From positions 62,001 through 126,000 of the forward strand of contig CAIOTF010000023.1 in the NCBI GenBank assembly GCA_903861125.1: a stretch of DNA of 64,000 nucleotides, read 5' to 3'. Source of the stretch: an uncultured Ignavibacteriota bacterium (GTDB taxonomy: Bacteria > Bacteroidota > Ignavibacteria > UBA10030 > UBA8401). The notes beneath the pieces were generated by a model. It made no database searches and was not told the origin of the DNA. It was given only the letters and a program-made list of their open reading frames with translations. Both the position numbers and the translations under genes were made by a program. This document shows, one piece after another, positions 1 through 64,000 of the stretch (positions are counted from its first letter, which is position 1; each line of letters starts with the position of its first letter).

Positions 1-554
1 GAATCACCGAACTGTTTCATATACACGCGGAAATCGGTCTTCACGGTAGATGACATACTCTCAAAATCGATATTCACACCGTCCGCATTCCGTGCGGCCA
101 GCTGAGCAAGCGTGTTTGCAATCAGTGCGTTTTTTGCGGCTGTGTTGCCGAGCAGTGTTGCGTGGCTGCTAAACAGCGTTAGACATAAGTGCACTTTCAC
201 TCCATATTGCTTTGCCTGAGTAACGGCGGCCGCTGTCCCCCAATTGTTGGTAGTAGTAAATCCGCCGGTTGCCGCATTAATATCAGCACTGAAATACACC
301 AAATGCGTCAGCAATGAAAAATAGTAATTGCTTTCCGAACCGTTCTGCCAGTACGGATGAAAACCATAGACGATCTTATCCAGCGTCTGCGTTTTCATCA
401 GATCGGTCCGTTTAGAAAGAGACGGAGGAACAATATCTTTTCCAACTTTTTCAGGATGATCTTTATAATACTCCCACTGAAGTTGGTTGGTAGACTTAAA
501 CTGTTCCTGTGCCAGCAGAAAAACGGGGAGGAAGAAAAATAAAATATATCGCAT
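1..554 (-). CDS. Glycoside hydrolase family 18 protein (partial, C-terminus beyond window)
   Basis: I translated the minus strand from the ATG at 552-554; the frame stays open to the window edge (184 residues seen). Residues 1-16 form a typical signal peptide ending LLAQ. Residues 64-70 read GFHPYWQ, like the first barrel strand of YaaH/chitinase-type GH18 enzymes. Residues 158-165 read DGVNIDFE, the GH18 catalytic DxxDxDxE signature with Asn at the third conserved Asp; E165 would be the acid/base. The family hydrolyses beta-1,4 GlcNAc-containing glycans (chitin or peptidoglycan). Its location at the end of a run of secreted-protein genes fits an exported enzyme. A C-terminal T9SS sorting domain is likely but lies outside the window. 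The exact substrate cannot be told. Confidence 0.8.
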   Translation of the reverse strand, partial: MRYILFFFLPVFLLAQEQFKSTNQLQWEYYKDHPEKVGKDIVPPSLSKRTDLMKTQTLDKIVYGFHPYWQNGSESNYYFSLLTHLVYFSADINAATGGFTTTNNWGTAAAVTQAKQYGVKVHLCLTLFSSHATLLGNTAAKNALIANTLAQLAARNADGVNIDFESMSSTVKTDFRVYMKQFGD

Positions 555-737
555 GTTCACGTGATGACCGGACCGATGTTAATGAATAGTAAAAAGTAGA
601 TAATGTTGCGGGAATAAGAAATGCTAATTACCTGTCCGTTGTGCCCCGGATCAACGTCGATACGAAATACTCGCCTACCTATAGAACAAAGACGAATACC
701 TAATCAACCCGGCGGCTCAGAGCAAAATCAGTACATA
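555..737. other. Intergenic gap upstream of the GH18 gene
   Basis: 183 bp between the stop of the 2397-residue secreted protein and the GH18 start, both on the minus strand. I see no clear hairpin terminator, no convincing TAnnTTTG promoter and no strong Shine-Dalgarno sequence. It may hold the GH18 promoter, but nothing in the sequence proves it. Confidence 0.4.
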
Positions 738-3700
738 CTATTTCATCAACAGCATTTTTTTTGTTTCGGTGAAGATCTTTTCACCATTTGAAATAACATG
801 GACTTTATAAAAATAAACACCGGTAGAAACTGTGATACCGGAATCATCGTTTCCATCCCATTCAACACTGTACGTTCCGATCGTTTGGAATTCATTCCTC
901 AGCGTACGCACGCGCTGGCCGAGAATGTTATAGATCTCGAGCATAACATGACCGCTATGACCGAGAACGTACCGAATTTGGGTTGAGGGATTGAACGGGT
1001 TCGGATAATTCTGCAGCAATGAATAATCAAGAGCAAGAAGAGGAATGCCCTGTGTATTTTTTTCCACAAATTCCGTTTTCCCCGCGATCAAACGGAAATT
1101 TCGCCGTGTTTCATTCTTCATCATCGAGAACTGATACTGATATGATGTTCCAAGCAGCACTGCTTTTTCCGTTGTTTTATCGATCAGATATAATGAAAAA
1201 TTATTAGGCACATATCCGAACTCGGTCAATGTAAGATCGATGCTCGATTGCACATTTGAAGAGATCACTTCAAAGTCCCAGTATACACCCTCTTCGTTTG
1301 CCGCTCGGATATCTGTTGCATACGATCCCGGCTGCTGCTTCCACTGTTTGTTCGGAAACCGTACGATCACGTAATCGGTCGGTGTCGGAGGCGGCTCCGC
1401 TATATCATAGCTGTCGAACTCGTCTTTCGCGCCGGGAGCAACACCGGCAAAGTTTTCGCTGTCGCCGGACTTACCGGATGCTGCAGAGATGCCGACTTTC
1501 CATTCACCGGCATTCAGAGAAGCGGTTACAGATGAATTCTTGCCGAGGTTCGCATTCGGAAGATTTGTGATATCCTGAGGATTGATCTTGATCGTCAGAC
1601 TGTCCGCGGAATAATTCTTCACAAAGTATCCTGAGAATGGTTCCATCGCCAACGATTCCGGTTTAAAACCAGTTCCGTCGTATCCCCAAAGTACGTTCTG
1701 CACCGAGTCGTGAACGGAGTGTTTCCAGCTTACCTTGTACGGAAACGGATTTCCGATAATAGAATATCCGGGACCGATCTTGATCTCATAAAAATTCTTT
1801 ACCGGCACAATAGTGGCATTTCCCGGAGTGATGTCGAATTGACCGCGCGTAATAAGCCAGTACGCCTCTCCTCGACGGAAGGAGTTGAATTTCTCACTCG
1901 GAAACTCAGCATATTTAGCCAACGCCGGATCGTAGCGTCCAAACAATCTCCAAATCAACGGATTCGGATCGCCTAATCCTTTCAGCACCGATTTAACGTC
2001 GGAATTCTGAAGATCGAATGGAATGCTGACCAGTTGATAGCGCTCGTTCGAAGTTTTTGCCGGCATCTTTACTTCATAATCTTCGGTGATGCTTAATATG
2101 TTCAGCACAAAGGCAAGATTGTCTTTAACCGCAATATTCGGCGGAACAGAATCGCTTTTTGCGTCAACTCGCCACGCATCAGCATCGCCCATCAGCAGGA
2201 TCTTTCCTTTTCCAATCTTATTCAACCCTGCAACAGCTGGCTGCAATATTCCGGTGCCGCCGATTGTCTTTCCCTTCGTTGTTGTTGTGACGAACGGTAT
2301 AGCCGAACCGGAAACATTCACGCTGCTGCTGCCGAAGAATACGATTGTATCAACATTGGTGAAAAACGGATGTTTCGCATCGGCAAATATTGTTAACAGC
2401 GGAACTAATGGTGAAACAATATTTGAAGAGGAATCGACAACAATATCGTTGTTCAACGAAAGATTCGTCGTCCAGGAAGTGTCTTTCAAAAGTGCATTCA
2501 ACGCATCGTTGGTTCCCTCCTGCGCTGAGTTGCCTAGTGCAATCAATAATCCGCCGTTCTTCACAAAATTATTTATGGAGTCAATCTCCGGCTTCGTAAA
2601 GTTCCGCTGCGGCGTCACCAGCAGCACAATGTCATTTCCGTGCGGCTGCAAAACTGCACTGCTGTATGTGACCTGTATTCCGCTCTTTGATAAATATGTA
2701 AAGAGCCGTCCCAATCCATTGACGGTATCGGAGAGCGACGCTGTCGAATTGTGCTGAACATCAACCATCATTCTTTTTGTCACAACAAGCGTAGAGATCG
2801 CGGAACCTTTTGCTGTGAACGTATACGAAGGATTTCTAAAATCATTTGTAGTAAATACATAGCCCGTGGAATGTCCGCCAACAGTGCGGGGCGAATAGGT
2901 AATCGAAATTGTATCTTGCTGACCCGGTAAAATGATCGATGCGCCGGTGGTATCGAGGATGAAATTAGGATCCGGAGCACCGTTAAATTGTTGAGGTGCA
3001 TGAAATATCAAAGGCACAATACCTTTGTTATTAACGATTGTTGAAATAGTTTTTGTGCCGCCAAAAGTGATCGGACCAAAATCAAATGCTGTCCGAGATA
3101 CCTCGGCGAACGGAAATCCATTGACCGTAAGAATGGCTGTATCGGGTACGGCAACAGTGCCGTCGTTCACGGCAACAATAACGGTGTCTTTACCAAGTTG
3201 ACTTGCCACCGGTTTCCATGTGAACACTCCATTGCTTTGCATGACAGCGTTGATCAACGGTTTTACAAGTGAGAATGTAAGATTATCATTATCCGGATCA
3301 ACAGCCGAATATTTAAACGTAACCAGTGAATCAACGAACGTAACAAGATCAGGAAGTTTTGCAACAAACTGCGGAACACGGTTCTTATTCAGCACGGTGA
3401 TTTTTACGGTATCCAGAACCGAAAACTGGCGATCTTTTAATACAACAATAACCGTATAGATTCCGGCCTGCGTATAGTCTGGTGTCCAACTGAGTTGACC
3501 GTTGACCGACAATGTTAAACCTGCCGGGGGTTGCGAACTGAGCGATCCGAGTGAATAGAACAGCGAATCATTTTCTTTGTCGAATGCTTTGTAGGTGAAC
3601 GATAATGTCTGCGTTTCACTGATTGTTGTATCATTCAGTGTTGCAGTAAATACGGGCGCGGAATTTTTTATCGTCACCACAAAATAGGATGTATCGAATA

Positions 3701-6700
3701 CCCCGATGGATGCATCGGTCATTTTAATAATAAGGCGATGAGTTCCAACCTGTGCCACCGTCGGCGTCCACGATAATTGACCTGATAGTGTGATCCCCGC
3801 ACCATTCGGTGCTTCAACAACGGTGAATGTCAGGGTGTCGTTGTCGGGATCCTGGCCAGTAAAAGTAAATTTTGTGTTCAGGCCTGGTTCGGTGTATGTT
3901 GTTTCCGGAATCACGAGTGTAAAAGATGGCGGCCGGTTCACATTCCTTACGGTGATATTTGTCTGCTTGCTAACATAACCGCCGTTAATATCAATAGCTG
4001 CAACAACAAAACTATATGATCCGGATTGACTGAAGTTCGGTTTCCAACTTAAAATTCCCGAGATCGAATCGATCAACATCCCCGACGGCGCATTAAGAAA
4101 ATAATATTTTACCGGATCATTGTCGGGATCGGAAGCATTGTAATCAAACGATAATTGCTGATCTTCGTTGAGCGTTGTATCTCCCATGACACTCGTGAAG
4201 ACGGGAGGATGATTGTTATTAAGAACGGTGATCGCTGTCTGCCGGCTGACAAGGCCGCCGTTGTTATCCTTTGCGAAGATGGTAAAACTATGATTTCCAA
4301 TCTGGATAAGAGCTGGCGTCCATTTCATCAAACCGGAAGCGGTGTCGATTGTCATGCCGGGCGGCGCGTTCTGCAGAAAGAATGTGACCGCATCATTATC
4401 AGGATCGGATGCATTATAGTCAAACGTTAATTGCTCTCCTTTGTTGACCGTTGTATCTCCCATAACATTCGTAAAGACGGGGGATTGATTATTATTGAGC
4501 ACGGTGATAGCGGTCTGCCGGCTGACGTTACCGCCGTTGGCATCCTTTGCGAAGATAACGAAACTGTAGTTTCCCGATTGGCTAGTGCCGGGGACCCACT
4601 TCATTATGCCGTTTGTACTGTCGATCGCCATTCCTGCAGGTGCATTTTGCAGAAAATATTTGATCGCATCATTATCAGGATCGGTAGCATTGTAATCAAA
4701 CGTTAATTGCTGTAATTCGCTCACCGTTGTATCCGCCATAATGGCGGTAAATATCGGCGGGCGGTTCGTGTTCAGCACAGCAATATTGGTCTGTTTCGAA
4801 ACACTGCCCCCTTTTCCATCTACAACTGAAACGGTGATCGTATAATTTCCTGATTGCGTGAAACCGGGTTTCCATTTCAAAATACCGGTGATGGAATCGA
4901 TCGTCATTCCTGATGGTTGATTTTGTACCGCATAGAAAAGTGTATTGCCATCGGCATCAAACGCATCGTAATCAAATGTTAATTGCTGATCTTCGCTGAT
5001 CGTTGTATCCGCCATTGCGTTCGTGAACAGCGGGTTATTGTTCAGCGACGAAATGACGGTGATCTTACCATTCTTCAGCGTAACCAACGGCTGCAGCGGA
5101 CCCGGTTCATTATTTTGATATTCAATAAATGTCAAAGATGAAAATTGTCCGTTGCCGGAAGGGGCCTTATGGTGAAAGCGAAGCTTAGCAAAGATTCCCG
5201 ATCCGGAAAGTGGAAGTGTGCCGGAGAGTGCCAAACGAATAACAGATCCTGAATCATTGACGGCAGATATCATTCCGCTGCTCATCGTTCCCGCCGTGAT
5301 CAATTGCGAAAAACGGACTTTTGCTGAGTCATAACCTATTTTTATCTGTGCGGACAAAATACCAAGGCCGGTAACATCGCTGAGATAGATCGGCACATCC
5401 ACCGAGTCACCAATCCGAACGGTTGTATCGGGTAGAGTGGCTGAAAAATCATTCACCGATATCGTAAGACTGCCGTCGAATTTTTGAGAATCAAATGCCG
5501 ATAAAATGAATGAACCTCTTGATTTCGCCGTAACTTTTCCTGTCAAGGAATCCACAACAGCCTTTAGCGTATCGGATGAATACCAAGTGTACGGTGGGGA
5601 TCCGCCCGAGGCAGTATATGTTAACGCATTTCCGCGGGTCAGCATGTAAACATTTGGACTGATAGAGATGACCGGTCCGGATTTTGGTGTGAATATTGCA
5701 TTATCAATAGCCGCTGTGATTGTTTCATTAAAGAGCACATTCTGCAGATCGAGATTTGAACTTTGGTATGCAAATCGATTCACCTGAAAACGAACAAACG
5801 CCAAAATTCCGTTGCCGGTAAGAGTATCCGTTCCTGCCATTGCTACTTCGACCGTTCCCGTCCCAATATTCACGGTTGGCGTGCCCCATGCGTGCGCTAT
5901 AGTACCAGCAGTAATCACACTTTTCGCAATAAGCGTCGCGGAATTGTAATTCAACTTCCATTGTGCGGAGACGATGCCCAGCGATGTTACATCGGAAACA
6001 TAGATGGGAAGATCGAACGTGAGATTCTGCATGAATGATGTATCGCGGACCGAGATGGTGAGACTGTTCAGCGACGGCGAATTAATCTGAAATACATTCG
6101 ATTGATCTTGCAGTCCGAACGAATCCGTCACCTTTGCATACGTTGATCCGACTTTTTTCCCGGTCAATTTTCCCGATGCATTGATGACAGCAACAGACGT
6201 ATCGCCGACACTCCAAAACAATGGCGGCGTCACATCACCGCTCACCGAAAAGAAGATCGAGTCGCCGACAACTTTGTTCTGCGGAGGAAACTTCGGACTG
6301 ATGAAAATATCCATCGGACGAAATGAACCATTGCTTACCGCTACCGACGGTGTTCCTTCGTTCAGCAACGCACCTGAAAGACTAACCGTTTCGGTAACAC
6401 CGGGGAACGCAGAGGCATTAACGGCGACTGTAAGATAGATCAGCACACCTTTTCCGGTAATTGGCTGTGCATTTGCAAAAACGAATTTTTTTGTTGCATT
6501 GTTAAAAAATATATATTGAGCCTTGCCGAGCATCGTTCCGTTTGTATCGATGCCGGTCACGGTAAATACATTGTTCGTTGCGACTGTAAATTCACCGGAA
6601 ATAACGGAGTCGGCAGTTTTCAATGAATCGTCGCAATAGATCGGATAAGAGTATGTTACACCTCGTTTTCCAAATCCATTTTGTAAACGGAGATGAACTA

Positions 6701-7931
6701 TATCAATCGGTGTATCAACAGTTTCAACAAACTGTGCAATGTAGGATGCAAATTTTCCGTCTGCTGAGCCAAAAGTACCTCCTACTTCCATGGCGCCAGC
6801 ATTAATATTATCTGCCAATGCACGTACAGAGCTGTTTACCCCGTTTCCCATCGCAGACCAAGCGGTACCATTCCATTTGGCAACCTTATTTGCAGAAATT
6901 CCACCTGCGGTGGTAAAACCACCTCCAGCAAATACATCACTCCCGCTGACGGCTATAGCATAAACCACACTATCCATTCCAGTTCCCAACGCAGACCACG
7001 TACTACCATTCAATTTGGCAACATTATTTGCAGAAATTCCACCTGCGGTGGTAAATTTTCCCCCAATATATACATCACTGCCACTGACCGCTAAGGAAGT
7101 AACATAACCATTCATTCCTGTTCCCAAAGCGGACCACGTACTGCCATTCCATTTGGCAACAGAATTTGCGGAGATTCCACCTGCGGTGGTAAAAAATCCT
7201 CCAACAAATACATTACCGCCACTGACGGCTATAGCCTCAACAATACTATTCATTCCAGTTCCCAAAGCAGACCACGTACTGCCATTCCATTTGGCAATGA
7301 AATTAGCAGATACACTACTCGCAAAGCTAAAGGCTCCTCCAACATACACATCACTCCCGCTGACGGCTATAGCATACACAGCGCTATTCACACCAAGTCC
7401 AAGAGCAGACCATGTGCTGCCGTTCCATTTAGCTATTCTATTTACAGTGATGCCACCCGCTGTGGTAAAACCTCCTCCAACAAATACGTCACTGCCATTG
7501 ATGGCTATGCAAGTAACCTCACCATCCACTCCAGTTCCCAATGCAGACCACGTACTACCATTCCATTTGGCTATATAATAGGCAGAAATTCCACCTGCGA
7601 CGGTAAAGTCTCCCCCTACATACACATCGCTCCCACTGACGGCTATAGCATAAACAGTAGCATTCACACCACTTCCCAAAGCAGACCAGGTTGTTGTTGT
7701 AGATTGTTGAGATGAATTTGCTTTCGTAAATATCGGTTCTTTATTATTACCATAATCCAGCGTATACCCTGTAGCATTATATGATCCGCTAACATTTGTT
7801 TTTATTTTGCCATTCGGATCCAATATTTCAGAAAATGAAATTTGGTTTTGCGCAATTGATCTTTGGGAAATAAGTAGAAAAACAAATACGGCAGTGAAGC
7901 ATATCTGTTTTATATTGAATATTTTTTTCAT
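738..7931 (-). CDS. Giant multidomain T9SS cargo: tandem repeats, cohesin-like modules, Ig-like array, DUF4350-like domain
   Basis: About 2397 residues. I start at the ATG at 7929-7931, because translation from there begins with a clean signal peptide (MKKIFNIKQ... ending SIAQ); an upstream TTG at 7943 is less likely. Order of domains (rough residues): seven 46-residue repeats of WSALGTG...GGFTTAGGIS type (82-405), probably propeller blades; three cohesin-like beta-sandwiches (about 410-550, 625-755, 830-965) alternating with BIG2-like Ig domains; seven He_PIG/cadherin-like Ig domains with DPDND motifs (970-1605); an ASPM-SPD2-Hydin-like domain (1610-1710); a DUF4350/glutamine-amidotransferase-like domain with NNFVKNGGLLIALG (1715-1950); a beta domain; and a C-terminal T9SS sorting domain beginning NYPNPFNPST and ending in TKKMLLMK. 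It should be secreted and anchored on the surface. No catalytic site is evident; adhesion or scaffolding is an inference. Confidence 0.85.
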   Translation of the reverse strand: MKKIFNIKQICFTAVFVFLLISQRSIAQNQISFSEILDPNGKIKTNVSGSYNATGYTLDYGNNKEPIFTKANSSQQSTTTTWSALGSGVNATVYAIAVSGSDVYVGGDFTVAGGISAYYIAKWNGSTWSALGTGVDGEVTCIAINGSDVFVGGGFTTAGGITVNRIAKWNGSTWSALGLGVNSAVYAIAVSGSDVYVGGAFSFASSVSANFIAKWNGSTWSALGTGMNSIVEAIAVSGGNVFVGGFFTTAGGISANSVAKWNGSTWSALGTGMNGYVTSLAVSGSDVYIGGKFTTAGGISANNVAKLNGSTWSALGTGMDSVVYAIAVSGSDVFAGGGFTTAGGISANKVAKWNGTAWSAMGNGVNSSVRALADNINAGAMEVGGTFGSADGKFASYIAQFVETVDTPIDIVHLRLQNGFGKRGVTYSYPIYCDDSLKTADSVISGEFTVATNNVFTVTGIDTNGTMLGKAQYIFFNNATKKFVFANAQPITGKGVLIYLTVAVNASAFPGVTETVSLSGALLNEGTPSVAVSNGSFRPMDIFISPKFPPQNKVVGDSIFFSVSGDVTPPLFWSVGDTSVAVINASGKLTGKKVGSTYAKVTDSFGLQDQSNVFQINSPSLNSLTISVRDTSFMQNLTFDLPIYVSDVTSLGIVSAQWKLNYNSATLIAKSVITAGTIAHAWGTPTVNIGTGTVEVAMAGTDTLTGNGILAFVRFQVNRFAYQSSNLDLQNVLFNETITAAIDNAIFTPKSGPVISISPNVYMLTRGNALTYTASGGSPPYTWYSSDTLKAVVDSLTGKVTAKSRGSFILSAFDSQKFDGSLTISVNDFSATLPDTTVRIGDSVDVPIYLSDVTGLGILSAQIKIGYDSAKVRFSQLITAGTMSSGMISAVNDSGSVIRLALSGTLPLSGSGIFAKLRFHHKAPSGNGQFSSLTFIEYQNNEPGPLQPLVTLKNGKITVISSLNNNPLFTNAMADTTISEDQQLTFDYDAFDADGNTLFYAVQNQPSGMTIDSITGILKWKPGFTQSGNYTITVSVVDGKGGSVSKQTNIAVLNTNRPPIFTAIMADTTVSELQQLTFDYNATDPDNDAIKYFLQNAPAGMAIDSTNGIMKWVPGTSQSGNYSFVIFAKDANGGNVSRQTAITVLNNNQSPVFTNVMGDTTVNKGEQLTFDYNASDPDNDAVTFFLQNAPPGMTIDTASGLMKWTPALIQIGNHSFTIFAKDNNGGLVSRQTAITVLNNNHPPVFTSVMGDTTLNEDQQLSFDYNASDPDNDPVKYYFLNAPSGMLIDSISGILSWKPNFSQSGSYSFVVAAIDINGGYVSKQTNITVRNVNRPPSFTLVIPETTYTEPGLNTKFTFTGQDPDNDTLTFTVVEAPNGAGITLSGQLSWTPTVAQVGTHRLIIKMTDASIGVFDTSYFVVTIKNSAPVFTATLNDTTISETQTLSFTYKAFDKENDSLFYSLGSLSSQPPAGLTLSVNGQLSWTPDYTQAGIYTVIVVLKDRQFSVLDTVKITVLNKNRVPQFVAKLPDLVTFVDSLVTFKYSAVDPDNDNLTFSLVKPLINAVMQSNGVFTWKPVASQLGKDTVIVAVNDGTVAVPDTAILTVNGFPFAEVSRTAFDFGPITFGGTKTISTIVNNKGIVPLIFHAPQQFNGAPDPNFILDTTGASIILPGQQDTISITYSPRTVGGHSTGYVFTTNDFRNPSYTFTAKGSAISTLVVTKRMMVDVQHNSTASLSDTVNGLGRLFTYLSKSGIQVTYSSAVLQPHGNDIVLLVTPQRNFTKPEIDSINNFVKNGGLLIALGNSAQEGTNDALNALLKDTSWTTNLSLNNDIVVDSSSNIVSPLVPLLTIFADAKHPFFTNVDTIVFFGSSSVNVSGSAIPFVTTTTKGKTIGGTGILQPAVAGLNKIGKGKILLMGDADAWRVDAKSDSVPPNIAVKDNLAFVLNILSITEDYEVKMPAKTSNERYQLVSIPFDLQNSDVKSVLKGLGDPNPLIWRLFGRYDPALAKYAEFPSEKFNSFRRGEAYWLITRGQFDITPGNATIVPVKNFYEIKIGPGYSIIGNPFPYKVSWKHSVHDSVQNVLWGYDGTGFKPESLAMEPFSGYFVKNYSADSLTIKINPQDITNLPNANLGKNSSVTASLNAGEWKVGISAASGKSGDSENFAGVAPGAKDEFDSYDIAEPPPTPTDYVIVRFPNKQWKQQPGSYATDIRAANEEGVYWDFEVISSNVQSSIDLTLTEFGYVPNNFSLYLIDKTTEKAVLLGTSYQYQFSMMKNETRRNFRLIAGKTEFVEKNTQGIPLLALDYSLLQNYPNPFNPSTQIRYVLGHSGHVMLEIYNILGQRVRTLRNEFQTIGTYSVEWDGNDDSGITVSTGVYFYKVHVISNGEKIFTETKKMLLMK
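3110..5035 (-). repeat. Array of seven Ig-like (He_PIG/cadherin-like) coding repeats, ~276 bp period
   Basis: Within the giant T9SS cargo, seven consecutive domains share the pattern PPxFTxxMxDTT...LTFDYNASDPDND...GMxIDSxxGxxxWxP...SGNYxFxxxAxDxxGG. The first four copies (about 3920-5035) are close enough to be recognised at DNA level, with a spacing of about 275 bp; the last three have diverged. The DPDND stretch resembles cadherin calcium sites. Such arrays form stiff stalks in surface proteins. Confidence 0.8.
6725..7690 (-). repeat. Seven tandem 138-bp coding repeats (46 aa each)
   Basis: Inside the N-terminal part of the giant T9SS cargo. The conserved block coding for KWNGSTWSALG recurs at about 7129, 7267, 7405, 7543 and 7681, an exact 138-bp step. 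The copy near 6990 fits the same step, and the copy near 6855 is degenerate. The unit contains SGSDVYVGGxFTTAGG. Seven units of roughly four strands suggest a beta-propeller, which is an inference from periodicity. Near-identity of the inner copies suggests recent duplication or gene conversion. Confidence 0.9.
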
Positions 7932-7967
7932 CGTGGAATACAAAGAAAATACATCGTTGTGTTTAAC

Positions 7968-10900
7968 TTATTTTACCAAAATCATTTTTTTCACACGGGT
8001 AAACATTTCTTTTCCATCCGCTCGTGCGTCGATCCTGTAGATATACATGCCGCTTGCGACCGGAGCATTATTATTATCTGTTCCGTTCCATATTAATGAA
8101 TAGAATCCCGGACGTTGTTCGGTATTCACCAGAGTCTTCACTTCCTGACCAAGCATGTTATAGACAGATATTTTCACAGTGCTTACTGTTGGTACTGAAT
8201 ACTGTATGGTCGTTGCCGGATTGAACGGATTGGGATAGTTCTGCGACAAAGCAAAGGTCGTCGGGATTTCGATAATCTTATCTACTTTTAAGACGATCGA
8301 TCCCACATCTCCGGTCACATCCGTTTCATTTAACACAAATTTCTTCAGCGTAAATAAAATTTCCTTCTCGCCCTTTGCTGGATCGAGCAATGTAAAACTT
8401 AACCGAGCTACATTCCCTTCCGAATTCAACGGATTTGTGCCGGCCATAGCGATATTGGCATATCCTTTCGGGAATGCATAGAACAGCGCCATGCTATCCG
8501 ATTCCACTGTTTTTTCAATTGCCAACGGACGAACCATGGTAGTATCGAACGACAGACTAACGTTCATTCCAAAAATATTAGCCGGTTTGTTCAATCGGAT
8601 AATAAGATTGAACTCATTCGGGTTTACACCTTTCACAATATTGAAGGAGAACGCCGACGCGATATCCGCTTCCAGTGATTGTTTGCCCAAACCGGGAAAT
8701 CCCGATATCAGTCCGACAACATACCGCAAAATGTACGAAGCATCAAGTGCGCTAACGGTCGTGTCGCCGCTGACATTGGCTGCTGTTCGCTGGATTAAGT
8801 TCAGCGGAAAAGCCGCCGGATTCACCAAATATTGAAGGATCATGGACCCGTCATATGCCGATATTTGACCGTTTCCGCTCACATCGCCGAACAGTACCCC
8901 CTGTCGTGCATGAAGAAAATTGGAATAGTCCACATCTCCGGAACCGCTCACATAAATTTGGTTTCCCTGACCGGTTGGATTTAGATTCGATCCTGTTGTT
9001 TTCAGAGGACCGTTTGCCGCACCCCAGTAATTATATTGAGCGTTCACGGTCGCACCGGCATAGTATGAATACAAACCATAGCTGCTGTTCTGATAAATGT
9101 TATTGTAATTCAACGTCGGCACCGGTGATCCATAAACCTGAACGCCGGTACCATTGTGATGAATTTCGGTCCCGACCATTTGTGACGATGAGTTACTGAA
9201 ATCTATCCCATAATATTTAGCATATGAAATAACACACGATTCGACCGCAGCGTTGGTGGTGTTAAAACCGAGCGAACCGCTGCCATAAATATCTCCATAT
9301 CTGACAATCGTATTGAGAAAGTGTGAACCATTTGTTGAGGCCCCATTTAAATATATTTGGTTCCAATCACCGGGAGCGGGAACCGAAGAAATCGAATCAA
9401 GATTGGTATCGCCTCCGTACGTATCATCGTTCCACGATGTAAATATAATTTTGTTATTAGTTGTCCCTTCCGAAAGCAATGTGCCATTCACTTGAAAATA
9501 TCCGTTTCCTGATTCCTTTGCGAATTTAAAGATACTGCCGGGTGAAATTCGAAGCGCCGTTCCGGAGGAAACATAAAGGTCCGCACGGACAACAATCATT
9601 TTTGTAAAGTTCGGCGGAAACGACCCGCCCAGTATGCCAAAAATATTATCTTGCGTTACCAGAGCGTTGTTGTGCGTATTTCCAAGTATGGTATTGTTCT
9701 GATACACGTTTCCACTCGCAGTGCCGGAAGCGGCAAGCGAAAGCTGACCGACAACACCGATCGGATAACGATTGCCGGAGATGGAATCATCTACAATGTA
9801 TGCCCGTGATGAAAATATTCCGGCAAGACCATTGTTCCGAATTTTGTTCCCGGCAATCATCAGCAAAGTATCGATCGCATCGTTGCGTGAAAGAATGTAT
9901 AATCCATGATCACCATTGTTCATTATTGTATTACCGATCACCGATAGCGCAACCGTGTTATTTTCTACATATACACCGGAATACGTATTGTTCGCAATGA
10001 TGCAGTTTGATAAAATGGGAAACTTTGCAGAGCTCTGCACCCACACTCCGTAATTTGCGTTATTCATGATCTTTGAATTCCGCAATGACAACGAGTTCAC
10101 GGTATTTCCCGACACTTGTATGCCCGATTCAGCACAACTATCCACAACCGTGCTGTCAATATTCAACGATGTATTGTACAAATAAATACCGGATGCCAAT
10201 GAGCGCCTCACCACATTGTTCGAGAAAGTGATGCCGCCGACATTGGATTCAAAATAAACGGTTTGCATCCCGTCTCTTCCGCCATACTTAAACTGACAAT
10301 TGCGAATAACCGATGCACCGCTGCCGCTATGGAAACCGATGTAATACCAATCTCCGGGTACCGGCGGTAAAAAATCGGTGAGTGATGTGGTTTTCCCTCC
10401 TGCACTGCTGTCTCTCCACGAGGTAAAAATTATGGGATTGCCTATATTCCCGTTCGCTATCAGTGTTCCGTACACATTAAACTGGTGCCAGGTATTTACC
10501 GGAACCTGCTGGAATTTAATGTTTACACCCGGTTCAATAAACAGTGTTGTGCCAGACGCTACATTCAAATCCGAAATAGCAACATACGTTTTAGATGTAA
10601 TGGCCTGCGGGAATGAAACTTTCAGAGTATCAGAGATCTCGCCACTCCACAAAGCGATTGCATTGTTATAGACATTGTTTGTAATAATATTTCCATCGTT
10701 ACCGCCCGGATCCGTATAGATATTTCCCGTACGTCTCCATACCGCAATGGGATATATGTTCCGCTGTATAATGTTATCGATAAACGTAGCACGGCTGCTG
10801 AGAATACCCGCGCCTGGATTATCAGTAACAGTATTACCAACAAATCGGAGATTGGCCGGCGGAATGGAAGGACTGTTTGTGTTAATTCCACCGGACGCAT

Positions 10901-13613
10901 TGTTGGCAACAGTATTTCCCTGATACACCTGATCGAGAGTGCCATTGGAAGTGCCGATGCCCCAGCCATTGTTCCTTCGAATGAAACAATTCGATATTTC
11001 CCGGAATGCTGAATTATACACTGCCTGCATTCCTGTGCCGTTATTATCCTGGATAATACTATTTCTCACTGTTACATCCGACGGTCTGCTGCCATCAACG
11101 TACATTCCATAATTTGCATTGCTATCAAGCGTTACGTTGTCAAATGTGGCTTGACAATCGTAGACATAAATTCCATACGAACTTGACTTCCGGCTGATAA
11201 TATTCGTAAAGGAATTGGAGGGAAAAACAATATTATTCGATAGCCACAGATTACCGGAACCATCCTGACCGCCGTATTTGAAAATACAATTATTAAGGAT
11301 CGAACCGCTTGAAGAACTAGTATAGAAGCGTACATAACGCCAATCATTTGGTGCCGGTGATGTAGTATCGGTAAGAAGATTGGTTTTACCTCCATACGAA
11401 GCGTCTCGATACGAGGTAAAAACTATGGGGTTTACTAGTGTACCATTTGCTATTAATGTTCCGTCAACACGAAAATACATGCCGGCAGCCATTTTTATAG
11501 TAACGCCAGGCTGAATGACCAGAGTTGTTCCGCTGCTCACTCCCACTCCGGAATTATTATCGATAAGAACATACGTCTTAGAATTTATTCCCGCAGGAAA
11601 AACGGTACTTAGGGTATCCAGTAAACTTTCCTCGCTGCGGTTCAATCGAATTGCCAAAGCATTATTATACCGATTTCCGACAATAGTGTTACCATTATAG
11701 GTACTATGAACTCTTCCTATCAATGTAATTGGGTAGCTATTTCCCTGAATGAGATTGTTTGTGATTAAAGCTTTTGAAGTAACTATTCCTTCAGAACCAT
11801 TATTAAGAATTATGTTGCTGTCAATCGTAACAATTGAATTCACATTAAAACACCATAAGCCGTATCCGCTGCCGTTACCCTCTATACGATTATACGAAAA
11901 CGTTTGCGTTCCGGTTCCGTACCACAAATAAAGTCCTGCGCTGGAATTGAATGAGACGATTGAACTATCCATTGAGACAAGTGTTGCACTCGATGTTCCG
12001 CCATCCGCATAAATACCGTAGGTATTGCCGGTTAGTTTTGACTTGCGAACAGTAAAACGAGAGTTTCCAATTGCATAAATACCGTACGATCCGTTGTTTG
12101 CAATTGTTGATCCATAAATATTGGGATTTGAATTGTAAAGATATACTCCATTAGAACCATTAGCGCTTAGCGTAGAATTTGACAACGTAGAATTTGAACT
12201 GCTATAAAAAGTCAAACCGTAATTGGAACTTTGCGTACTAAAAATATTATTAATGGTCGGGGACGCACCTTCACATAAAATATTTCCCCAACCCCCGGAA
12301 CCTCCCCACTTAATAATACAATTACTTATAACACTGCTGTTATTTTGGTTGTAATAGAGCCAAACATTATCCCAATTTCCTCGGGCTGCTAATGTTGCCG
12401 TACTATCACCGTTAGTATCTCCGCCGTACGAGTCATCTTTATCGGATGTAAAAATAATTAAGCTGTCCGGTGTTCCGATTGCATTAATTGAACCGTTCAC
12501 AGTCAATCGAACTCCGCTTGCCAGTTTTACAATAACTCCTGGTTTAATGGTAAGTTTACAACCGGAAGATACCACTATTGTACCCTTGAGCCAAAATACG
12601 CCGTTGGACCATGTTGAATCTTTTGAAATAGTTCCACTGTTCAAAATAGTGTACGACTTTGTCGGTGCAAGAATCGTCCATGGCTGAAAATCAACAAGGT
12701 TACTCACCTTGTCTCCTATCCCCGTTGGATTACTGCTTGAATTAAAAGGTCCCGTATCGCTTCCCCAGTAATTTCGTCTGGCTAAAACCGTAGTAGATGT
12801 ACTGGTGTTAAGAAATCCCCAAGAGATATTATTGACAATCGTATCTTGAGTTATTGTCGGCTGCGTACCGCCAACACCGGCAAATTGAATGCCGATGTTA
12901 TTTCGCCGGATATTATTTTTTATGATCGTCGGCACCGCACTGTTGCTGATAAATATTCCGATTCCGTTCGAATCGATCGACGAATTAATGATCACCGTTG
13001 TAGCGTTGACTCCGATAAGCAGACCGCCCGTTGTATTATTCGAAATCGTACATGAATCGATCGTATAGTTCAATGATAAATCGGCGAAGATACCATATCC
13101 TCCATTGAACCTGAGCATGGAAGTAGAAATGCGCGGCGATGAAGAGCGCGGGTTGATGCCGTTGTTCAAACTTCGCTGAATAACGGAATGAGAGATATTG
13201 ATATTCGGCGTACCGGTTTTGTAGAAAATGTTTGCCGCATTCGGTCCGCCGCCGCCATATTCGAATATGCAGTAATTGATGACCGACGAAACAGATGCGG
13301 TATTTTGAAGTTCAACTCCATTCCAACTTCCCGGAACGGGATTGGCCGCGTTGGATGTAAATGTAATTGTACTATCATAAGTTCCGTTTGCAACGATCCT
13401 GCCGGCGATGACGAGCATTTTGCCATTATTGAATCTCACTACGGAACCGGGCTTAATGGTAAGAATTCTGCCTGCGGGAATATTCACTGAATCGGCAATT
13501 ACTGTTCCGGACCACGTTGTGTCGGAAGCAATTGCGCCTGAGATCGTCTGAGCGGAGGAATTGGGCGATAGAAGTATCGATACAACAAATAATCCTGTAA
13601 TCAAACGAATCAT
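7968..13613 (-). CDS. T9SS cargo with five right-handed beta-helix modules, dockerin and cohesin-like domain
   Basis: 1881 residues from the ATG at 13611-13613, with AAGGAC about 9 nt upstream. Signal peptide 1-21 (ends SSAQ). Five homologous modules begin near residues 20, 320, 680, 1010 and 1338. Each opens with a GTxLxIxPGVxIKF strand pair, then IxFTSxxDxSYGGxTN, then xPxPGDW, then a NosD/pectate-lyase-type parallel beta-helix rich in N-x-G-I/V-Y turns. Residues about 1572-1638 form a type I dockerin with two calcium loops (DVSGNGQIS and NVSGDTTVS). A cohesin-like sandwich follows (about 1650-1770). The C-terminus is a T9SS sorting domain starting NYPNPFNPAT near 1788. Only 24-36 nt separate it from the next giant gene, so the two are probably co-transcribed. 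It is likely a cell-surface adhesin or polysaccharide-binding protein; no enzyme motif is proven. Confidence 0.85.
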   Translation of the reverse strand: MIRLITGLFVVSILLSPNSSAQTISGAIASDTTWSGTVIADSVNIPAGRILTIKPGSVVRFNNGKMLVIAGRIVANGTYDSTITFTSNAANPVPGSWNGVELQNTASVSSVINYCIFEYGGGGPNAANIFYKTGTPNINISHSVIQRSLNNGINPRSSSPRISTSMLRFNGGYGIFADLSLNYTIDSCTISNNTTGGLLIGVNATTVIINSSIDSNGIGIFISNSAVPTIIKNNIRRNNIGIQFAGVGGTQPTITQDTIVNNISWGFLNTSTSTTVLARRNYWGSDTGPFNSSSNPTGIGDKVSNLVDFQPWTILAPTKSYTILNSGTISKDSTWSNGVFWLKGTIVVSSGCKLTIKPGVIVKLASGVRLTVNGSINAIGTPDSLIIFTSDKDDSYGGDTNGDSTATLAARGNWDNVWLYYNQNNSSVISNCIIKWGGSGGWGNILCEGASPTINNIFSTQSSNYGLTFYSSSNSTLSNSTLSANGSNGVYLYNSNPNIYGSTIANNGSYGIYAIGNSRFTVRKSKLTGNTYGIYADGGTSSATLVSMDSSIVSFNSSAGLYLWYGTGTQTFSYNRIEGNGSGYGLWCFNVNSIVTIDSNIILNNGSEGIVTSKALITNNLIQGNSYPITLIGRVHSTYNGNTIVGNRYNNALAIRLNRSEESLLDTLSTVFPAGINSKTYVLIDNNSGVGVSSGTTLVIQPGVTIKMAAGMYFRVDGTLIANGTLVNPIVFTSYRDASYGGKTNLLTDTTSPAPNDWRYVRFYTSSSSGSILNNCIFKYGGQDGSGNLWLSNNIVFPSNSFTNIISRKSSSYGIYVYDCQATFDNVTLDSNANYGMYVDGSRPSDVTVRNSIIQDNNGTGMQAVYNSAFREISNCFIRRNNGWGIGTSNGTLDQVYQGNTVANNASGGINTNSPSIPPANLRFVGNTVTDNPGAGILSSRATFIDNIIQRNIYPIAVWRRTGNIYTDPGGNDGNIITNNVYNNAIALWSGEISDTLKVSFPQAITSKTYVAISDLNVASGTTLFIEPGVNIKFQQVPVNTWHQFNVYGTLIANGNIGNPIIFTSWRDSSAGGKTTSLTDFLPPVPGDWYYIGFHSGSGASVIRNCQFKYGGRDGMQTVYFESNVGGITFSNNVVRRSLASGIYLYNTSLNIDSTVVDSCAESGIQVSGNTVNSLSLRNSKIMNNANYGVWVQSSAKFPILSNCIIANNTYSGVYVENNTVALSVIGNTIMNNGDHGLYILSRNDAIDTLLMIAGNKIRNNGLAGIFSSRAYIVDDSISGNRYPIGVVGQLSLAASGTASGNVYQNNTILGNTHNNALVTQDNIFGILGGSFPPNFTKMIVVRADLYVSSGTALRISPGSIFKFAKESGNGYFQVNGTLLSEGTTNNKIIFTSWNDDTYGGDTNLDSISSVPAPGDWNQIYLNGASTNGSHFLNTIVRYGDIYGSGSLGFNTTNAAVESCVISYAKYYGIDFSNSSSQMVGTEIHHNGTGVQVYGSPVPTLNYNNIYQNSSYGLYSYYAGATVNAQYNYWGAANGPLKTTGSNLNPTGQGNQIYVSGSGDVDYSNFLHARQGVLFGDVSGNGQISAYDGSMILQYLVNPAAFPLNLIQRTAANVSGDTTVSALDASYILRYVVGLISGFPGLGKQSLEADIASAFSFNIVKGVNPNEFNLIIRLNKPANIFGMNVSLSFDTTMVRPLAIEKTVESDSMALFYAFPKGYANIAMAGTNPLNSEGNVARLSFTLLDPAKGEKEILFTLKKFVLNETDVTGDVGSIVLKVDKIIEIPTTFALSQNYPNPFNPATTIQYSVPTVSTVKISVYNMLGQEVKTLVNTEQRPGFYSLIWNGTDNNNAPVASGMYIYRIDARADGKEMFTRVKKMILVK

Positions 13614-13815
13614 AACAATTGTCCTTTTATACGGCCCACCATAAAACTTTCCAACACTATTACGTTATTTTTTGTCTTAAAAAGTAACATAATACTGAGT
13701 GCCATACTGTTAGACCTGTCACACCGTGTGAAAAAAGGTCCTGTTTCTCAAATAATAATTTGAGAATTGCGACAAGGATTTGTATAAAACTGGTGATTTT
13801 ACGTGAATAATGCAA
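13614..13815. other. Intergenic region with two inverted repeats upstream of the beta-helix gene
   Basis: 202 bp between rfbC and the beta-helix gene. It holds a perfect 9-bp hairpin (13745-13753 TTCTCAAAT, loop AATA, 13758-13766 ATTTGAGAA). On the minus strand this is followed by ACAGGACCTTTTTT, so it could be a weak terminator for rfbC. A second dyad, TCACAC-C-GTGTGA at 13719-13731, is flanked by GACCT and AGGTC. These could be leader hairpins or an operator for the beta-helix gene. I could not place a convincing promoter. Confidence 0.5.
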
Positions 13816-14367
13816 TTACGAAATGATAAAATCTTTTTCAATCTCGGCAAACAACGGAGCCGCCAGATCTTTCTGAGAAACAGTCGGTTGGTTCACCTGC
13901 CATTGAATATTAAGCGCTGGATCGTTAAATCGGATCGCCCGCTCATGCATCTTTGAGTAATAATTTGTGCATTTATAGTGAAACACGGCTTTATCCGAAA
14001 GAACCGAAAACCCATGTGCAAATCCGGGGGGGATCCATAATTGCGCGCTGTTTTCTTCGGAAAGCTCGGTGGCAAAATATTTTCCAAAGGTCGGCGAACC
14101 AAAACGGATATCCACCGCAACATCGATGACTTTTCCCGAAAGGACCTTGCACAATTTCCCCTGGGCAAATTCTCCGACCTGATAGTGCAAGCCGCGGATT
14201 GTGTCTTTCACGGATTCAGAAACATTGTCCTGCACAAAATCTACATTGCCGCAGATTTCGCTGTATCGTTTCTTGCTGAACGCCTCGAAAAAATATCCGC
14301 GGTCATCCCGCAATACGTTGGGATAAATAACGACGACTCCGTCCAATGGACTTTTTTGAAAATTCAT
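13816..14367 (-). CDS. rfbC: dTDP-4-dehydrorhamnose 3,5-epimerase
   Basis: 183 residues, the usual RmlC length. The enzyme epimerises C3 and C5 of dTDP-4-keto-6-deoxyglucose on the route to dTDP-L-rhamnose in the cytosol. Visible family features: the cupin motif with catalytic His61 in RGLHYQ, the conserved GKLxxVLxGxVxDVAVDxR segment (70-88), PPGFAHGF (113-120) and the catalytic Tyr131 in YKCTNYY. The start codon lies 2 nt after the rfbA stop, so the two form an operon. rfbB and rfbD are not in this window and must be elsewhere if rhamnose is made. Confidence 0.95.
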   Translation of the reverse strand: MNFQKSPLDGVVVIYPNVLRDDRGYFFEAFSKKRYSEICGNVDFVQDNVSESVKDTIRGLHYQVGEFAQGKLCKVLSGKVIDVAVDIRFGSPTFGKYFATELSEENSAQLWIPPGFAHGFSVLSDKAVFHYKCTNYYSKMHERAIRFNDPALNIQWQVNQPTVSQKDLAAPLFAEIEKDFIIS

Positions 14368-14369
14368 AT

Positions 14370-15233
14370 TTAATCTTCGTGGATAATTCTTTCAAGATAC
14401 GTTCGATACGCCGAACGGGGAATATTGTTAATCACTTTTTCAAATTGTTCATGATCGATAAATTTCATCAAATAAGCGATCTCTTCGATACAAGCAACTT
14501 TCAATCCCTGACGGTCTTCTATGACTCCAAAAAAGTTAGCCGCCTGCAGAAGTGCTTCCGGTGTTCCGGTATCGAGCCATGCAACACCGCGTCCGATCTT
14601 TTCCACTTGCAGCTTTCCCGATTTCATATAGGTGTTGTTCACATCGGTGATCTCCAACTCGCCGCGCGGTGACGGCTGTATGTTCTTCGAGATATCGACA
14701 ACATTGTTATCGTACACATACAGACCCGGAACGGCATAATTTGATTTCGGCTGTTTCGGTTTCTCTTCGATCGAGATTGCTTTGCCGCTTTTATCGAATT
14801 CAACAACACCGTACCGGTCGGGATCATTGACGCGGTAACCGAAGATCGTTGCGCCTTCCTTCCGTTTCAGCGCGCTGTAGAAGAAATCCAGCTGACCGTA
14901 GAAGATATTGTCGCCCAGTACCAGTGTGACGCTGTCGTTGCCGATGAAATGTTCGCCGAGGATGAATGATTCTGCAATACCATTCGGCGCCTGCTGCAGT
15001 ACGTAACTGATCGACAATCCAAGATGAGAACCATCGCCGAACAACGTCTGATACATCGGAATCGTTTCCTTGTTCGATACGATCAAGATGTCTTTGATCC
15101 CTCCCAACATGAGAATGGAGAGAGGATAATAGATCAGCGGTTTATCATAAATGATCGTAAGCTGTTTGCTGTATACCTTCGTAATGGGATACAACCGGGT
15201 CCCTGAACCACCGGCGAGGACAATACCTTTCAT
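14370..15233 (-). CDS. rfbA: Glucose-1-phosphate thymidylyltransferase
   Basis: 287 residues, normal RmlA length. It joins dTTP and glucose-1-phosphate to give dTDP-glucose, the first step of dTDP-rhamnose synthesis. Residues 1-20 carry the nucleotidyltransferase signature LAGGSGTRLYPIT; KQLTIIYDKPLIYYPL follows as in all RmlA proteins, then VLGDNIFYG, FDKSGKAISIEEKPKQPKSNYAVPGLY and RGELEITDVN. The C-terminal part keeps the GxAWLDTGT motif. It precedes rfbC by 2 nt in the same transcript. Confidence 0.96.
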   Translation of the reverse strand: MKGIVLAGGSGTRLYPITKVYSKQLTIIYDKPLIYYPLSILMLGGIKDILIVSNKETIPMYQTLFGDGSHLGLSISYVLQQAPNGIAESFILGEHFIGNDSVTLVLGDNIFYGQLDFFYSALKRKEGATIFGYRVNDPDRYGVVEFDKSGKAISIEEKPKQPKSNYAVPGLYVYDNNVVDISKNIQPSPRGELEITDVNNTYMKSGKLQVEKIGRGVAWLDTGTPEALLQAANFFGVIEDRQGLKVACIEEIAYLMKFIDHEQFEKVINNIPRSAYRTYLERIIHED

Positions 15234-15305
15234 TGAGATTCCTTTATGATAATTTTTTGAAAAACAAATATACGCAACTTTTTGACGAGAAGAAAAAATG
15301 CAGAT

Positions 15306-16094
15306 TTATTTTACGGATAATTGTGCCGTAATAAGTATCCGTATCTGTTCCATGGTTTCCTGCATAGCCGTTAATTGAAACGCTATCTTAACACTGTTCT
15401 GATCCTTCGCTTGGTGTTCCATTTGTATGCAGGCCTGCCGTATGGACTCGATGCCCATATTTGCCGAAGAACCTTTCAACGTATGCGCACTTTCATAGAT
15501 GCGCCGATAATTGTTTTCGCTCTGCGCTGCATTTACTTCTTGCGAAAAATTATTAAGGTCTCCAAGATAAAGACTTAATAATTCGCGAAGAAGACTATCG
15601 TCACCAATTTCTTTTATTTCTTTTAATCTTATTGGATCGATGATGGTTTGCAGCGCGGCATCACTATCGTCGATCTTTTTAAGCATCGACGGCACTTTCA
15701 CCGACAACCATTTTTCGACCATGACATCAATATCAATCTGTTTAATCGGTTTTGCCAGATAATCATCCATCCCCGCCTGCAGGCATCGTTCACGGTCTCC
15801 CTGCATCGCATTCGCGGTAATTGCTATGATGGTGGTGTGATATTCTTTGCGTTCAATTGATCTGATGGTTCTTGTTGCTTCCAGACCGTCCATGTCCGGC
15901 ATTTGAATATCCATCAGGATCAGGTCATACCGCATTTTTTTAAACGCCTCGACTGCTTCCAATCCATTAACGGCAACATCGGACGGAATGTGCAGCCGCT
16001 CGAGCATTTTTACCGCCACTTTTTGGTTGATGATATTATCGTCAACCACCAGCACTTTTAATGAGTTCATGGTTTTGTCAACACGGTCCGGCAT
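15306..16094 (-). CDS. Phosphorelay protein: response regulator receiver plus HPt domain
   Basis: 262 residues; a second ATG at 16068-16070 (starting MNSLKVLVVDD) is an equally possible start, and neither has a strong ribosome site. Residues 11-131 form a CheY-like receiver: acidic pair D18-D19, phospho-acceptor D62 in LILMDIQMPDMDG, T93 and K115. Residues about 165-255 form a histidine phosphotransfer domain with H204 in ESAHTLKGSSANMG. There is no kinase core, no DNA-binding domain and no membrane segment. This REC-HPt tail is what normally ends a hybrid sensor kinase (ArcB/BarA type), so here it is either a free phosphorelay shuttle or a detached kinase tail. It follows the DUF4175 gene by 46 bp. 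Confidence 0.85.
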   Translation of the reverse strand: MPDRVDKTMNSLKVLVVDDNIINQKVAVKMLERLHIPSDVAVNGLEAVEAFKKMRYDLILMDIQMPDMDGLEATRTIRSIERKEYHTTIIAITANAMQGDRERCLQAGMDDYLAKPIKQIDIDVMVEKWLSVKVPSMLKKIDDSDAALQTIIDPIRLKEIKEIGDDSLLRELLSLYLGDLNNFSQEVNAAQSENNYRRIYESAHTLKGSSANMGIESIRQACIQMEHQAKDQNSVKIAFQLTAMQETMEQIRILITAQLSVK

Positions 16095-16140
16095 AAATGT
16101 ATCGATACCTGATCAAAAAAAATGGTACAGCTGAATTTTG

Positions 16141-19100
16141 TTAATTGCTCCTGCCGATCGATTCATAATACCGACGGATGAGCTCAATGTAATCCTTACT
16201 GTAGCCGGATTCCTGAGCGCGCTGCAAGTCTTTTTGCAATTGCGATTCGTTCGTTTTTACAGAAAGCGGCGCGGGATTCCTGCCGAACACATTGGTGCCG
16301 GAGGATGCCTTCCGTTTTTGCTCATAATCACGCTCGCGCATGGAGCGCTGAGCCTGTAACAGGCGCGACAAAATCCGTTCCTGCTGCTGGAGTGTGTTCG
16401 GATTTATCTGGTTTTGCTGCAGGTGTTCCACAACCTCTTTCATCTCGTCGGCGATCTTATCAAGGTCCCCCATCACTTTACTTTTTTCCGGCGAAACCTG
16501 TGATTCACGCTGCAGTTGTTCCAGTGATTTTCTGACCGCATCCTGCTGACGGGCAAGCCTTCCCATCTCCTGCATCTGCTGCTGCGACATCCCTTCCTGT
16601 GCACCAATCTGCTGCGTTTGTCCGTTGATCTGCTGCTGCTGCATGGCCATATTGCGCAGTTGCTGCATCAGCGATCCGCCTCCCTGACCTCCCTGCTGCT
16701 GCATTTGCTGCATGGCGCCCTGCATTTGTGTAGCTGCTTTATTCAGCGATGCCATCGCTTCGTTCTGTACAGCGCTGGTTGATTGTCCGTTACGTTGCTC
16801 GATGCCGTTCATCGCCTGCTGCATTTGTCCCATGGCACGACCGATCTGCTTTCCCATCTCCGGTGTCACCACAAATGATTGCTGCGAAAGCTCCATGAGT
16901 GCATTGGCGACATTGTTCAGATCGTTTTGTAAGTTCTGCTGCTGTTGGGCCATTTCGCGAAACTGCTGCGAGTTCGGATCAAGCGAGCGCGATTGATTTT
17001 TCAGCTGTTCCTGTTTTTGGGATATCTGCAGAAGGTCCTGCATCGCTTTTCGCAATGCATTCATCGTTTGCTGCATTTGGTTATTCAGCATCTGTTCCTG
17101 CATTTCAGAGAGCTGCTCCTGCATCTCATTGATGCCGCTGCTGGCCTGCTGCTGCGCCGTCATAGCGCGTTCCATTTGCAACGAGCGCAATTGCTGTGAA
17201 CTTTGTTTTATTGCTTTCTGCATCTCGCGATTGTTCGCCGACTGCTGGGCATTTTCCATTTTTTCCAGCGGCATTTCCTTGGGATACTCTTCCATCTTTT
17301 TTTGAAGATCTTTCAATTCCTTCTGCACTTTCGACAGTTGCTTGTCGATTTCGTCCTGTTTCTGCGCAAGCTCGGTCGCTTTTTGCGAATCACTTTGTTT
17401 TGTTTCTTTCGTCTGCTTATTCACATCATCCTGCGCTTGTTTCATCTGCTGTGTTCGCTTTACCAATTCATCCACTTTCTGTTCGATCTGTATCCGTTTC
17501 AGCAGATTCATAGTCCGTTCAATGCTTTCACGGAACTGCTCTTCGCTGAATTGAGCCTGCTGCATCGCTTCGCGCATCTGTTCCGGCGAAACATTTTTCA
17601 TCGCATCCTGCATCCGTTTCATCGCCTTCTGAAATTCCGGCGAATCCAATTCGCTCAACGTTTTTTGCAGCTCAAGATATTTTTCCAGCGTCTCTTTTGA
17701 CAGCGAATTGTTCTTCTGCAGATTCTGCGACATTTCATCGACTGATTTATTGACATCCTCGATCTTTTTTTGGATCTCTTCGTACCTTTTTGCAATCTCT
17801 TCAGTTTTTTTCTGTTTCTGCCAATCCATCTGTTGATTGCGTTTCATATCATCAGAGAGTTCCTGCAGGTTCTTCTTCAATTCCTGGGATTCTTTCAGTG
17901 ACTCTTCAAGTGTCTTTCCTATCTCGTCGTGTGTCTTGTTGGCATCGGCAAATACCTCTTCCAATGAAGGAAGACGGATCAAGTATGACTGCGTTTTTGC
18001 GGACTTTGGACCGTTCACCGCATCGTTATCAAAGACTTCGGCAAAATACTCCACAACATCTTCCGGCACAAGTCCGAGCAACGAAAGATCCCACAGATAA
18101 TTTAGCACTCCCTCTTTCATCGAGAGCGTATCAAAGGGAATGATTGTTCCGGCTTCTTTCTCACCGGTTGAGTATTTTGACTCAATCAAACGAAATTTCA
18201 AACGAATCTGACTGACACCAAAATCATCCGATACTTTGAATTCCATGGGAAGCATCATCGCTTCCGTAACATCAATATTTTTTCCGGGGGCAAGAATAGA
18301 AATTGCCGGATATTCATCAGTCAGCAGTTCAATGTTGTATACAATGGTGTTTTGACTTGTATTTCCCTTTTCATCTTTCAACTTAATGAAATAGGATGTC
18401 GAGCGCAGCGGGGAAAATTCGGCAGTATAAGAATTTCCGTTCTTTTTCGCCGGAATACCGGATTCATCCTTACATATAACCGCGGCGGAGGCGATCTCTT
18501 TGCTGGGAACGATCGTCCAAACAACTTTCGTACCCGGCAATGCAAGGATATCGCCGATATTTTCTTCCAATGTTTCGCGTCTTAATTTTGTATAGGGGGG
18601 CGGAATTAGCGATACAGTAAGTGAACGCACAAAGGGACGATCCACAACGGTGATAGTGTACCGGTCACTTTTTATTCCGCCGGAGAGAAGGCGATAACCT
18701 GTGTTTTTTTTCAGCGAGGGAAAAAGATATCGGAATTGTCCGGACGAGTCGGGATGAATAATGATATTTTCCGTTACATCAACACCTTCTTCGGAATAGG
18801 AAAGAATCATTTCCGACGGCAGCGGATCTCGACTTTCGCCGGAAACCACTTTTGCCAGAACTGTCACCGATTGTCCTTTTACGATATCAATATTTCCCGG
18901 GGTGACAGTGATATAAAATGCCGCTGCGGGGATAAATTCTTTATCGTAATTAAACATTCTGTTTGCGGCAGCGTGGAACATTGTGCCAGGCATAACCACC
19001 AGTGCCACGATCGTTAATCCAATTACACCAACAATGCGGGCAACCTTTTGCAGTTTAACAAACGAAACAGCATCTGCAAAATTTACGCCTGCCGTACTTC

Positions 19101-19530
19101 TTCCAAAATGTTCAAGCGCCACCTCTATCAATTCGCGTGATCCGCTAAAATCGCTTTGCTCAGTCAAGGCGGAAAGGTCAAGCACATTTTCCAACCGGTC
19201 TGCAATATTTTCAAACCGTACACCGATCAATCGGGCAATCTCTTTGTCCGAGTGCGCTTTCAATATCCCAAAAAATTGCAACAGCGGTTTCCACATCAGC
19301 CACAGAGCAATCGAGGCCGAAAGGATGATGTATACATAAAAAAGAACTGTCCTCATTGCAACGCTGAATTCTGCCAGCATTTCAACAAAGACAAGCACTG
19401 TTCCAAACAGGCTGACAAATGAAAAAGTTTTCAGGGCTGCCATCAACAGATCGCGCTGATATAATGCCCTGCGGGTATTTTCGATCCGCACTTTCAGCTG
19501 TTCAACAATATTTTTTGTTTCTTGAGTCAA
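16141..19530 (-). CDS. DUF4175-like membrane protein with long Gln-rich coiled coil
   Basis: 1129 residues from an inferred TTG start at 19528-19530; no early ATG exists before residue 30. Two hydrophobic helices lie at about 33-52 and 60-80, and a third near 165-187. A predicted periplasmic beta-sandwich region (about 200-500) follows. Then comes a very long coiled coil (about 510-1095), rich in Gln, Met, Glu and Lys, with runs such as QQMQQQGGQGGG. The C-terminus ends in a helix, SYGKDYIELIRRYYESI-like. This matches the DUF4175 family, whose function is unknown. It probably spans the inner membrane with a large extracytoplasmic part. It is transcribed toward the REC-HPt gene and lies 53 bp after a DUF4159 gene, a pairing that suggests a shared envelope role. 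Confidence 0.75.
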   Translation of the reverse strand: MTQETKNIVEQLKVRIENTRRALYQRDLLMAALKTFSFVSLFGTVLVFVEMLAEFSVAMRTVLFYVYIILSASIALWLMWKPLLQFFGILKAHSDKEIARLIGVRFENIADRLENVLDLSALTEQSDFSGSRELIEVALEHFGRSTAGVNFADAVSFVKLQKVARIVGVIGLTIVALVVMPGTMFHAAANRMFNYDKEFIPAAAFYITVTPGNIDIVKGQSVTVLAKVVSGESRDPLPSEMILSYSEEGVDVTENIIIHPDSSGQFRYLFPSLKKNTGYRLLSGGIKSDRYTITVVDRPFVRSLTVSLIPPPYTKLRRETLEENIGDILALPGTKVVWTIVPSKEIASAAVICKDESGIPAKKNGNSYTAEFSPLRSTSYFIKLKDEKGNTSQNTIVYNIELLTDEYPAISILAPGKNIDVTEAMMLPMEFKVSDDFGVSQIRLKFRLIESKYSTGEKEAGTIIPFDTLSMKEGVLNYLWDLSLLGLVPEDVVEYFAEVFDNDAVNGPKSAKTQSYLIRLPSLEEVFADANKTHDEIGKTLEESLKESQELKKNLQELSDDMKRNQQMDWQKQKKTEEIAKRYEEIQKKIEDVNKSVDEMSQNLQKNNSLSKETLEKYLELQKTLSELDSPEFQKAMKRMQDAMKNVSPEQMREAMQQAQFSEEQFRESIERTMNLLKRIQIEQKVDELVKRTQQMKQAQDDVNKQTKETKQSDSQKATELAQKQDEIDKQLSKVQKELKDLQKKMEEYPKEMPLEKMENAQQSANNREMQKAIKQSSQQLRSLQMERAMTAQQQASSGINEMQEQLSEMQEQMLNNQMQQTMNALRKAMQDLLQISQKQEQLKNQSRSLDPNSQQFREMAQQQQNLQNDLNNVANALMELSQQSFVVTPEMGKQIGRAMGQMQQAMNGIEQRNGQSTSAVQNEAMASLNKAATQMQGAMQQMQQQGGQGGGSLMQQLRNMAMQQQQINGQTQQIGAQEGMSQQQMQEMGRLARQQDAVRKSLEQLQRESQVSPEKSKVMGDLDKIADEMKEVVEHLQQNQINPNTLQQQERILSRLLQAQRSMRERDYEQKRKASSGTNVFGRNPAPLSVKTNESQLQKDLQRAQESGYSKDYIELIRRYYESIGRSN

Positions 19531-19583
19531 AGATTTTTAGTGTAATGTTTAAAAAGAAAATATTTAATAAATTACCGTATCTA

Positions 19584-20267
19584 CTATTGAGTTAAACTCC
19601 ATACCAAGATATTAGTACCAAACCGCAGGGCTTCTTCCCTTTTTTCCGGCGGGTCTTTATGTATATCCGCATCCGCCCAGGCATCGCTCGGATTTGATTC
19701 ATACGTATAATACACTACCAGTCTTCCCTTATACATGATTCCAAATCCTTGCGGAGGTTTATTGTCGTGCTCATGTGTTTTAGGAACACCGTTCGGAAAA
19801 CGGTAAAAGCAGGAATACAAACCATAATTAAATGGAAGTTCCACGAAATCATATTCCGGAAAGACCTTTTTCATTTCACGGCGGATCGGCTTATCCATTC
19901 CATAGTCATCGTCAATATAGAGAAAGCCGCCGCTTTCAAGATATGTGCGCAGCCGTTTTACCTCGTATTCCGAAAACGATACATTACCGTGTCCTGTTAT
20001 AAAGATAAGAGGATAAGTTGTAAAATTATCATTAGAAATCTCTACATATTCATATTTCGGGTCTGCGTCAATTCCTGCGTTTTGCTTAGCATATTTCAGC
20101 AAATTCACTTCGGCAGAAGGATCATTATACCAATCGCCGCCGCCGGAGTATTTCAGCCGGGCAATGCGGTACTGCGATTCAATACGTTTGGACTGCGCAT
20201 TGATTTGGCTGATTACGCTGATAAAAATGCAGAGGATAATTACTGCCGGTTTGCTCAATGATGCCAT
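19584..20267 (-). CDS. DUF4159 domain-containing exported protein
   Basis: 227 residues with a signal peptide (1-24, ending INAQ). The mature part matches DUF4159: FRIARLKYSGGGDWYNDPS-like opening, then PLIFITGHG, RLRTYLESGGFLYIDDDYG and RREMKKVFP motifs. The fold is predicted to be glutamine-amidotransferase-like without the catalytic Cys. Function is unknown. It stands directly downstream of the ftsZ terminator, so it needs its own promoter: a TTG-N20-TATCTTTA stretch sits right before the start codon and would give a nearly leaderless mRNA, but this is weak. The DUF4175 gene follows 53 bp downstream. Confidence 0.8.
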   Translation of the reverse strand: MASLSKPAVIILCIFISVISQINAQSKRIESQYRIARLKYSGGGDWYNDPSAEVNLLKYAKQNAGIDADPKYEYVEISNDNFTTYPLIFITGHGNVSFSEYEVKRLRTYLESGGFLYIDDDYGMDKPIRREMKKVFPEYDFVELPFNYGLYSCFYRFPNGVPKTHEHDNKPPQGFGIMYKGRLVVYYTYESNPSDAWADADIHKDPPEKREEALRFGTNILVWSLTQ

Positions 20268-20406
20268 GATTGGTAAAGATAGAAAATTAGTGAGGGAAAG
20301 ACAATCGGTCTTATTTTTTTAGGATCACACGATATCAAAAAAATGCATCACCGAAATGCATCTCTTGACCAACACTTTGTAATTGTTGTGCAATACGTAT
20401 TTTCGC

Positions 20407-20436
20407 AAAAAAAACCCGCGTTCATCACGCGGGTCT
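20407..20436 (-). terminator. Intrinsic terminator of ftsZ and the dcw cluster
   Basis: Read on the minus strand: an 8-bp stem ACCCGCGT / ACGCGGGT (20414-20421 and 20427-20434) with a 5-nt loop, followed by eight T residues. It lies 37 bp past the ftsZ stop. It is a textbook rho-independent terminator. Confidence 0.92.
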
Positions 20437-20470
20437 TATTGTACAGCAATATCTGAAAATCGGATATTGT

Positions 20471-21664
20471 TTAATCCATAATGCGGCGCAGAAACGCCGG
20501 CTTGTCCAGATCCTGCTGATTCTGCTCGATCGAATGAACTTTGGGTTCATCCTGCAAAGAAGGCGGATTCACTGTTACACCGCGGCGAAGATACGTCGGT
20601 GTATCAAACTTCTGCAGATCACGAACTCCGGTCGGGATATGATCGACCTGAATGCCGCGTGTGCGGGCCGCTGCAAACCGGTCCTGCTGCTGCGGTTTCA
20701 CCATGATCTTGTTGAAACCGGTAGCAATTACTGTAACCATGATCTCATCGGTAAGGTTGTTATCAACAACAACTCCGGCAAGAACTTCAGCATCGTTACC
20801 TGCAGCTTCAGAGATGATTGCAATTGCTTCATCATATTCCTGAATGGAAAGATTCTGACCGCCGGTGATGTTAACAAGCAATTTCTGAGCCCCTTTAATA
20901 TCGACACCTTCCAGCAGAGGACTTGAGATAGCAATGTTCGCTGCTTCCGTAGCACGGTTCTCTCCTGTGGCAATTCCGGTTCCCATCAGTGCATCGCCCA
21001 TATCGCGCATCACCCGTTTAACATCGGCAAAGTCGCGGTTGACAAGACCGGGAACGGTAATGATATCGGATATACCGCGTGTTGCATTATAGAGCACGCT
21101 GTTTGCAACTTCGAATGCCTGCGTGATCGGTGTGGCTTTATCAACGATCGTCAGAAGCCGTTGGTTCGGAATCACAATCAGTGTGTCAACGTGTTTGCGC
21201 AATTCTTCTATACCATATTCCGCCTGCGCCATTCTCTTTTTTCCTTCGTGCGTGAATGGTTTCGTTACGATACCAACCACCAATGCACCAAGACTTTTTG
21301 CAACATTTGCGATAACCGGAGCAGCACCGGTTCCCGTTCCGCCGCCCATGCCTGCGGTGACGAATACCATATCGCTGTTTGCCAAAACGCGTGCAATTTC
21401 TTCCTTATCCTCTTCAGCAGCACGCTGACCAACTGTCGGATCTGCGCCGGCACCGAGTCCGCGCGTAAGATTTTTGCCGATTCTGATCTTTGTAGTTGAT
21501 GAATTCCGTTCCAGTGCCTGAACATCGGTATTGATTGCTACAAAATCGACTCCGCTCAATCCGCGTGTGATCATGCTATGAACAGCATTGGTTCCGCCGC
21601 CGCCGACACCCACGATGCGGATCTTTGCGCCATTTTCTGCCGGGCTGTCAAATTCAATTGCCAT
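20471..21664 (-). CDS. ftsZ: Cell division protein FtsZ
   Basis: 397 residues, a tubulin-like GTPase that polymerises into the division ring. The GTP-binding tubulin signature GGGTGTG is at 107-113, with the synergy loop NxDFADVKxVM further on. The C-terminal tail ends in LDKPAFLRRIMD, the conserved peptide that binds FtsA. A strong AAAGGAG ribosome site precedes the ATG at 21662-21664. It is the last gene of the dcw cluster and is followed by an intrinsic terminator. The 153-bp gap to ftsA leaves room for an extra promoter. Confidence 0.98.
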   Translation of the reverse strand: MAIEFDSPAENGAKIRIVGVGGGGTNAVHSMITRGLSGVDFVAINTDVQALERNSSTTKIRIGKNLTRGLGAGADPTVGQRAAEEDKEEIARVLANSDMVFVTAGMGGGTGTGAAPVIANVAKSLGALVVGIVTKPFTHEGKKRMAQAEYGIEELRKHVDTLIVIPNQRLLTIVDKATPITQAFEVANSVLYNATRGISDIITVPGLVNRDFADVKRVMRDMGDALMGTGIATGENRATEAANIAISSPLLEGVDIKGAQKLLVNITGGQNLSIQEYDEAIAIISEAAGNDAEVLAGVVVDNNLTDEIMVTVIATGFNKIMVKPQQQDRFAAARTRGIQVDHIPTGVRDLQKFDTPTYLRRGVTVNPPSLQDEPKVHSIEQNQQDLDKPAFLRRIMD

Positions 21665-21728
21665 AGTAACTCCTTTTGGTTTGTTATTGATTGTTAGTAA
21701 AAAATAATTTTGTTTAGTTATTATTTCA

Positions 21729-21761
21729 AAAATTAGTAGCTGTCCGATTGTTTATAGTCAA
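21729..21761 (-). promoter_or_regulatory. Candidate ftsZ promoter in the ftsA-ftsZ gap
   Basis: On the minus strand the gap reads TTGACT, 18 nt, ACTAAT, which fits a sigma70-like pair. The overlapping TAATTTTTG is one base off the Bacteroidota TAnnTTTG box, with TTG 23 nt upstream. A separate promoter would let FtsZ be made in excess of the other dcw proteins. Both readings are weak. Confidence 0.3.
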
Positions 21762-21817
21762 TTGCACTTTCATACATTAAAAATGGCGCTGATGGATCTC
21801 TTTGCTTTCCTCTTTTC

Positions 21818-23059
21818 TTACAGTTCGTCGAACCACCCTTTCATTCTGTCCAGAATATTTCGTTTATCACCCCGCACTTTAGGTTCCGGAACATTCGATG
21901 CTGTTCCGCGTGCACGGCTTTTAATCGCATGAAGCACAAGTCCGACGCCGGTTGCATACATGGGGTTTTCGATTTCCCGCACGAAACCGCCGCGAAATCC
22001 TTTCGGAATTCCGATCTTTACCGGCATTCCCAATACTTCGCGAGCAAGATCGGCTGTCCCCTTAACCAATGCGCCTCCACCCGTCAGCACGACGCCTGCA
22101 GAAAGATGTTTCTGATATCCGGAGCGTTTGATTTCCAGTGCGGCGATCTCCAGTATTTCTTCCATGCGCGGCTGAATGATCTGGCACAACATCTGCGTGT
22201 CGATGGTCATCGGTTCGCGTCCGCCAATACCCGGGATCGTGAACGGATGATTTTCGGCGATGGATGAAATGTGCGTATGGCCGTATTTCAATTTAATATC
22301 TTCCGCCTGCGTGGTGAGTATGCCAAGACCGCGGCGTATATCATCCGTCACTTTGCTTCCGGCAATTCCGATTACGGCTGTATGACGGATGGTTCTGTCG
22401 GCAAATACTGCAAGGTCAGTCGTTCCGCCGCCGATGTCGATGAGAACCACGCCGACTTCCTTTTCCTCGCCGTCCAATACCGCATCGCTCGATGCGAATG
22501 GTTCGAGAACAATGTCGCTCACGCTTACGCCGGCCCGTTGAACGCAGCGAATAATGTTCTGCGTTGCCGTCACAAGTCCGGTAATGATATGCACTGTTGC
22601 TTCCATCCGCACGCCCGACATTCCCACCGGTTCATAGACTCCATCCTGTCCGTCAACAATAAATTCCTGCGGAATGACGTGAAGAATTTTACGGTCGGAC
22701 GGAAGTGCAATTTTTTTCGTGTCTTCGATCAAACGATTAACATCGGCCTGGGTGATCTCCTGCTCCGCTCCGCTGATGGCAACAACTCCGCGGCTTTGAA
22801 AACTCTGGATATGATCACCGGCAATTCCGGCCACAACGGATTGGATTTTCACTCCGGATTGGGCTTCGGCGTCTTGAACGGCGGATTTAATAGAATCAAC
22901 CGTTCGTTCGATATGCGTAATTACACCGCGCGTCAATCCTTCTGATTTGCTTTTTCCGATCCCGAGAACATTGATCTCATTATTTGCTGCAACCGATGCA
23001 ACGATTGCACAGATTTTTGTTGTTCCAATATCTAGTCCTACATAAATATGTTCGTTCAT
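21818..23059 (-). CDS. ftsA: Cell division protein FtsA
   Basis: I choose the ATG at 23057-23059 because AAAGGGAAAAG lies just upstream; an ATG 27 nt earlier is possible. The 413-residue protein is an actin-like ATPase that tethers FtsZ to the membrane. It has the phosphate-1 motif YVGLDIGTTKICAIV at its start, the SHS2/1C domain in the middle, phosphate-2 VVLIDIGGGTTDLAVF and the adenosine motif GVVLTGGGALVKG. The C-terminal DRMKGWFDEL is an amphipathic membrane-targeting helix. It lies between ftsQ and ftsZ as in most dcw clusters. Confidence 0.97.
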   Translation of the reverse strand: MNEHIYVGLDIGTTKICAIVASVAANNEINVLGIGKSKSEGLTRGVITHIERTVDSIKSAVQDAEAQSGVKIQSVVAGIAGDHIQSFQSRGVVAISGAEQEITQADVNRLIEDTKKIALPSDRKILHVIPQEFIVDGQDGVYEPVGMSGVRMEATVHIITGLVTATQNIIRCVQRAGVSVSDIVLEPFASSDAVLDGEEKEVGVVLIDIGGGTTDLAVFADRTIRHTAVIGIAGSKVTDDIRRGLGILTTQAEDIKLKYGHTHISSIAENHPFTIPGIGGREPMTIDTQMLCQIIQPRMEEILEIAALEIKRSGYQKHLSAGVVLTGGGALVKGTADLAREVLGMPVKIGIPKGFRGGFVREIENPMYATGVGLVLHAIKSRARGTASNVPEPKVRGDKRNILDRMKGWFDEL

Positions 23060-23115
23060 TCTTTTCCCTTTTTGCGTCTCCGGCATCTCTTTGATGACCG
23101 GCTTTGTTTTCTTGT

Positions 23116-23895
23116 TTATGATTTTCTCGATACGATGACCTGATCATCAAATCGAATGTCGATGTATTGAATATCTTTTGTTTCGTTATTCTGAATGAAC
23201 TTTTGCCAGAAGGCATCAAGTTTCACAATTTTTTTTACCGCATCACCTTTGCCGAAAATTATCGGAACGCCCGCTTCAAACGAATACAGAACAAGATCGT
23301 GTCCCTTGCGAAGATGGATCTCAGAGATCGAATGTGAAAGATTCTCGCTCGTCAATTTTGAAACTTCAATGATGTCCAATGCTTCCTGCACATCGGCATT
23401 GTACAGTTTTTGACCGGTTTTGACTCCGTTCAGCGAATCCACGCCGCTGATAACCGGAATGTCGTATGTTTCCGACGATGCAACGTATGGAAGCACCGTT
23501 CCGTCCGACGCGATGTAGAACATGTCGCCCGCGAGGAGAATCGCGGAAGGTATCCGCTCTTTTACGGTTACGCGAAATGTAGAGGGCGCATCCCGCTGGA
23601 TCACCACGCGGTCCACAAAACTGTTTGTGAGAATGTTTCGTTGAACCGCCGAAAGATCAAGTTCATACATTGGTACATTCGGCGGCAGCTTCATTAGCCG
23701 TACGATTTCATCTTTGGAAATGACTCTGATCCCTTCAATAGAAACCTGTTTTACGGGAACATGGCGTTGCCACACAGATTTAACGGCGAACACCATTACA
23801 ATGGCAACCGTCAATACGGCAAAATAGAGATAGACTCGTTTTCCGTAAACAGGCTGTCTCTCTTCCGGTGTTATATGTTCCTGTTCCATTTCCAT
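23116..23895 (-). CDS. ftsQ: Cell division protein FtsQ (POTRA domain)
   Basis: About 259 residues from the ATG at 23893-23895; a TTG at 23916 would add 7 residues. There is a short cytoplasmic tail, one membrane helix (YLYFAVLTVAIVMVFAVKSV), then a POTRA domain beginning VKQVSIEGIRVISKDEIV, and the FtsQ domain with IPSAILLAGDMFYIASDGTVLP. It links early and late divisome parts in the periplasm, with FtsB and FtsL. It sits between murC and ftsA, as expected. No murB lies between murC and ftsQ, where some clusters have one. Confidence 0.92.
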   Translation of the reverse strand: MEMEQEHITPEERQPVYGKRVYLYFAVLTVAIVMVFAVKSVWQRHVPVKQVSIEGIRVISKDEIVRLMKLPPNVPMYELDLSAVQRNILTNSFVDRVVIQRDAPSTFRVTVKERIPSAILLAGDMFYIASDGTVLPYVASSETYDIPVISGVDSLNGVKTGQKLYNADVQEALDIIEVSKLTSENLSHSISEIHLRKGHDLVLYSFEAGVPIIFGKGDAVKKIVKLDAFWQKFIQNNETKDIQYIDIRFDDQVIVSRKS

Positions 23896-23973
23896 TGTCA
23901 ATATATATTTTTCCAAATTGTTCCGTTATAATTCACCCGCGCAAACGGAACGTGACCGGGATAATCGGATTTA

Positions 23974-25350
23974 TTATAATTCCTTTAATAATTGCTCGCC
24001 GAATTTCCAAATATCGCCAGCGCCCATCGTGATAACAATGTCGCCGCTCTTGGCAATACTTTTCACAAATGCGGGAACATTTTTTTTGTCCTGAACATAA
24101 TGGGCTTCTTTATGTCCGTACTGTTTTGCAGCATTCACGATCAATTCTCCCGTTACGCCTTGTATCGGTTCCTCGCGCGCCGGATACACATCTGTTACAA
24201 CAAGCACATCCGCAAACAGGAATGCTTTACCAAACTCTTCATAAAAATCCCTTGTGCGTGAATACAGGTGCGGCTGAAACAGACATACAACCCTGTTTCT
24301 CCAGCCGGATTTTACGCCGCTCAGTGTTGCTTTGCATTCTGTCGGATGATGTGCATAGTCGTCGTATACGACAATTCCTTTTGCCTCGCCTTTCTTTTCC
24401 CAACGGCGGTACACTCCGGTAAATTTTTCAATTCCTGCTTTTGCTTTTTCAAACGGGACATTCAGATTCAGTCCGACCGCTATTGCAGCTAATGCATTTT
24501 GCACATTATGTTTACCCGGTATCTGCAGCGTCACCTGACCCAGTTCGTTCTTTCCCTGCAGCACCGTGAAGATCGTCTTGTTCTCTTTGTGCTGAATATC
24601 CACCGCCTGCACATCGGCTTGCGGCGATTGAAGTCCGTAGGTAATAATCTTTTTCTTGCTGAGCTGCGGAAGAATATCCTGCAATGCCGGTTCATCCAGA
24701 TTCAGCACAACAAATCCGTAGAATGGAACTTTATTTGCAAATTGAATGAATGCACTTTTGATATCTTCCAGATCGCGATAACAATCCAGATGGTCGGTTT
24801 CAAGCGTTGTCATCACGGCAATGGTCGGTGTCAACGATAGAAATGACCGATCGAACTCGTCCGCTTCCACGACGATGAATTCGCCTTTGCCAAGACGCGC
24901 ATTCGTTCCTCCAAGACCGCTCAATTTTCCGCCAACGATCACCGTCGGATCAAGTCCCCCTTCCATCAAAACCAGACTCGCCATTGATGTGGTGGTTGTT
25001 TTTCCGTGTGTGCCGGCAATTCCGATCCCATATTTCAACCGCATCACTTCTGCCAGCATTTCGGCACGCCGGACAATCGGAATCTTTCTGCGGATCGCTT
25101 CCTGCACTTCCGGATTGTCGTTAATAACAGCCGACGAATAGACCAGCGTATCAACATCTGCCGCAATATTTTCTGCTTTGTGTCCTTCGTAAATTGTAGC
25201 ACCGAGCGATTCCAGACGATCCGTTACGTCACTCTTAGCGCGGTCAGAACCGCTGATCATAAATCCCTGATCGAGCAGGATCTCTGCGATTCCGCTCATT
25301 CCTATTCCGCCGATGCCGACGAAGTGTAATTTTTTTATTGAAGAAAACAT
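23974..25350 (-). CDS. murC: UDP-N-acetylmuramate--L-alanine ligase
   Basis: 458 residues, usual MurC length. It adds L-Ala to UDP-MurNAc, using ATP, in the cytosol. It has the Rossmann start HFVGIGGIGMSGIAEIL (9-25), the ATP loop GTHGKTTTT (113-121), the EADEFDRSFL motif, and the C-terminal VYDDYAHHPTE typical of MurC. It follows the unknown membrane-protein gene by 145 bp and precedes ftsQ by about 78 bp. Confidence 0.97.
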   Translation of the reverse strand: MFSSIKKLHFVGIGGIGMSGIAEILLDQGFMISGSDRAKSDVTDRLESLGATIYEGHKAENIAADVDTLVYSSAVINDNPEVQEAIRRKIPIVRRAEMLAEVMRLKYGIGIAGTHGKTTTTSMASLVLMEGGLDPTVIVGGKLSGLGGTNARLGKGEFIVVEADEFDRSFLSLTPTIAVMTTLETDHLDCYRDLEDIKSAFIQFANKVPFYGFVVLNLDEPALQDILPQLSKKKIITYGLQSPQADVQAVDIQHKENKTIFTVLQGKNELGQVTLQIPGKHNVQNALAAIAVGLNLNVPFEKAKAGIEKFTGVYRRWEKKGEAKGIVVYDDYAHHPTECKATLSGVKSGWRNRVVCLFQPHLYSRTRDFYEEFGKAFLFADVLVVTDVYPAREEPIQGVTGELIVNAAKQYGHKEAHYVQDKKNVPAFVKSIAKSGDIVITMGAGDIWKFGEQLLKEL

Positions 25351-25495
25351 AGACGCCGTTATTTATTTATGTTGATAAGTAGTATAGACCAATTAATTAA
25401 CGTGCTGCAAATACCATCTTGTTGTTGTGAACTTTTTAGTGCATCATTTCCATCGCTGTGCATCTCTATCCATTCCGCCATCACACAAATTCCTG

Positions 25496-25990
25496 TCACC
25501 GTACTGGTTTTTTTCTAAATTGAAACCTCTTTTGTCTTTTCGGAGTTCGTTCCGATAACTGTTCCAGCAGTTTCAATAATTCCCGTTCCCGCTCATACCG
25601 TCCCAACCGGATTCTAAAAGAGCGGCGGCGTTGTTTTGTTTTGATGATAACAATCTGAAACCGTCCGGCCGTTTGCACCGACCGCTCTTTGCCGATATGA
25701 ATCCATTCGATGTCGGGAACAGCAATGGTGCGCCGGTTGAAACGGTGTTGAAAAACTATCGCGTTGTCGTTCACGATCACTTTTCTGTCGCGAATGCGGT
25801 TTAAGAGCAATGTTAAAAATGAGACGCCGACAAAGAATGCGATGATATACATGATCGGATCGTTTGACACGAGCGTGAAATTGTTCTCAAGAAATGTTCC
25901 TTTTACGCCCGCGTACAGGATCAGCGTCAATAAATAGATCAGCGCCTGCTGATAATAGAAATCCAGTTTATATTTGAATTCGTGATGCAC
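25496..25990 (-). CDS. Uncharacterised two-helix membrane protein within the dcw cluster
   Basis: 164 residues from a GTG start at 25988-25990; I do not recognise a named family. Two hydrophobic segments (about 16-33 and 45-63) are followed by a soluble, strongly basic domain. In that domain, RDRKVIVNDNAIVFQHRFNRRTIAVPDIEWIHI looks like the strands of a bacterial PH-like domain. The C-terminus (RTPKRQKRFQFRKKPVR) is highly basic and could touch lipid or nucleic acid. Gaps of 145 and 141 bp flank it, unlike the tightly packed mur genes upstream. Its place between murG and murC suggests a role in wall synthesis or division, but that is only positional. Confidence 0.6.
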   Translation of the reverse strand: MHHEFKYKLDFYYQQALIYLLTLILYAGVKGTFLENNFTLVSNDPIMYIIAFFVGVSFLTLLLNRIRDRKVIVNDNAIVFQHRFNRRTIAVPDIEWIHIGKERSVQTAGRFQIVIIKTKQRRRSFRIRLGRYERERELLKLLEQLSERTPKRQKRFQFRKKPVR

Positions 25991-26131
25991 TCTTTGATCT
26001 TTGCTCCATTTTGGAATATCTCGTTACAGATCTGTTTTCCACTCGTATCTCACCGGACACATTTCCCGCTCAGAATATCTTTTGCTGCTTGTTATCTAAA
26101 GAACGTGCCGTTGTGTGCTTTCATCACCGGC

Positions 26132-27214
26132 TTATTTTTTCATTGCAAGAACTTTCTCCGCAATCTCACAACCTGCATTCGATTTCCCGAGCAGAAGACT
26201 TTTCTCACGCATTTCTGCGCATTTATTTTCATTGAACAATAATTCCCGCACTGTGTGAAGAAGTGTCCCCTGCAATTCAGAATCTTTGATCATCACTGCT
26301 GCGCCGGATTCTACCATTGTTTGTGCGTTCATTTCCTGATGGTTGGCAGCCGCAAACGGATATGGAACAAGTATGGCCGGTTTACCAAGCCGTGTCAATT
26401 CTGCAAGCGTTGTTGCGCCGGACCGGCTTATGGCAACATCGGCCGCTGCATAACCGCAATCCATACGGTCCACATATTTCATCACTTTAATATTCGCATG
26501 CTGCTGAACGGCATTCGCCGATTGCCAATCTGCATCTCCGGTCTGCCATATAATCTGATAATCATGCGCTATTGCGTCTTCAACCACTTCCTGCATCGCT
26601 TTGTTGATAGATGCTGCACCTAAACTTCCGCCAAAGGCAATGAGCGTTTTCTTGTTAGGATCGAGACCAAAAAATCTGCTTCCATCGGTTCGGGAAACCA
26701 ATGACAGCTCTTCGCGCGTCGGTGTTCCGACACATTCAACATTCGCCGATGATGAAATCCATTTTTTGGTCACTTCGAATGTGATAAATACTTTTGATAC
26801 TTTTGATGCAAGCATCCGTGTTGTTACACCCGGGTAGCTATTGCTTTCGTGAACGACCGTCGGGATACCAAGCAGTGATGCTACGAACAGGACTGGACCG
26901 CAAACATACCCGCCGGTTCCGACAACGACATCCGGATGAACTTTTTTTATGAGAAAGAACGATTGAAACAATGAAACGATTACTTTCAACGGAAATAGAA
27001 TGTTCTTTACTTTCAATCTTCTGCTGAACCCGCTGATCCAGATCGCATGGAACTGATAACCCTTTTGCGGAACTACGCGCGCTTCAATTTTTTCTTTCGT
27101 GCCGACGAACGCAATTGTTGCTTTTGGTTCTTTCTTTCGGATCTCTTCCGCAATAGCAATTGCAGGATAGAGATGACCGCCTGTTCCGCCGGCTGCAAAC
27201 AGAATCGTTGCCAT
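26132..27214 (-). CDS. murG: UDP-GlcNAc:undecaprenyl-PP-MurNAc-pentapeptide GlcNAc transferase
   Basis: 360 residues from the ATG at 27212-27214, which overlaps the ftsW stop in a TGATG arrangement. MurG converts lipid I to lipid II at the inner face of the membrane. It has the N-terminal GGTGGHLYPA loop (9-18), then the membrane-associating patch NILFPLKVIVSLFQSFF, VVVGTGGYVCGP and the C-terminal UDP-GlcNAc site with ISRSGATTLAEL and PAILVPYPFAAANHQ. Translational coupling to ftsW fits joint supply of precursor and flippase/polymerase. Confidence 0.97.
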   Translation of the reverse strand: MATILFAAGGTGGHLYPAIAIAEEIRKKEPKATIAFVGTKEKIEARVVPQKGYQFHAIWISGFSRRLKVKNILFPLKVIVSLFQSFFLIKKVHPDVVVGTGGYVCGPVLFVASLLGIPTVVHESNSYPGVTTRMLASKVSKVFITFEVTKKWISSSANVECVGTPTREELSLVSRTDGSRFFGLDPNKKTLIAFGGSLGAASINKAMQEVVEDAIAHDYQIIWQTGDADWQSANAVQQHANIKVMKYVDRMDCGYAAADVAISRSGATTLAELTRLGKPAILVPYPFAAANHQEMNAQTMVESGAAVMIKDSELQGTLLHTVRELLFNENKCAEMREKSLLLGKSNAGCEIAEKVLAMKK

Positions 27215-28386
27215 CAATATATTTTCCCTACAGCCGGCTCGACCTTCAGCGTCGGCTGTTCGATAAATTGCCGTTCACGGGGATGAAGATCTGTCTGTGA
27301 AGAAATATTCAACAGCACGCCGACGGCAAATGATGAAAAGATGATCGCCGTGCCTCCATAACTGACGAACGGCATGGGAACACCCGTTGTCGGCATCAAT
27401 CCGAGTGTCACAAGCGCATTGGCGATTGCATACAGTACAATCGTCGATGTAATTCCAATCGCCAGATATTTTCCGAAATCATCCGGTGCATATTTTGCTA
27501 TTTTCAATCCGCGCAGCAGTATCGTCAGAAACAACCCGATGAAAATGATCGTGCCGATTAATCCGTACTCTTCGCCCACAATGGAAAAAATAAAATCGCC
27601 GTACGATTCCGGAAGAAAGAGATCGCGCTGTTTGCTTTGTCCCATACCAACGCCGAAGATCCCGCCATTGCCGAAACCGATGATTCCCTGAAGCAATTGA
27701 TAGTTGGCAGTTGATGTAACTGTTTCATCGCTTCCAAAACCCACATAGGAAAGGATGCGTTTCATTCTGTACGGCGCACTGACCATATATACAAGCAGTG
27801 CCGGAACCAGTCCTGCCAATGAGATCATTACATGTTTTATCCTTGCACCGCCGACAAAGACCAGGATCATGCCAAGCGCAAAGATCATAGACCCTGTGCT
27901 GAAATTCGGCTGAACCATCACCAGCAGAACAACAAGACCAATCCAGATCATCAACGGCATAAAGCCGGTCTTGAAATCGGCAAGCTTTTCCCGTTTGTTT
28001 GAAAGCAAATACGCCAGATGAAATAACAGAGCAAATTTTGCGATCTCCGACGGCTGCAAACTGAATCCGCCTACAGAGAGCCACCGCGCCGCCCCTTTTA
28101 CTTCACCCCCCAGCACACGGGTTGCAAAAAGTAATAGAATGGATACCATCAGCACCCATTTCGTCAGCGGTTTATATCTTTTGTAATCCATATTAATGGC
28201 AAAGAACATCACGACCAGTCCGGCAAGAATCTTGGTGATATGCTTGTTCACAAGACCGCTTGACGACTGCATCTTCTGCATTGCCCATGTTGATGAAGCA
28301 CTGTAGACGACAACGGTGCTTGCCACCATCAGGATCAGGACGACAAAAAGCGTGATGCGGTCAATATGATTTTTTTCTGATGCCAT
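27214..28386 (-). CDS. ftsW: SEDS septal peptidoglycan polymerase FtsW
   Basis: 390 residues with about ten membrane helices. FtsW is the SEDS glycosyltransferase that works with the class B PBP (FtsI) at the septum. Family features seen are KGAARWLSVGGFSLQPSEIAK, the QPNFSTGSM motif, NYQLLQGIIGFGNGGIFGVGMGQSKQ in the large loop, LPESYGDFIFSIVGEE, and GxPMPFVSYGGTA near the end. It starts with an ATG overlapping the murD TAA stop by one base (TAATG), and its TGA overlaps the murG start. Confidence 0.96.
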   Translation of the reverse strand: MASEKNHIDRITLFVVLILMVASTVVVYSASSTWAMQKMQSSSGLVNKHITKILAGLVVMFFAINMDYKRYKPLTKWVLMVSILLLFATRVLGGEVKGAARWLSVGGFSLQPSEIAKFALLFHLAYLLSNKREKLADFKTGFMPLMIWIGLVVLLVMVQPNFSTGSMIFALGMILVFVGGARIKHVMISLAGLVPALLVYMVSAPYRMKRILSYVGFGSDETVTSTANYQLLQGIIGFGNGGIFGVGMGQSKQRDLFLPESYGDFIFSIVGEEYGLIGTIIFIGLFLTILLRGLKIAKYAPDDFGKYLAIGITSTIVLYAIANALVTLGLMPTTGVPMPFVSYGGTAIIFSSFAVGVLLNISSQTDLHPRERQFIEQPTLKVEPAVGKIY

Positions 28387-29771
28387 TATAATTGATGAAC
28401 CAATTGTTTGAATATTCTGCCCCGTTCTTCATAATCCCTGAACCAATCGAACGACGTGCAGGCCGGGGAGAGAAGAACAACATCTCCTTTATGTGCAAGC
28501 GACGCAGCCGTTTCAATCGTTTTTTTCATTGATTCAATGTTCGGTTTTGCATCACCGATCGTTGCAACTTTTATGACAGACACTTTATCGGAAAAATTCT
28601 TCACGATTGTATCTGCGGAATACCCTGTGGCAACAATCCCTTTCACTTTTCTCTTCACCAGATCGTAGATCGTTGAATAATCATTCCCTTTATCTTTCCC
28701 CCCCATGATCAATACGATCGGCTCGTCATAACTTTTCAGTGCCATCTCCACCGCTTCAACGGTTGTTGCTTTGGAATTATTGATGTACTTGATCCCGTTC
28801 ACTTCACGCACAAATTCCTGACGGTGTTCAACCCCTTTAAAATTTCTCAGCGTCGATTTGATCGTAGCGGGTTTCACTCCCATCAGCTGTGCCGCCATTG
28901 CTGCCGCCATTGCATTCTGAAGATTGTGCTCTCCTTTGATAGAAATATCATCAACGGCAATGATGGAATATTCCGTATGTGCAATTACCGTTTTCATTAT
29001 TCCGTTCTCTGCAAAAGCACCCTGTTCAAGTTTCCGTTTTGAACTGAATTGAAAAACTTTTGATTTTTCATTTTTCACTTTTTTGTGCGTCCACTCGTCA
29101 TCCGCGTTGCAGATCACCATATCATCCGGCATTTGGTTCATAACAATACGCGACTTTGACGCCGCATATTTTTCCATCGAATTATCATACCGGTCCAGAT
29201 GGTTCTGCGTAATATTCAGGATGACCGCGACCTTCGGACGGAACGTGTCGATTCCATCCAACTGAAAACTGCTCACTTCCAGAACGACAACAGTCTCTTC
29301 ATCAACGTCCAGAACGACTGATGAGAACGCCGTTCCAATGTTACCCGCAACAACGTGTTTTTTCTTTGCATCGCTGAATATCCTTCCGAGTAAGGTTGTG
29401 GTGGTTGTTTTTCCGTTACTGCCTGTAATCGCAATAATTGGACCTTTACAAAACCAACTGGCAACTTCAATCTCTGCAACGACTTGTATTCCACGTTTTT
29501 GTGCTTCCAGAACAACCGGCGCGTTTGTCGGCACGCCGGGACTTACGACCATCAAAGAACAATCATACACTTTTTCGCTATGTCCGCCGCATTCACATTC
29601 TACATTCTCTTTTTGCAGCTCGGCAATATGCTGCTGAGTGCTTTCGCTGTTTCCAAAATCGCTGACGAACACCTGCGCTTTTGCGGAATGCAACAGCATT
29701 GCCGCTGAAACTCCGCTCCGTTCCGCACCGATGACACTGATCTTTTTACCGGATAACTCTGCAATGTTCAC
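28386..29771 (-). CDS. murD: UDP-N-acetylmuramoyl-L-alanine--D-glutamate ligase
   Basis: 461 residues from a GTG start at 29769-29771. It adds D-Glu to UDP-MurNAc-L-Ala. It has the N-terminal Rossmann unit KKISVIGAERSGVSAA, the SPGVP motif, the ATP loop GSNGKTTTT (117-125), ILNITQNHLDRYD, the KATTVEA segment and the C-terminal VLLSPACTSFDWFRDYEERGR signature of MurD. Its stop overlaps the ftsW start, and mraY ends 7 nt before it. Confidence 0.97.
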   Translation of the reverse strand: MNIAELSGKKISVIGAERSGVSAAMLLHSAKAQVFVSDFGNSESTQQHIAELQKENVECECGGHSEKVYDCSLMVVSPGVPTNAPVVLEAQKRGIQVVAEIEVASWFCKGPIIAITGSNGKTTTTTLLGRIFSDAKKKHVVAGNIGTAFSSVVLDVDEETVVVLEVSSFQLDGIDTFRPKVAVILNITQNHLDRYDNSMEKYAASKSRIVMNQMPDDMVICNADDEWTHKKVKNEKSKVFQFSSKRKLEQGAFAENGIMKTVIAHTEYSIIAVDDISIKGEHNLQNAMAAAMAAQLMGVKPATIKSTLRNFKGVEHRQEFVREVNGIKYINNSKATTVEAVEMALKSYDEPIVLIMGGKDKGNDYSTIYDLVKRKVKGIVATGYSADTIVKNFSDKVSVIKVATIGDAKPNIESMKKTIETAASLAHKGDVVLLSPACTSFDWFRDYEERGRIFKQLVHQL

Positions 29772-29778
29772 GATTCGA

Positions 29779-30894
29779 TTACCGCACTTTGAATGTTGTT
29801 AAACTCAGGATCATCATAAGAATTGCAAGGATGTAGAACCGTGTGACGATCTTTGGTTCTGCCCAGCCGAGCAGTTCAAAATGATGATGAATCGGCGCCA
29901 TTTTGAACACGCGCCGGCCTTCGCCATATTTTTTCTTCGTGTATTTGAAGTACAGTCTCTGAACAATCACCGACACTGTTTCCATAAAAAATATTCCGCC
30001 AAGAATCGGCAAAATCAGTTCTTTTTTCGCCATCACTGTTAATGCACCGATCGCTCCGCCGAGTGCAAGCGACCCTGTGTCACCCATAAAGATCTGCGCC
30101 GGATAGGAATTGTACCATAAGAATCCTAATGAGGCTCCGACAAGGGCAATACAAAAGACAATCAATTCGCCATTGCCACGGAGATAAATAATGTTCAGAT
30201 AATTGCTAAACTCGATATTGCCGGAGATATACACGATGATGCCAAGCGTCATCGCAACGATTCCCGATGTTCCGATCGCGAGACCGTCAAGACCATCCGT
30301 CAAATTCACCGCATTTGATGTTGCCGTGATGATAAAGATGACAAGAGGGATATAGAATATTCCGAAATCGAATTCTAAATTTTTAAAGAATGGTACTGTT
30401 GTCACTGTATTTGCATTGATCGATTTCAGTTCCGGCATGGAATACAAAACATAACCAAGCACCAGGCCGATCGTTACTTGTCCGACAATCTTGTACCAGC
30501 CGATAAGTCCTTCCTTCTTCTTCCTGACGATCTTCAAATAATCATCCATAAATCCTACTACACCAAGTCCGCCTGTTACAAAAATGATCATCTGCACGTA
30601 CGTGTTCGCCAAATCTCCCCAGAGCAGCGTGGGGATCAGGATCGCGGCAATAACGATGATGCCCCCCATCATCGGAGTTCCCGCTTTCAGCTTATGCTTT
30701 TCCGGAGATCCTTCGCGATAGGTTGTAACGATCCCCTTTGCTTTCAGCATGGTGATCACTTTACCACCGATGATAAAACTGATGAACAATGCCGTGATGG
30801 CGGCCATCGCCGCGCGGAATGTGAGATACTTCACCACGCCGAATCCGGGCGGATGATAGACATGTTCGATCCAGATGAGCAGATGATACAGCAT
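29779..30894 (-). CDS. mraY: Phospho-N-acetylmuramoyl-pentapeptide transferase
   Basis: 371 residues with about ten membrane helices. It transfers phospho-MurNAc-pentapeptide to undecaprenyl phosphate, making lipid I. Family signatures are KHKLKAGTPMMGG, GFMDDYLK with the catalytic Asp pair, NAVNLTDGLDGLA, FMGDTGSLALGG, and MAPIHHHFELLGW with the histidine motif. The ATG at 30892-30894 shares a base with the murF TGA (TGATG), so translation is probably coupled. Confidence 0.98.
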   Translation of the reverse strand: MLYHLLIWIEHVYHPPGFGVVKYLTFRAAMAAITALFISFIIGGKVITMLKAKGIVTTYREGSPEKHKLKAGTPMMGGIIVIAAILIPTLLWGDLANTYVQMIIFVTGGLGVVGFMDDYLKIVRKKKEGLIGWYKIVGQVTIGLVLGYVLYSMPELKSINANTVTTVPFFKNLEFDFGIFYIPLVIFIITATSNAVNLTDGLDGLAIGTSGIVAMTLGIIVYISGNIEFSNYLNIIYLRGNGELIVFCIALVGASLGFLWYNSYPAQIFMGDTGSLALGGAIGALTVMAKKELILPILGGIFFMETVSVIVQRLYFKYTKKKYGEGRRVFKMAPIHHHFELLGWAEPKIVTRFYILAILMMILSLTTFKVR

Positions 30895-32315
30895 CAGTGT
30901 TGATCCTTTGTTTTCAATGAATCATTATCGTTCATCAACCGGTTCACCACCTCTTCCATCTTTATTCCACGCGAACCTTTTATCAAAATTACATCTCCGT
31001 CTGTCAGCGTTTTTTTCAATTCATTCGCAAGTTCTTCTTTCGATTCGTAGTGCTGCGCCTTTGCTCCAAACGCTTCACTGGTATATTTGGAAAACGGACC
31101 GAACGTCAGCAAACGCTCGAAATTCATTTCTGCTGCAATTACACCGGTATTCGTATGCTCACGTTTCGATGCCTCACCAAGTTCACGCATGTCGCCGAGA
31201 ACAACGATCTTTTTCCCTTTTGTATCGAACGACTGCAGCGTTTTTAATGCAACAATAACCGAATCCGGATTTGAATTGTACGTATCGTTCAGAATCGTAA
31301 TATTATTATTCACCGTCACTTCCATCCGTTTGGAGGCGGAGGTGAATTTTTCAAGAGCATCGGCTATTTTTTTCGGTTTCACCTTCAATTTCAATCCGAC
31401 GGAGCATGCCGCCATTGCATTTGTAACATTATGCATTCCGGGAACGGAAAGTCTGACATTGAATACAATGTTTTTTTTGCGCCATTCCGTCTCGAATTTT
31501 GACTGACCCAGTGCATTTGTTTGTATTTTTTTTGCGCGGATATCGGCTTTCGCACCACTCCCGTAACAGAGAGCATATTTCAGCGAAGCAACATCGCCGC
31601 TCAAAAATTCATCGTCGCAGTTTACAAATGCAAATCCGGCATGCTCTTTCAGATAGAAAAATAATGCCCTTTCCTCTCTCGCAACACCATTCTCATCACC
31701 GAAAAATTCCAAATGTTCCTTGCCGATGTTCGTAATAAGACCGTGCGTCGGTTCGGCAATCTCACAAAGATATTTCAGTTCGCCAAAATGGTTCGTTCCT
31801 ATCTCCACCACGGCCGCATCGTGCTTCTTCGTCAGGCGAAACAGCGTCTGCGGAACACCGATATGATTGTTCAGATTTCCTTCCGTGCTCAGCACGTCGT
31901 ATTTCGTCCGGAGGACTGCCGACACCATTTCTTTTGTCGTTGTTTTTCCGTTACTGCCGGCAATGGCAATGACGGGAATATCGAATTTCCGGCGGTAGAT
32001 CCTTGCCAGTTCACCGAATGCAGCCGTGGTATCGTTCACAATCACAAACACGCACGGGAATGTTCTGAAATATGCTTCATTCCTTTGCGCCCATTCACGA
32101 TGTACAACAATTGCCGATGCCTCTGCTTTTATTACTATATCAATAAAATTGTGCGCATCGAATTTTTCACCGCGCAACGCGAAGAACAGATCACCTTTTT
32201 TCACTGCGCGGGAGTCGGTTGAAACTCCCGAAATCTTTCGGCTCTTCAGCAACTCTTTGTTAACGAGTTCCGAACCGGACAATTGCTGCAGATCTTTGAT
32301 TGTGATTTTCTTCAT
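30894..32315 (-). CDS. murF: UDP-N-acetylmuramoyl-tripeptide--D-alanyl-D-alanine ligase
   Basis: 473 residues. MurF adds D-Ala-D-Ala to complete the pentapeptide precursor. It has the N-terminal STDSRAVKKGDLFFALRGEKFDAHNF domain, the ATP loop GSNGKTTTKE (120-129), GTNHFGEL, ITNIGKEHLEFFG, NDTYNSNPDSV and a C-terminal VLIKGSRGIKMEEVV. It overlaps mraY by one base and lies 42 bp from murE. Confidence 0.97.
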   Translation of the reverse strand: MKKITIKDLQQLSGSELVNKELLKSRKISGVSTDSRAVKKGDLFFALRGEKFDAHNFIDIVIKAEASAIVVHREWAQRNEAYFRTFPCVFVIVNDTTAAFGELARIYRRKFDIPVIAIAGSNGKTTTKEMVSAVLRTKYDVLSTEGNLNNHIGVPQTLFRLTKKHDAAVVEIGTNHFGELKYLCEIAEPTHGLITNIGKEHLEFFGDENGVAREERALFFYLKEHAGFAFVNCDDEFLSGDVASLKYALCYGSGAKADIRAKKIQTNALGQSKFETEWRKKNIVFNVRLSVPGMHNVTNAMAACSVGLKLKVKPKKIADALEKFTSASKRMEVTVNNNITILNDTYNSNPDSVIVALKTLQSFDTKGKKIVVLGDMRELGEASKREHTNTGVIAAEMNFERLLTFGPFSKYTSEAFGAKAQHYESKEELANELKKTLTDGDVILIKGSRGIKMEEVVNRLMNDNDSLKTKDQH

Positions 32316-32357
32316 ATTCTTCGAACAATTTCAACACCGGAACGATCCGGGAAATAT

Positions 32358-33905
32358 TTATTTTATCGCCGCCTGTTTCAAAATTTCTTCTTTATCGCTG
32401 AAGTGAATTTTTTCTTTCCCCACTACCTGATAGTCTTCATGCCCTTTTCCGGCAACCAGGATCACATCACCGGATGATGCCATGCTCAATCCCTTCGCAA
32501 TCGCTTTTCCTCTGTCGGCTTCCACAAATGTTTTCGATTTGGAGGATATCCCTTCCAGAATATCGCTGATGATCTCCATCGGATCTTCGTTGCGCGCATT
32601 GTCGGACGTAACGATCATAACATCGCTCAGCCGATCCGCTATCGCACCCATCTTCGGACGTTTAGTAATATCACGGTCGCCGCCGGCACCAAAGATGGTG
32701 ATGATCTTGGTTTTATACCGGTGCGGCAAAATATCATGGATCGTCTGAAGACAATTTTCCAATGCATCGGGCGTATGCGCATAATCGACGATCGCGGTCC
32801 AGCCTTTCGTCGATTGAATCTGTTCGAACCTTCCCGGTGCAGGAACAAGTGATCCGAAGACTGACTGTTTATTCGCAATATCTATCCCCAGAGCGAGAAC
32901 AGCCGCGTATGCCCCAAGAACATTATAGACGTTAAATCTGCCGACCAATTTTGTAGAGATCGTCTCGCCCTTAATGACCGCAGTAAATCCTTTTACACTG
33001 ACGGAAACATTCTCTGCCTTAACATCAGAAAGATTTTTCACGCTGTACGACAACACTTTCGCCTTACATCCTTCGACGATTTTCAGTCCGTAATCAGAAT
33101 CTGTGTTTGTTACTGCGACAGCATCCCGGTTCAATCCATCGAATAATATTTTTTTTGCATCGAAATAATCTTCCATTGTCCCGTGATAATCCAAATGATC
33201 CTGCGTCAAATTCGTGAAGACGGCCGCTGCAAACGAAATTCCATAAGCGCGATACTGATTCAGTGCATGCGATGATACTTCCATGACGCAATGCGTACAT
33301 CCTTTTTGAACCATCTGTGCGAACAACTGCTGCATCTCCAGCGATTCGGGTGTCGTATGGGTTGCGGGAAATTTTTCGTTTCCGATTGCATACTCCACGG
33401 TGCCGATCAAGCCGGCCTTTATGCCGGATACCGATTCCAGCATTTGTTTAATCAAAAACGTTGTCGTTGTTTTTCCGTTCGTTCCGGTCACGCCGATCAT
33501 CGTCATCTTTTCCGCGGGACGGCCGTAATAGTTCGCCGAAATCTGCGCCAGTGCTTTCCGGGTATTGCTCACAACAATTTTCACCGTCCCCGTATGCATA
33601 CACAGTGAGTCGGGAATTGCCTGATCGTCTTCAATCACGATCACTTTGGCACCGTTTGAAATTGCGGACGACAGGAATGTATGTCCGTCAACGCCGGCAC
33701 CCTTGAGCGCCACAAATAGGTTCTCCCGCTGTACTTTCCGAGAATCGTACTGTATGCCACTGATCATCACATCGTGCGTGGTCACCATTTTACCATACAT
33801 CGTCTGGAACATCTTGGTCACCGAAACGCCTTGCAATAGATCTGATAATGTCATGATAAATTCTTCGGTCTTCAGATTGTTAACTTTTTGTCTTGTATCC
33901 GACAT
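32358..33905 (-). CDS. murE: UDP-N-acetylmuramoyl-tripeptide synthetase MurE (DAP-type predicted)
   Basis: 515 residues from the ATG at 33903-33905; the ATG at 33852-33854 (starting MTLSDLLQG, the usual MurE opening) may be the real start. MurE adds the third stem residue. It has SGIQYDSRKV, the ATP loop GTNGKTTTT (141-149), HTTPESLEMQQLF, TNLTQDHLDYHG and the substrate motif DNARNEDP at about 434. Canonical meso-diaminopimelate enzymes have DNPR. The Pro is replaced here by Ala, but the Arg that binds the extra DAP carboxylate is kept, so DAP remains the best prediction. Confidence 0.95.
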   Translation of the reverse strand: MSDTRQKVNNLKTEEFIMTLSDLLQGVSVTKMFQTMYGKMVTTHDVMISGIQYDSRKVQRENLFVALKGAGVDGHTFLSSAISNGAKVIVIEDDQAIPDSLCMHTGTVKIVVSNTRKALAQISANYYGRPAEKMTMIGVTGTNGKTTTTFLIKQMLESVSGIKAGLIGTVEYAIGNEKFPATHTTPESLEMQQLFAQMVQKGCTHCVMEVSSHALNQYRAYGISFAAAVFTNLTQDHLDYHGTMEDYFDAKKILFDGLNRDAVAVTNTDSDYGLKIVEGCKAKVLSYSVKNLSDVKAENVSVSVKGFTAVIKGETISTKLVGRFNVYNVLGAYAAVLALGIDIANKQSVFGSLVPAPGRFEQIQSTKGWTAIVDYAHTPDALENCLQTIHDILPHRYKTKIITIFGAGGDRDITKRPKMGAIADRLSDVMIVTSDNARNEDPMEIISDILEGISSKSKTFVEADRGKAIAKGLSMASSGDVILVAGKGHEDYQVVGKEKIHFSDKEEILKQAAIK

Positions 33906-33926
33906 TGATGGACCACGAATGATCCG

Positions 33927-36110
33927 TTAATACAACTGTGCTGTTACGACCGCCTTCGGTTCACAGATGATCGTAACTTTTGCGCCCTGCTTCATCGATG
34001 TTCCCGGATTCGGAAATTGATTTGCAACAATCCCCGATCCGACAATTGTTACTCCGTACTGTTCCGCCGCAAGTTTATTCACTGCTCGGCGGACACTCAT
34101 GCCGCGTACATCCGGAACCTGCAAACTTCCAGCTGCAATATTCAGTGCCGTTTCATTCATCATCAATTGAACGAGCGATCCGCGTTCAACCTTCGTGCCC
34201 GCCGGAGGATACTGACGCACAACTTCTTCTCCAGCACCGATCACTTTAGCCGCAAGACCGGATCGATTCAGCAAGGCAATCGCATTATCTATTCCATTGT
34301 TCGCTACATCGGGAATGGAGACAGTTGCATCCTTCTGCTGATCGACATTCTGCACGCTTTGCTCGGCAATCATTGTCTTTGCGAGTAAACCGTTGTTGTT
34401 GATGATGCGGTCCGCAATGGCTTTGAAGATCGGCGCGCTTGCCGTTGCTCCATAGTAACCACCCGCTTTCGGTTTTTCGATCATCACCAAAATAACGATC
34501 TCCGGTTTTTCTACCGGAAAGAATCCGATGAAAGAGGCGTTGTAACTGCCTTCTTCATATTTTCCATTCACATGCTTACGCGATGTGCCGGTCTTACCGG
34601 CAATACGAACGCCGGGCGTTTTCACCGAAACGCCGGTTCCGAATTCAACAACTGCTTCCAACATCTGTTTCACTTGTTCATTCACATGTTTCGGGATCAC
34701 CCGGCGGATCATCTGCGGCTGGCCGGTATAGATCTCCTGTCCGTTCTCATCGTTCTCTCTCTGCACTATGTACGGCTTCATCAGCATACCATCGTTGGCA
34801 ATCGCCGAATATGCCGAAACGATCTGCAGCGGTGTAACTCCGACCTCGTATCCGTACGCAATGGAATTGAGCGAAGCCAGTGACCATTCAGAGGTTTTTT
34901 TCAGCTGACCGTTGATCTCTGCGGGAAGTTCAATACCGGTTGCCATACCAAAACCGAAATCACGCGCTTTTTTGTATAATTTTTCCTGGCCGATTAAATC
35001 ACTCACCTTCGCCATCACGATATTGGAAGAGAATGCCATCGATTCCAAAAATGTCACGTCGCGCAGCGGGTGGGCATCGTTGATCAGACGGAATTTTTTT
35101 CCGGGATATTCGATCGTGTATTTTCCGTTCTCGGCATAGATCTTTTTATCCAGTGTTACAACTTCGTTTTCCAGTGCCGCAGATGCCGTCACTATTTTAA
35201 AGACGGATCCCGGTTCATACATATCGGATACAATACGATTCTTCAGCGCGTCGGCATTCTGCACTCTGTTGAGATTCACCTGAGGATAATTTGACATTGC
35301 AAGAATCTCCCCGGTCTGCGGACGGATCATCACAACAAGTCCTGCGTCTGCCTGTGTGCGTGCAATGCCTTTTTTCAGTTCTTCATCCGCAATGGATTGA
35401 TATTGCAGATCGATCGTTAGTTGGATGGAATGGCCGTTCACCGCTTCTTCACGCGGATAATCAACGGACGGACGTTTTCTTCCCATTCCGTCCTTCTGCA
35501 TAATCACATAACCGTCACGTCCACGGAGCACATCGTTGAACTGCTGTTCGATGCCACTGACACCCACGTTTTCGATATTGGTAGCCCCAATCACCTGTCC
35601 GGCGATCTCGTCGTAGTGATACAAACGCATCGCTTCGTTCATCTTCACCACGCCGCCCATTTTTTTCAACGGGATCAGCTCGGCAGCATCCGGCCGGAGA
35701 TGACGCTCCATCCAGACAAACCGTTTTGCGCTCTGAAGTTTAGATGTGTATTCTTTTTCCGGTTTTCCGGTCACGGCGGAAAATTCCTTAGCAATCAGCT
35801 TTGCATCGTCACCGGCGATTTTTGGATCAGCGGCGAAAGAAACAAATTCGGAATTTGCAACAAGAACATTACCGTTTCTGTCGTAGATATTTCCCCGCGC
35901 TGCCACCAGAGGCACCCGTGCTTCGTACTGTCCTTTGGCAATGCTCTGATATTTTCCCGATTCAAAAAGCTGGATCTGCACAAGACGGGCCGAGGCTGCG
36001 AAGAACGCGAACAAGAAACAGAACTTCACGATCAGCAAGCGGTATTTGTAATCCTTCTGCTGAGGAGTTTCTTTTACTGTTTCTTCTTTTTTTCTAAACG
36101 GGTTCCGCAT
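33927..36110 (-). CDS. ftsI: Class B penicillin-binding protein (FtsI/PBP3) with two PASTA domains
   Basis: 727 residues. It is the septal transpeptidase that crosslinks peptidoglycan with FtsW. There is a cytoplasmic tail, one membrane helix (about 27-47), and a dimerisation domain with ARGNIYDRNGNVLV. The transpeptidase has S302 in EPGSVFK, an SSN motif in FSSNIVMAK, and KTG at 506-508. Two PASTA domains end the protein (about 597-655 and 660-722; SIPDVANNG and QVPDVRGMS). The length and PASTA tail resemble SpoVD-type and Bacteroidota PBPs rather than E. coli FtsI. It lies between ftsL and murE. Confidence 0.95.
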   Translation of the reverse strand: MRNPFRKKEETVKETPQQKDYKYRLLIVKFCFLFAFFAASARLVQIQLFESGKYQSIAKGQYEARVPLVAARGNIYDRNGNVLVANSEFVSFAADPKIAGDDAKLIAKEFSAVTGKPEKEYTSKLQSAKRFVWMERHLRPDAAELIPLKKMGGVVKMNEAMRLYHYDEIAGQVIGATNIENVGVSGIEQQFNDVLRGRDGYVIMQKDGMGRKRPSVDYPREEAVNGHSIQLTIDLQYQSIADEELKKGIARTQADAGLVVMIRPQTGEILAMSNYPQVNLNRVQNADALKNRIVSDMYEPGSVFKIVTASAALENEVVTLDKKIYAENGKYTIEYPGKKFRLINDAHPLRDVTFLESMAFSSNIVMAKVSDLIGQEKLYKKARDFGFGMATGIELPAEINGQLKKTSEWSLASLNSIAYGYEVGVTPLQIVSAYSAIANDGMLMKPYIVQRENDENGQEIYTGQPQMIRRVIPKHVNEQVKQMLEAVVEFGTGVSVKTPGVRIAGKTGTSRKHVNGKYEEGSYNASFIGFFPVEKPEIVILVMIEKPKAGGYYGATASAPIFKAIADRIINNNGLLAKTMIAEQSVQNVDQQKDATVSIPDVANNGIDNAIALLNRSGLAAKVIGAGEEVVRQYPPAGTKVERGSLVQLMMNETALNIAAGSLQVPDVRGMSVRRAVNKLAAEQYGVTIVGSGIVANQFPNPGTSMKQGAKVTIICEPKAVVTAQLY

Positions 36111-36129
36111 AGCTCTTAGTTTTGTTTGC

Positions 36130-36597
36130 TTACCGGTTTAATTTTTCTTTGACAGCGGTCTCTTTTTCTACATCCACTTCGAACCATACCGGGGCTTCCT
36201 TCGGATTCATCATTCCCAATTTTTCCTGCGCCATGAGACTGATCCGTTCCAAACTTGCTTTCCGGTTGATCTCCGCTTTAATCACTTCATTCGTACTGAT
36301 GATCTGATTGTGTTTCATATTCAGATCGTTCACTTCTTTTGCAAGAGTATTCACGGCAATAACATTCCCCACGTATAATAGAGCGGCTGTAGCAACAAGG
36401 AACAACGTACCGACAATATTCGACGTCTTTGAACGTTTTTTTGCATTAATCCGACGAACATTCTGTCTCACCGCATAGCCGGGAATAGTAGCCTGGGGAT
36501 CGAGCGATGCCGGCACGGCGTTATTATAGAACTGCCTGTCATTAAACTTCGGCATATCGACAACGTTTATAGGAGTATTCTGAAGATTTTTTGCCAT
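36130..36597 (-). CDS. ftsL: FtsL-like division protein
   Basis: 155 residues. The N-terminal part is cytoplasmic and basic (about 1-60, ending INAKKRSKT), followed by one membrane helix (SNIVGTLFLVATAALLYVGNVIAV). Then comes a periplasmic coiled coil (LAKEVNDLNMKHNQIISTNEVIKAEINRKASLERI) ending in AQEKLGM, the typical FtsL hallmark. Sequence identity in this family is low, so the call rests on topology and on position between rsmH and ftsI. FtsL joins FtsB and FtsQ to activate FtsWI. The N-terminal tail is longer than in E. coli FtsL. Confidence 0.8.
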   Translation of the reverse strand: MAKNLQNTPINVVDMPKFNDRQFYNNAVPASLDPQATIPGYAVRQNVRRINAKKRSKTSNIVGTLFLVATAALLYVGNVIAVNTLAKEVNDLNMKHNQIISTNEVIKAEINRKASLERISLMAQEKLGMMNPKEAPVWFEVDVEKETAVKEKLNR

Positions 36598-36626
36598 TTT
36601 ATAACGCTACCGCCATACAGGGCTGA

Positions 36627-37559
36627 TTATATTCTTTCCGCTGCTCTCAATTTTGCGCTTCGTGAACGCGGATTATTCTTTTGCTCTTCTTCCGTTGCTT
36701 CCAGCGGTTTCTTTGTGATAATTCTCAATTCGGGAATGCGGGGTGTATCCGGCTGAAATTTGTTTCCCGAAGGAATCGTTGTTGCGGCACATTCGTTGAA
36801 GAAGGTCTTGACGATCCGGTCTTCCAGCGAATGATACGAGATTACGACAATCCTTCCCCCATCCGCCATGTAGCCAAGCGAATCACTCAATATTGATTTC
36901 AACCGATGCAATTCGTCATTGACTTCGATTCTAATTGCCTGAAATACTCTTGCCAACGATTTAACGGCAAACTTTCCGCCTACGACACTTTCAACGATCG
37001 ACGCCAGTTGTCCTGTTGTTTCGATCGGTGCCGCTTCTCTCCGGTAAACAATCTTTCGTGCAATACGCCGGGAAAGCCGTTCTTCGCCGTAGTGAAAGAT
37101 CACATCGGCAAGTTCTTCCTCTTCATACGAATTAACCACCGCGTATGCATCGAGCGACTGCCGGCGGTCCATGCGCATATCGAGCCGTTCATTCCCGCGA
37201 AACGAAAAGCCCTTGCTTGCATCATCAAGTTGAAATGAAGAGACGCCGAGGTCTAACAACAATCCGTGAACCGTTGAAATGTGCTGAGTGCGAAGTATGT
37301 CTGCGATGTGTGCGGTGTTGTCGTTCACAAGCTGAACATTATTTTTAAATCGGTGAAGACGTTTCCCTGCTTCGTTGATTGCGTCTGCATCGGCATCGAT
37401 ACCGATGAGCATTCCTTTTTCCGAAAGCCGTTCACAAATCTTTTCTGCATGTCCGCCTCCGCCCAATGTTCCGTCAACATAAATTCCGTCTGCCGTTGTT
37501 ACAAGATGTTCAAGCACCTCGTTGAGCATTACCGGAATATGATATGAAGATTGCACCAT
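36627..37559 (-). CDS. rsmH: 16S rRNA (cytosine(1402)-N4)-methyltransferase
   Basis: 310 residues from the ATG at 37557-37559; an in-frame GTG at 37569-37571 would add four residues, and neither has a good ribosome site. RsmH (MraW) methylates N4 of C1402 in 16S rRNA. It has HIPVMLNEVLEHL, the SAM-binding DGTLGGGGHAEKI (29-41), GIDADADAI, LLDLGVSSFQLDDASKGFSF, and the late ISYHSLEDRIVKTFF. It is the second dcw gene, after mraZ. Confidence 0.96.
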   Translation of the reverse strand: MVQSSYHIPVMLNEVLEHLVTTADGIYVDGTLGGGGHAEKICERLSEKGMLIGIDADADAINEAGKRLHRFKNNVQLVNDNTAHIADILRTQHISTVHGLLLDLGVSSFQLDDASKGFSFRGNERLDMRMDRRQSLDAYAVVNSYEEEELADVIFHYGEERLSRRIARKIVYRREAAPIETTGQLASIVESVVGGKFAVKSLARVFQAIRIEVNDELHRLKSILSDSLGYMADGGRIVVISYHSLEDRIVKTFFNECAATTIPSGNKFQPDTPRIPELRIITKKPLEATEEEQKNNPRSRSAKLRAAERI

Positions 37560-37639
37560 TCGTTTTGTCACAGAGACGCTGAGATCGCAGAGACCGTTAA
37601 ATTTTTAATACCGTACTTTCCCGCGTGATCTGCGGTGCA

Positions 37640-38089
37640 TCATTCTTTCTTTTCAAAAACTTTTGATGCCACGGTCAGATAATCTTCCTGCTGACCGTCA
37701 AGATATTTTTGATACTCTACGGGATTCCACACTTCGATGCGGTCGAACACACCCATAATAAAAACGTCGTTTTCAATTTTCGCATACTGGAGCAATTCTT
37801 TCGGCAGAATAATTCTATATTGTCCGTCCAGTTCGGCATCTGTTGCATGGTTCAGCAGCATTCGTGTGAAATACCGGTGCTGCGGATCGGTCTGCTGCAG
37901 TTTCCCAATCTCAGCTTCACGTTTCGCCCACTCATCATTCGGGTAGATAAAAATGCATTCCTCAAATCCGCGTGTGATCACAAACGAATTGTTGGCTTCG
38001 GGCGCAAGATTCTTCCTCATCTTCGCAGGAATATTGATGCGACCTTTATTGTCAACCGTATAGTTGAATGAACCTTTAAATGAAGACAC
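37640..38089 (-). CDS. mraZ: Transcriptional regulator MraZ
   Basis: 149 residues from a GTG start at 38087-38089, chosen because the product opens with the family pattern FKGSFNYTVDNKGRINIPAKMR. Two AbrB/SpoVT-like halves are visible; the second contains ATDAELDGQYRIILPKELLQYA. MraZ binds the promoter of its own operon and controls the dcw cluster. Two GTGGG boxes with a 10-bp period plus a degenerate third lie 37-61 bp upstream, overlapping the predicted promoter, so autoregulation is well supported here. Confidence 0.96.
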   Translation of the reverse strand: MSSFKGSFNYTVDNKGRINIPAKMRKNLAPEANNSFVITRGFEECIFIYPNDEWAKREAEIGKLQQTDPQHRYFTRMLLNHATDAELDGQYRIILPKELLQYAKIENDVFIMGVFDRIEVWNPVEYQKYLDGQQEDYLTVASKVFEKKE

Positions 38090-38125
38090 GGATGGAATAC
38101 GCCTTATTTTGTTGAAGAATTTTTA

Positions 38126-38150
38126 CCCACTTTAACCCACCATTGGACAC
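38126..38150 (-). promoter_or_regulatory. MraZ binding boxes
   Basis: Read on the minus strand: GTGTC, 5 nt, GTGGG, 5 nt, GTGGG. The two perfect boxes are at 38136-38140 and 38126-38130 (CCCAC on the plus strand); the first, at 38146-38150, is degenerate. MraZ is known to bind tandem GTGG-type boxes at a 10-bp step upstream of mraZ. The array sits just downstream of, and touching, the -7 element. Confidence 0.8.
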
Positions 38151-38179
38151 AAAGTTACAGGATTTCAATCTAAAGTCAA
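38150..38179 (-). promoter_or_regulatory. Bacteroidota-type promoter of the dcw cluster
   Basis: On the minus strand: TTG (38177-38179), a 19-nt spacer, then TAACTTTG (38150-38157), an exact TAnnTTTG -7 box with the spacing known for the Bacteroidota primary sigma factor. The start site would fall within the MraZ boxes, giving a leader of about 50-60 nt before the mraZ GTG. Confidence 0.65.
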
Positions 38180-38303
38180 GTAATTTCTCCAATAAATAGG
38201 GATATTTTGAAGATTTTTAGAAATTTTGTCTGAAAGGTCTGACAGGAAGTCGGTATTGCAGAATGTTACGGCTAAGAGTTAATATTTTACTTTAAGTGCT
38301 GTT

Positions 38304-38909
38304 TTACCATGTCTGGTTTTTAAAATCGTTCTGAAGTTGCAGTGCAGATGAAAAAATAATTCCTTTCATCCCGGCAGAAATTGCCCCTTCAACATTCTCT
38401 TTCAGATCGTCGATGAACAGTACTTCGTGCGGCTGCACGTTCAGCGAAGCGCAGACTTTTTCGTAGACAATGCTTTCCGGTTTCATCGCGCCGAGATGAA
38501 ACGAGGTGAACACTTCGGGAAATATTTTTATCAATGATGATACACGAAGAACTTTTTCCCAATGACATGGACAGGTGTTGCTGAGAACGGCGATCCGGTA
38601 GCGGCGTGCGGCTTCTTCCACAAACGGTATGATCTCAAAATTATCGGCAACAATGATCCCGTTGTATGCTTCCAGTATTTTGTTGCGGGAATATTTGTGT
38701 TGGAATATTTCATACAGCGAATCAAGAAATTCATTTGTAGAAATATTTCCCGTTTCATACATGCGGACGCTTTTTTGTATCTTCGCGTGATCGAACTGCA
38801 TACGCTCTTCGTTTATTTTCAGTCCAAGTCCGTTTGGAAAATTTTCAAAGTCGATATGCATCAGCACGCGGCCGAGGTCGAACAGAATTACTTTGATGTT
38901 TGTGTCCAT
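38304..38909 (-). CDS. HAD-family hydrolase (YihX-like)
   Basis: 201 residues. HAD motif I is FDLGRVL with nucleophile D11; the second Asp of DxD is Gly, as in the YihX group (DLGNV), so this is not a defect. Motif II is VLSNT, motif III is the Lys in GAMKPE, and motif IV is FIDDLKENVEGA. YihX-like enzymes dephosphorylate small sugar phosphates such as alpha-glucose-1-phosphate; the substrate here is unknown. It is transcribed toward mraZ, with 214 bp between them holding the dcw promoter, and mfd lies upstream by about 82 bp. Confidence 0.85.
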   Translation of the reverse strand: MDTNIKVILFDLGRVLMHIDFENFPNGLGLKINEERMQFDHAKIQKSVRMYETGNISTNEFLDSLYEIFQHKYSRNKILEAYNGIIVADNFEIIPFVEEAARRYRIAVLSNTCPCHWEKVLRVSSLIKIFPEVFTSFHLGAMKPESIVYEKVCASLNVQPHEVLFIDDLKENVEGAISAGMKGIIFSSALQLQNDFKNQTW

Positions 38910-38991
38910 ACTCTTTGTTTTCCGGATCTCTTTCGTGACGTTCTATTCACTATGCAAAGGATCAATTATTATTTTGTCTGGAGGAATGTTA

Positions 38992-41900
38992 TTACGAACG
39001 GATTTTTTCTATCACGAGAATAGCATCGGAGATGCGTTCGTTCCCTTCCGATTGCTTCACAAATGCTTGAAGGAAGAGATTTTTTCCTTCCTGCTTCAAT
39101 TGCACTTGCGGCTCTTTCATAGCGGATACTTTTGCCATCATATCCTGGAATAGTCCCCCTTCATAAAAATGTTTATCCTCTTCAAACGGAAGGTACAAAC
39201 GAAGAACGCGTTTGTTCAATTCCACTTTACGGATATCGGATTGGGCGCCAAGAACGCGAAGAGAGGCAAGAAAGAAGAGATTGTCCACCTCTTCCATCGC
39301 CGCGCCGAACCTGTCCGTAAGTTCCGCTTTCAGTTCGTCAACTTCTTTTTGTGCCGAAGTCTTATACAGACGGCGATAGATATCCAACCGCTCGGTATCG
39401 CTTTCAACGTAAAACTCGGGGATATATGCTTCAACGTCGGCATCGACCTGTGTTTCTACCATTTGTGTTCTTGCGCCGGTTTCAGCAGCAAAAACATCGG
39501 CAAATTCTTGTTCCTTCAATTCGGCAACGGCATCTTCCAGGATCTTAGTGTACATCTCGAATCCCATTTCCATAATGAATCCGCTCTGCTCACCCCCGAG
39601 CATATTGCCGGCACCGCGGATCTCGAGATCGCGCATGGCAAGATTCAATCCCGAGCCAAGTTCGGTAAATTCTTCAATCGCCTGAAGCCGCCGCAGGGTC
39701 TGTTTCGGAAGCGAATGGATCGGCGGAACAAGCAGATATGCGTATGCCTGCAGATTCGCACGTCCCACGCGTCCGCGCAGCTGATACAATTCCGCCAGTC
39801 CGAATTTGTCGGCGCGATTGATGATGATCGTATTGACACTCGGAATATCTACTCCCGATTCAACAATCTTCGTTGTTACCAACACGTCGAATTTCCGTTC
39901 CAGAAAATCAATCATCACTTGTTCAAGATCGTGTCCTTCCAACTGTCCGTGGGCAAGACGGAACCGCGCTTCCGGGATCGCTTCCATTAATGTTGAGGTG
40001 AGAATATCAATGGTGCTGATTTTATCCGTAACGATAAAGACCTGCCCTCCGCGGTGGATTTCATGAATGACCGCTTCTCTAATAATCTTCTTATCATATG
40101 TTGCAATCTCCGTGTGAATCGGAAGACGGTTGCGCGGCGGCGTATTGATTACGGAAAGATCGCGTGCGCCCATCAGCGAGAAATGGAGTGTGCGGGGAAT
40201 AGGCGTAGCGGTGAGCGTCAGCGTATCAACGGAGACTTTCATCGCGCGGAGCTTTTCTTTTGCTGCAACACCGAATCGCTGCTCTTCGTCGATCACGAGA
40301 AGACCGAGATCCTTGAATTTCACATCCTTCGACAGCAGACGGTGCGTGCCGATAACAACATCGACCTCGCCATCCGATATTTTTCTCAGTGACTCCTTAA
40401 TCTCTTTTGCCGATTTGAAACGGGAGAGCAGTGCAATGCGCACCGGATAACGGCCGAGACGGTCGGAGAACGTATTATAGTGCTGCTGGGCAAGGATCGT
40501 TGTCGGCACAAGAACGCCGACCTGTTTTCCGTTCATGACTGATTTAAATGCGGCACGTACAGCAATTTCCGTTTTTCCAAAACCGACGTCACCGCAAACC
40601 AACCGGTCCATAGGATGCGGCGATTCCATATCCGCCTTCATTTCAACCGTTGTGCGCGCCTGGTCCGGCGTATCTTCATACATGAAGGATGCTTCCATCT
40701 CCTTCTGCCAATGTGTGTCCGCCTGAAATGCAAAGCCCGGTTCCATCTTCCGTTTTGCATAGATCTTGATCAGATCACGGGCGATGTCTTTAATCTTTTT
40801 CTTCGTCCGGGCCTTCAGCCGTTCCCAATCCGGACTGCCGAGTTTGTTCAGTTTCGGTTCATGTCCTTCGGATGAGGAATATTTCTGAATGCGCGTGATG
40901 TAGTTAAGATTGACGAAGAGCGCCCCTTTTTCCGCATATTCAAGTTTGGCTACTTCCTGCTCCGCGCCGCCGACCCTGATTTTTTCGAGACCGAGAAATT
41001 TACCGATACCGTGGTCCACATGCGTCACATAATCACCCTTGCGCAGCGCATGAAGTTCCTTTGCCGATATCCCTTTGAAACGCTTCCGTTTCCGTTCCGC
41101 GCGGGCTTTAATACGGTTGAAGATCTCATGTTCGGTAAAAATAACAATCTTTGCCGATTCGAAGACAAACCCGGAGTGAAAAGATTCGGTGGAGTATGTG
41201 ACCGGTTGAAACTGCACATCGTTTTGTTTCACTACCGCTGCATCGCGTTCACTATCATCAACGGGAATAAAATCCTCGGAGATGCTATCGGCAACATCGG
41301 GCGGTTCATCGCGTTCTTCTTCGATCAGGTCCTGAATTCTTTCCAGTTCTTCTTTTCTGTCGGAAGTGATGATGACTTCACAGCCTTTGCCGGAGAATTC
41401 GCCGATCTTTTCACGCAGCATTTTTATGCTTCCATTCACACTCGGCTGCGAATGAGACTGGAAGTCGATCAGCGCATGAGGCGATTGAAACGGTGAATGA
41501 ATGAAATGCGGAAAACGTTCGATCTCTTTCAGCACCTCTTCAAACGAAAAATCCGTTGCGGATCCTTCGGCGACACGTTCGTCAAATTCCTTTTTGAGAA
41601 GTGGTGTATCTTCGGAAAGGATCACCGCATCGGACAAAAAGTAGGAAAGAAGCGAAATTTTTTTACTCTGTGTTCCTGCGGTTTGTTCGGTATCCTTATT
41701 TCGGAGGACGTCGGGAATAATGCTTACCGACTGCAATTCCCTTATAGACCGCTGCGACAAGACTTCAAATTCTCGGATCGATTCAACCGTATCGCCCCAG
41801 AACTCGATGCGGACGGGATGTTCGCCGATAAACGGAAATACATCGAGGATACCGCCGCGCACGGCAAAATCACCGTATGATTCAACAAATTGTTTCCGCT

Positions 41901-42453
41901 CAAACCCCTGTCCGGACAGTGATGCCAGCAACTGTTCAAAATTGTGATCGGTCTTGGATGAAAGCTCAATAACCGATTTCGAAAATTCCTGCCGGTCGGG
42001 AACGCCGATACCGAGCGCGGTTGCGTGCGTAATATAGATCGCCGGAGTGTTTGTCTGCAGCGCTTTCAATGTTTCGATCTGGGAGAGCAGTGCGGACATA
42101 TCCATGGCTTCCGACGCATGCTGCGGTTCTACGGTGCATAACTTCACATTCGCGTCGCCGATGATCGAAGCGCAATCATCGCGGAGTTTTTCAGCGTGTT
42201 CCTGTTCTTCCAGTACGACCAGCACCTGACCGTTCCCCTGCCGGAAGAGTGCAACGGCAACGAATGCCCAGAGCGAACCGTACAATCCATGCAACTGTAC
42301 GGGGTTCCCGGCAGAAACATTCAGCGAAGTAAGTTTCTGAAAATGCGGAGAATCAAATATTTTTTTATGTATGTCGTTCGGCACAATTATCACGGATTTT
42401 TCATTTAAAACAGAGTAACCCCTGCCGGCAAGTTGTTGAGAACTTGTTGGCAC
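38992..42453 (-). CDS. mfd: Transcription-repair coupling factor Mfd
   Basis: 1153 residues from a GTG start, normal Mfd length. Mfd removes RNA polymerase stalled at DNA lesions and recruits UvrA. N-terminal UvrB-like modules are visible (QFVESYGDFAVRGGILDVFPF). The RNA polymerase-interacting domain starts near LRKGDYVTHVDHGIGKF. The helicase motor has Walker A GDVGFGKTEIA (about 618), DEEQRFGV, TATPIPRTLHFS and QLRGRVGR. The C-terminal TRCF domain has PEFYVESDTERLDIYRRL. It is followed by the HAD gene on the same strand. Confidence 0.97.
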   Translation of the reverse strand: MPTSSQQLAGRGYSVLNEKSVIIVPNDIHKKIFDSPHFQKLTSLNVSAGNPVQLHGLYGSLWAFVAVALFRQGNGQVLVVLEEQEHAEKLRDDCASIIGDANVKLCTVEPQHASEAMDMSALLSQIETLKALQTNTPAIYITHATALGIGVPDRQEFSKSVIELSSKTDHNFEQLLASLSGQGFERKQFVESYGDFAVRGGILDVFPFIGEHPVRIEFWGDTVESIREFEVLSQRSIRELQSVSIIPDVLRNKDTEQTAGTQSKKISLLSYFLSDAVILSEDTPLLKKEFDERVAEGSATDFSFEEVLKEIERFPHFIHSPFQSPHALIDFQSHSQPSVNGSIKMLREKIGEFSGKGCEVIITSDRKEELERIQDLIEEERDEPPDVADSISEDFIPVDDSERDAAVVKQNDVQFQPVTYSTESFHSGFVFESAKIVIFTEHEIFNRIKARAERKRKRFKGISAKELHALRKGDYVTHVDHGIGKFLGLEKIRVGGAEQEVAKLEYAEKGALFVNLNYITRIQKYSSSEGHEPKLNKLGSPDWERLKARTKKKIKDIARDLIKIYAKRKMEPGFAFQADTHWQKEMEASFMYEDTPDQARTTVEMKADMESPHPMDRLVCGDVGFGKTEIAVRAAFKSVMNGKQVGVLVPTTILAQQHYNTFSDRLGRYPVRIALLSRFKSAKEIKESLRKISDGEVDVVIGTHRLLSKDVKFKDLGLLVIDEEQRFGVAAKEKLRAMKVSVDTLTLTATPIPRTLHFSLMGARDLSVINTPPRNRLPIHTEIATYDKKIIREAVIHEIHRGGQVFIVTDKISTIDILTSTLMEAIPEARFRLAHGQLEGHDLEQVMIDFLERKFDVLVTTKIVESGVDIPSVNTIIINRADKFGLAELYQLRGRVGRANLQAYAYLLVPPIHSLPKQTLRRLQAIEEFTELGSGLNLAMRDLEIRGAGNMLGGEQSGFIMEMGFEMYTKILEDAVAELKEQEFADVFAAETGARTQMVETQVDADVEAYIPEFYVESDTERLDIYRRLYKTSAQKEVDELKAELTDRFGAAMEEVDNLFFLASLRVLGAQSDIRKVELNKRVLRLYLPFEEDKHFYEGGLFQDMMAKVSAMKEPQVQLKQEGKNLFLQAFVKQSEGNERISDAILVIEKIRS

Positions 42454-42491
42454 GGGCGAATGAAGATAAAAAGAAAAATATCAGAATAAAA

Positions 42492-42929
42492 TTATTTCTT
42501 TGCTTTCAGCCAGGCAATAAATTCTTCTGCGTTCATGAATCCAACGTAGCGCCGTACCTCCTGCTGGTCGGGCCCCAATAGCAATGCTGTCGGCATGCCT
42601 GTAATATTATATTGTTTCATCATAGGTTGACCAAATAACGGTTCGTCAACATTAATGCGGGTGGCAATAAATTCGTTTTTCAAAAGCGTAATGACCGAAT
42701 CATTGGAAAATGTGCTCTTATCCATTTGCTTGCACGGCTGACACCAATCGGCATAGAAATCAATATAGATCAATTTTTTCTTCTCTTTTGCGTATTGTTT
42801 TGCATCGGCAAAGGGAACCCATTCTACTGTATTTGCTGCATGGTAGAATTCCAGCACTGCGCCAGCCGATCCGCACAAAAGCGCAATTGCCATTAAATAT
42901 TTTATTCCGGATCCAGTGCGCTGGTTCAT
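42492..42929 (-). CDS. Membrane-anchored thioredoxin-like protein
   Basis: 145 residues. An N-terminal hydrophobic segment (about 10-28) is probably a signal anchor or a cleaved signal. A thioredoxin fold follows with the redox pair CQPC at 63-66 in YADWCQPCKQMDKSTF and a cis-Pro in GMPTALLL. The pattern resembles DsbD C-terminal-type domains that keep periplasmic thiols reduced. It starts 3 nt after the ABC permease stop, so it belongs to that operon. The partner is unknown; it could serve a substrate of the transporter. Confidence 0.85.
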   Translation of the reverse strand: MNQRTGSGIKYLMAIALLCGSAGAVLEFYHAANTVEWVPFADAKQYAKEKKKLIYIDFYADWCQPCKQMDKSTFSNDSVITLLKNEFIATRINVDEPLFGQPMMKQYNITGMPTALLLGPDQQEVRRYVGFMNAEEFIAWLKAKK

Positions 42930-42932
42930 GAT

Positions 42933-43688
42933 TTATTCCGAGCCAATATCGATCTGTATTTTATTTATTGAAAGAAGCATTAGTGCGGCAAAAAAAGCCA
43001 CAGAGGCAAGGCCCCATAGAATATCCGCCATGGGGAATCCCACTCCCAGCTTTGAATAGGTCAGGGCATCTTGAAAACCTGATGGAGATAAAAAATCTTT
43101 CAACGTCATAAGCCAGGGTATGTCCCAATATTTTTTTGAAATGAGCATTTCTATCAACTGCGAAGCACCAAACCAAATATAGAGTGCCAATGAATTGAAC
43201 GCTCCGCTGATCCAGCAGGAAATACCGGCTGAAATAATGATATACAAAACCACTTCACAGCTTTTTAGCATGAGAAAAGTTACGGTTGGGGATACATCAA
43301 AAATAATTTTCGAATCCGCCAAAAGCATAAAATAGACGATGGGAATAAGAATAGTAATCGCTAATGTTACCAAAGTCACCGTGCTGATAACTGATATTTT
43401 TGTCAATACATATTGCTGCCGAGTTACCGGACGGATAAGAAGCGTTCTCATCCAGCCGCTCTTTATATCAGATCCGACTATTCCGGCAGAGAAAAGAATG
43501 ACCGAAAAGAACGATACAATATCATAACATATTTCCACGAGGTTCGATGTTTTCGGTAATTGTTTCATCGTCCCCATGCCAAAGGCAATAACATTTCCGA
43601 AACCAATAATGCCAAATGCTGTAACGATCATTGCCGGAGTCCAAAAGCGTTTGAATTCCGCTTTAAAGAGAATGGAATATTTGCTCAT
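42933..43688 (-). CDS. ABC-2 type transporter permease
   Basis: 251 residues with about six membrane helices. It opens KAEFKRFWTPAMIVTAF and has SDIKSGWMRTLLIRPVTRQQYVLTKI, a common feature of ABC-2 permeases (NatB/CcmB-like) in which the amphipathic turn precedes helix 3. The ATG overlaps the ATPase stop by four bases (ATGA), so the pair is coupled. It probably exports a lipid, peptide or drug; the cargo is unknown. Confidence 0.88.
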   Translation of the reverse strand: MSKYSILFKAEFKRFWTPAMIVTAFGIIGFGNVIAFGMGTMKQLPKTSNLVEICYDIVSFFSVILFSAGIVGSDIKSGWMRTLLIRPVTRQQYVLTKISVISTVTLVTLAITILIPIVYFMLLADSKIIFDVSPTVTFLMLKSCEVVLYIIISAGISCWISGAFNSLALYIWFGASQLIEMLISKKYWDIPWLMTLKDFLSPSGFQDALTYSKLGVGFPMADILWGLASVAFFAALMLLSINKIQIDIGSE

Positions 43689-44413
43689 GATCCTGTTCCC
43701 TTCCGTTCCAGATTCTTTCTGAACAGCATTTCCAGGTGGCCCGGTCCGATATCCTTCATCGGAGAGTCATCAACAACCGTTCCGTTATTGATGAAAAGAA
43801 TGCGGGTGCAGATAGATTCAACTTCCGTTAAATGGTGCGAACTGAACAGAACAGTAATTCCGGATTTCTTTTGTTCCGCAAGATAATCGCGCAGTACAAA
43901 TACGGAAGGAGGATCGAGCGCGGCAGTCGGCTCGTCAAGAAACACCAGTTTCGGTGAACCGAGAAATGCAAGAACCAGTTCTAATTTTTGTCTCATCCCT
44001 TTTGAAAGCGCAGAAAGTGTGCGTGTGTGCGCATCAAAAAGATCGAATGTCTGCAGAAGATGTTGGATATGCTCATCCGCATTTTTTATGCCGATCAGAT
44101 CTGCATGAAGACGAAGGAACGATTGCACGGTTACATTCTTTGCCCGAAACTGCGTATCCGCCTGGTACCCAATCAGCGATCTGGCGCGGAGCGATTCCGG
44201 ATGTTCACCGAACAGTTTCACATCGCCTGTGTCCGACGGAAGAAATCCCAATAAAATCCGCATGAGCGTCGATTTTCCCGCTCCGTTCGGACCGATAAGA
44301 CCGACAATCTCACCTTCGTTAACGGTAAACGAAACATTGTGCAATGCGTCGACGGGAGGTCGATGATGCTCCCTGTACGTCTTGGATAGATTGGTTGCAC
44401 TGATAGCCGACAT
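43685..44413 (-). CDS. ABC transporter ATP-binding protein
   Basis: I choose the ATG at 44411-44413 (MSAISATNLSKTY), giving 242 residues; upstream in-frame codons add a sequence not seen in this family. It has Walker A GPNGAGKST (41-49), the Q-loop in IGYQADTQF, the signature LSKGM (136-140, a variant of LSGGQ), Walker B LVFLDE with E161, and the H-loop SSHHLTEV. It pairs with the following permease through a 4-base overlap and is divergent from the ATP-grasp gene. Confidence 0.93.
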   Translation of the reverse strand: MSAISATNLSKTYREHHRPPVDALHNVSFTVNEGEIVGLIGPNGAGKSTLMRILLGFLPSDTGDVKLFGEHPESLRARSLIGYQADTQFRAKNVTVQSFLRLHADLIGIKNADEHIQHLLQTFDLFDAHTRTLSALSKGMRQKLELVLAFLGSPKLVFLDEPTAALDPPSVFVLRDYLAEQKKSGITVLFSSHHLTEVESICTRILFINNGTVVDDSPMKDIGPGHLEMLFRKNLERKGTGS

Positions 44414-44522
44414 TGAATTACTCAGGATTTTGTGTTTGCTTACGCCAAAGTATAAAAGAAAAGTTGAAATGACAATTGATTTCATCTATTTTATTTATAT
44501 CTCATCACTCACTCGTTGTAAA

Positions 44523-45422
44523 ATGAAAACATACGATATCACACTTCTTACGGCACACCACTATCTGAATCCGGCGGATCCCAATTGGTATGTGCAGCAG
44601 ATTCTGCACGAAGATCTGTTGCTGCGCGAAGCTTTGGAGCGAAAAGGATTACGGGTCCATCGGATAGATTGGACCAATATAGAATTTGACTGGTCATTAA
44701 CCCGTGCCGTTCTGTTCCGCGCTGTTTGGGATTACACGGAACGGTATGACGAATTCATACGATTCATACATACCGCGTCGGAAAAAACAATGTTGATCAA
44801 TCCGCTTGAAACGATCGTGTGGAATCTTGATAAGCATTATTTACGGGATATCAAGAAGCATGGTCTCGGCATTCCGGAAACAATTTTCATCGAGAAGAAT
44901 GAACCGGTCACTCTGCGTCAGTTGTATTTGGAGCATGGCTTGACGGAATTCATTTTGAAACCGGCAATGTCTGCAGGAGCACGGCACACGTACCGTCTGA
45001 ACAACGGGAATCTTGCTGAACATGAAATTATTTTCCGTCAGCTGATCGCTGCTGAAGCGATGATGATACAGCCGTTTCTGCACTCGGTCACAACGCAGGG
45101 TGAGATTACCATTGTTGTTATCGGCGGCAGGCACACTCATGCCGTTCTGAAGAAAGTAAAGCCGGGAGATTTCCGGGTACAGGATGATTTCGGCGGATCG
45201 GTTCATCATTACTCTCCAACCCGGGAAGAAATTGCTTTTGCCGAAAAAGCTGTCTCGGTCTGCACGCCTCTGCCTCTCTACGCCAGAGTTGACATTTTGC
45301 GCGATAATAATAATAATTTGGCCGTTTCCGAACTGGAGCTGATAGAACCGGAGCTTTGGGTCCGATTTTGTCCGCCGGCAGCAGACCGCCTGGCTGAAGA
45401 GATTGCAAAAAAAATGCAATGA
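44523..45422 (+). CDS. ATP-grasp domain protein (RimK/glutathione-synthetase-like)
   Basis: 299 residues from the ATG at 44523-44525. The upstream frame (from 44382) overlaps the ABC gene and looks non-coding. The N-terminus (YDITLLTAHHYLNPADPNWYVQQ, broken here as family-like) is followed by a linker with WDYTERYDEF and WNLDKHYLRDI. The ATP-grasp core has EFILKPAMSAGARHTYRL, MIQPFLHSV, GEITIVVIGGRHTHAVLKK and a metal-binding ELELIEPELWVRF. This group ligates a carboxylate to an amine or thiol; the substrate is unknown. It is divergently transcribed from the ABC operon. Confidence 0.8.
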   Translation: MKTYDITLLTAHHYLNPADPNWYVQQILHEDLLLREALERKGLRVHRIDWTNIEFDWSLTRAVLFRAVWDYTERYDEFIRFIHTASEKTMLINPLETIVWNLDKHYLRDIKKHGLGIPETIFIEKNEPVTLRQLYLEHGLTEFILKPAMSAGARHTYRLNNGNLAEHEIIFRQLIAAEAMMIQPFLHSVTTQGEITIVVIGGRHTHAVLKKVKPGDFRVQDDFGGSVHHYSPTREEIAFAEKAVSVCTPLPLYARVDILRDNNNNLAVSELELIEPELWVRFCPPAADRLAEEIAKKMQ

Positions 45423-45482
45423 TTTACAGCATTCTTCATTTCTTCCTCTTATATTCGGCAGTCATTTACGAAAGGAAATTCC

Positions 45483-46295
45483 ATGAGTGAAATAAAAAAT
45501 TCCGCCGTTCTCATTACCGGAGGTGCTTCCGGCATCGGCAAGTTGATGGGTTCAATGGTTATAAGCAAAGGATGCTCATCATTGGTCGTTTGGGATGTGA
45601 ATCAGCAATTGCTGAACGAAACGGTAAAAGAGTTTTCCTCTTTGCTGAAGAATGTAAAAGGGTATGTTGTTGATGTTTCGAATACCGAACAGGTACGGAC
45701 AACAGCTCAACAGGTGACGAAGGATGTCGGTCCGATTGATATTCTTATCAACAATGCCGGGATCGTTGTCGGAAAATACTTTCACGAACACACGCATGCC
45801 GATATTGACAGAACGATGTCAATCAACGCTGAAGCGCTGATGCATATCACGCTGGAATTCCTTCCGGAGATGATCAAAAAGAATAAAGGGCATATCGTGA
45901 ACATCGCCTCCGCCGCAGGACTTGTCGGCAATCCGAAAATGTCCGTCTATGCCGCAAGCAAGTGGGCTGTAATCGGCTGGTCCGATTCGATACGGCTGGA
46001 AATGGAAAGACTTGGAAACAATGTGAAGGTTACGTGCGTCACCCCCTATTATATCAGCACGGGAATGTTCGACGGAGTAAAATCCTCCATCTTCGTTCCG
46101 ATCAATAAACCGGTCCCGGCAGTACGAAAGATCATCCGCGGAATTGAAAAGAACAAACTGCACGTGCGCATGCCGCTGATTGTATATACCCTGCAACTAT
46201 TCAAAGGCGTACTGCCTACGCGGGTATTCGATCTGATTGTGGGAAGATTTCTGAAGGTGTATAAAACGATGGATGAATTTACCGGCAGAAAATAA
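45483..46295 (+). CDS. Short-chain dehydrogenase/reductase
   Basis: 270 residues, preceded by AAAGGA. Classical SDR features: the NAD(P) motif GGASGIG (13-19), WDVN at the end of strand 2, NNAG (90-93), catalytic S143, Y156 and K160 in YAASK. D38 after strand 2 suggests NAD(H) preference. The C-terminus has a hydrophobic stretch (MPLIVYTLQLFKGVLP) as in membrane-associated retinol/17-beta-HSD-like SDRs. An aldehyde dehydrogenase gene follows by about 40 bp, so the pair may oxidise an alcohol to an acid in two steps (inference). Confidence 0.9.
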   Translation: MSEIKNSAVLITGGASGIGKLMGSMVISKGCSSLVVWDVNQQLLNETVKEFSSLLKNVKGYVVDVSNTEQVRTTAQQVTKDVGPIDILINNAGIVVGKYFHEHTHADIDRTMSINAEALMHITLEFLPEMIKKNKGHIVNIASAAGLVGNPKMSVYAASKWAVIGWSDSIRLEMERLGNNVKVTCVTPYYISTGMFDGVKSSIFVPINKPVPAVRKIIRGIEKNKLHVRMPLIVYTLQLFKGVLPTRVFDLIVGRFLKVYKTMDEFTGRK

Positions 46296-46334
46296 ATACG
46301 CCGGAAAAGAACGTCTGTCCAAAAAAAAAATATT

Positions 46335-47711
46335 ATGACCATAAAAGATATCGTCACAGCTCAACGCACCTTCTTTCAGACCGGTGCCACGCGTACCGTC
46401 ACGTTCCGGACTCAGCAACTATTGAAATTTGAACGGGCATTGAAAGCGAACGAGCAAATTCTGTTCGACGCGATCTACGCCGATCTGAAAAAATCGCGGT
46501 ATGATACATTCACATCCGAACTCTCACTCGTCTACCGCGAACTATCGTTTATGATGCGGAATATGGGAAAATGGAGCAAAAAGAAACGGATGTGGACAAA
46601 TCTTGTTAATTTCCCTGCGCGAAGTTACGTTCTGCCCGAGCCGTACGGCGTTACCTACATTGCCGGAGCATGGAATTATCCCTATCAATTGACCCTGGTA
46701 CCATTGATCGATTCCCTTGCCGCCGGCAATACGGCCGTGGTGAAACCGAGCGAGGTAGCTCCGCAAACATCCGCTGCAATGGCGAAGATCATCAATGAAA
46801 CGTTTGCTCCCGAATACTGTTTTGCCGTTGAAGGAGGAGCGGATGCGGCAACAGAGATTCTTGAACAGAAATTCGATTACATTTTCTTTACCGGCGGAAC
46901 AAAGATCGGCAAGATTGTGTACGAAGCTGCAGCAAAACATCTTACGCCTGTCACGCTGGAGCTTGGCGGCAAAAATCCGGCCTTTGTGCTGCCGGATTGC
47001 GACATAGCCACGTGCGCAAAACGGATCGTGTGGGGAAAATTACTTAATGCGGGACAAACCTGCGTCGCCATTGATTATCTTCTGGTGCATTCTTCCGTTG
47101 AACAGAAACTGCTTGCCGAGATGAAATCGGTAATGGAACGTCATTATCCCAAAGATGCCGTTTCGGAAAATTTCATGGCGATCGTGAACGAACGGCATGT
47201 GGAACGCATTCAGCAGCTGATCGATCCGAAAAAAGTATACTACGGCGGCGTTGTTGATAAAAAAAACCGGTTCATCGCTCCCACCATTCTGCATAATGTA
47301 ACTTTCGACGACGACGTGATGAAAGAAGAGATCTTCGGTCCGGTACTAGCGGTCGTACGGTATGACGATTTGAATTCGGCGGTCAAACGCGTAAAGGAAT
47401 ATCCGAAACCATTGTCATTGTATGTGTTCGGTTCGAACAACGGGGAAAAAGAGAGATTGTTCAGCGAGTTATCGTTCGGCGGCGGATCGCAGAACGATGC
47501 TGTTATGTACTTTGCAAACGATCATCTTCCGCTCGGCGGTGTCGGTTCCAGCGGCATGGGTGCCTACCACGGCGTTGATGGATTCAAAACATTCTCGCAC
47601 TATAAATCGATCATGGAAAAACCGACGTGGCTGGAGTTCTGGTTCCTGAAGGTGCCGCCGTACAGCGAGTGGAAGCTGAAGATTCTGCGGTTACTCCTGG
47701 AGAAGCTGTAA
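46335..47711 (+). CDS. Aldehyde dehydrogenase (class 3 / fatty-aldehyde type)
   Basis: 458 residues. It has the NAD-dependent ALDH fold: WNYPYQLTLVPLIDSLAAGNTAVVKPSE, FTGGTKIGKIV, general base E209 in LELGGKNP and catalytic Cys243 in NAGQTCVAIDY. The short N-terminus, NQAMMYF-like NDAVMYF and HYKSIMEKP ending match the class 3 family that oxidises medium- and long-chain aldehydes. It follows the SDR gene on the same strand and is closed by a hairpin terminator. Confidence 0.93.
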   Translation: MTIKDIVTAQRTFFQTGATRTVTFRTQQLLKFERALKANEQILFDAIYADLKKSRYDTFTSELSLVYRELSFMMRNMGKWSKKKRMWTNLVNFPARSYVLPEPYGVTYIAGAWNYPYQLTLVPLIDSLAAGNTAVVKPSEVAPQTSAAMAKIINETFAPEYCFAVEGGADAATEILEQKFDYIFFTGGTKIGKIVYEAAAKHLTPVTLELGGKNPAFVLPDCDIATCAKRIVWGKLLNAGQTCVAIDYLLVHSSVEQKLLAEMKSVMERHYPKDAVSENFMAIVNERHVERIQQLIDPKKVYYGGVVDKKNRFIAPTILHNVTFDDDVMKEEIFGPVLAVVRYDDLNSAVKRVKEYPKPLSLYVFGSNNGEKERLFSELSFGGGSQNDAVMYFANDHLPLGGVGSSGMGAYHGVDGFKTFSHYKSIMEKPTWLEFWFLKVPPYSEWKLKILRLLLEKL

Positions 47712-47718
47712 GAAAACA

Positions 47719-47750
47719 AAGAACCGTTCACCTGAACGGTTCTTCTGTTT
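47719..47750. terminator. Bidirectional terminator between ALDH and lipoprotein genes
   Basis: A perfect 12-bp stem (47719-47730 and 47733-47744) with a tiny CC loop. It is flanked by TCTGTTTT on the plus strand and TTTGTTTTC on the minus strand. It lies between convergent genes and can serve both. Confidence 0.85.
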
Positions 47751-48658
47751 TAAAACACTCTCTTTCGGTACAGAATCTTATTTACCGCCCTCCGTAAGTT
47801 CGTATCGAGCATTGCTTCTTCCATGGTTCCTGCGCGAACAATGGGGACGTTGAATATTCCGTTGTTCACTACAATCGTTTGGTTTGTCACCAGTGTTCCA
47901 TAGTTCAGAAAATATCCGCGACCGGAGAATGTTCCCCGCATTGCCGCCGGTGTGATAGTATCCACTGTTGCCGTTGCCGATGATGCGAGCAAATATCCTA
48001 TCTCTAAAAATGATGAATCGTTCGGATGACTGTCCGGGAAATATGAAATATTCACCCGTTTGCCTGCACCGGGATACAAGAATGTTCCGGAATAATTTGC
48101 CGTATTGCTTTCGAAGCTGATCAAAGTAATATCGATGCTTGCGGGTGAGTTCACCTTGTAGGCCAGCAGAAACAGCGATTCAAAATTCTGTACGGCGATA
48201 ACGCCCTGACCGGATGCCGGAGGAGTATTTCCGTACACGGCAATTCCGTTCACGGAATAATCGCCGCGGTTCGATGTAAAAGAAAGAGAACCCGGAACAT
48301 TTGCCGTATACGAATTTTTTACGGTAATGGAAACGGCGATTGTTTTTGCAGGAGTTGAAGAGTCTTTCACTTTCACCGATGCTGATCCCTCGGCAAGAGC
48401 AGTAATGCGCAATTCACGCGATGACATGGAAGCCGTGATCACCGAAGCGTTTGCATTTTCCGAAACAGAATACGGTTCCGTTCCACCGGCTATGACCGAT
48501 TTCCCTTCGCCTCCCGTCAGCAGCACAAGGCTTGTTGAACTGGCGGTCATACCATTTTCCATGCTAATGCCGAATTCGTCGCCGGTGCTGTTCTTATCGC
48601 ATCCGATAAAGAAAACCGCTGCGCAGAAGAAACAGATACGGCCCGGTAATTTTTTCAT
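47750..48658 (-). CDS. Predicted lipoprotein with Ig-like (BIG2-type) domain
   Basis: 302 residues from the ATG at 48656-48658, chosen because it opens with a lipoprotein signal (MKKLPGRICFFCAAVFFIGC; Cys at the lipobox) and GAGAG lies upstream. The first ~110 mature residues resemble a BIG2-like Ig domain (LLTGGEGKSVIAGGTEPYSV...ITALAEGSASVKVKD). The rest is beta-rich with no family I recognise. It is probably anchored in an envelope membrane. It stands alone and convergent to the ALDH gene. Confidence 0.7.
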   Translation of the reverse strand: MKKLPGRICFFCAAVFFIGCDKNSTGDEFGISMENGMTASSTSLVLLTGGEGKSVIAGGTEPYSVSENANASVITASMSSRELRITALAEGSASVKVKDSSTPAKTIAVSITVKNSYTANVPGSLSFTSNRGDYSVNGIAVYGNTPPASGQGVIAVQNFESLFLLAYKVNSPASIDITLISFESNTANYSGTFLYPGAGKRVNISYFPDSHPNDSSFLEIGYLLASSATATVDTITPAAMRGTFSGRGYFLNYGTLVTNQTIVVNNGIFNVPIVRAGTMEEAMLDTNLRRAVNKILYRKRVF

Positions 48659-48763
48659 GTTATCTCTCAAATGAATTCGAAATGCCTGTTTTCCCATTGT
48701 AAATTAGAAAAATGAGCGAACAGGTGCAACGCGGTTTTCTGCGCCGAAAAAAATATTTTGCGA

Positions 48764-49198
48764 ATGACTGACAATCCTCTTAGATTAATGGAAACACTGA
48801 ACATGCATCGGCAGAACGTTTCTATGATCACATTTTCATTCGATATCGAGACCAACATCAGAACCGCAACATACACCGGCATCATTACGGACGGCGAATT
48901 AATCACTGCTTACCGGGAACTGCATGCAAAACCGGATTATAACCCGACCGCAGATGATCTTGTTGACCTTCGCCTTGTGGACCAATTGAACGTATCATCG
49001 CAATCCCTTCACCATCTTATTTCAACATATATTCCGGTAGACGTACGCGGGCGGTACACACGGCTGGCGATCATCGCCGCATCTGATTTTACATTTGGAA
49101 TGTCGCGTTTGTATGAAACACTTCGGGGAGACGAAGTTCCGGAAGTGATCCATATTTTCCGGCATTATGATGATGCAATTCTTTGGCTGCAGTCGTAA
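48764..49198 (+). CDS. Small protein of unknown function (SpoIIAA-like pattern)
   Basis: 144 residues from the ATG at 48764; ATGs at 48803 and 48824 are also possible, and the conserved-looking part begins MITFSFDIETNIRTATYTG. The strand-helix alternation, with LVDLRLVDQLNVSSQSL and RLAIIAASDFTFGMSRLYETL, resembles SpoIIAA-like proteins seen in many environmental bacteria. No catalytic residue is evident. It has no partner gene, and its function is unknown. Confidence 0.65.
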   Translation: MTDNPLRLMETLNMHRQNVSMITFSFDIETNIRTATYTGIITDGELITAYRELHAKPDYNPTADDLVDLRLVDQLNVSSQSLHHLISTYIPVDVRGRYTRLAIIAASDFTFGMSRLYETLRGDEVPEVIHIFRHYDDAILWLQS

Positions 49199-49319
49199 TA
49201 TTTCTCCTCTTTTTCCCCTTGAAATTATTTCGCATATTTATTCTCCCCCGGCTTACTTTGATCGCATAAAGATAAGAGGGGTTTTTCATTTTTCTTACGT
49301 AGAATAACGATTACTATCT

Positions 49320-51263
49320 ATGAATACCTCCAACCCATTTTTCACAGGCATCGCTTCCTCCGGAGATCTTGCCGAAAAACTCGATTCACATCTGACCAAT
49401 GCGCGTACGGCAATGGAACAACTCTTGTCCGTAAGCGGAGATCGTACGGTTGTCAATACACTGACGTTATACGATAAGATCCTAACGGAATTGGATGCCG
49501 CCGGTTCACAGGCAAATTTGATGGAAAACGTCCATCCGGAAGAACAGATGCGGACAACGTCGGAGCAATTCAGTCAGAAGGTTTCTGCGTTCGGTTCCGA
49601 ACTTTCGCTCAACCGCGGGATCTATGACGCACTGACTGCGGTCGATATTTCCGGCGCCGATGCAACGACTAAATTTTTCGTCCAAAAAACACTCCGCGAT
49701 TTCCGTTTGGCCGGCGTTGATAAAGATGAAACAACCCGCACTGCGATCAAAAAGATCCGTGAAGAACTGGTGCTGATCAGCCAGGAGTTTTCGCGGAACA
49801 TCCGTGAAGACAAACGGAGCGTTACGGTAACGGATGCAAAAGAACTGGAAGGATTGCCGCAGGATTTTATCAACAGACATACGCCGAATGAAAAAGGTGA
49901 GATCATTCTTACGACTGATTACACCGATGCCGTTCCCGTGCTAACCTATGCAAAAAGTGACAGCCTGCGGAAACGGATGTACATGGAATTTAATAACCGT
50001 GCCTATCCGAAAAACATGGATGTGCTGGACCGGCTGATCGCAAAGCGTCATGAACTTGCACTGCTATTAGGATTCGAGAATTTTGCAGCCTGTGTTACGG
50101 CAGACAAGATGGTCGGAAGCGAAAAAAAAGCATCGGAATTCATCGAACATATCGCCGCCGCATCATTAGAAAAGTCCGGCGTAGATTACCGTCAGCTTCT
50201 TTCCCGAAAACAACATGATGTTCCGGGCGCAGCGCAGATCGATCCCTGGGAAGCTGGATATTATTCCGAACTGTTGAAACGGACAGAATTCAGTTTCGAC
50301 GCTCAGAACGTACGGCCCTACTTTCAATATAAAAAAGTGAAGCACGGAATCCTTGATACAATGAGCACACTATTTGACGTTGAGTTCCGTATCAACACGG
50401 CAGTTCCGGTCTGGCATTCTTCCGTGGAATGTTTTGAAATGTATGAAAGCGGCATGCTGACGGGACGGTTCTATCTGGACATGCATCCGCGGGAGAATAA
50501 ATACAATCACGCGGCGCAATTCGGCATTTGCAACGGAGTAGCGGAGAAACAAATTCCGGAAGCTGCACTCATTTGTAATTTCCCCGGAGGAGTTGAAGGG
50601 GATCCGGGATTGATGGAACATAACGATGTGGAGACATTCTTCCACGAATTCGGACATCTGCTTCACCATCTTTTTGCCGGACGGCAGCCGTGGATGGGGC
50701 TTTCCGGAATTTCTTGCGAATGGGATTTTGTTGAAGTGCCCTCGCAATTGCTTGAAGAATGGGCGTGGGACACTTCGACACTGCAGACATTTGCACGGCA
50801 TTATCAGACCGGCGAACCGATTCCGGGAGAGCTGGTCGCACAAATGAAACGGGCTGATGAATTCGGAAAAGGATTATTCATCCGTCAGCAGATGTTCTAT
50901 GCAAAACTCGCGCTCTCCTGCTACGACAGAAGACCGGATACGGTTGATACCACGGCATTATCAAAAGAACTGCGCGAACGGTATACTCCATATAAATATG
51001 TTGAAGGAACACACTTTCAGACATCGTTCGGACATTTGGACGGATATTCCGCTATTTATTACACATATATGTGGTCCCTGGTGATCGCGAAAGATTTCTT
51101 CGGACTCTTCGACAAGAAGAACATGATGCAGTCCGGTATAGCAAAGAAATATCGCGACCTCGTCCTCGCACGCGGCGGGTCAAAACCGGCAGATATAATG
51201 GTAAAAGAATTTCTCGGAAGAGATTTTAAATATGATGCATGGAAAATGTGGCTGGAAAAATAG
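49320..51263 (+). CDS. M3 family zinc oligopeptidase (thimet-like)
   Basis: 647 residues, normal for M3A enzymes. It hydrolyses short peptides in the cytosol. The zinc site is HEFGH at 442-446, with E472 in FVEVPSQ as the third ligand. The substrate-side loop has YVEGTHFQTSFGHLDGYSAIYYTY, the Gly-rich tyrosine loop of the family. No signal peptide is present. It is preceded by a 121-bp gap without a clear promoter and followed by serB. Confidence 0.92.
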   Translation: MNTSNPFFTGIASSGDLAEKLDSHLTNARTAMEQLLSVSGDRTVVNTLTLYDKILTELDAAGSQANLMENVHPEEQMRTTSEQFSQKVSAFGSELSLNRGIYDALTAVDISGADATTKFFVQKTLRDFRLAGVDKDETTRTAIKKIREELVLISQEFSRNIREDKRSVTVTDAKELEGLPQDFINRHTPNEKGEIILTTDYTDAVPVLTYAKSDSLRKRMYMEFNNRAYPKNMDVLDRLIAKRHELALLLGFENFAACVTADKMVGSEKKASEFIEHIAAASLEKSGVDYRQLLSRKQHDVPGAAQIDPWEAGYYSELLKRTEFSFDAQNVRPYFQYKKVKHGILDTMSTLFDVEFRINTAVPVWHSSVECFEMYESGMLTGRFYLDMHPRENKYNHAAQFGICNGVAEKQIPEAALICNFPGGVEGDPGLMEHNDVETFFHEFGHLLHHLFAGRQPWMGLSGISCEWDFVEVPSQLLEEWAWDTSTLQTFARHYQTGEPIPGELVAQMKRADEFGKGLFIRQQMFYAKLALSCYDRRPDTVDTTALSKELRERYTPYKYVEGTHFQTSFGHLDGYSAIYYTYMWSLVIAKDFFGLFDKKNMMQSGIAKKYRDLVLARGGSKPADIMVKEFLGRDFKYDAWKMWLEK

Positions 51264-51355
51264 ATACCATCTCGACGCAGTAGCGGTGTCCCTGATTATT
51301 TCGGTATTTTCTATCAATCATTCCACTAACTGATAATTTTTATATCGCATCGACA

Positions 51356-52567
51356 ATGAACGAACTCATCGTAGCAAGTATTACCGGCATCGACAAACCC
51401 GGCCTGACAAGCAAGATCACTAATTTATTGTCGCGGTACGATATCCGCATACTCGATATCGGGCAGGCGGTGATCCATAACCAGCTTTCACTCGGATTAT
51501 TGCTTGATGTTCCGTCGAAGTCCGCTTCGTACGAAATGATCAAGGAAGTATTTCTGAAAGCACAGGTTCTCGGGCTGACGATCCGTTTCACCCCTATCAC
51601 CGAAGAGGAATACGGCACCTGGGTCAACGAGCAGGCAAAAAGCCGATACATCGTAACGCTGCTCGGCCGCACGATCACGGCGCAGCATATTGCAAAAGTA
51701 TCCGGCGCGATAGAGCATCACCGCCTGAACATCGACATCATCGAACGGCTCTCCGGCCGCGCATCGCTGAATCAAAAGAGCGAAGAGCAGCGTGCGTGCG
51801 TGGAATTTCTTGTCAGCGGAGAATTGGAAGACGCACTCGGGCTCCGCTCGGCGTTCATGAACATTACGCATGAATTCGAGATCGATATCGCGTTTCAAGC
51901 AGATTCAATGTACCGCAGGAACCGCCGCCTGGTGGTGTTTGATATGGATTCAACGCTGATCAAGATCGAGGTAATTGATGAACTGGCAAAAGCGCGCGGG
52001 GTCGGCAATGAAGTTGTCAAAATCACCGAATCGGCAATGCGCGGCGAACTGGATTTCAACCAGAGTTTTACACAGCGATTATCACTTTTAAATGGTCTGG
52101 AAGAAGAAAAAGTAAAAGCGATCGGCAATACACTTCCGTTGACGGACGGCGCAATACGGCTGATCTCGACGCTGAAACGGCTGGGATACAAAACCGCGAT
52201 CGTCTCCGGCGGATTTTCGTATTTTGGAAATATCCTTAAACAAAAACTCGGCATCGATTACGTTTTTGCAAACGAGCTGGAGATCGTTCAGGGGAAAGTG
52301 ACGGGAGCCGTGAGCGGAACCATTGTTGACGGAAAAAGAAAAGCAGAAATATTAAAAGAGATCGCGGAAAAAGAACAAATCTCGCTTGAACAGGTGATCG
52401 CCGTCGGCGACGGCGCAAACGACCTTCCGATGCTCACCCTTGCCGGATTGGGGATCGCTTTCAACGCAAAACCGATCGTCCGGCAGACGGCAAAACAGGC
52501 GATCTCGACCCTGGGCCTGGACGGTATTCTGTATCTTATCGGTGTACGAGACAGGGATATTTTGTAA
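51356..52567 (+). CDS. serB: Phosphoserine phosphatase with two ACT domains
   Basis: 403 residues. It makes L-serine from phosphoserine. Two ACT-type regulatory domains occupy about 1-85 and 95-180; the first opens LIVASITGIDKPGLTSKI. The HAD phosphatase part has the nucleophile D196 in FDMDSTL, SGGFSYF, the Lys in DGKRKAEIL and VGDGANDLPM. Tandem ACT domains, as in mycobacterial SerB2, suggest serine feedback (inference). It is convergent with a response-regulator gene, with no evident hairpin between them. Confidence 0.95.
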   Translation: MNELIVASITGIDKPGLTSKITNLLSRYDIRILDIGQAVIHNQLSLGLLLDVPSKSASYEMIKEVFLKAQVLGLTIRFTPITEEEYGTWVNEQAKSRYIVTLLGRTITAQHIAKVSGAIEHHRLNIDIIERLSGRASLNQKSEEQRACVEFLVSGELEDALGLRSAFMNITHEFEIDIAFQADSMYRRNRRLVVFDMDSTLIKIEVIDELAKARGVGNEVVKITESAMRGELDFNQSFTQRLSLLNGLEEEKVKAIGNTLPLTDGAIRLISTLKRLGYKTAIVSGGFSYFGNILKQKLGIDYVFANELEIVQGKVTGAVSGTIVDGKRKAEILKEIAEKEQISLEQVIAVGDGANDLPMLTLAGLGIAFNAKPIVRQTAKQAISTLGLDGILYLIGVRDRDIL

Positions 52568-52639
52568 CCTCACTATGCTTCGCTCCGGCTCCACGGAAAT
52601 TATTTTAGGCATTGTACTTTTATGCGGAATATTTTGCCG

Positions 52640-53038
52640 TTACGAATTTGCCTTCCCTTCTTTCAACACTTCGTCTATCGATTGTTTACTCTTTAGAATA
52701 TTCAGGAATTGTGTTTTGGTAAAAAATCCGTCAACGGGAACCATACCGACGGCTTCCTTGATATCTTTCTCAGAATGACCGGAAAGAAAGTAAACAAGCG
52801 TTGTTTTATTCATCGATTTAATGAACCGCAGAGTCACCAGACCGTTCATTCCCTCCATCCCTATATCCAAAAAAACCAGGTTCGGCGAAAAACTTTTCAC
52901 TTTTTGCAGACATTCCTTGCCGGATCTTGCGGTTTCGATCGTCAAACGATTATTCATCATCCTTAGAACAGCTATAATCATAGCTAAGAATGCTTTGTCA
53001 TCATCAACGAGCAGTATTTTGTATGACGGTACGGCCAT
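52640..53038 (-). CDS. Single-domain response regulator
   Basis: 132 residues of receiver domain only: acidic pair in VDDDK (12-16), phospho-Asp in LVFLDIGMEGMNG, Ser in FLSGHS at the Thr position, and the conserved Lys in FFTKTQ. There is no output domain and no neighbouring kinase. It is divergent from the exopolysaccharide operon (229-bp shared region), so it may work as a CheY-like switch or have a link to EPS control, but that is positional only. Confidence 0.88.
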   Translation of the reverse strand: MAVPSYKILLVDDDKAFLAMIIAVLRMMNNRLTIETARSGKECLQKVKSFSPNLVFLDIGMEGMNGLVTLRFIKSMNKTTLVYFLSGHSEKDIKEAVGMVPVDGFFTKTQFLNILKSKQSIDEVLKEGKANS

Positions 53039-53232
53039 AAGGAAAATGCATTCATTGATCTTTGTGCGGTATAATAATCAATTTATTGCTCATAGAAAAT
53101 ATGATATTTTTTAAACGCTACAGCTATTTTTTCATGCTGCTATTCACAGGCATTTCCCCCCTTTCCCGGCCTTCTTCATCGGGTGTTTTACCCCATTCAT
53201 CGAAATAATCCCGAAATAGCGTTTCTGTTGAT

Positions 53233-53268
53233 TATGTTTGTATCACAAAATTTAAGAATACAAACATA
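53233..53268. promoter_or_regulatory. 11-bp inverted repeat at the start of the EPS operon
   Basis: TATGTTTGTAT (53233-53243), a 14-nt spacer, then ATACAAACATA (53258-53268). The right arm runs into the ATG of the sugar-transferase gene. The left arm contains TATGTTTG, which matches the TAnnTTTG -7 box, but no TTG lies at the right distance. It could be an operator for a dimeric regulator or an mRNA hairpin masking the start codon, which has no Shine-Dalgarno sequence. Confidence 0.6.
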
Positions 53269-54017
53269 TGACAACAGCAAAAAGAATTTTTGATATCACC
53301 GTTTCAGGAACAGCACTTCTCTGTCTTGCTCCTGTCATGGCGCTCATCACACTCGCAATAAAATTGGAATCGAAAGGACCTGTCTTCTACGCCGCTCCGC
53401 GTGCGGGAATGGGTTTCAAGCGGTTCAAACTATACAAGTTCCGGACGATGTATTCAGGCGCTGATCAGAAACTGAAAGATCTGGCGCATTTGAATATGTA
53501 CGCTCAGCCGTCCATTACAGAAGAAAACCTGAATGACTGCATCGAGTGCAAAACGCTCGGCACATCCTGTTCTCCGATACTTATTAGTTCGGATGGATCG
53601 ATCATCTGCGAACGGCTGATGAAACTGAAAAACGAAGCAAAGAATGCAGGCACATTCTTCAAGATCGCCAACGATCCGCGCATCACACCGGTCGGTAAAT
53701 TTCTGCGGAATACAAGTCTGGATGAACTTCCGCAGTTTTTCAATGTGTTTATCGGAGACATGTCTCTTGTCGGCAATCGACCTCTTCCCATCTACGAAGC
53801 GGAAAAACTGACGAACGATATTGCGGCAATGCGTTTCGCAGCACCGGCGGGAATCACCGGGTTGTGGCAGGTCACCAAACGGGGCAACAAAGGAGAAATG
53901 TCCGACGAAGAAAGAATTTCGCTGGATAATTCATACGCACTTCACGGTTCGCTCTGGTTCGACATTACATTAATGATCAAGACTGTGCCGGCTCTTTTAC
54001 AAAGCGAAAATGTTTAA
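53268..54017 (+). CDS. Undecaprenyl-phosphate sugar-phosphate transferase (polysaccharide initiation)
   Basis: 249 residues, the short PglC-like monotopic form. It moves a sugar-phosphate from a UDP-sugar to undecaprenyl phosphate, starting the repeat unit. It has [29 protein letters not shown] (re-entrant membrane helix), [43 protein letters not shown] with the catalytic Asp-Glu pair, and AGITGLWQV. Between KFRTM and NDPRIT is an extra stretch of about 45 residues with C91, C94, C101 and C114, which may bind a metal. It is the first gene of the EPS unit. Confidence 0.92.
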
Positions 54018-54049
54018 TTAATTATTTATCAAATCAAAAGGAAGTAACA

Positions 54050-55027
54050 ATGAAAAAATCAACATCGGTAGTAACGGGCGGGGCAGGGTTTCTCGGATCA
54101 CATCTGTGCGAACGCCTGCTGAAAGAAGGACACAGTGTTGTCTGTATCGATAATCTGCTCACAGGAAGCATTGAAAATATAAGACACTTAATGGATCACC
54201 CCACATTCTGCTTCATAAAAAGCGATGTCACCAATTACATTTACGTCAGTGTTCCTGTTGATTACGTGTATCACTTTGCATCGCCGGCAAGTCCGATTGA
54301 TTACCTCAAGTATCCGATACAGACTTTGAAAGTCGGATCACTCGGTACGCACAAAGCATTGGGATTTGCAAAAGCAAAAGGGGCCCGTTTTCTGATCGCT
54401 TCAACATCGGAAGTGTACGGCGATCCGGAGATCCATCCGCAGGTTGAAGAATACTGGGGAAATGTGAATCCGGTCGGTCCGCGCGGAGTGTACGACGAAG
54501 CAAAACGTTTTTCAGAAGCGATGACGCTTGCATACAATCGGTTCCATGGCGTAGAAACACGCATCGTGCGCATCTTCAATACATACGGCGAACGAATGAG
54601 AATTGAAGACGGCCGTGCAATACCCGCCTTTGTTTCGCAGGCGCTTCGCGGCGAAGATTTAACGGTGTTCGGCGATGGAAGCCAGACACGCAGCGTTTGT
54701 TACGTTACCGATCTTATCGACGGTATATTCCGCCTGATGATGTCCGACTACAAAATGCCGGTCAATATCGGTAATCCCGACGAAATCTCCATGCTTGACC
54801 TTGCCAAGGAGATTCTGGAGATCACCGGAAGTTCGAGCAAGATCGTATTCAAAGAACTGCCGCAGGATGATCCGAAAGTGCGTCAGCCCGATATTACAAA
54901 AGCACGGACAATTCTCGGCTGGGAACCAACCGTGAACAGAAAAGAAGGACTTGTTAAAACGATACAGTATTTCCAAAAGGCGATCTTACAACAGGACACA
55001 AAAAAAATTCTATCAGCACAATTATAA
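54050..55027 (+). CDS. UDP-glucuronate decarboxylase (UDP-xylose synthase)
   Basis: 325 residues, preceded by AAAGGAAG. It converts UDP-glucuronate to UDP-xylose with NAD. It has the extended-SDR motif GGAGFLG (10-16), [11 protein letters not shown] (75-85) and STSEVYGDP (118-126), both typical of UXS proteins, catalytic Y148 and K152, [16 protein letters not shown] and [14 protein letters not shown]. Its substrate is the product of the UDP-glucose dehydrogenase encoded 29 bp downstream, so the two form a pathway. Confidence 0.93.
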
Positions 55028-55056
55028 ACAATAATTAATCGAAAGGCTTTACAACT

Positions 55057-56424
55057 ATGAAACTCTCTTTTATCGGTACCGGTTATGTCGGACTCGTCAG
55101 TGCAACAGCGTTTGCCGAAATGGGCAACGATGTTATCTGCGTGGACGTGGATGAAAACAAAGTCCAGAAACTGAAGAACGGCAAGATCACCATCTATGAA
55201 CCGGGACTCGAAACCTTGTTCGAACGTAACGTGCGCGAACAGCGCCTACAGTTCACCACTTCGCTGGAAGATGCGGCAAACAACAGCGACATCATTTTCT
55301 TAACGCTGCCCACTCCTCCGCGTGAGGACGGTTCGGCAGATCTTTCGTATGTGATGAATGTTGCGTTCAAACTAAGCAGCATTATTACATCATACAAAGT
55401 GATCGTTACCAAAAGTACCGTTCCCGTCGGAACAGCGGACAGAATCCGCCGTGCGATGGAATCTCAGGGATTGAAATCCGGAATTGATTTTGATGTTGTA
55501 TCCAATCCGGAATTTTTACGTGAGGGTGCGGCGGTAAACGACTTTATGAAACCGGAACGCGTTGTTGTCGGTACATCGAGTCCGCGTGCGGCCGAGATGA
55601 TGAAGACATTGTATGAACCGTTCGTCCGCAACGGCAATCCGATCCTGATTATGGATGAGCGTTCAGCAGAACTGGTGAAATATGCCTCCAACGGATTTCT
55701 TGCCGTAAAGATCAGTTTCATCAACGAAATTGCAAATTTGTGTTCACTGGTCGGTGCCGATGTTGACAAAGTCCGCACGGGCATGGGAAAAGACAGCCGC
55801 ATCGGCTCGCAATTCCTTTATGCCGGCGTCGGATACGGCGGAAGCTGTTTCCCGAAAGATGTGAAGGCTCTTTACTCCACCAGCACCGAACATGGCTATG
55901 ATTTCTCTATTCTCGAAGCCGTTATGAACGTCAACGAAAATCAGAAGGTCACCATGCTCAACCGCATTCTTCAGCACTTCGACGGCAACGTAGAAGGAAT
56001 TAAACTTGCGGCTTGGGGACTGGCATTCAAAGCAAATACCGACGATGTGCGTGAAGCGCCGGCACTTTGGGTGATCAATGAACTGACAAAACTCGGAGCG
56101 GTCGTTTCAGCATTCGATCCGGAAGCAATTGGAACAACAAAAGCAGTTCTTGGAGATTCCATCACGTATGGAAAGAACCAGTACGAGATCCTGAACGGCG
56201 CAGAAGCTCTGCTCGTCTTCACCGAATGGAACGAATTCCGCAACCCAGATTTCGCGGAAATGAAAAATAGACTGAACGAACAAACAATTTTCGACGGACG
56301 CAATCTTTACGATCCGAAAAAAATGTCCGAACTCGGATTTGATTACTTCAGCATCGGCCGTCCGCATTATGCGCCGGAAGCGGTGTTCCAGAACAATGTT
56401 CACGCAATTAAAAAAGTTGCTTAA
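55057..56424 (+). CDS. ugd: UDP-glucose 6-dehydrogenase
   Basis: 455 residues with AAAGG upstream. It oxidises UDP-glucose to UDP-glucuronate with two NAD. It has the N-terminal GTGYVGLVSA (8-17), LPTPPREDGSADLSYV, VTKSTVPVGTADRI, NPEFLREGAAVNDFMKPERVV, the catalytic Cys264 in GYGGSCFPKD, GLAFKANTDDVREAPA and FDGRNLYDP near the end. It supplies the UDP-xylose synthase upstream and may also supply glucuronate for the polymer. Confidence 0.95.
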   Translation: MKLSFIGTGYVGLVSATAFAEMGNDVICVDVDENKVQKLKNGKITIYEPGLETLFERNVREQRLQFTTSLEDAANNSDIIFLTLPTPPREDGSADLSYVMNVAFKLSSIITSYKVIVTKSTVPVGTADRIRRAMESQGLKSGIDFDVVSNPEFLREGAAVNDFMKPERVVVGTSSPRAAEMMKTLYEPFVRNGNPILIMDERSAELVKYASNGFLAVKISFINEIANLCSLVGADVDKVRTGMGKDSRIGSQFLYAGVGYGGSCFPKDVKALYSTSTEHGYDFSILEAVMNVNENQKVTMLNRILQHFDGNVEGIKLAAWGLAFKANTDDVREAPALWVINELTKLGAVVSAFDPEAIGTTKAVLGDSITYGKNQYEILNGAEALLVFTEWNEFRNPDFAEMKNRLNEQTIFDGRNLYDPKKMSELGFDYFSIGRPHYAPEAVFQNNVHAIKKVA

Positions 56425-56478
56425 TTCATCATCAAATAAAAAAATAAAACTATCAATAATAAAAACATGGAGTATCCA

Positions 56479-57252
56479 ATGATCAAAAACAGCTTTCAAT
56501 CACTCCCTTTCTGGGCGCAAGATTCACTGAGAAACACACGCGACGTCGTATTATCACTTCCATACCGCGGAACCGGACGCACTTGTCCCGTCTGCGAAAA
56601 AGATTCAAGAAAATTCCGGGAATACGGCATCCTGCACCGTGAAGACGGCCGCTGCATGCAGTGCGGCGCGCTGGAGCGTCACCGGTTCGCATGGTTGTTC
56701 TTCCAAAAAATGACGAATCTGTTCGACGGAAAATTTAAGAAGATGCTGCACGTTGGCGCAGAACGCGGATTTGAACCGAAACTGCGCAAACAACTTGGCA
56801 CCGGCTACATCACTGCCGATCTTTTCGATCCCCGTGCTGATGTGAAGATGGACATCACCGATATCCAGTATTCCGACAATGTCTTCGACGTAATCTACTG
56901 CAGCCACGTGCTTGAACACGTGCAGGACGACAAGAAAGCAATGCGGGAATTCTTTAGAGTGCTGAAACCGGGCGGATGGGCAATCCTGCTGGTACCGATC
57001 CTGAACGGCGATCATCCGACATTTGAAAATCCGGAGATCGTTACCCCCGAGGAACGGCTTGCCATCTACGGTCAGGAAGACCATGTTCGCAAATACGGAA
57101 ATGATTATATTGACAGATTACGTGAGTCCGGATTTACGGTCCGCAAATACAATGTTCCGGAACTCTTCGACGCACAGCAGAGAAAACAAATGGGCTTAAC
57201 CGACTCCTGCGGCGATATCTTTTTCTGCACCAAACCGCAGACCAATTCATAG
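56479..57252 (+). CDS. SAM-dependent methyltransferase with N-terminal zinc ribbon
   Basis: 257 residues from the ATG at 56479-56481, chosen because GGAG lies 6 nt upstream; an ATG at 56467 would add four residues. Two Cys pairs, CPVC (36-39) and CMQC (59-62), make a zinc-ribbon-like start. A class I methyltransferase follows with motif I LHVGAERGFE, a D-x-x-x-x-D motif around ADLFDPRADV, and CSHVLEHVQDD. In this setting it probably methylates a sugar or a lipid-linked glycan, which is inference. Confidence 0.82.
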   Translation: MIKNSFQSLPFWAQDSLRNTRDVVLSLPYRGTGRTCPVCEKDSRKFREYGILHREDGRCMQCGALERHRFAWLFFQKMTNLFDGKFKKMLHVGAERGFEPKLRKQLGTGYITADLFDPRADVKMDITDIQYSDNVFDVIYCSHVLEHVQDDKKAMREFFRVLKPGGWAILLVPILNGDHPTFENPEIVTPEERLAIYGQEDHVRKYGNDYIDRLRESGFTVRKYNVPELFDAQQRKQMGLTDSCGDIFFCTKPQTNS

Positions 57253-57285
57253 ATTTCAGCACCATTACATATTCGAAAGAAAAAA

Positions 57286-58587
57286 ATGAAAACAGCATTA
57301 TTAAAAAAAATCCAGGATAAAACTTTCGCAGTCGGCGTTGTCGGCCTGGGATATGTCGGTCTTCCGTTGAACCTGTGTTTTGTTGAGAAAGGATTTTCTT
57401 CCGTCGGATTCGACATCGATTCGAAGAAGGTCGATTCCCTGCTGGCCAAACGGTCGTACATCAAACATATTTCGGCAGAGCGGATCGCAAAAGCGATCGA
57501 CAGCACACTGTTCACTGCAACCACGGACTTCTCCAAGATCGGCACCTGCGATGCGGTGCTGATCGCGGTCCCGACCCCGCTGAACAAGAACCGTGAACCG
57601 GAAATGGAGTACATCGTTTCCACTTGTGAATCGATCTATCCGTATCTGCGGAAAGGACAGTTGATCGTACTTGAATCAACCACCTATCCCGGTACGACCG
57701 TTGAGGTGATGATACCGATTCTTGAAAAAAGCGGATTGAAGGCGGACAAGGATTTCTTTGTTGCCTTCTCGCCGGAACGCGAAGATCCGAATAATCCGAA
57801 CTACACGACGGAAACAATCCCGAAAGTTGTCGGAGCAACCTCACCGGACGGATTGGCTGTTGCCGATGCACTGTATTCGCAGATCGTCATCCGCACCGTT
57901 CCTGTTTCGTCCACCCAGGTTGCCGAAGCAACGAAACTAATGGAGAATATCTTCCGTTCCGTGAACATCGCTTTGGTGAACGAACTGAAGGTGACATTCA
58001 TGAAAATGGGAATCGACATATGGGAAGTGATTGAAGCGGCAAAGACAAAGCCGTTCGGTTTCATGCCGTTCTATCCGGGACCGGGTCTCGGCGGACACTG
58101 TATCCCGATCGATCCATTCTATCTGACATGGAAAGCGCGTGAGTTCGGCGTGAACACACGGTTCATCGAACTTGCCGGAGAGATCAATACATCGATGCCG
58201 GATTTCGTGATCCAGCGCGTGATGGAAGCATTGAATGAAAACGGCAAACCGCTGAAAGGATCGAAGATCCTTCTTCTCGGTCTGGCGTACAAAGCCAATG
58301 TTGACGATGACCGCGAATCACCGAGCTATTTCCTGATGGAAAAACTCGAAGCCAAAGGTGCGACCGTTGAATATAACGATCCCCATGTTCCGGTCATCAG
58401 ACCGACACGTGAGCATCCGCAGTTCATCGGAAAGAAAAGTGTGGAGATCAGCAACCAGTACGATCTTATTCTTATCTCCACGGCTCATAACGAATACTCA
58501 TCCATCGACTTTGCAAAATTATCCATCCCCGTTGTTGATACGCGCAATGTCGTAAAGACTGCTTCACCGCTGATCTACAAAGCCTGA
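57286..58587 (+). CDS. UDP-N-acetyl-hexosamine 6-dehydrogenase (WbpA/TviB/WecC-like)
   Basis: 433 residues. It is a UDP-sugar dehydrogenase of the HexNAc branch, oxidising C6 of UDP-GlcNAc or UDP-ManNAc. It has VGVVGLGYVGLPL (15-27), AVPTPLNKNREPEM, LESTTYPGTT, SPEREDPNN, and the catalytic Cys272 in GPGLGGHCIPIDPFYL, whose GGHCIP form marks this branch as opposed to Ugd. VDDDRESPSYFLMEKL lies later. The substrate cannot be fixed from the sequence alone. It is the last gene before a strong terminator. Confidence 0.92.
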   Translation: MKTALLKKIQDKTFAVGVVGLGYVGLPLNLCFVEKGFSSVGFDIDSKKVDSLLAKRSYIKHISAERIAKAIDSTLFTATTDFSKIGTCDAVLIAVPTPLNKNREPEMEYIVSTCESIYPYLRKGQLIVLESTTYPGTTVEVMIPILEKSGLKADKDFFVAFSPEREDPNNPNYTTETIPKVVGATSPDGLAVADALYSQIVIRTVPVSSTQVAEATKLMENIFRSVNIALVNELKVTFMKMGIDIWEVIEAAKTKPFGFMPFYPGPGLGGHCIPIDPFYLTWKAREFGVNTRFIELAGEINTSMPDFVIQRVMEALNENGKPLKGSKILLLGLAYKANVDDDRESPSYFLMEKLEAKGATVEYNDPHVPVIRPTREHPQFIGKKSVEISNQYDLILISTAHNEYSSIDFAKLSIPVVDTRNVVKTASPLIYKA

Positions 58588-58613
58588 TCGCAGCCGTAAG
58601 TTTGAGAACATCT

Positions 58614-58653
58614 TGTCCACCGAAGAACATAAAACTTCGGTGGACATTTTTTT
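58614..58653 (+). terminator. Strong intrinsic terminator after the UDP-HexNAc dehydrogenase gene
   Basis: A perfect 12-bp stem (58614-58625 TGTCCACCGAAG, 58635-58646 CTTCGGTGGACA) with a 9-nt loop, followed directly by seven T residues. It separates the sugar-nucleotide unit from the export unit, so the second needs its own promoter. Confidence 0.93.
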
Positions 58654-58877
58654 AAATGGGAACAGTGTTCTCCTTTCCCATAGCTAACCTGCTGAAACCC
58701 TTGAGTTTTTCCTATGACGTTTTTCGGCGTTCTATAGTCGATTTTCGCCCTCCGAAGAGCCGTTTATTCAACCCTTTGCCGACCGTGTTCATCGAGTAAT
58801 CCCTCTAATTCATCGAGTTTTTACAGAAATCGCTGATTTTCGAGGTATTTTCATAGCATTAAAATACAGAAGAGACT
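58654..58877 (+). promoter_or_regulatory. Upstream region of the export unit with spaced direct repeats
   Basis: 224 bp without a gene. TTCATCGAGT occurs at 58788-58797 and again at 58809-58818, exactly 21 bp apart (two DNA turns), and TCGAG recurs at 58840-58844. ATTTTCG occurs near 58741 and 58836. I found no clear TAnnTTTG or sigma54 -24/-12 element. It is a likely regulator-binding region for the operon starting at 58878. Confidence 0.45.
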
Positions 58878-59561
58878 ATGAAAAATTTATTAAGCACAAT
58901 GATCCTTTTTGCAACAATGCTCCGGGCTTCAAGTCCGGACAGTGTATCCATCGGTTTTACACTTCCTCCGTTATCCGTTGTTCAGGAGGCTGCCATAAAG
59001 AATAGTCCTGTCCTGAAACGGGAATCCGCTTCGATGAAAATGAGAGAGCAGGAACTGAACATGACAAAAAAAGAATGGCTGCGGAGCTTTTCGCTTGAAG
59101 GATCGACGCAATACGGTTCATACGGTGATCAGTCCGTGAATAAACTCTACCTCGGTAATCGTGTCGGAGCTTCGGTGAGGATCTCGCTGGAAGAGATCTT
59201 TTCTTACGGATCAAAATCAGAAAAAGCGGAAGCAAACATTGTTATGGCGGAATACAATCAGAAAACACTGGAGCGGGAACTGCGCGAAGTGATCACATCA
59301 CACTATGTAAAGATACAGACCACCATCCGCCTTGTTGAGATCGCAATGCAGGGATACAATAATTCGTCGATTGCAAAACAGAATGCCGAATTGAAATTCC
59401 AATCCGGAGAAATGCCGGTGTACGATTACAGCCGCATCCTGGATTTACTCACCACCGCTTCGATGACGCTGGAACGGACCCGCGGAGAACTTCAACTGGA
59501 GTGGATGGTGCTGGAAGAGATCGTCGGCTCTCCGCTGAATTCGTTAGGGAGCAAACAATGA
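58878..59561 (+). CDS. Half-length TolC-like outer membrane protein
   Basis: 227 residues with AGAAGAG upstream and a signal peptide (about 1-18). It matches one repeat of the outer membrane efflux family: LSVVQEAAIKNSPVLKRESASMKMREQEL, a middle beta-hairpin segment (FSLEGSTQYGS...GASVRISLEEIFSYGSK), then long helices (AEYNQKTLERELREVITSHYVKIQ and so on). TolC proteins carry two such repeats in about 450 residues; this one has one. The stop overlaps the next start (ATGA), so no second half has been lost to a frameshift just downstream. It could be the outer membrane conduit for the polysaccharide, perhaps as a hexamer (inference). Confidence 0.7.
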   Translation: MKNLLSTMILFATMLRASSPDSVSIGFTLPPLSVVQEAAIKNSPVLKRESASMKMREQELNMTKKEWLRSFSLEGSTQYGSYGDQSVNKLYLGNRVGASVRISLEEIFSYGSKSEKAEANIVMAEYNQKTLERELREVITSHYVKIQTTIRLVEIAMQGYNNSSIAKQNAELKFQSGEMPVYDYSRILDLLTTASMTLERTRGELQLEWMVLEEIVGSPLNSLGSKQ

Positions 59562-61732
59562 CACTCGTTCAATTCCTGCGGATCGTCGCAAATAAAATTA
59601 TTTTCATCATCGTCCTTCCATTAGTACCGGTAGCGCTGGTATTTTTATTAACGATGCACGAAACAAAAGAATATAAGAGCGGAACATTGATCTATACGGG
59701 ACTAGCCAGCAACTCCGACGCTCTTGGCGCAGAAAATTCGCGTATCGATAATTACGCCGTTAACAATTCATTCGACAATCTGCTGAATCTTATCTCCTCC
59801 CGCGATATTCTGGAGAGGACCGGACTGCAATTACTTGCATTGCATCTCGTGCAACCGCAGGCGCAGCCGGAAATCATTGGCGAAGACCTATTTAAGCAGC
59901 TTCAAAAAATCGTCGATCCCGAATTCCGAAAGCGGATGGTCGTACCGGGAAGCGCCGATTCCACATTCGCACGCCTGTGGATGGAACATACATCACCGGC
60001 CGTACGGGCTATCACGGATAACGAGAAGATGCCATACTGCCCGGAGTTCATAGAAAGCAATCTGAAAATGAAGCGCGCAGGGATCAGCGATATGCTGGAG
60101 ATGACATACTCATCAAGCGATGCGGCGGTAACACAACAAACGCTGAAGATCCTTACGGGAATCTTCGTTACAGAGTTCAAATCGCTCAAGAGCCAGGACG
60201 CACAGAATCTTGTTAAATTCTTCACGCTGGAAACCGAGACAGCTGAAAAACGGCTGAACGGCATCGCTGAAGAATTGAAACGATACCGCATCAGCAACGA
60301 CATTATTAACTATGATGAACAGACAAAACAGTTGACCGTTGAAGAGATGTACATGAACGGAGAGCTGAGGCAGGAGCTGAAAAATTATTCCGCGTCGGAA
60401 GCATCGCTTGCCGATCTCAATCTGAAATTAGGTAACCGTTCCGAACGGATCGGCAACAATCAGACAATTATCGATCTTCGCGAACAATTGGGGAAAAAAT
60501 CGGCTGAATTGCTGACAATCCAATCGCTCGACGAACATTCTTCTCGGATCACGGTGCTGCAGAACGAGGTGACCGATCTGCGCACACAGCTGAAAACTGC
60601 ATTGACAAAATATTCGCGCCTTGAGCACACCGAAGATGGTGCAAATATTAACATGCTGGAACAGCAATGGATCACGCAATACATAACCACGATCGAAGGA
60701 AAAGTGCGGATCGAAGTGCTGAAGGAACGCAGGAACGAATTCCGCGGACGCTTCAATAAATTTGCCCCTCTCGGCTCTTCGCTTCACAAATATGAACGCG
60801 ACATTGATGTTGCCGAAAAAGAATATCTGGAATTGCTGCACAGTCTGAACATGGCCCGCCTGCGCCAGCAGAATCTGGAAGCATCGACAACAATAAAAGT
60901 GCTGGACCAGCCGATTCTTCCCATGAAAGCGGAACCGTCTAAACGGACGATGCTGCTGCTCGGTGCATGGCTGATCAGCGTGGTGATGAGCATCGTAATT
61001 ATTGTCGCACTGGAAGTGCTGGACAGGAACATCCGCACGCCGGAACGGGCCGCAATATTTTCGCGTCTGCCGATCCTCGCTGCATATCCGGACACTGCAT
61101 CGCTTGCAAAAAAACAAATACAGCAGCAATCCGTTGATCTTGTCCGGAATCAGATACTGCGCAATCTCAAATTGGAACTGATGAATGCCGGAGAGATGAG
61201 CAAACAAAAAATGATCGTCGTGGCAAGCGTGCTGAACGGCGAGGGAAAATCCACGGTCTCCGCGGAATTTGCCGAACTGCTTGCATCGCACGGAAACACC
61301 GTTACGGTCATCGCTCCGCATGAACTCACAGCAGCTTCAGCCGAGGTTATTCAATACGAAGTGCCGAAGAATTTATCCGGTATTGCCCGCATCAACGATC
61401 TTGTGCCGGCGGGAAATGAAATCACATCGGACTTTATTATCGTAGAGCTTCCGTCGTTCCAGGGGAACGAGATTCCGGTGCAATTGATCCGGCAGTCATC
61501 GCTGATCCTGTTCGTTATGCGCGCAGACCGCATCTGGCGGAAATCGGATGCCACTGTTCTGAAATATCTTTCGTTCACGGAAGGTCCGAAGATACAGGGA
61601 ATCGTCAACGGCGTGCAGCTCGACCGGATAGAAGAATTCGTGGGAGAACTTCCCATGGTTCGAAGTACGGTGCGGACAATTATTAAACGGATCGCGGAAT
61701 TTCGCTTTCAATCACTGAGGAGTTCACGATGA
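59558..61732 (+). CDS. Wzz/PCP-2-type polysaccharide co-polymerase with degenerate kinase domain
   Basis: 724 residues from the ATG at 59558-59560, preceded by AGGGAG and overlapping the previous stop. It has a Wzz-type N-terminus with membrane helix 1 (about 13-33) and a long periplasmic coiled coil (about 225-440). Helix 2 is at about 464-486, followed by a BY-kinase-like cytoplasmic domain. The Walker A is intact (LNGEGKST, about 558-565). However, Walker A' is replaced by VTVIAPHELT, Walker B reads DFIIVELPSF, and the C-terminus has no Tyr cluster. It should control chain length or export; kinase activity looks lost. Confidence 0.85.
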   Translation: MTLVQFLRIVANKIIFIIVLPLVPVALVFLLTMHETKEYKSGTLIYTGLASNSDALGAENSRIDNYAVNNSFDNLLNLISSRDILERTGLQLLALHLVQPQAQPEIIGEDLFKQLQKIVDPEFRKRMVVPGSADSTFARLWMEHTSPAVRAITDNEKMPYCPEFIESNLKMKRAGISDMLEMTYSSSDAAVTQQTLKILTGIFVTEFKSLKSQDAQNLVKFFTLETETAEKRLNGIAEELKRYRISNDIINYDEQTKQLTVEEMYMNGELRQELKNYSASEASLADLNLKLGNRSERIGNNQTIIDLREQLGKKSAELLTIQSLDEHSSRITVLQNEVTDLRTQLKTALTKYSRLEHTEDGANINMLEQQWITQYITTIEGKVRIEVLKERRNEFRGRFNKFAPLGSSLHKYERDIDVAEKEYLELLHSLNMARLRQQNLEASTTIKVLDQPILPMKAEPSKRTMLLLGAWLISVVMSIVIIVALEVLDRNIRTPERAAIFSRLPILAAYPDTASLAKKQIQQQSVDLVRNQILRNLKLELMNAGEMSKQKMIVVASVLNGEGKSTVSAEFAELLASHGNTVTVIAPHELTAASAEVIQYEVPKNLSGIARINDLVPAGNEITSDFIIVELPSFQGNEIPVQLIRQSSLILFVMRADRIWRKSDATVLKYLSFTEGPKIQGIVNGVQLDRIEEFVGELPMVRSTVRTIIKRIAEFRFQSLRSSR

Positions 61733-62931
61733 AGCAGAAACGCGACATCATCTGCATCGGCACTCCTGCGTGGGAGGGCAATTATGCAAAATCAACGGTT
61801 CAGCTTTTGTCCGAACTCGCACACGAGTACAGGATCCTCTATGTGGATTATCAGTTCACTGTAAAGGATATCGCTGCAACGTATTTCGGAAATCGGCAGG
61901 CGCCGGTGAAGAGAATGCTCGGCATCTCTGACCGTCTGCGCTCGCTTCCTGCGGGGAACGGCTCATCGGTGTATGTGCTAACGCCTCCGCCGATCATTCC
62001 GGTGAACTGGATACAGGATCATACGTTTTTTAATGCGGCTCAATCGCTGAATGCACGAATCGTTTTATCGTCGATCCGTTCCGCGATGAAGTCGCTGAAC
62101 ATCACCGATCCGGTCATCATCAATGCGTTCAATCCGTCGTTCGGCGTACCGCTGCACGGGAAATTGGACGAGTCGCTGCTTTTGTATTACTGCTACGATA
62201 ATATTTCCGCAGCCGGCTGGCTGGGAAAACACGGCGAAAATTCCGAGAAACGCTTTGCTGAGTTGGCGGACGTCATCGTCACATCGTCCGATCAGCTGGC
62301 GGAACGTTTTGCACCATACCGTAATAAAACATCGGTGGTAAAAAACGGCGTTGATTTTGCTTTAATGCAGCACGGTTTTTCGGCTGTAGAAAAAAAGAAA
62401 GAACATGTTGTGGGATATATCGGCAGTATTGACGAGCGTGTTGATTATGATCTGCTTGATTATGTGATCGGACGTTTGAAGGATTACCAATTCCGCTTTA
62501 TCGGCCGGTCGACAAACGAACGGTTCGCAAAACGGCTGAGCATTCACCCGAATGTTGAATTACTCGGAGCGCATCCTCTTACTGCTCTTCCGGAATTTTT
62601 AAGGCAGATGGACGTCTGCATTATACCGTTTGCAAAGAATGAATTTAACCGTTCCGTCTATCCTTTGAAAGTGAACGAATATTTTGCCGCCGGAAAACCG
62701 GTGGTGATGACAACCTTTGCCGATCTGCCGGAATTTAAAGGCATGGCCGCAATCGCCGACACTGCCGAAGAATTCATCTCCGGCATCGTGCAATCGCTCG
62801 AAGCTGATTCCGATGAACAGCGCCTGCACCGACAAAATTTTGCACAATACCAGTCGTGGACTTATCGAGCAAAAGAGCTTGCCCGGGTGATCGAGTCGGC
62901 ACTGAGCGAACGGAAAGGTGTTCGATCATGA
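61729..62931 (+). CDS. Glycosyltransferase (GT-B fold, GT4-like)
   Basis: 400 residues; the ATG overlaps the preceding TGA. The N-terminal half starts IICIGTPAWEGNYAKSTVQLLSEL. The C-terminal half has GYIGSIDERVDYDLLDYVI, FIGRS, LLGAHPLTALPEFLRQMDVCIIPFAKNEFNRSVYPLKVNEYFAAGKPVV, the donor-site region with the E-x7-E-like pattern of GT4/TuaH-type enzymes. It has no membrane helix. It would add a sugar to the lipid-linked repeat at the inner face; donor and acceptor are unknown. Overlap with both neighbours indicates tight coupling. Confidence 0.88.
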   Translation: MKQKRDIICIGTPAWEGNYAKSTVQLLSELAHEYRILYVDYQFTVKDIAATYFGNRQAPVKRMLGISDRLRSLPAGNGSSVYVLTPPPIIPVNWIQDHTFFNAAQSLNARIVLSSIRSAMKSLNITDPVIINAFNPSFGVPLHGKLDESLLLYYCYDNISAAGWLGKHGENSEKRFAELADVIVTSSDQLAERFAPYRNKTSVVKNGVDFALMQHGFSAVEKKKEHVVGYIGSIDERVDYDLLDYVIGRLKDYQFRFIGRSTNERFAKRLSIHPNVELLGAHPLTALPEFLRQMDVCIIPFAKNEFNRSVYPLKVNEYFAAGKPVVMTTFADLPEFKGMAAIADTAEEFISGIVQSLEADSDEQRLHRQNFAQYQSWTYRAKELARVIESALSERKGVRS

Positions 62932-64000
62932 TCAAGAGAGTCGTATCCCTCGCACAGACACCAGAAGGAGTTTCCACATTCTCCAACCTTATGAGTTCCG
63001 GTTTTGGTTTGCTGAGTTTCTTTTTTATCACACGGGCATTCTCGCCGAATGCACTCGGACAATGGTTCATTTTTCTCTCCGGTTCCACGCTGGTCGATAT
63101 GCTCCGCATCGGCCTGGTCAATAAGGGATTTATTTATCTGTATTCCGGCAAAGAAGGCAGCGGCAAATCCGTTGTTATCGGAAGCGGACTGGCGCTATTC
63201 ACCGTATTCAGCGCAGTTATTGCGCTGCTCCTGTTCGTATCGACCATTATTCTTCCTTCGGTAACAGATCCAAACTCGTCGTGGAGAATGTTCTTTATCT
63301 GGTATCCTATTTTTGCCCTCTTGTCCGTTCCGAACAATGTTGCGGAGTGGATCGCGCAGGCCGAACTGCGTTTTCACCGTTCAGTCGCAACACGGATCAT
63401 TGTCCGCGGAGGATTTCTGCTCTTCACCGCAGTCAATTTTTTTCATCATATTTTTTCCATTGACGAACTTGCAATCATATTTATTGCGCTCAATGCCGGA
63501 GCATCGCTGTTAACGCTTGCAATGTCGTGGACACCTCTCTCTTCGTTGAGGTCCATCCGCATGGATACATTGAAGCAGCTTCTTCAGTTCGGAAAATTTA
63601 ATTCCATCACCCAGGTCGGATCGAATCTGCTCCGCAGTTCGGACTCATTTTTTCTCGGAAGTTTTCTCGGTCCGATAGCGGTAGCCCGGTACGGCGTGCC
63701 GGCAAAACTGCTGGAAATCGTCGAGCTTCCGCTGCGGAGTTTCGGCGCCGCCGCATATCCCGAATTTGCACGGGCGCATCATGCCGGCAATATTGAAGAA
63801 ATGAAGCGGTCGTTCGTGAAAAATGTTTTCCGGCTGACGCTGTTCGTTCTGCCGATCGTTGTGCTGAGTGCTGTGTTCGCGCAGCAGTTAACCCTTCTGT
63901 TCGGCGGAGTGCAGTACCGCAATACCGCAAACATACTCCGATTTTTTCTGGCATACTGTCTTCTTATTCCTTTCGACCGTTTCAGCGGCATCTTTATCGA
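62928..64000 (+). CDS. Polysaccharide flippase, Wzx/MOP family (partial)
   Basis: I translated from the ATG at 62928-62930 (overlapping the preceding TGA) to the window end; 357 residues are open with no stop. At least eight hydrophobic segments are visible. It opens with TPEGVSTFSNLMSSGFGLLSFFFITRAFSPNALGQWF-type residues, and later carries FGKFNSITQVGSNLLRSSDSFFLG and VARYGVPAKLLEIVELPLRSFGAAAYPEFAR, typical of the polysaccharide biosynthesis (MOP) family. It would move lipid-linked repeats across the inner membrane. The C-terminus lies beyond the window. Confidence 0.88.
   Translation, partial: MIKRVVSLAQTPEGVSTFSNLMSSGFGLLSFFFITRAFSPNALGQWFIFLSGSTLVDMLRIGLVNKGFIYLYSGKEGSGKSVVIGSGLALFTVFSAVIALLLFVSTIILPSVTDPNSSWRMFFIWYPIFALLSVPNNVAEWIAQAELRFHRSVATRIIVRGGFLLFTAVNFFHHIFSIDELAIIFIALNAGASLLTLAMSWTPLSSLRSIRMDTLKQLLQFGKFNSITQVGSNLLRSSDSFFLGSFLGPIAVARYGVPAKLLEIVELPLRSFGAAAYPEFARAHHAGNIEEMKRSFVKNVFRLTLFVLPIVVLSAVFAQQLTLLFGGVQYRNTANILRFFLAYCLLIPFDRFSGIFI

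Follow-up and report, generated by a model that had tools for sequence, protein, structure and literature searches.

The left arm of a perfect dyad at an EPS start codon coincides with the core box of a probable LytTR-activated promoter in an uncultured Ignavibacteriota bacterium

The analysed window is a 64,000-nucleotide stretch of contig C23 from the genome of an uncultured Ignavibacteriota bacterium (G000); positions without a contig prefix refer to this window. The first gene of its EPS operon, EPS1 (53268-54017, plus strand), was assigned by profile match as a bacterial sugar transferase of 249 aa (PF02397, E 1.5e-58), and no alternative in-frame start occurs between the upstream in-frame stop and the EPS1 ATG. 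Divergent from the operon, on the minus strand at 52640-53038, lies a gene for a stand-alone receiver-domain protein (PF00072) whose start region aligns in the related genome G004. Further along the plus strand, EPS2 (58878-59561) was assigned by profile match to the outer membrane efflux (OEP) family, and the ORF after it is of chain-length type (Wzc-like), with a weak GNVR match below the cut-off of that profile.

The EPS1 dyad is composed of a left arm, TATGTTTGTAT (53233-53243), and a right arm, ATACAAACATA (53258-53268), which were found by repeat search on the plus strand to be complementary at 11 of 11 positions with 14 nt between them. The A of the EPS1 ATG, at 53268, is the last base of the right arm. 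An earlier note had described this perfect 11-bp dyad ending on the A of the start codon and a gene lacking a Shine-Dalgarno sequence; both descriptions were confirmed, the dyad at 53233-53268 and the lack of any Shine-Dalgarno-like stretch in AAATTTAAGAATACAAACAT, the 20 nt preceding the ATG. An outer arm, CTGTTG at 53225-53230 (plus strand), pairs with CAACAG at 53271-53276 in the predicted fold only. Neither a terminator nor a plus-strand promoter call was found at the dyad, and its reading as an intrinsic terminator or a sigma70 consensus promoter was rejected.

Perfect dyads of at least 11 bp with loops of 3-30 numbered 4 in the window, where 20 dinucleotide shuffles averaged 0.3. When the 130 bp around the EPS1 dyad were shuffled 20000 times, 63 of the shuffled sequences contained such a dyad (p ~0.003). 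The EPS1 dyad is locally unusual; a window scanned whole gives one by chance in about one of every 3-4 cases. Elsewhere in the window, a terminator-like perfect 12-bp inverted repeat with a loop of 9 (TGTCCACCGAAG, 58614-58646) follows an ORF ending at 58587, a perfect 11-bp hairpin (AAGAACCGTTC, 47719-47744) lying between the ends (47711 and 47750) of two convergent ORFs is probably their shared terminator, and a perfect 11-bp inverted repeat with a 20-nt loop (CAAATATTGTT) was observed at 2384-2425.

Upstream of the dyad, at 53175-53202, the sequence reads TTCATCG-N14-TTCATCG with a period of 21 bp. The pair consists of repeat 1 (core 53175-53181, 9-mer frame 53171-53179, plus strand) and repeat 2 (core 53196-53202, 9-mer frame 53192-53200, CCCATTCAT, plus strand), of which repeat 2 resembles YpdB and AlgR sites; the pair is invariant in all four EPS1 orthologues and recurs at other EPS promoters. 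The core box TATGTTTG (53233-53240, plus strand), which makes up most of the left arm, starts exactly 30 bp past repeat 2, as it also does in non-homologous promoters, and can be taken as a TAnnTTTG -7 type element or as the -10 hexamer TATGTT. In the alignment, GTTTGTATCA at the left arm is kept in the four orthologues like the repeat pair, with the core box of G012 EPS1 lying 1 bp nearer to the repeats. An exact second copy of the repeat pair is found at the EPS2 promoter (58788-58815, plus strand), where the core box TATTTTCA (58846-58853, plus strand), which departs from TAnnTTTG, again lies 30 bp past repeat 2 and the predicted start is at 58858.

Four exact copies of the repeat pair are present in the 4.19 Mb genome, all of them on the plus strand of C23. 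Three of the copies are promoters: those of EPS1 (53175) and EPS2 (58788), and one at C23:165875 preceding sugar epimerase and glycosyltransferase-type ORFs. The fourth exact TTCATCG-N14-TTCATCG, at 17597-17624, has no core box 30 bp on and is probably outside the regulon. Adding the box to the search pattern brought in C23:127741 (glycosyltransferase 2, 1.7 kb beyond the window) and C16:27019 (methyltransferase), and all five promoters of the genome carry a TAtkTT box exactly 30 bp past repeat 2. The repeat pair alone, at up to 2 mismatches, was found at 199 places in this genome (9 in the backwards control), from which the 20 places with 0 or 1 mismatch were inspected along with the 2-mismatch C23:127741, which has the box. 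Repeat 2 plus box, at up to 3 mismatches, gave 39 places versus 12 backwards, and beyond the known promoters nothing was separable from noise.

With the pattern repeat-N30-TANNTTTG at up to 2 mismatches, five promoters were recovered in the genome itself and none with the pattern run backwards; extended to 98 genomes of the order, the search returned 24 places, spread over 13 of the genomes, with a single place in the backwards control. Sixteen of the 24 fall in five genomes (five in G000, four each in G004 and G007, two in G012 and one in G002), and the other eight are distributed one each over 8 further genomes. The genes behind the promoters encode a sugar transferase, an OEP export protein, a glycosyltransferase 2, a sugar epimerase and a methyltransferase. 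Among the 46 columns unused by the search pattern, five are invariant in all five promoters of G000, with 0.34 expected. When profiles on those columns were trained without the gene family under test, all 16 promoters scored above 0 (0.3 to 24.8, with G000 EPS3 at 0.3 and G002 at 0.4 barely positive) and the 8 others scored -15 or less. Outside the 16-promoter profile are a 2-mismatch site of the comparison set (G014_C46) and a 3-mismatch site tested afterwards (G012_C65); the 3-mismatch G012 site, which lies before OEP/chain-length-type ORFs (families assigned by eye), scored 6.0 to 14.3.

The identity of the core box bears on where transcription would begin. According to passages of PMC9723704 and PMC6847099, the flavobacterial TAnnTTTG element spans -12 to -5 and a G at -9 is nearly absent from F. 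johnsoniae promoters. TATGTTTG at 53233-53240 fits the TAnnTTTG of the Bacteroidota sigma-A -7 element, but differs from the -7 promoters in those passages in having a G at -9, no -33 element and no enrichment of the box in the window; the sigma-A criterion allows no G at -10 or -9. Upstream of window genes, TANNTTTG was found 3 times in sense and 2 times in antisense among 20 regions, and a general promoter role for TAnnTTTG in this genome was rejected for this lack of enrichment. Because of the G at -9 and the missing enrichment, the box may instead be a -10 element of sigma70 type. By analogy with the flavobacterial spacing, transcription is predicted to start at the A at 53245 (plus strand), and TATGTT read as a sigma70 -10 would place the start at the same nucleotide. 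The left arm then occupies -12 to -2, and the predicted leader (53245-53267, plus strand) is 23 nt long and without a Shine-Dalgarno sequence; the leaders from the predicted starts of EPS2 and EPS3 are 20 nt each.

This layout bears directly on the mRNA hairpin which, according to the earlier note, would block translation or transcription of the transferase. In its translational form, such a hairpin would close the EPS1 start codon. A transcript folded from 53231 is structured in G000, G004 and G007 (z -2.9, -3.8 and -2.6), EPS1 lacks a Shine-Dalgarno sequence, a compensatory T-A to A-T change is present in the arms of G004, and the EPS2 dyad likewise extends to its own ATG, all of which speak for such a hairpin. 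However, the left arm coincides with a box whose distance to the repeats stays constant among unrelated promoters, so transcription should begin past the left arm; with a start at about 53245 that arm is outside the mRNA and the hairpin could not form. From the predicted start no structure was predicted in any of the four orthologues (z ~0 to 0.5), G012 gave z 0.2 even from 53231, and the pairs are weakly conserved (equally high values in 27 of 500 shuffles). If the box is a -10/-7 element, the left arm is predicted to be untranscribed, and translational control through the hairpin is considered quite unlikely.

The arms were compared in the four EPS1 orthologues with upstream DNA (G000, G004, G007 and G012), whose EPS1 proteins are identical to that of G000 at 90% over the first 120 residues (G004), 81% (G007) and 76% (G012). 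The right arm pairs over 11 bp in G004, including the compensatory change, over 9 bp in G007 and is broken in G012; it is retained within the genus but has been lost in a sister genus, and most sister promoters have no such arm. Conservation in relatives, which the earlier note had proposed as a check, held for GTTTGTATCA at the left arm in 4 of 4 and for the right arm in G004 and mostly in G007, but failed for the right arm in G012. Two pairs show double changes in the four sequences; with so few sequences this count does not decide the matter, the covariation being reached in 27 of 500 shuffles.

EPS2 carries a dyad of its own, TTTTCATAG / CTATGAAAA (58848-58884, plus strand), which joins the EPS2 core box to the start codon, its right arm lying over the ATG at 58878. 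Its sequence is unrelated to that of the EPS1 dyad and identical in G004, and G007 EPS2 has a different dyad of 8 bp. Compared with shuffled leaders, the arm match was improbable at G000 EPS1 (p 0.003), G000 EPS2 (p 0.0065) and G007 EPS2 (p 0.02), and unremarkable at the G000 C16, X and EPS3 promoters (p 0.15 to 0.89). Judged by these values, two promoters of a single cluster show a mildly surprising symmetry and the others show none.

The earlier note had also allowed for a protein bound to the dyad, and the dyad might accordingly be the operator of a second, dimeric regulator covering the EPS1 core promoter and start codon. Perfect 11-bp arms, their persistence in G004 with a compensatory change and over 9 bp in G007, the local p of ~0.003 and the dyad at the EPS2 start codon are consistent with such an operator. 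The dyad nevertheless does not recur: the genome scan suggested in the earlier note returned one place only in 4.19 Mb, whereby the dyad as a repeated operator was rejected, and the dyad is lost in G012. The dyads of EPS2 and C16 differ in sequence, no dyad of note was seen at EPS3 and X, and a significant one is missing from most sister promoters. A second operator is thus judged unlikely. At up to 2 mismatches, GTTTGTATCANAAAAT was found at 33 places (21 forward and 12 reverse; 2 and 8 in the backwards control), among which the EPS1 and C16 promoters were recognised as regulon members. The dyad as the LytTR site itself was rejected, since its arms are unlike the recurring TTCATCG repeats, though LytTR sites may be inverse.

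Under a further reading, the two arms are facing core boxes that would serve the EPS operon and the leftward receiver gene (52640-53038), respectively, and at which polymerases would be mutually exclusive. Each arm is TATGTTTG on its own strand, G004 has TAAGTTTG on both, and by inspection the start of the receiver gene can be made out upstream in G004, and G012, with a differing upstream sequence, has lost the right arm. Against this, the minus strand has no -35/-33 element at the right place (by inspection), G007 retains the minus-strand box only in part, and the leader of the receiver gene would exceed 200 nt. Facing boxes are accordingly regarded as very improbable. An equally slight chance is given to a gene-specific inverted repeat that, at EPS1 and EPS2, pairs the core box with the start-codon region as a second control layer over the LytTR switch. 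If true, such a layer, working at the level of DNA strands or of longer read-through transcripts, would tie promoter opening to translation start.

The symmetry of the arms is rather likely to have arisen by chance, or by template-switch mutation at a quasi-palindrome, and to have no function of its own, which is compatible with LytTR control of the promoter. About 0.3 such dyads are expected per window, mean arm matches under the null were mostly 4 to 6 bp, the box being T-rich and the leader A-rich so that matches are favoured, and most sister promoters have no significant dyad. The p values at EPS1 and EPS2 of G000 and at EPS2 of G007, together with the compensatory change in G004, argue the other way. 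The symmetry is taken as mostly incidental, with a second control layer as a minority chance.

The likely regulator of these promoters is a REC-LytTR protein (PF00072 and PF04397) encoded on the minus strand at C23:133224-133913, ~7 kb beyond the window end. Within the EPS region the gene follows glycosyltransferase-type ORFs and a large ORF of secreted type, and next to it on the same strand are a receiver gene and a large kinase ORF of PAS type (kinase assigned by eye). PF04397 has four matches in the genome, three of them besides the candidate. Among the 98 genomes, close orthologues (at least 63% identity) are present in four, G000 included, and all four have the promoter; the orthologues are identical to the candidate at 87% in G007, 82% in G012 (inside the EPS locus) and 63% in G002. 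The hypergeometric probability of this co-occurrence is 4e-6, a figure that overstates independence because the genomes are related. A close EPS1 transferase is missing from G002 (best E 1.5e-25), yet this genome holds the regulator as well as a promoter ahead of an ORF of epimerase type. G004 has four promoters and no close LytTR orthologue; its EPS3 contig, C150, stops at 6003, short of the expected position of the regulator gene, so the absence there may be an assembly gap. In a search of solved structures with the regulator, mainly the receiver part was matched among the matches listed (60 of 169).

According to passages of PMC4847170, the sites bound by LytTR response regulators consist of two 9-11 nt repeats with a spacer of 11-13 nt and follow no common consensus. 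In a 9-mer frame, the 16 promoters have a 12-nt spacer and a period of 21, within this two-repeat criterion. The sites resemble the E. coli YpdB site in PyhjX, a direct repeat with a TTCAT core and a period of 21 bp; YpdB binds GGCATTTCAT repeats, and its printed oligonucleotide has a 10-nt motif and an 11-nt gap. They differ in their flanks (GGCATTTCAT versus cCCrTTCATCGAAA here) and target genes (PMC4847170). The passages of PMC4064291 on AlgR, a LytTR regulator of alginate in P. aeruginosa, give CCGTTCGTC as its binding sequence. An exact copy of it lies within repeat 2 of the C16 promoter, and many other repeats read CC(A/G)TTCATC. AlgR likewise links the LytTR family with exopolysaccharide genes, a likeness by sites, whereas the AlgR sites described at algD are far upstream and form no 21-bp tandem (PMC4064291). 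In the LytTR Regulatory Systems, as set out in PMC6193735, direct repeats are mostly 12 bp apart and mostly 10 bp above -35. The 12-nt spacer agrees, and a -35 set 17 bp ahead of the box would lie ~9 bp downstream of the repeat 2 frame, which ends at 53200. In those systems (PMC6193735) a single operon holds the LytTR regulator together with a membrane protein; here a REC-LytTR gene stands with kinase-type and receiver genes.

Taken together, the sequence features indicate that 53175-53268 is probably an activator-dependent promoter of a LytTR-controlled EPS regulon. The two TTCATCG repeats, 21 bp apart, would form the putative binding site of a LytTR-domain response regulator, for which the REC-LytTR protein is the leading candidate. 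Bound just upstream of the would-be -35, this activator would recruit RNA polymerase to TATGTTTG in the left arm, and we infer that transcription would run from ~53245 with a 23-nt leader. The right arm would belong to the leader, its match to the box probably being incidental or kept by a minor second function. The transferase start as a control point, as the earlier note had it, is thus supported through the upstream repeat and the TAtkTTtg box, but not through the dyad.

A LytTR-type activator promoter is of an ordinary kind; the new instance is a probable EPS regulon with a named candidate regulator. Among the open-access papers listed by the searches, none concerned LytTR control of EPS in this group. 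The guess of a one-gene hairpin is replaced by a testable regulon with a defined site, five promoters in its own genome, a candidate regulator and an adjoining kinase-type gene. Such a regulon would place polysaccharide loci that lie scattered in uncultured Ignavibacteria under one signal.
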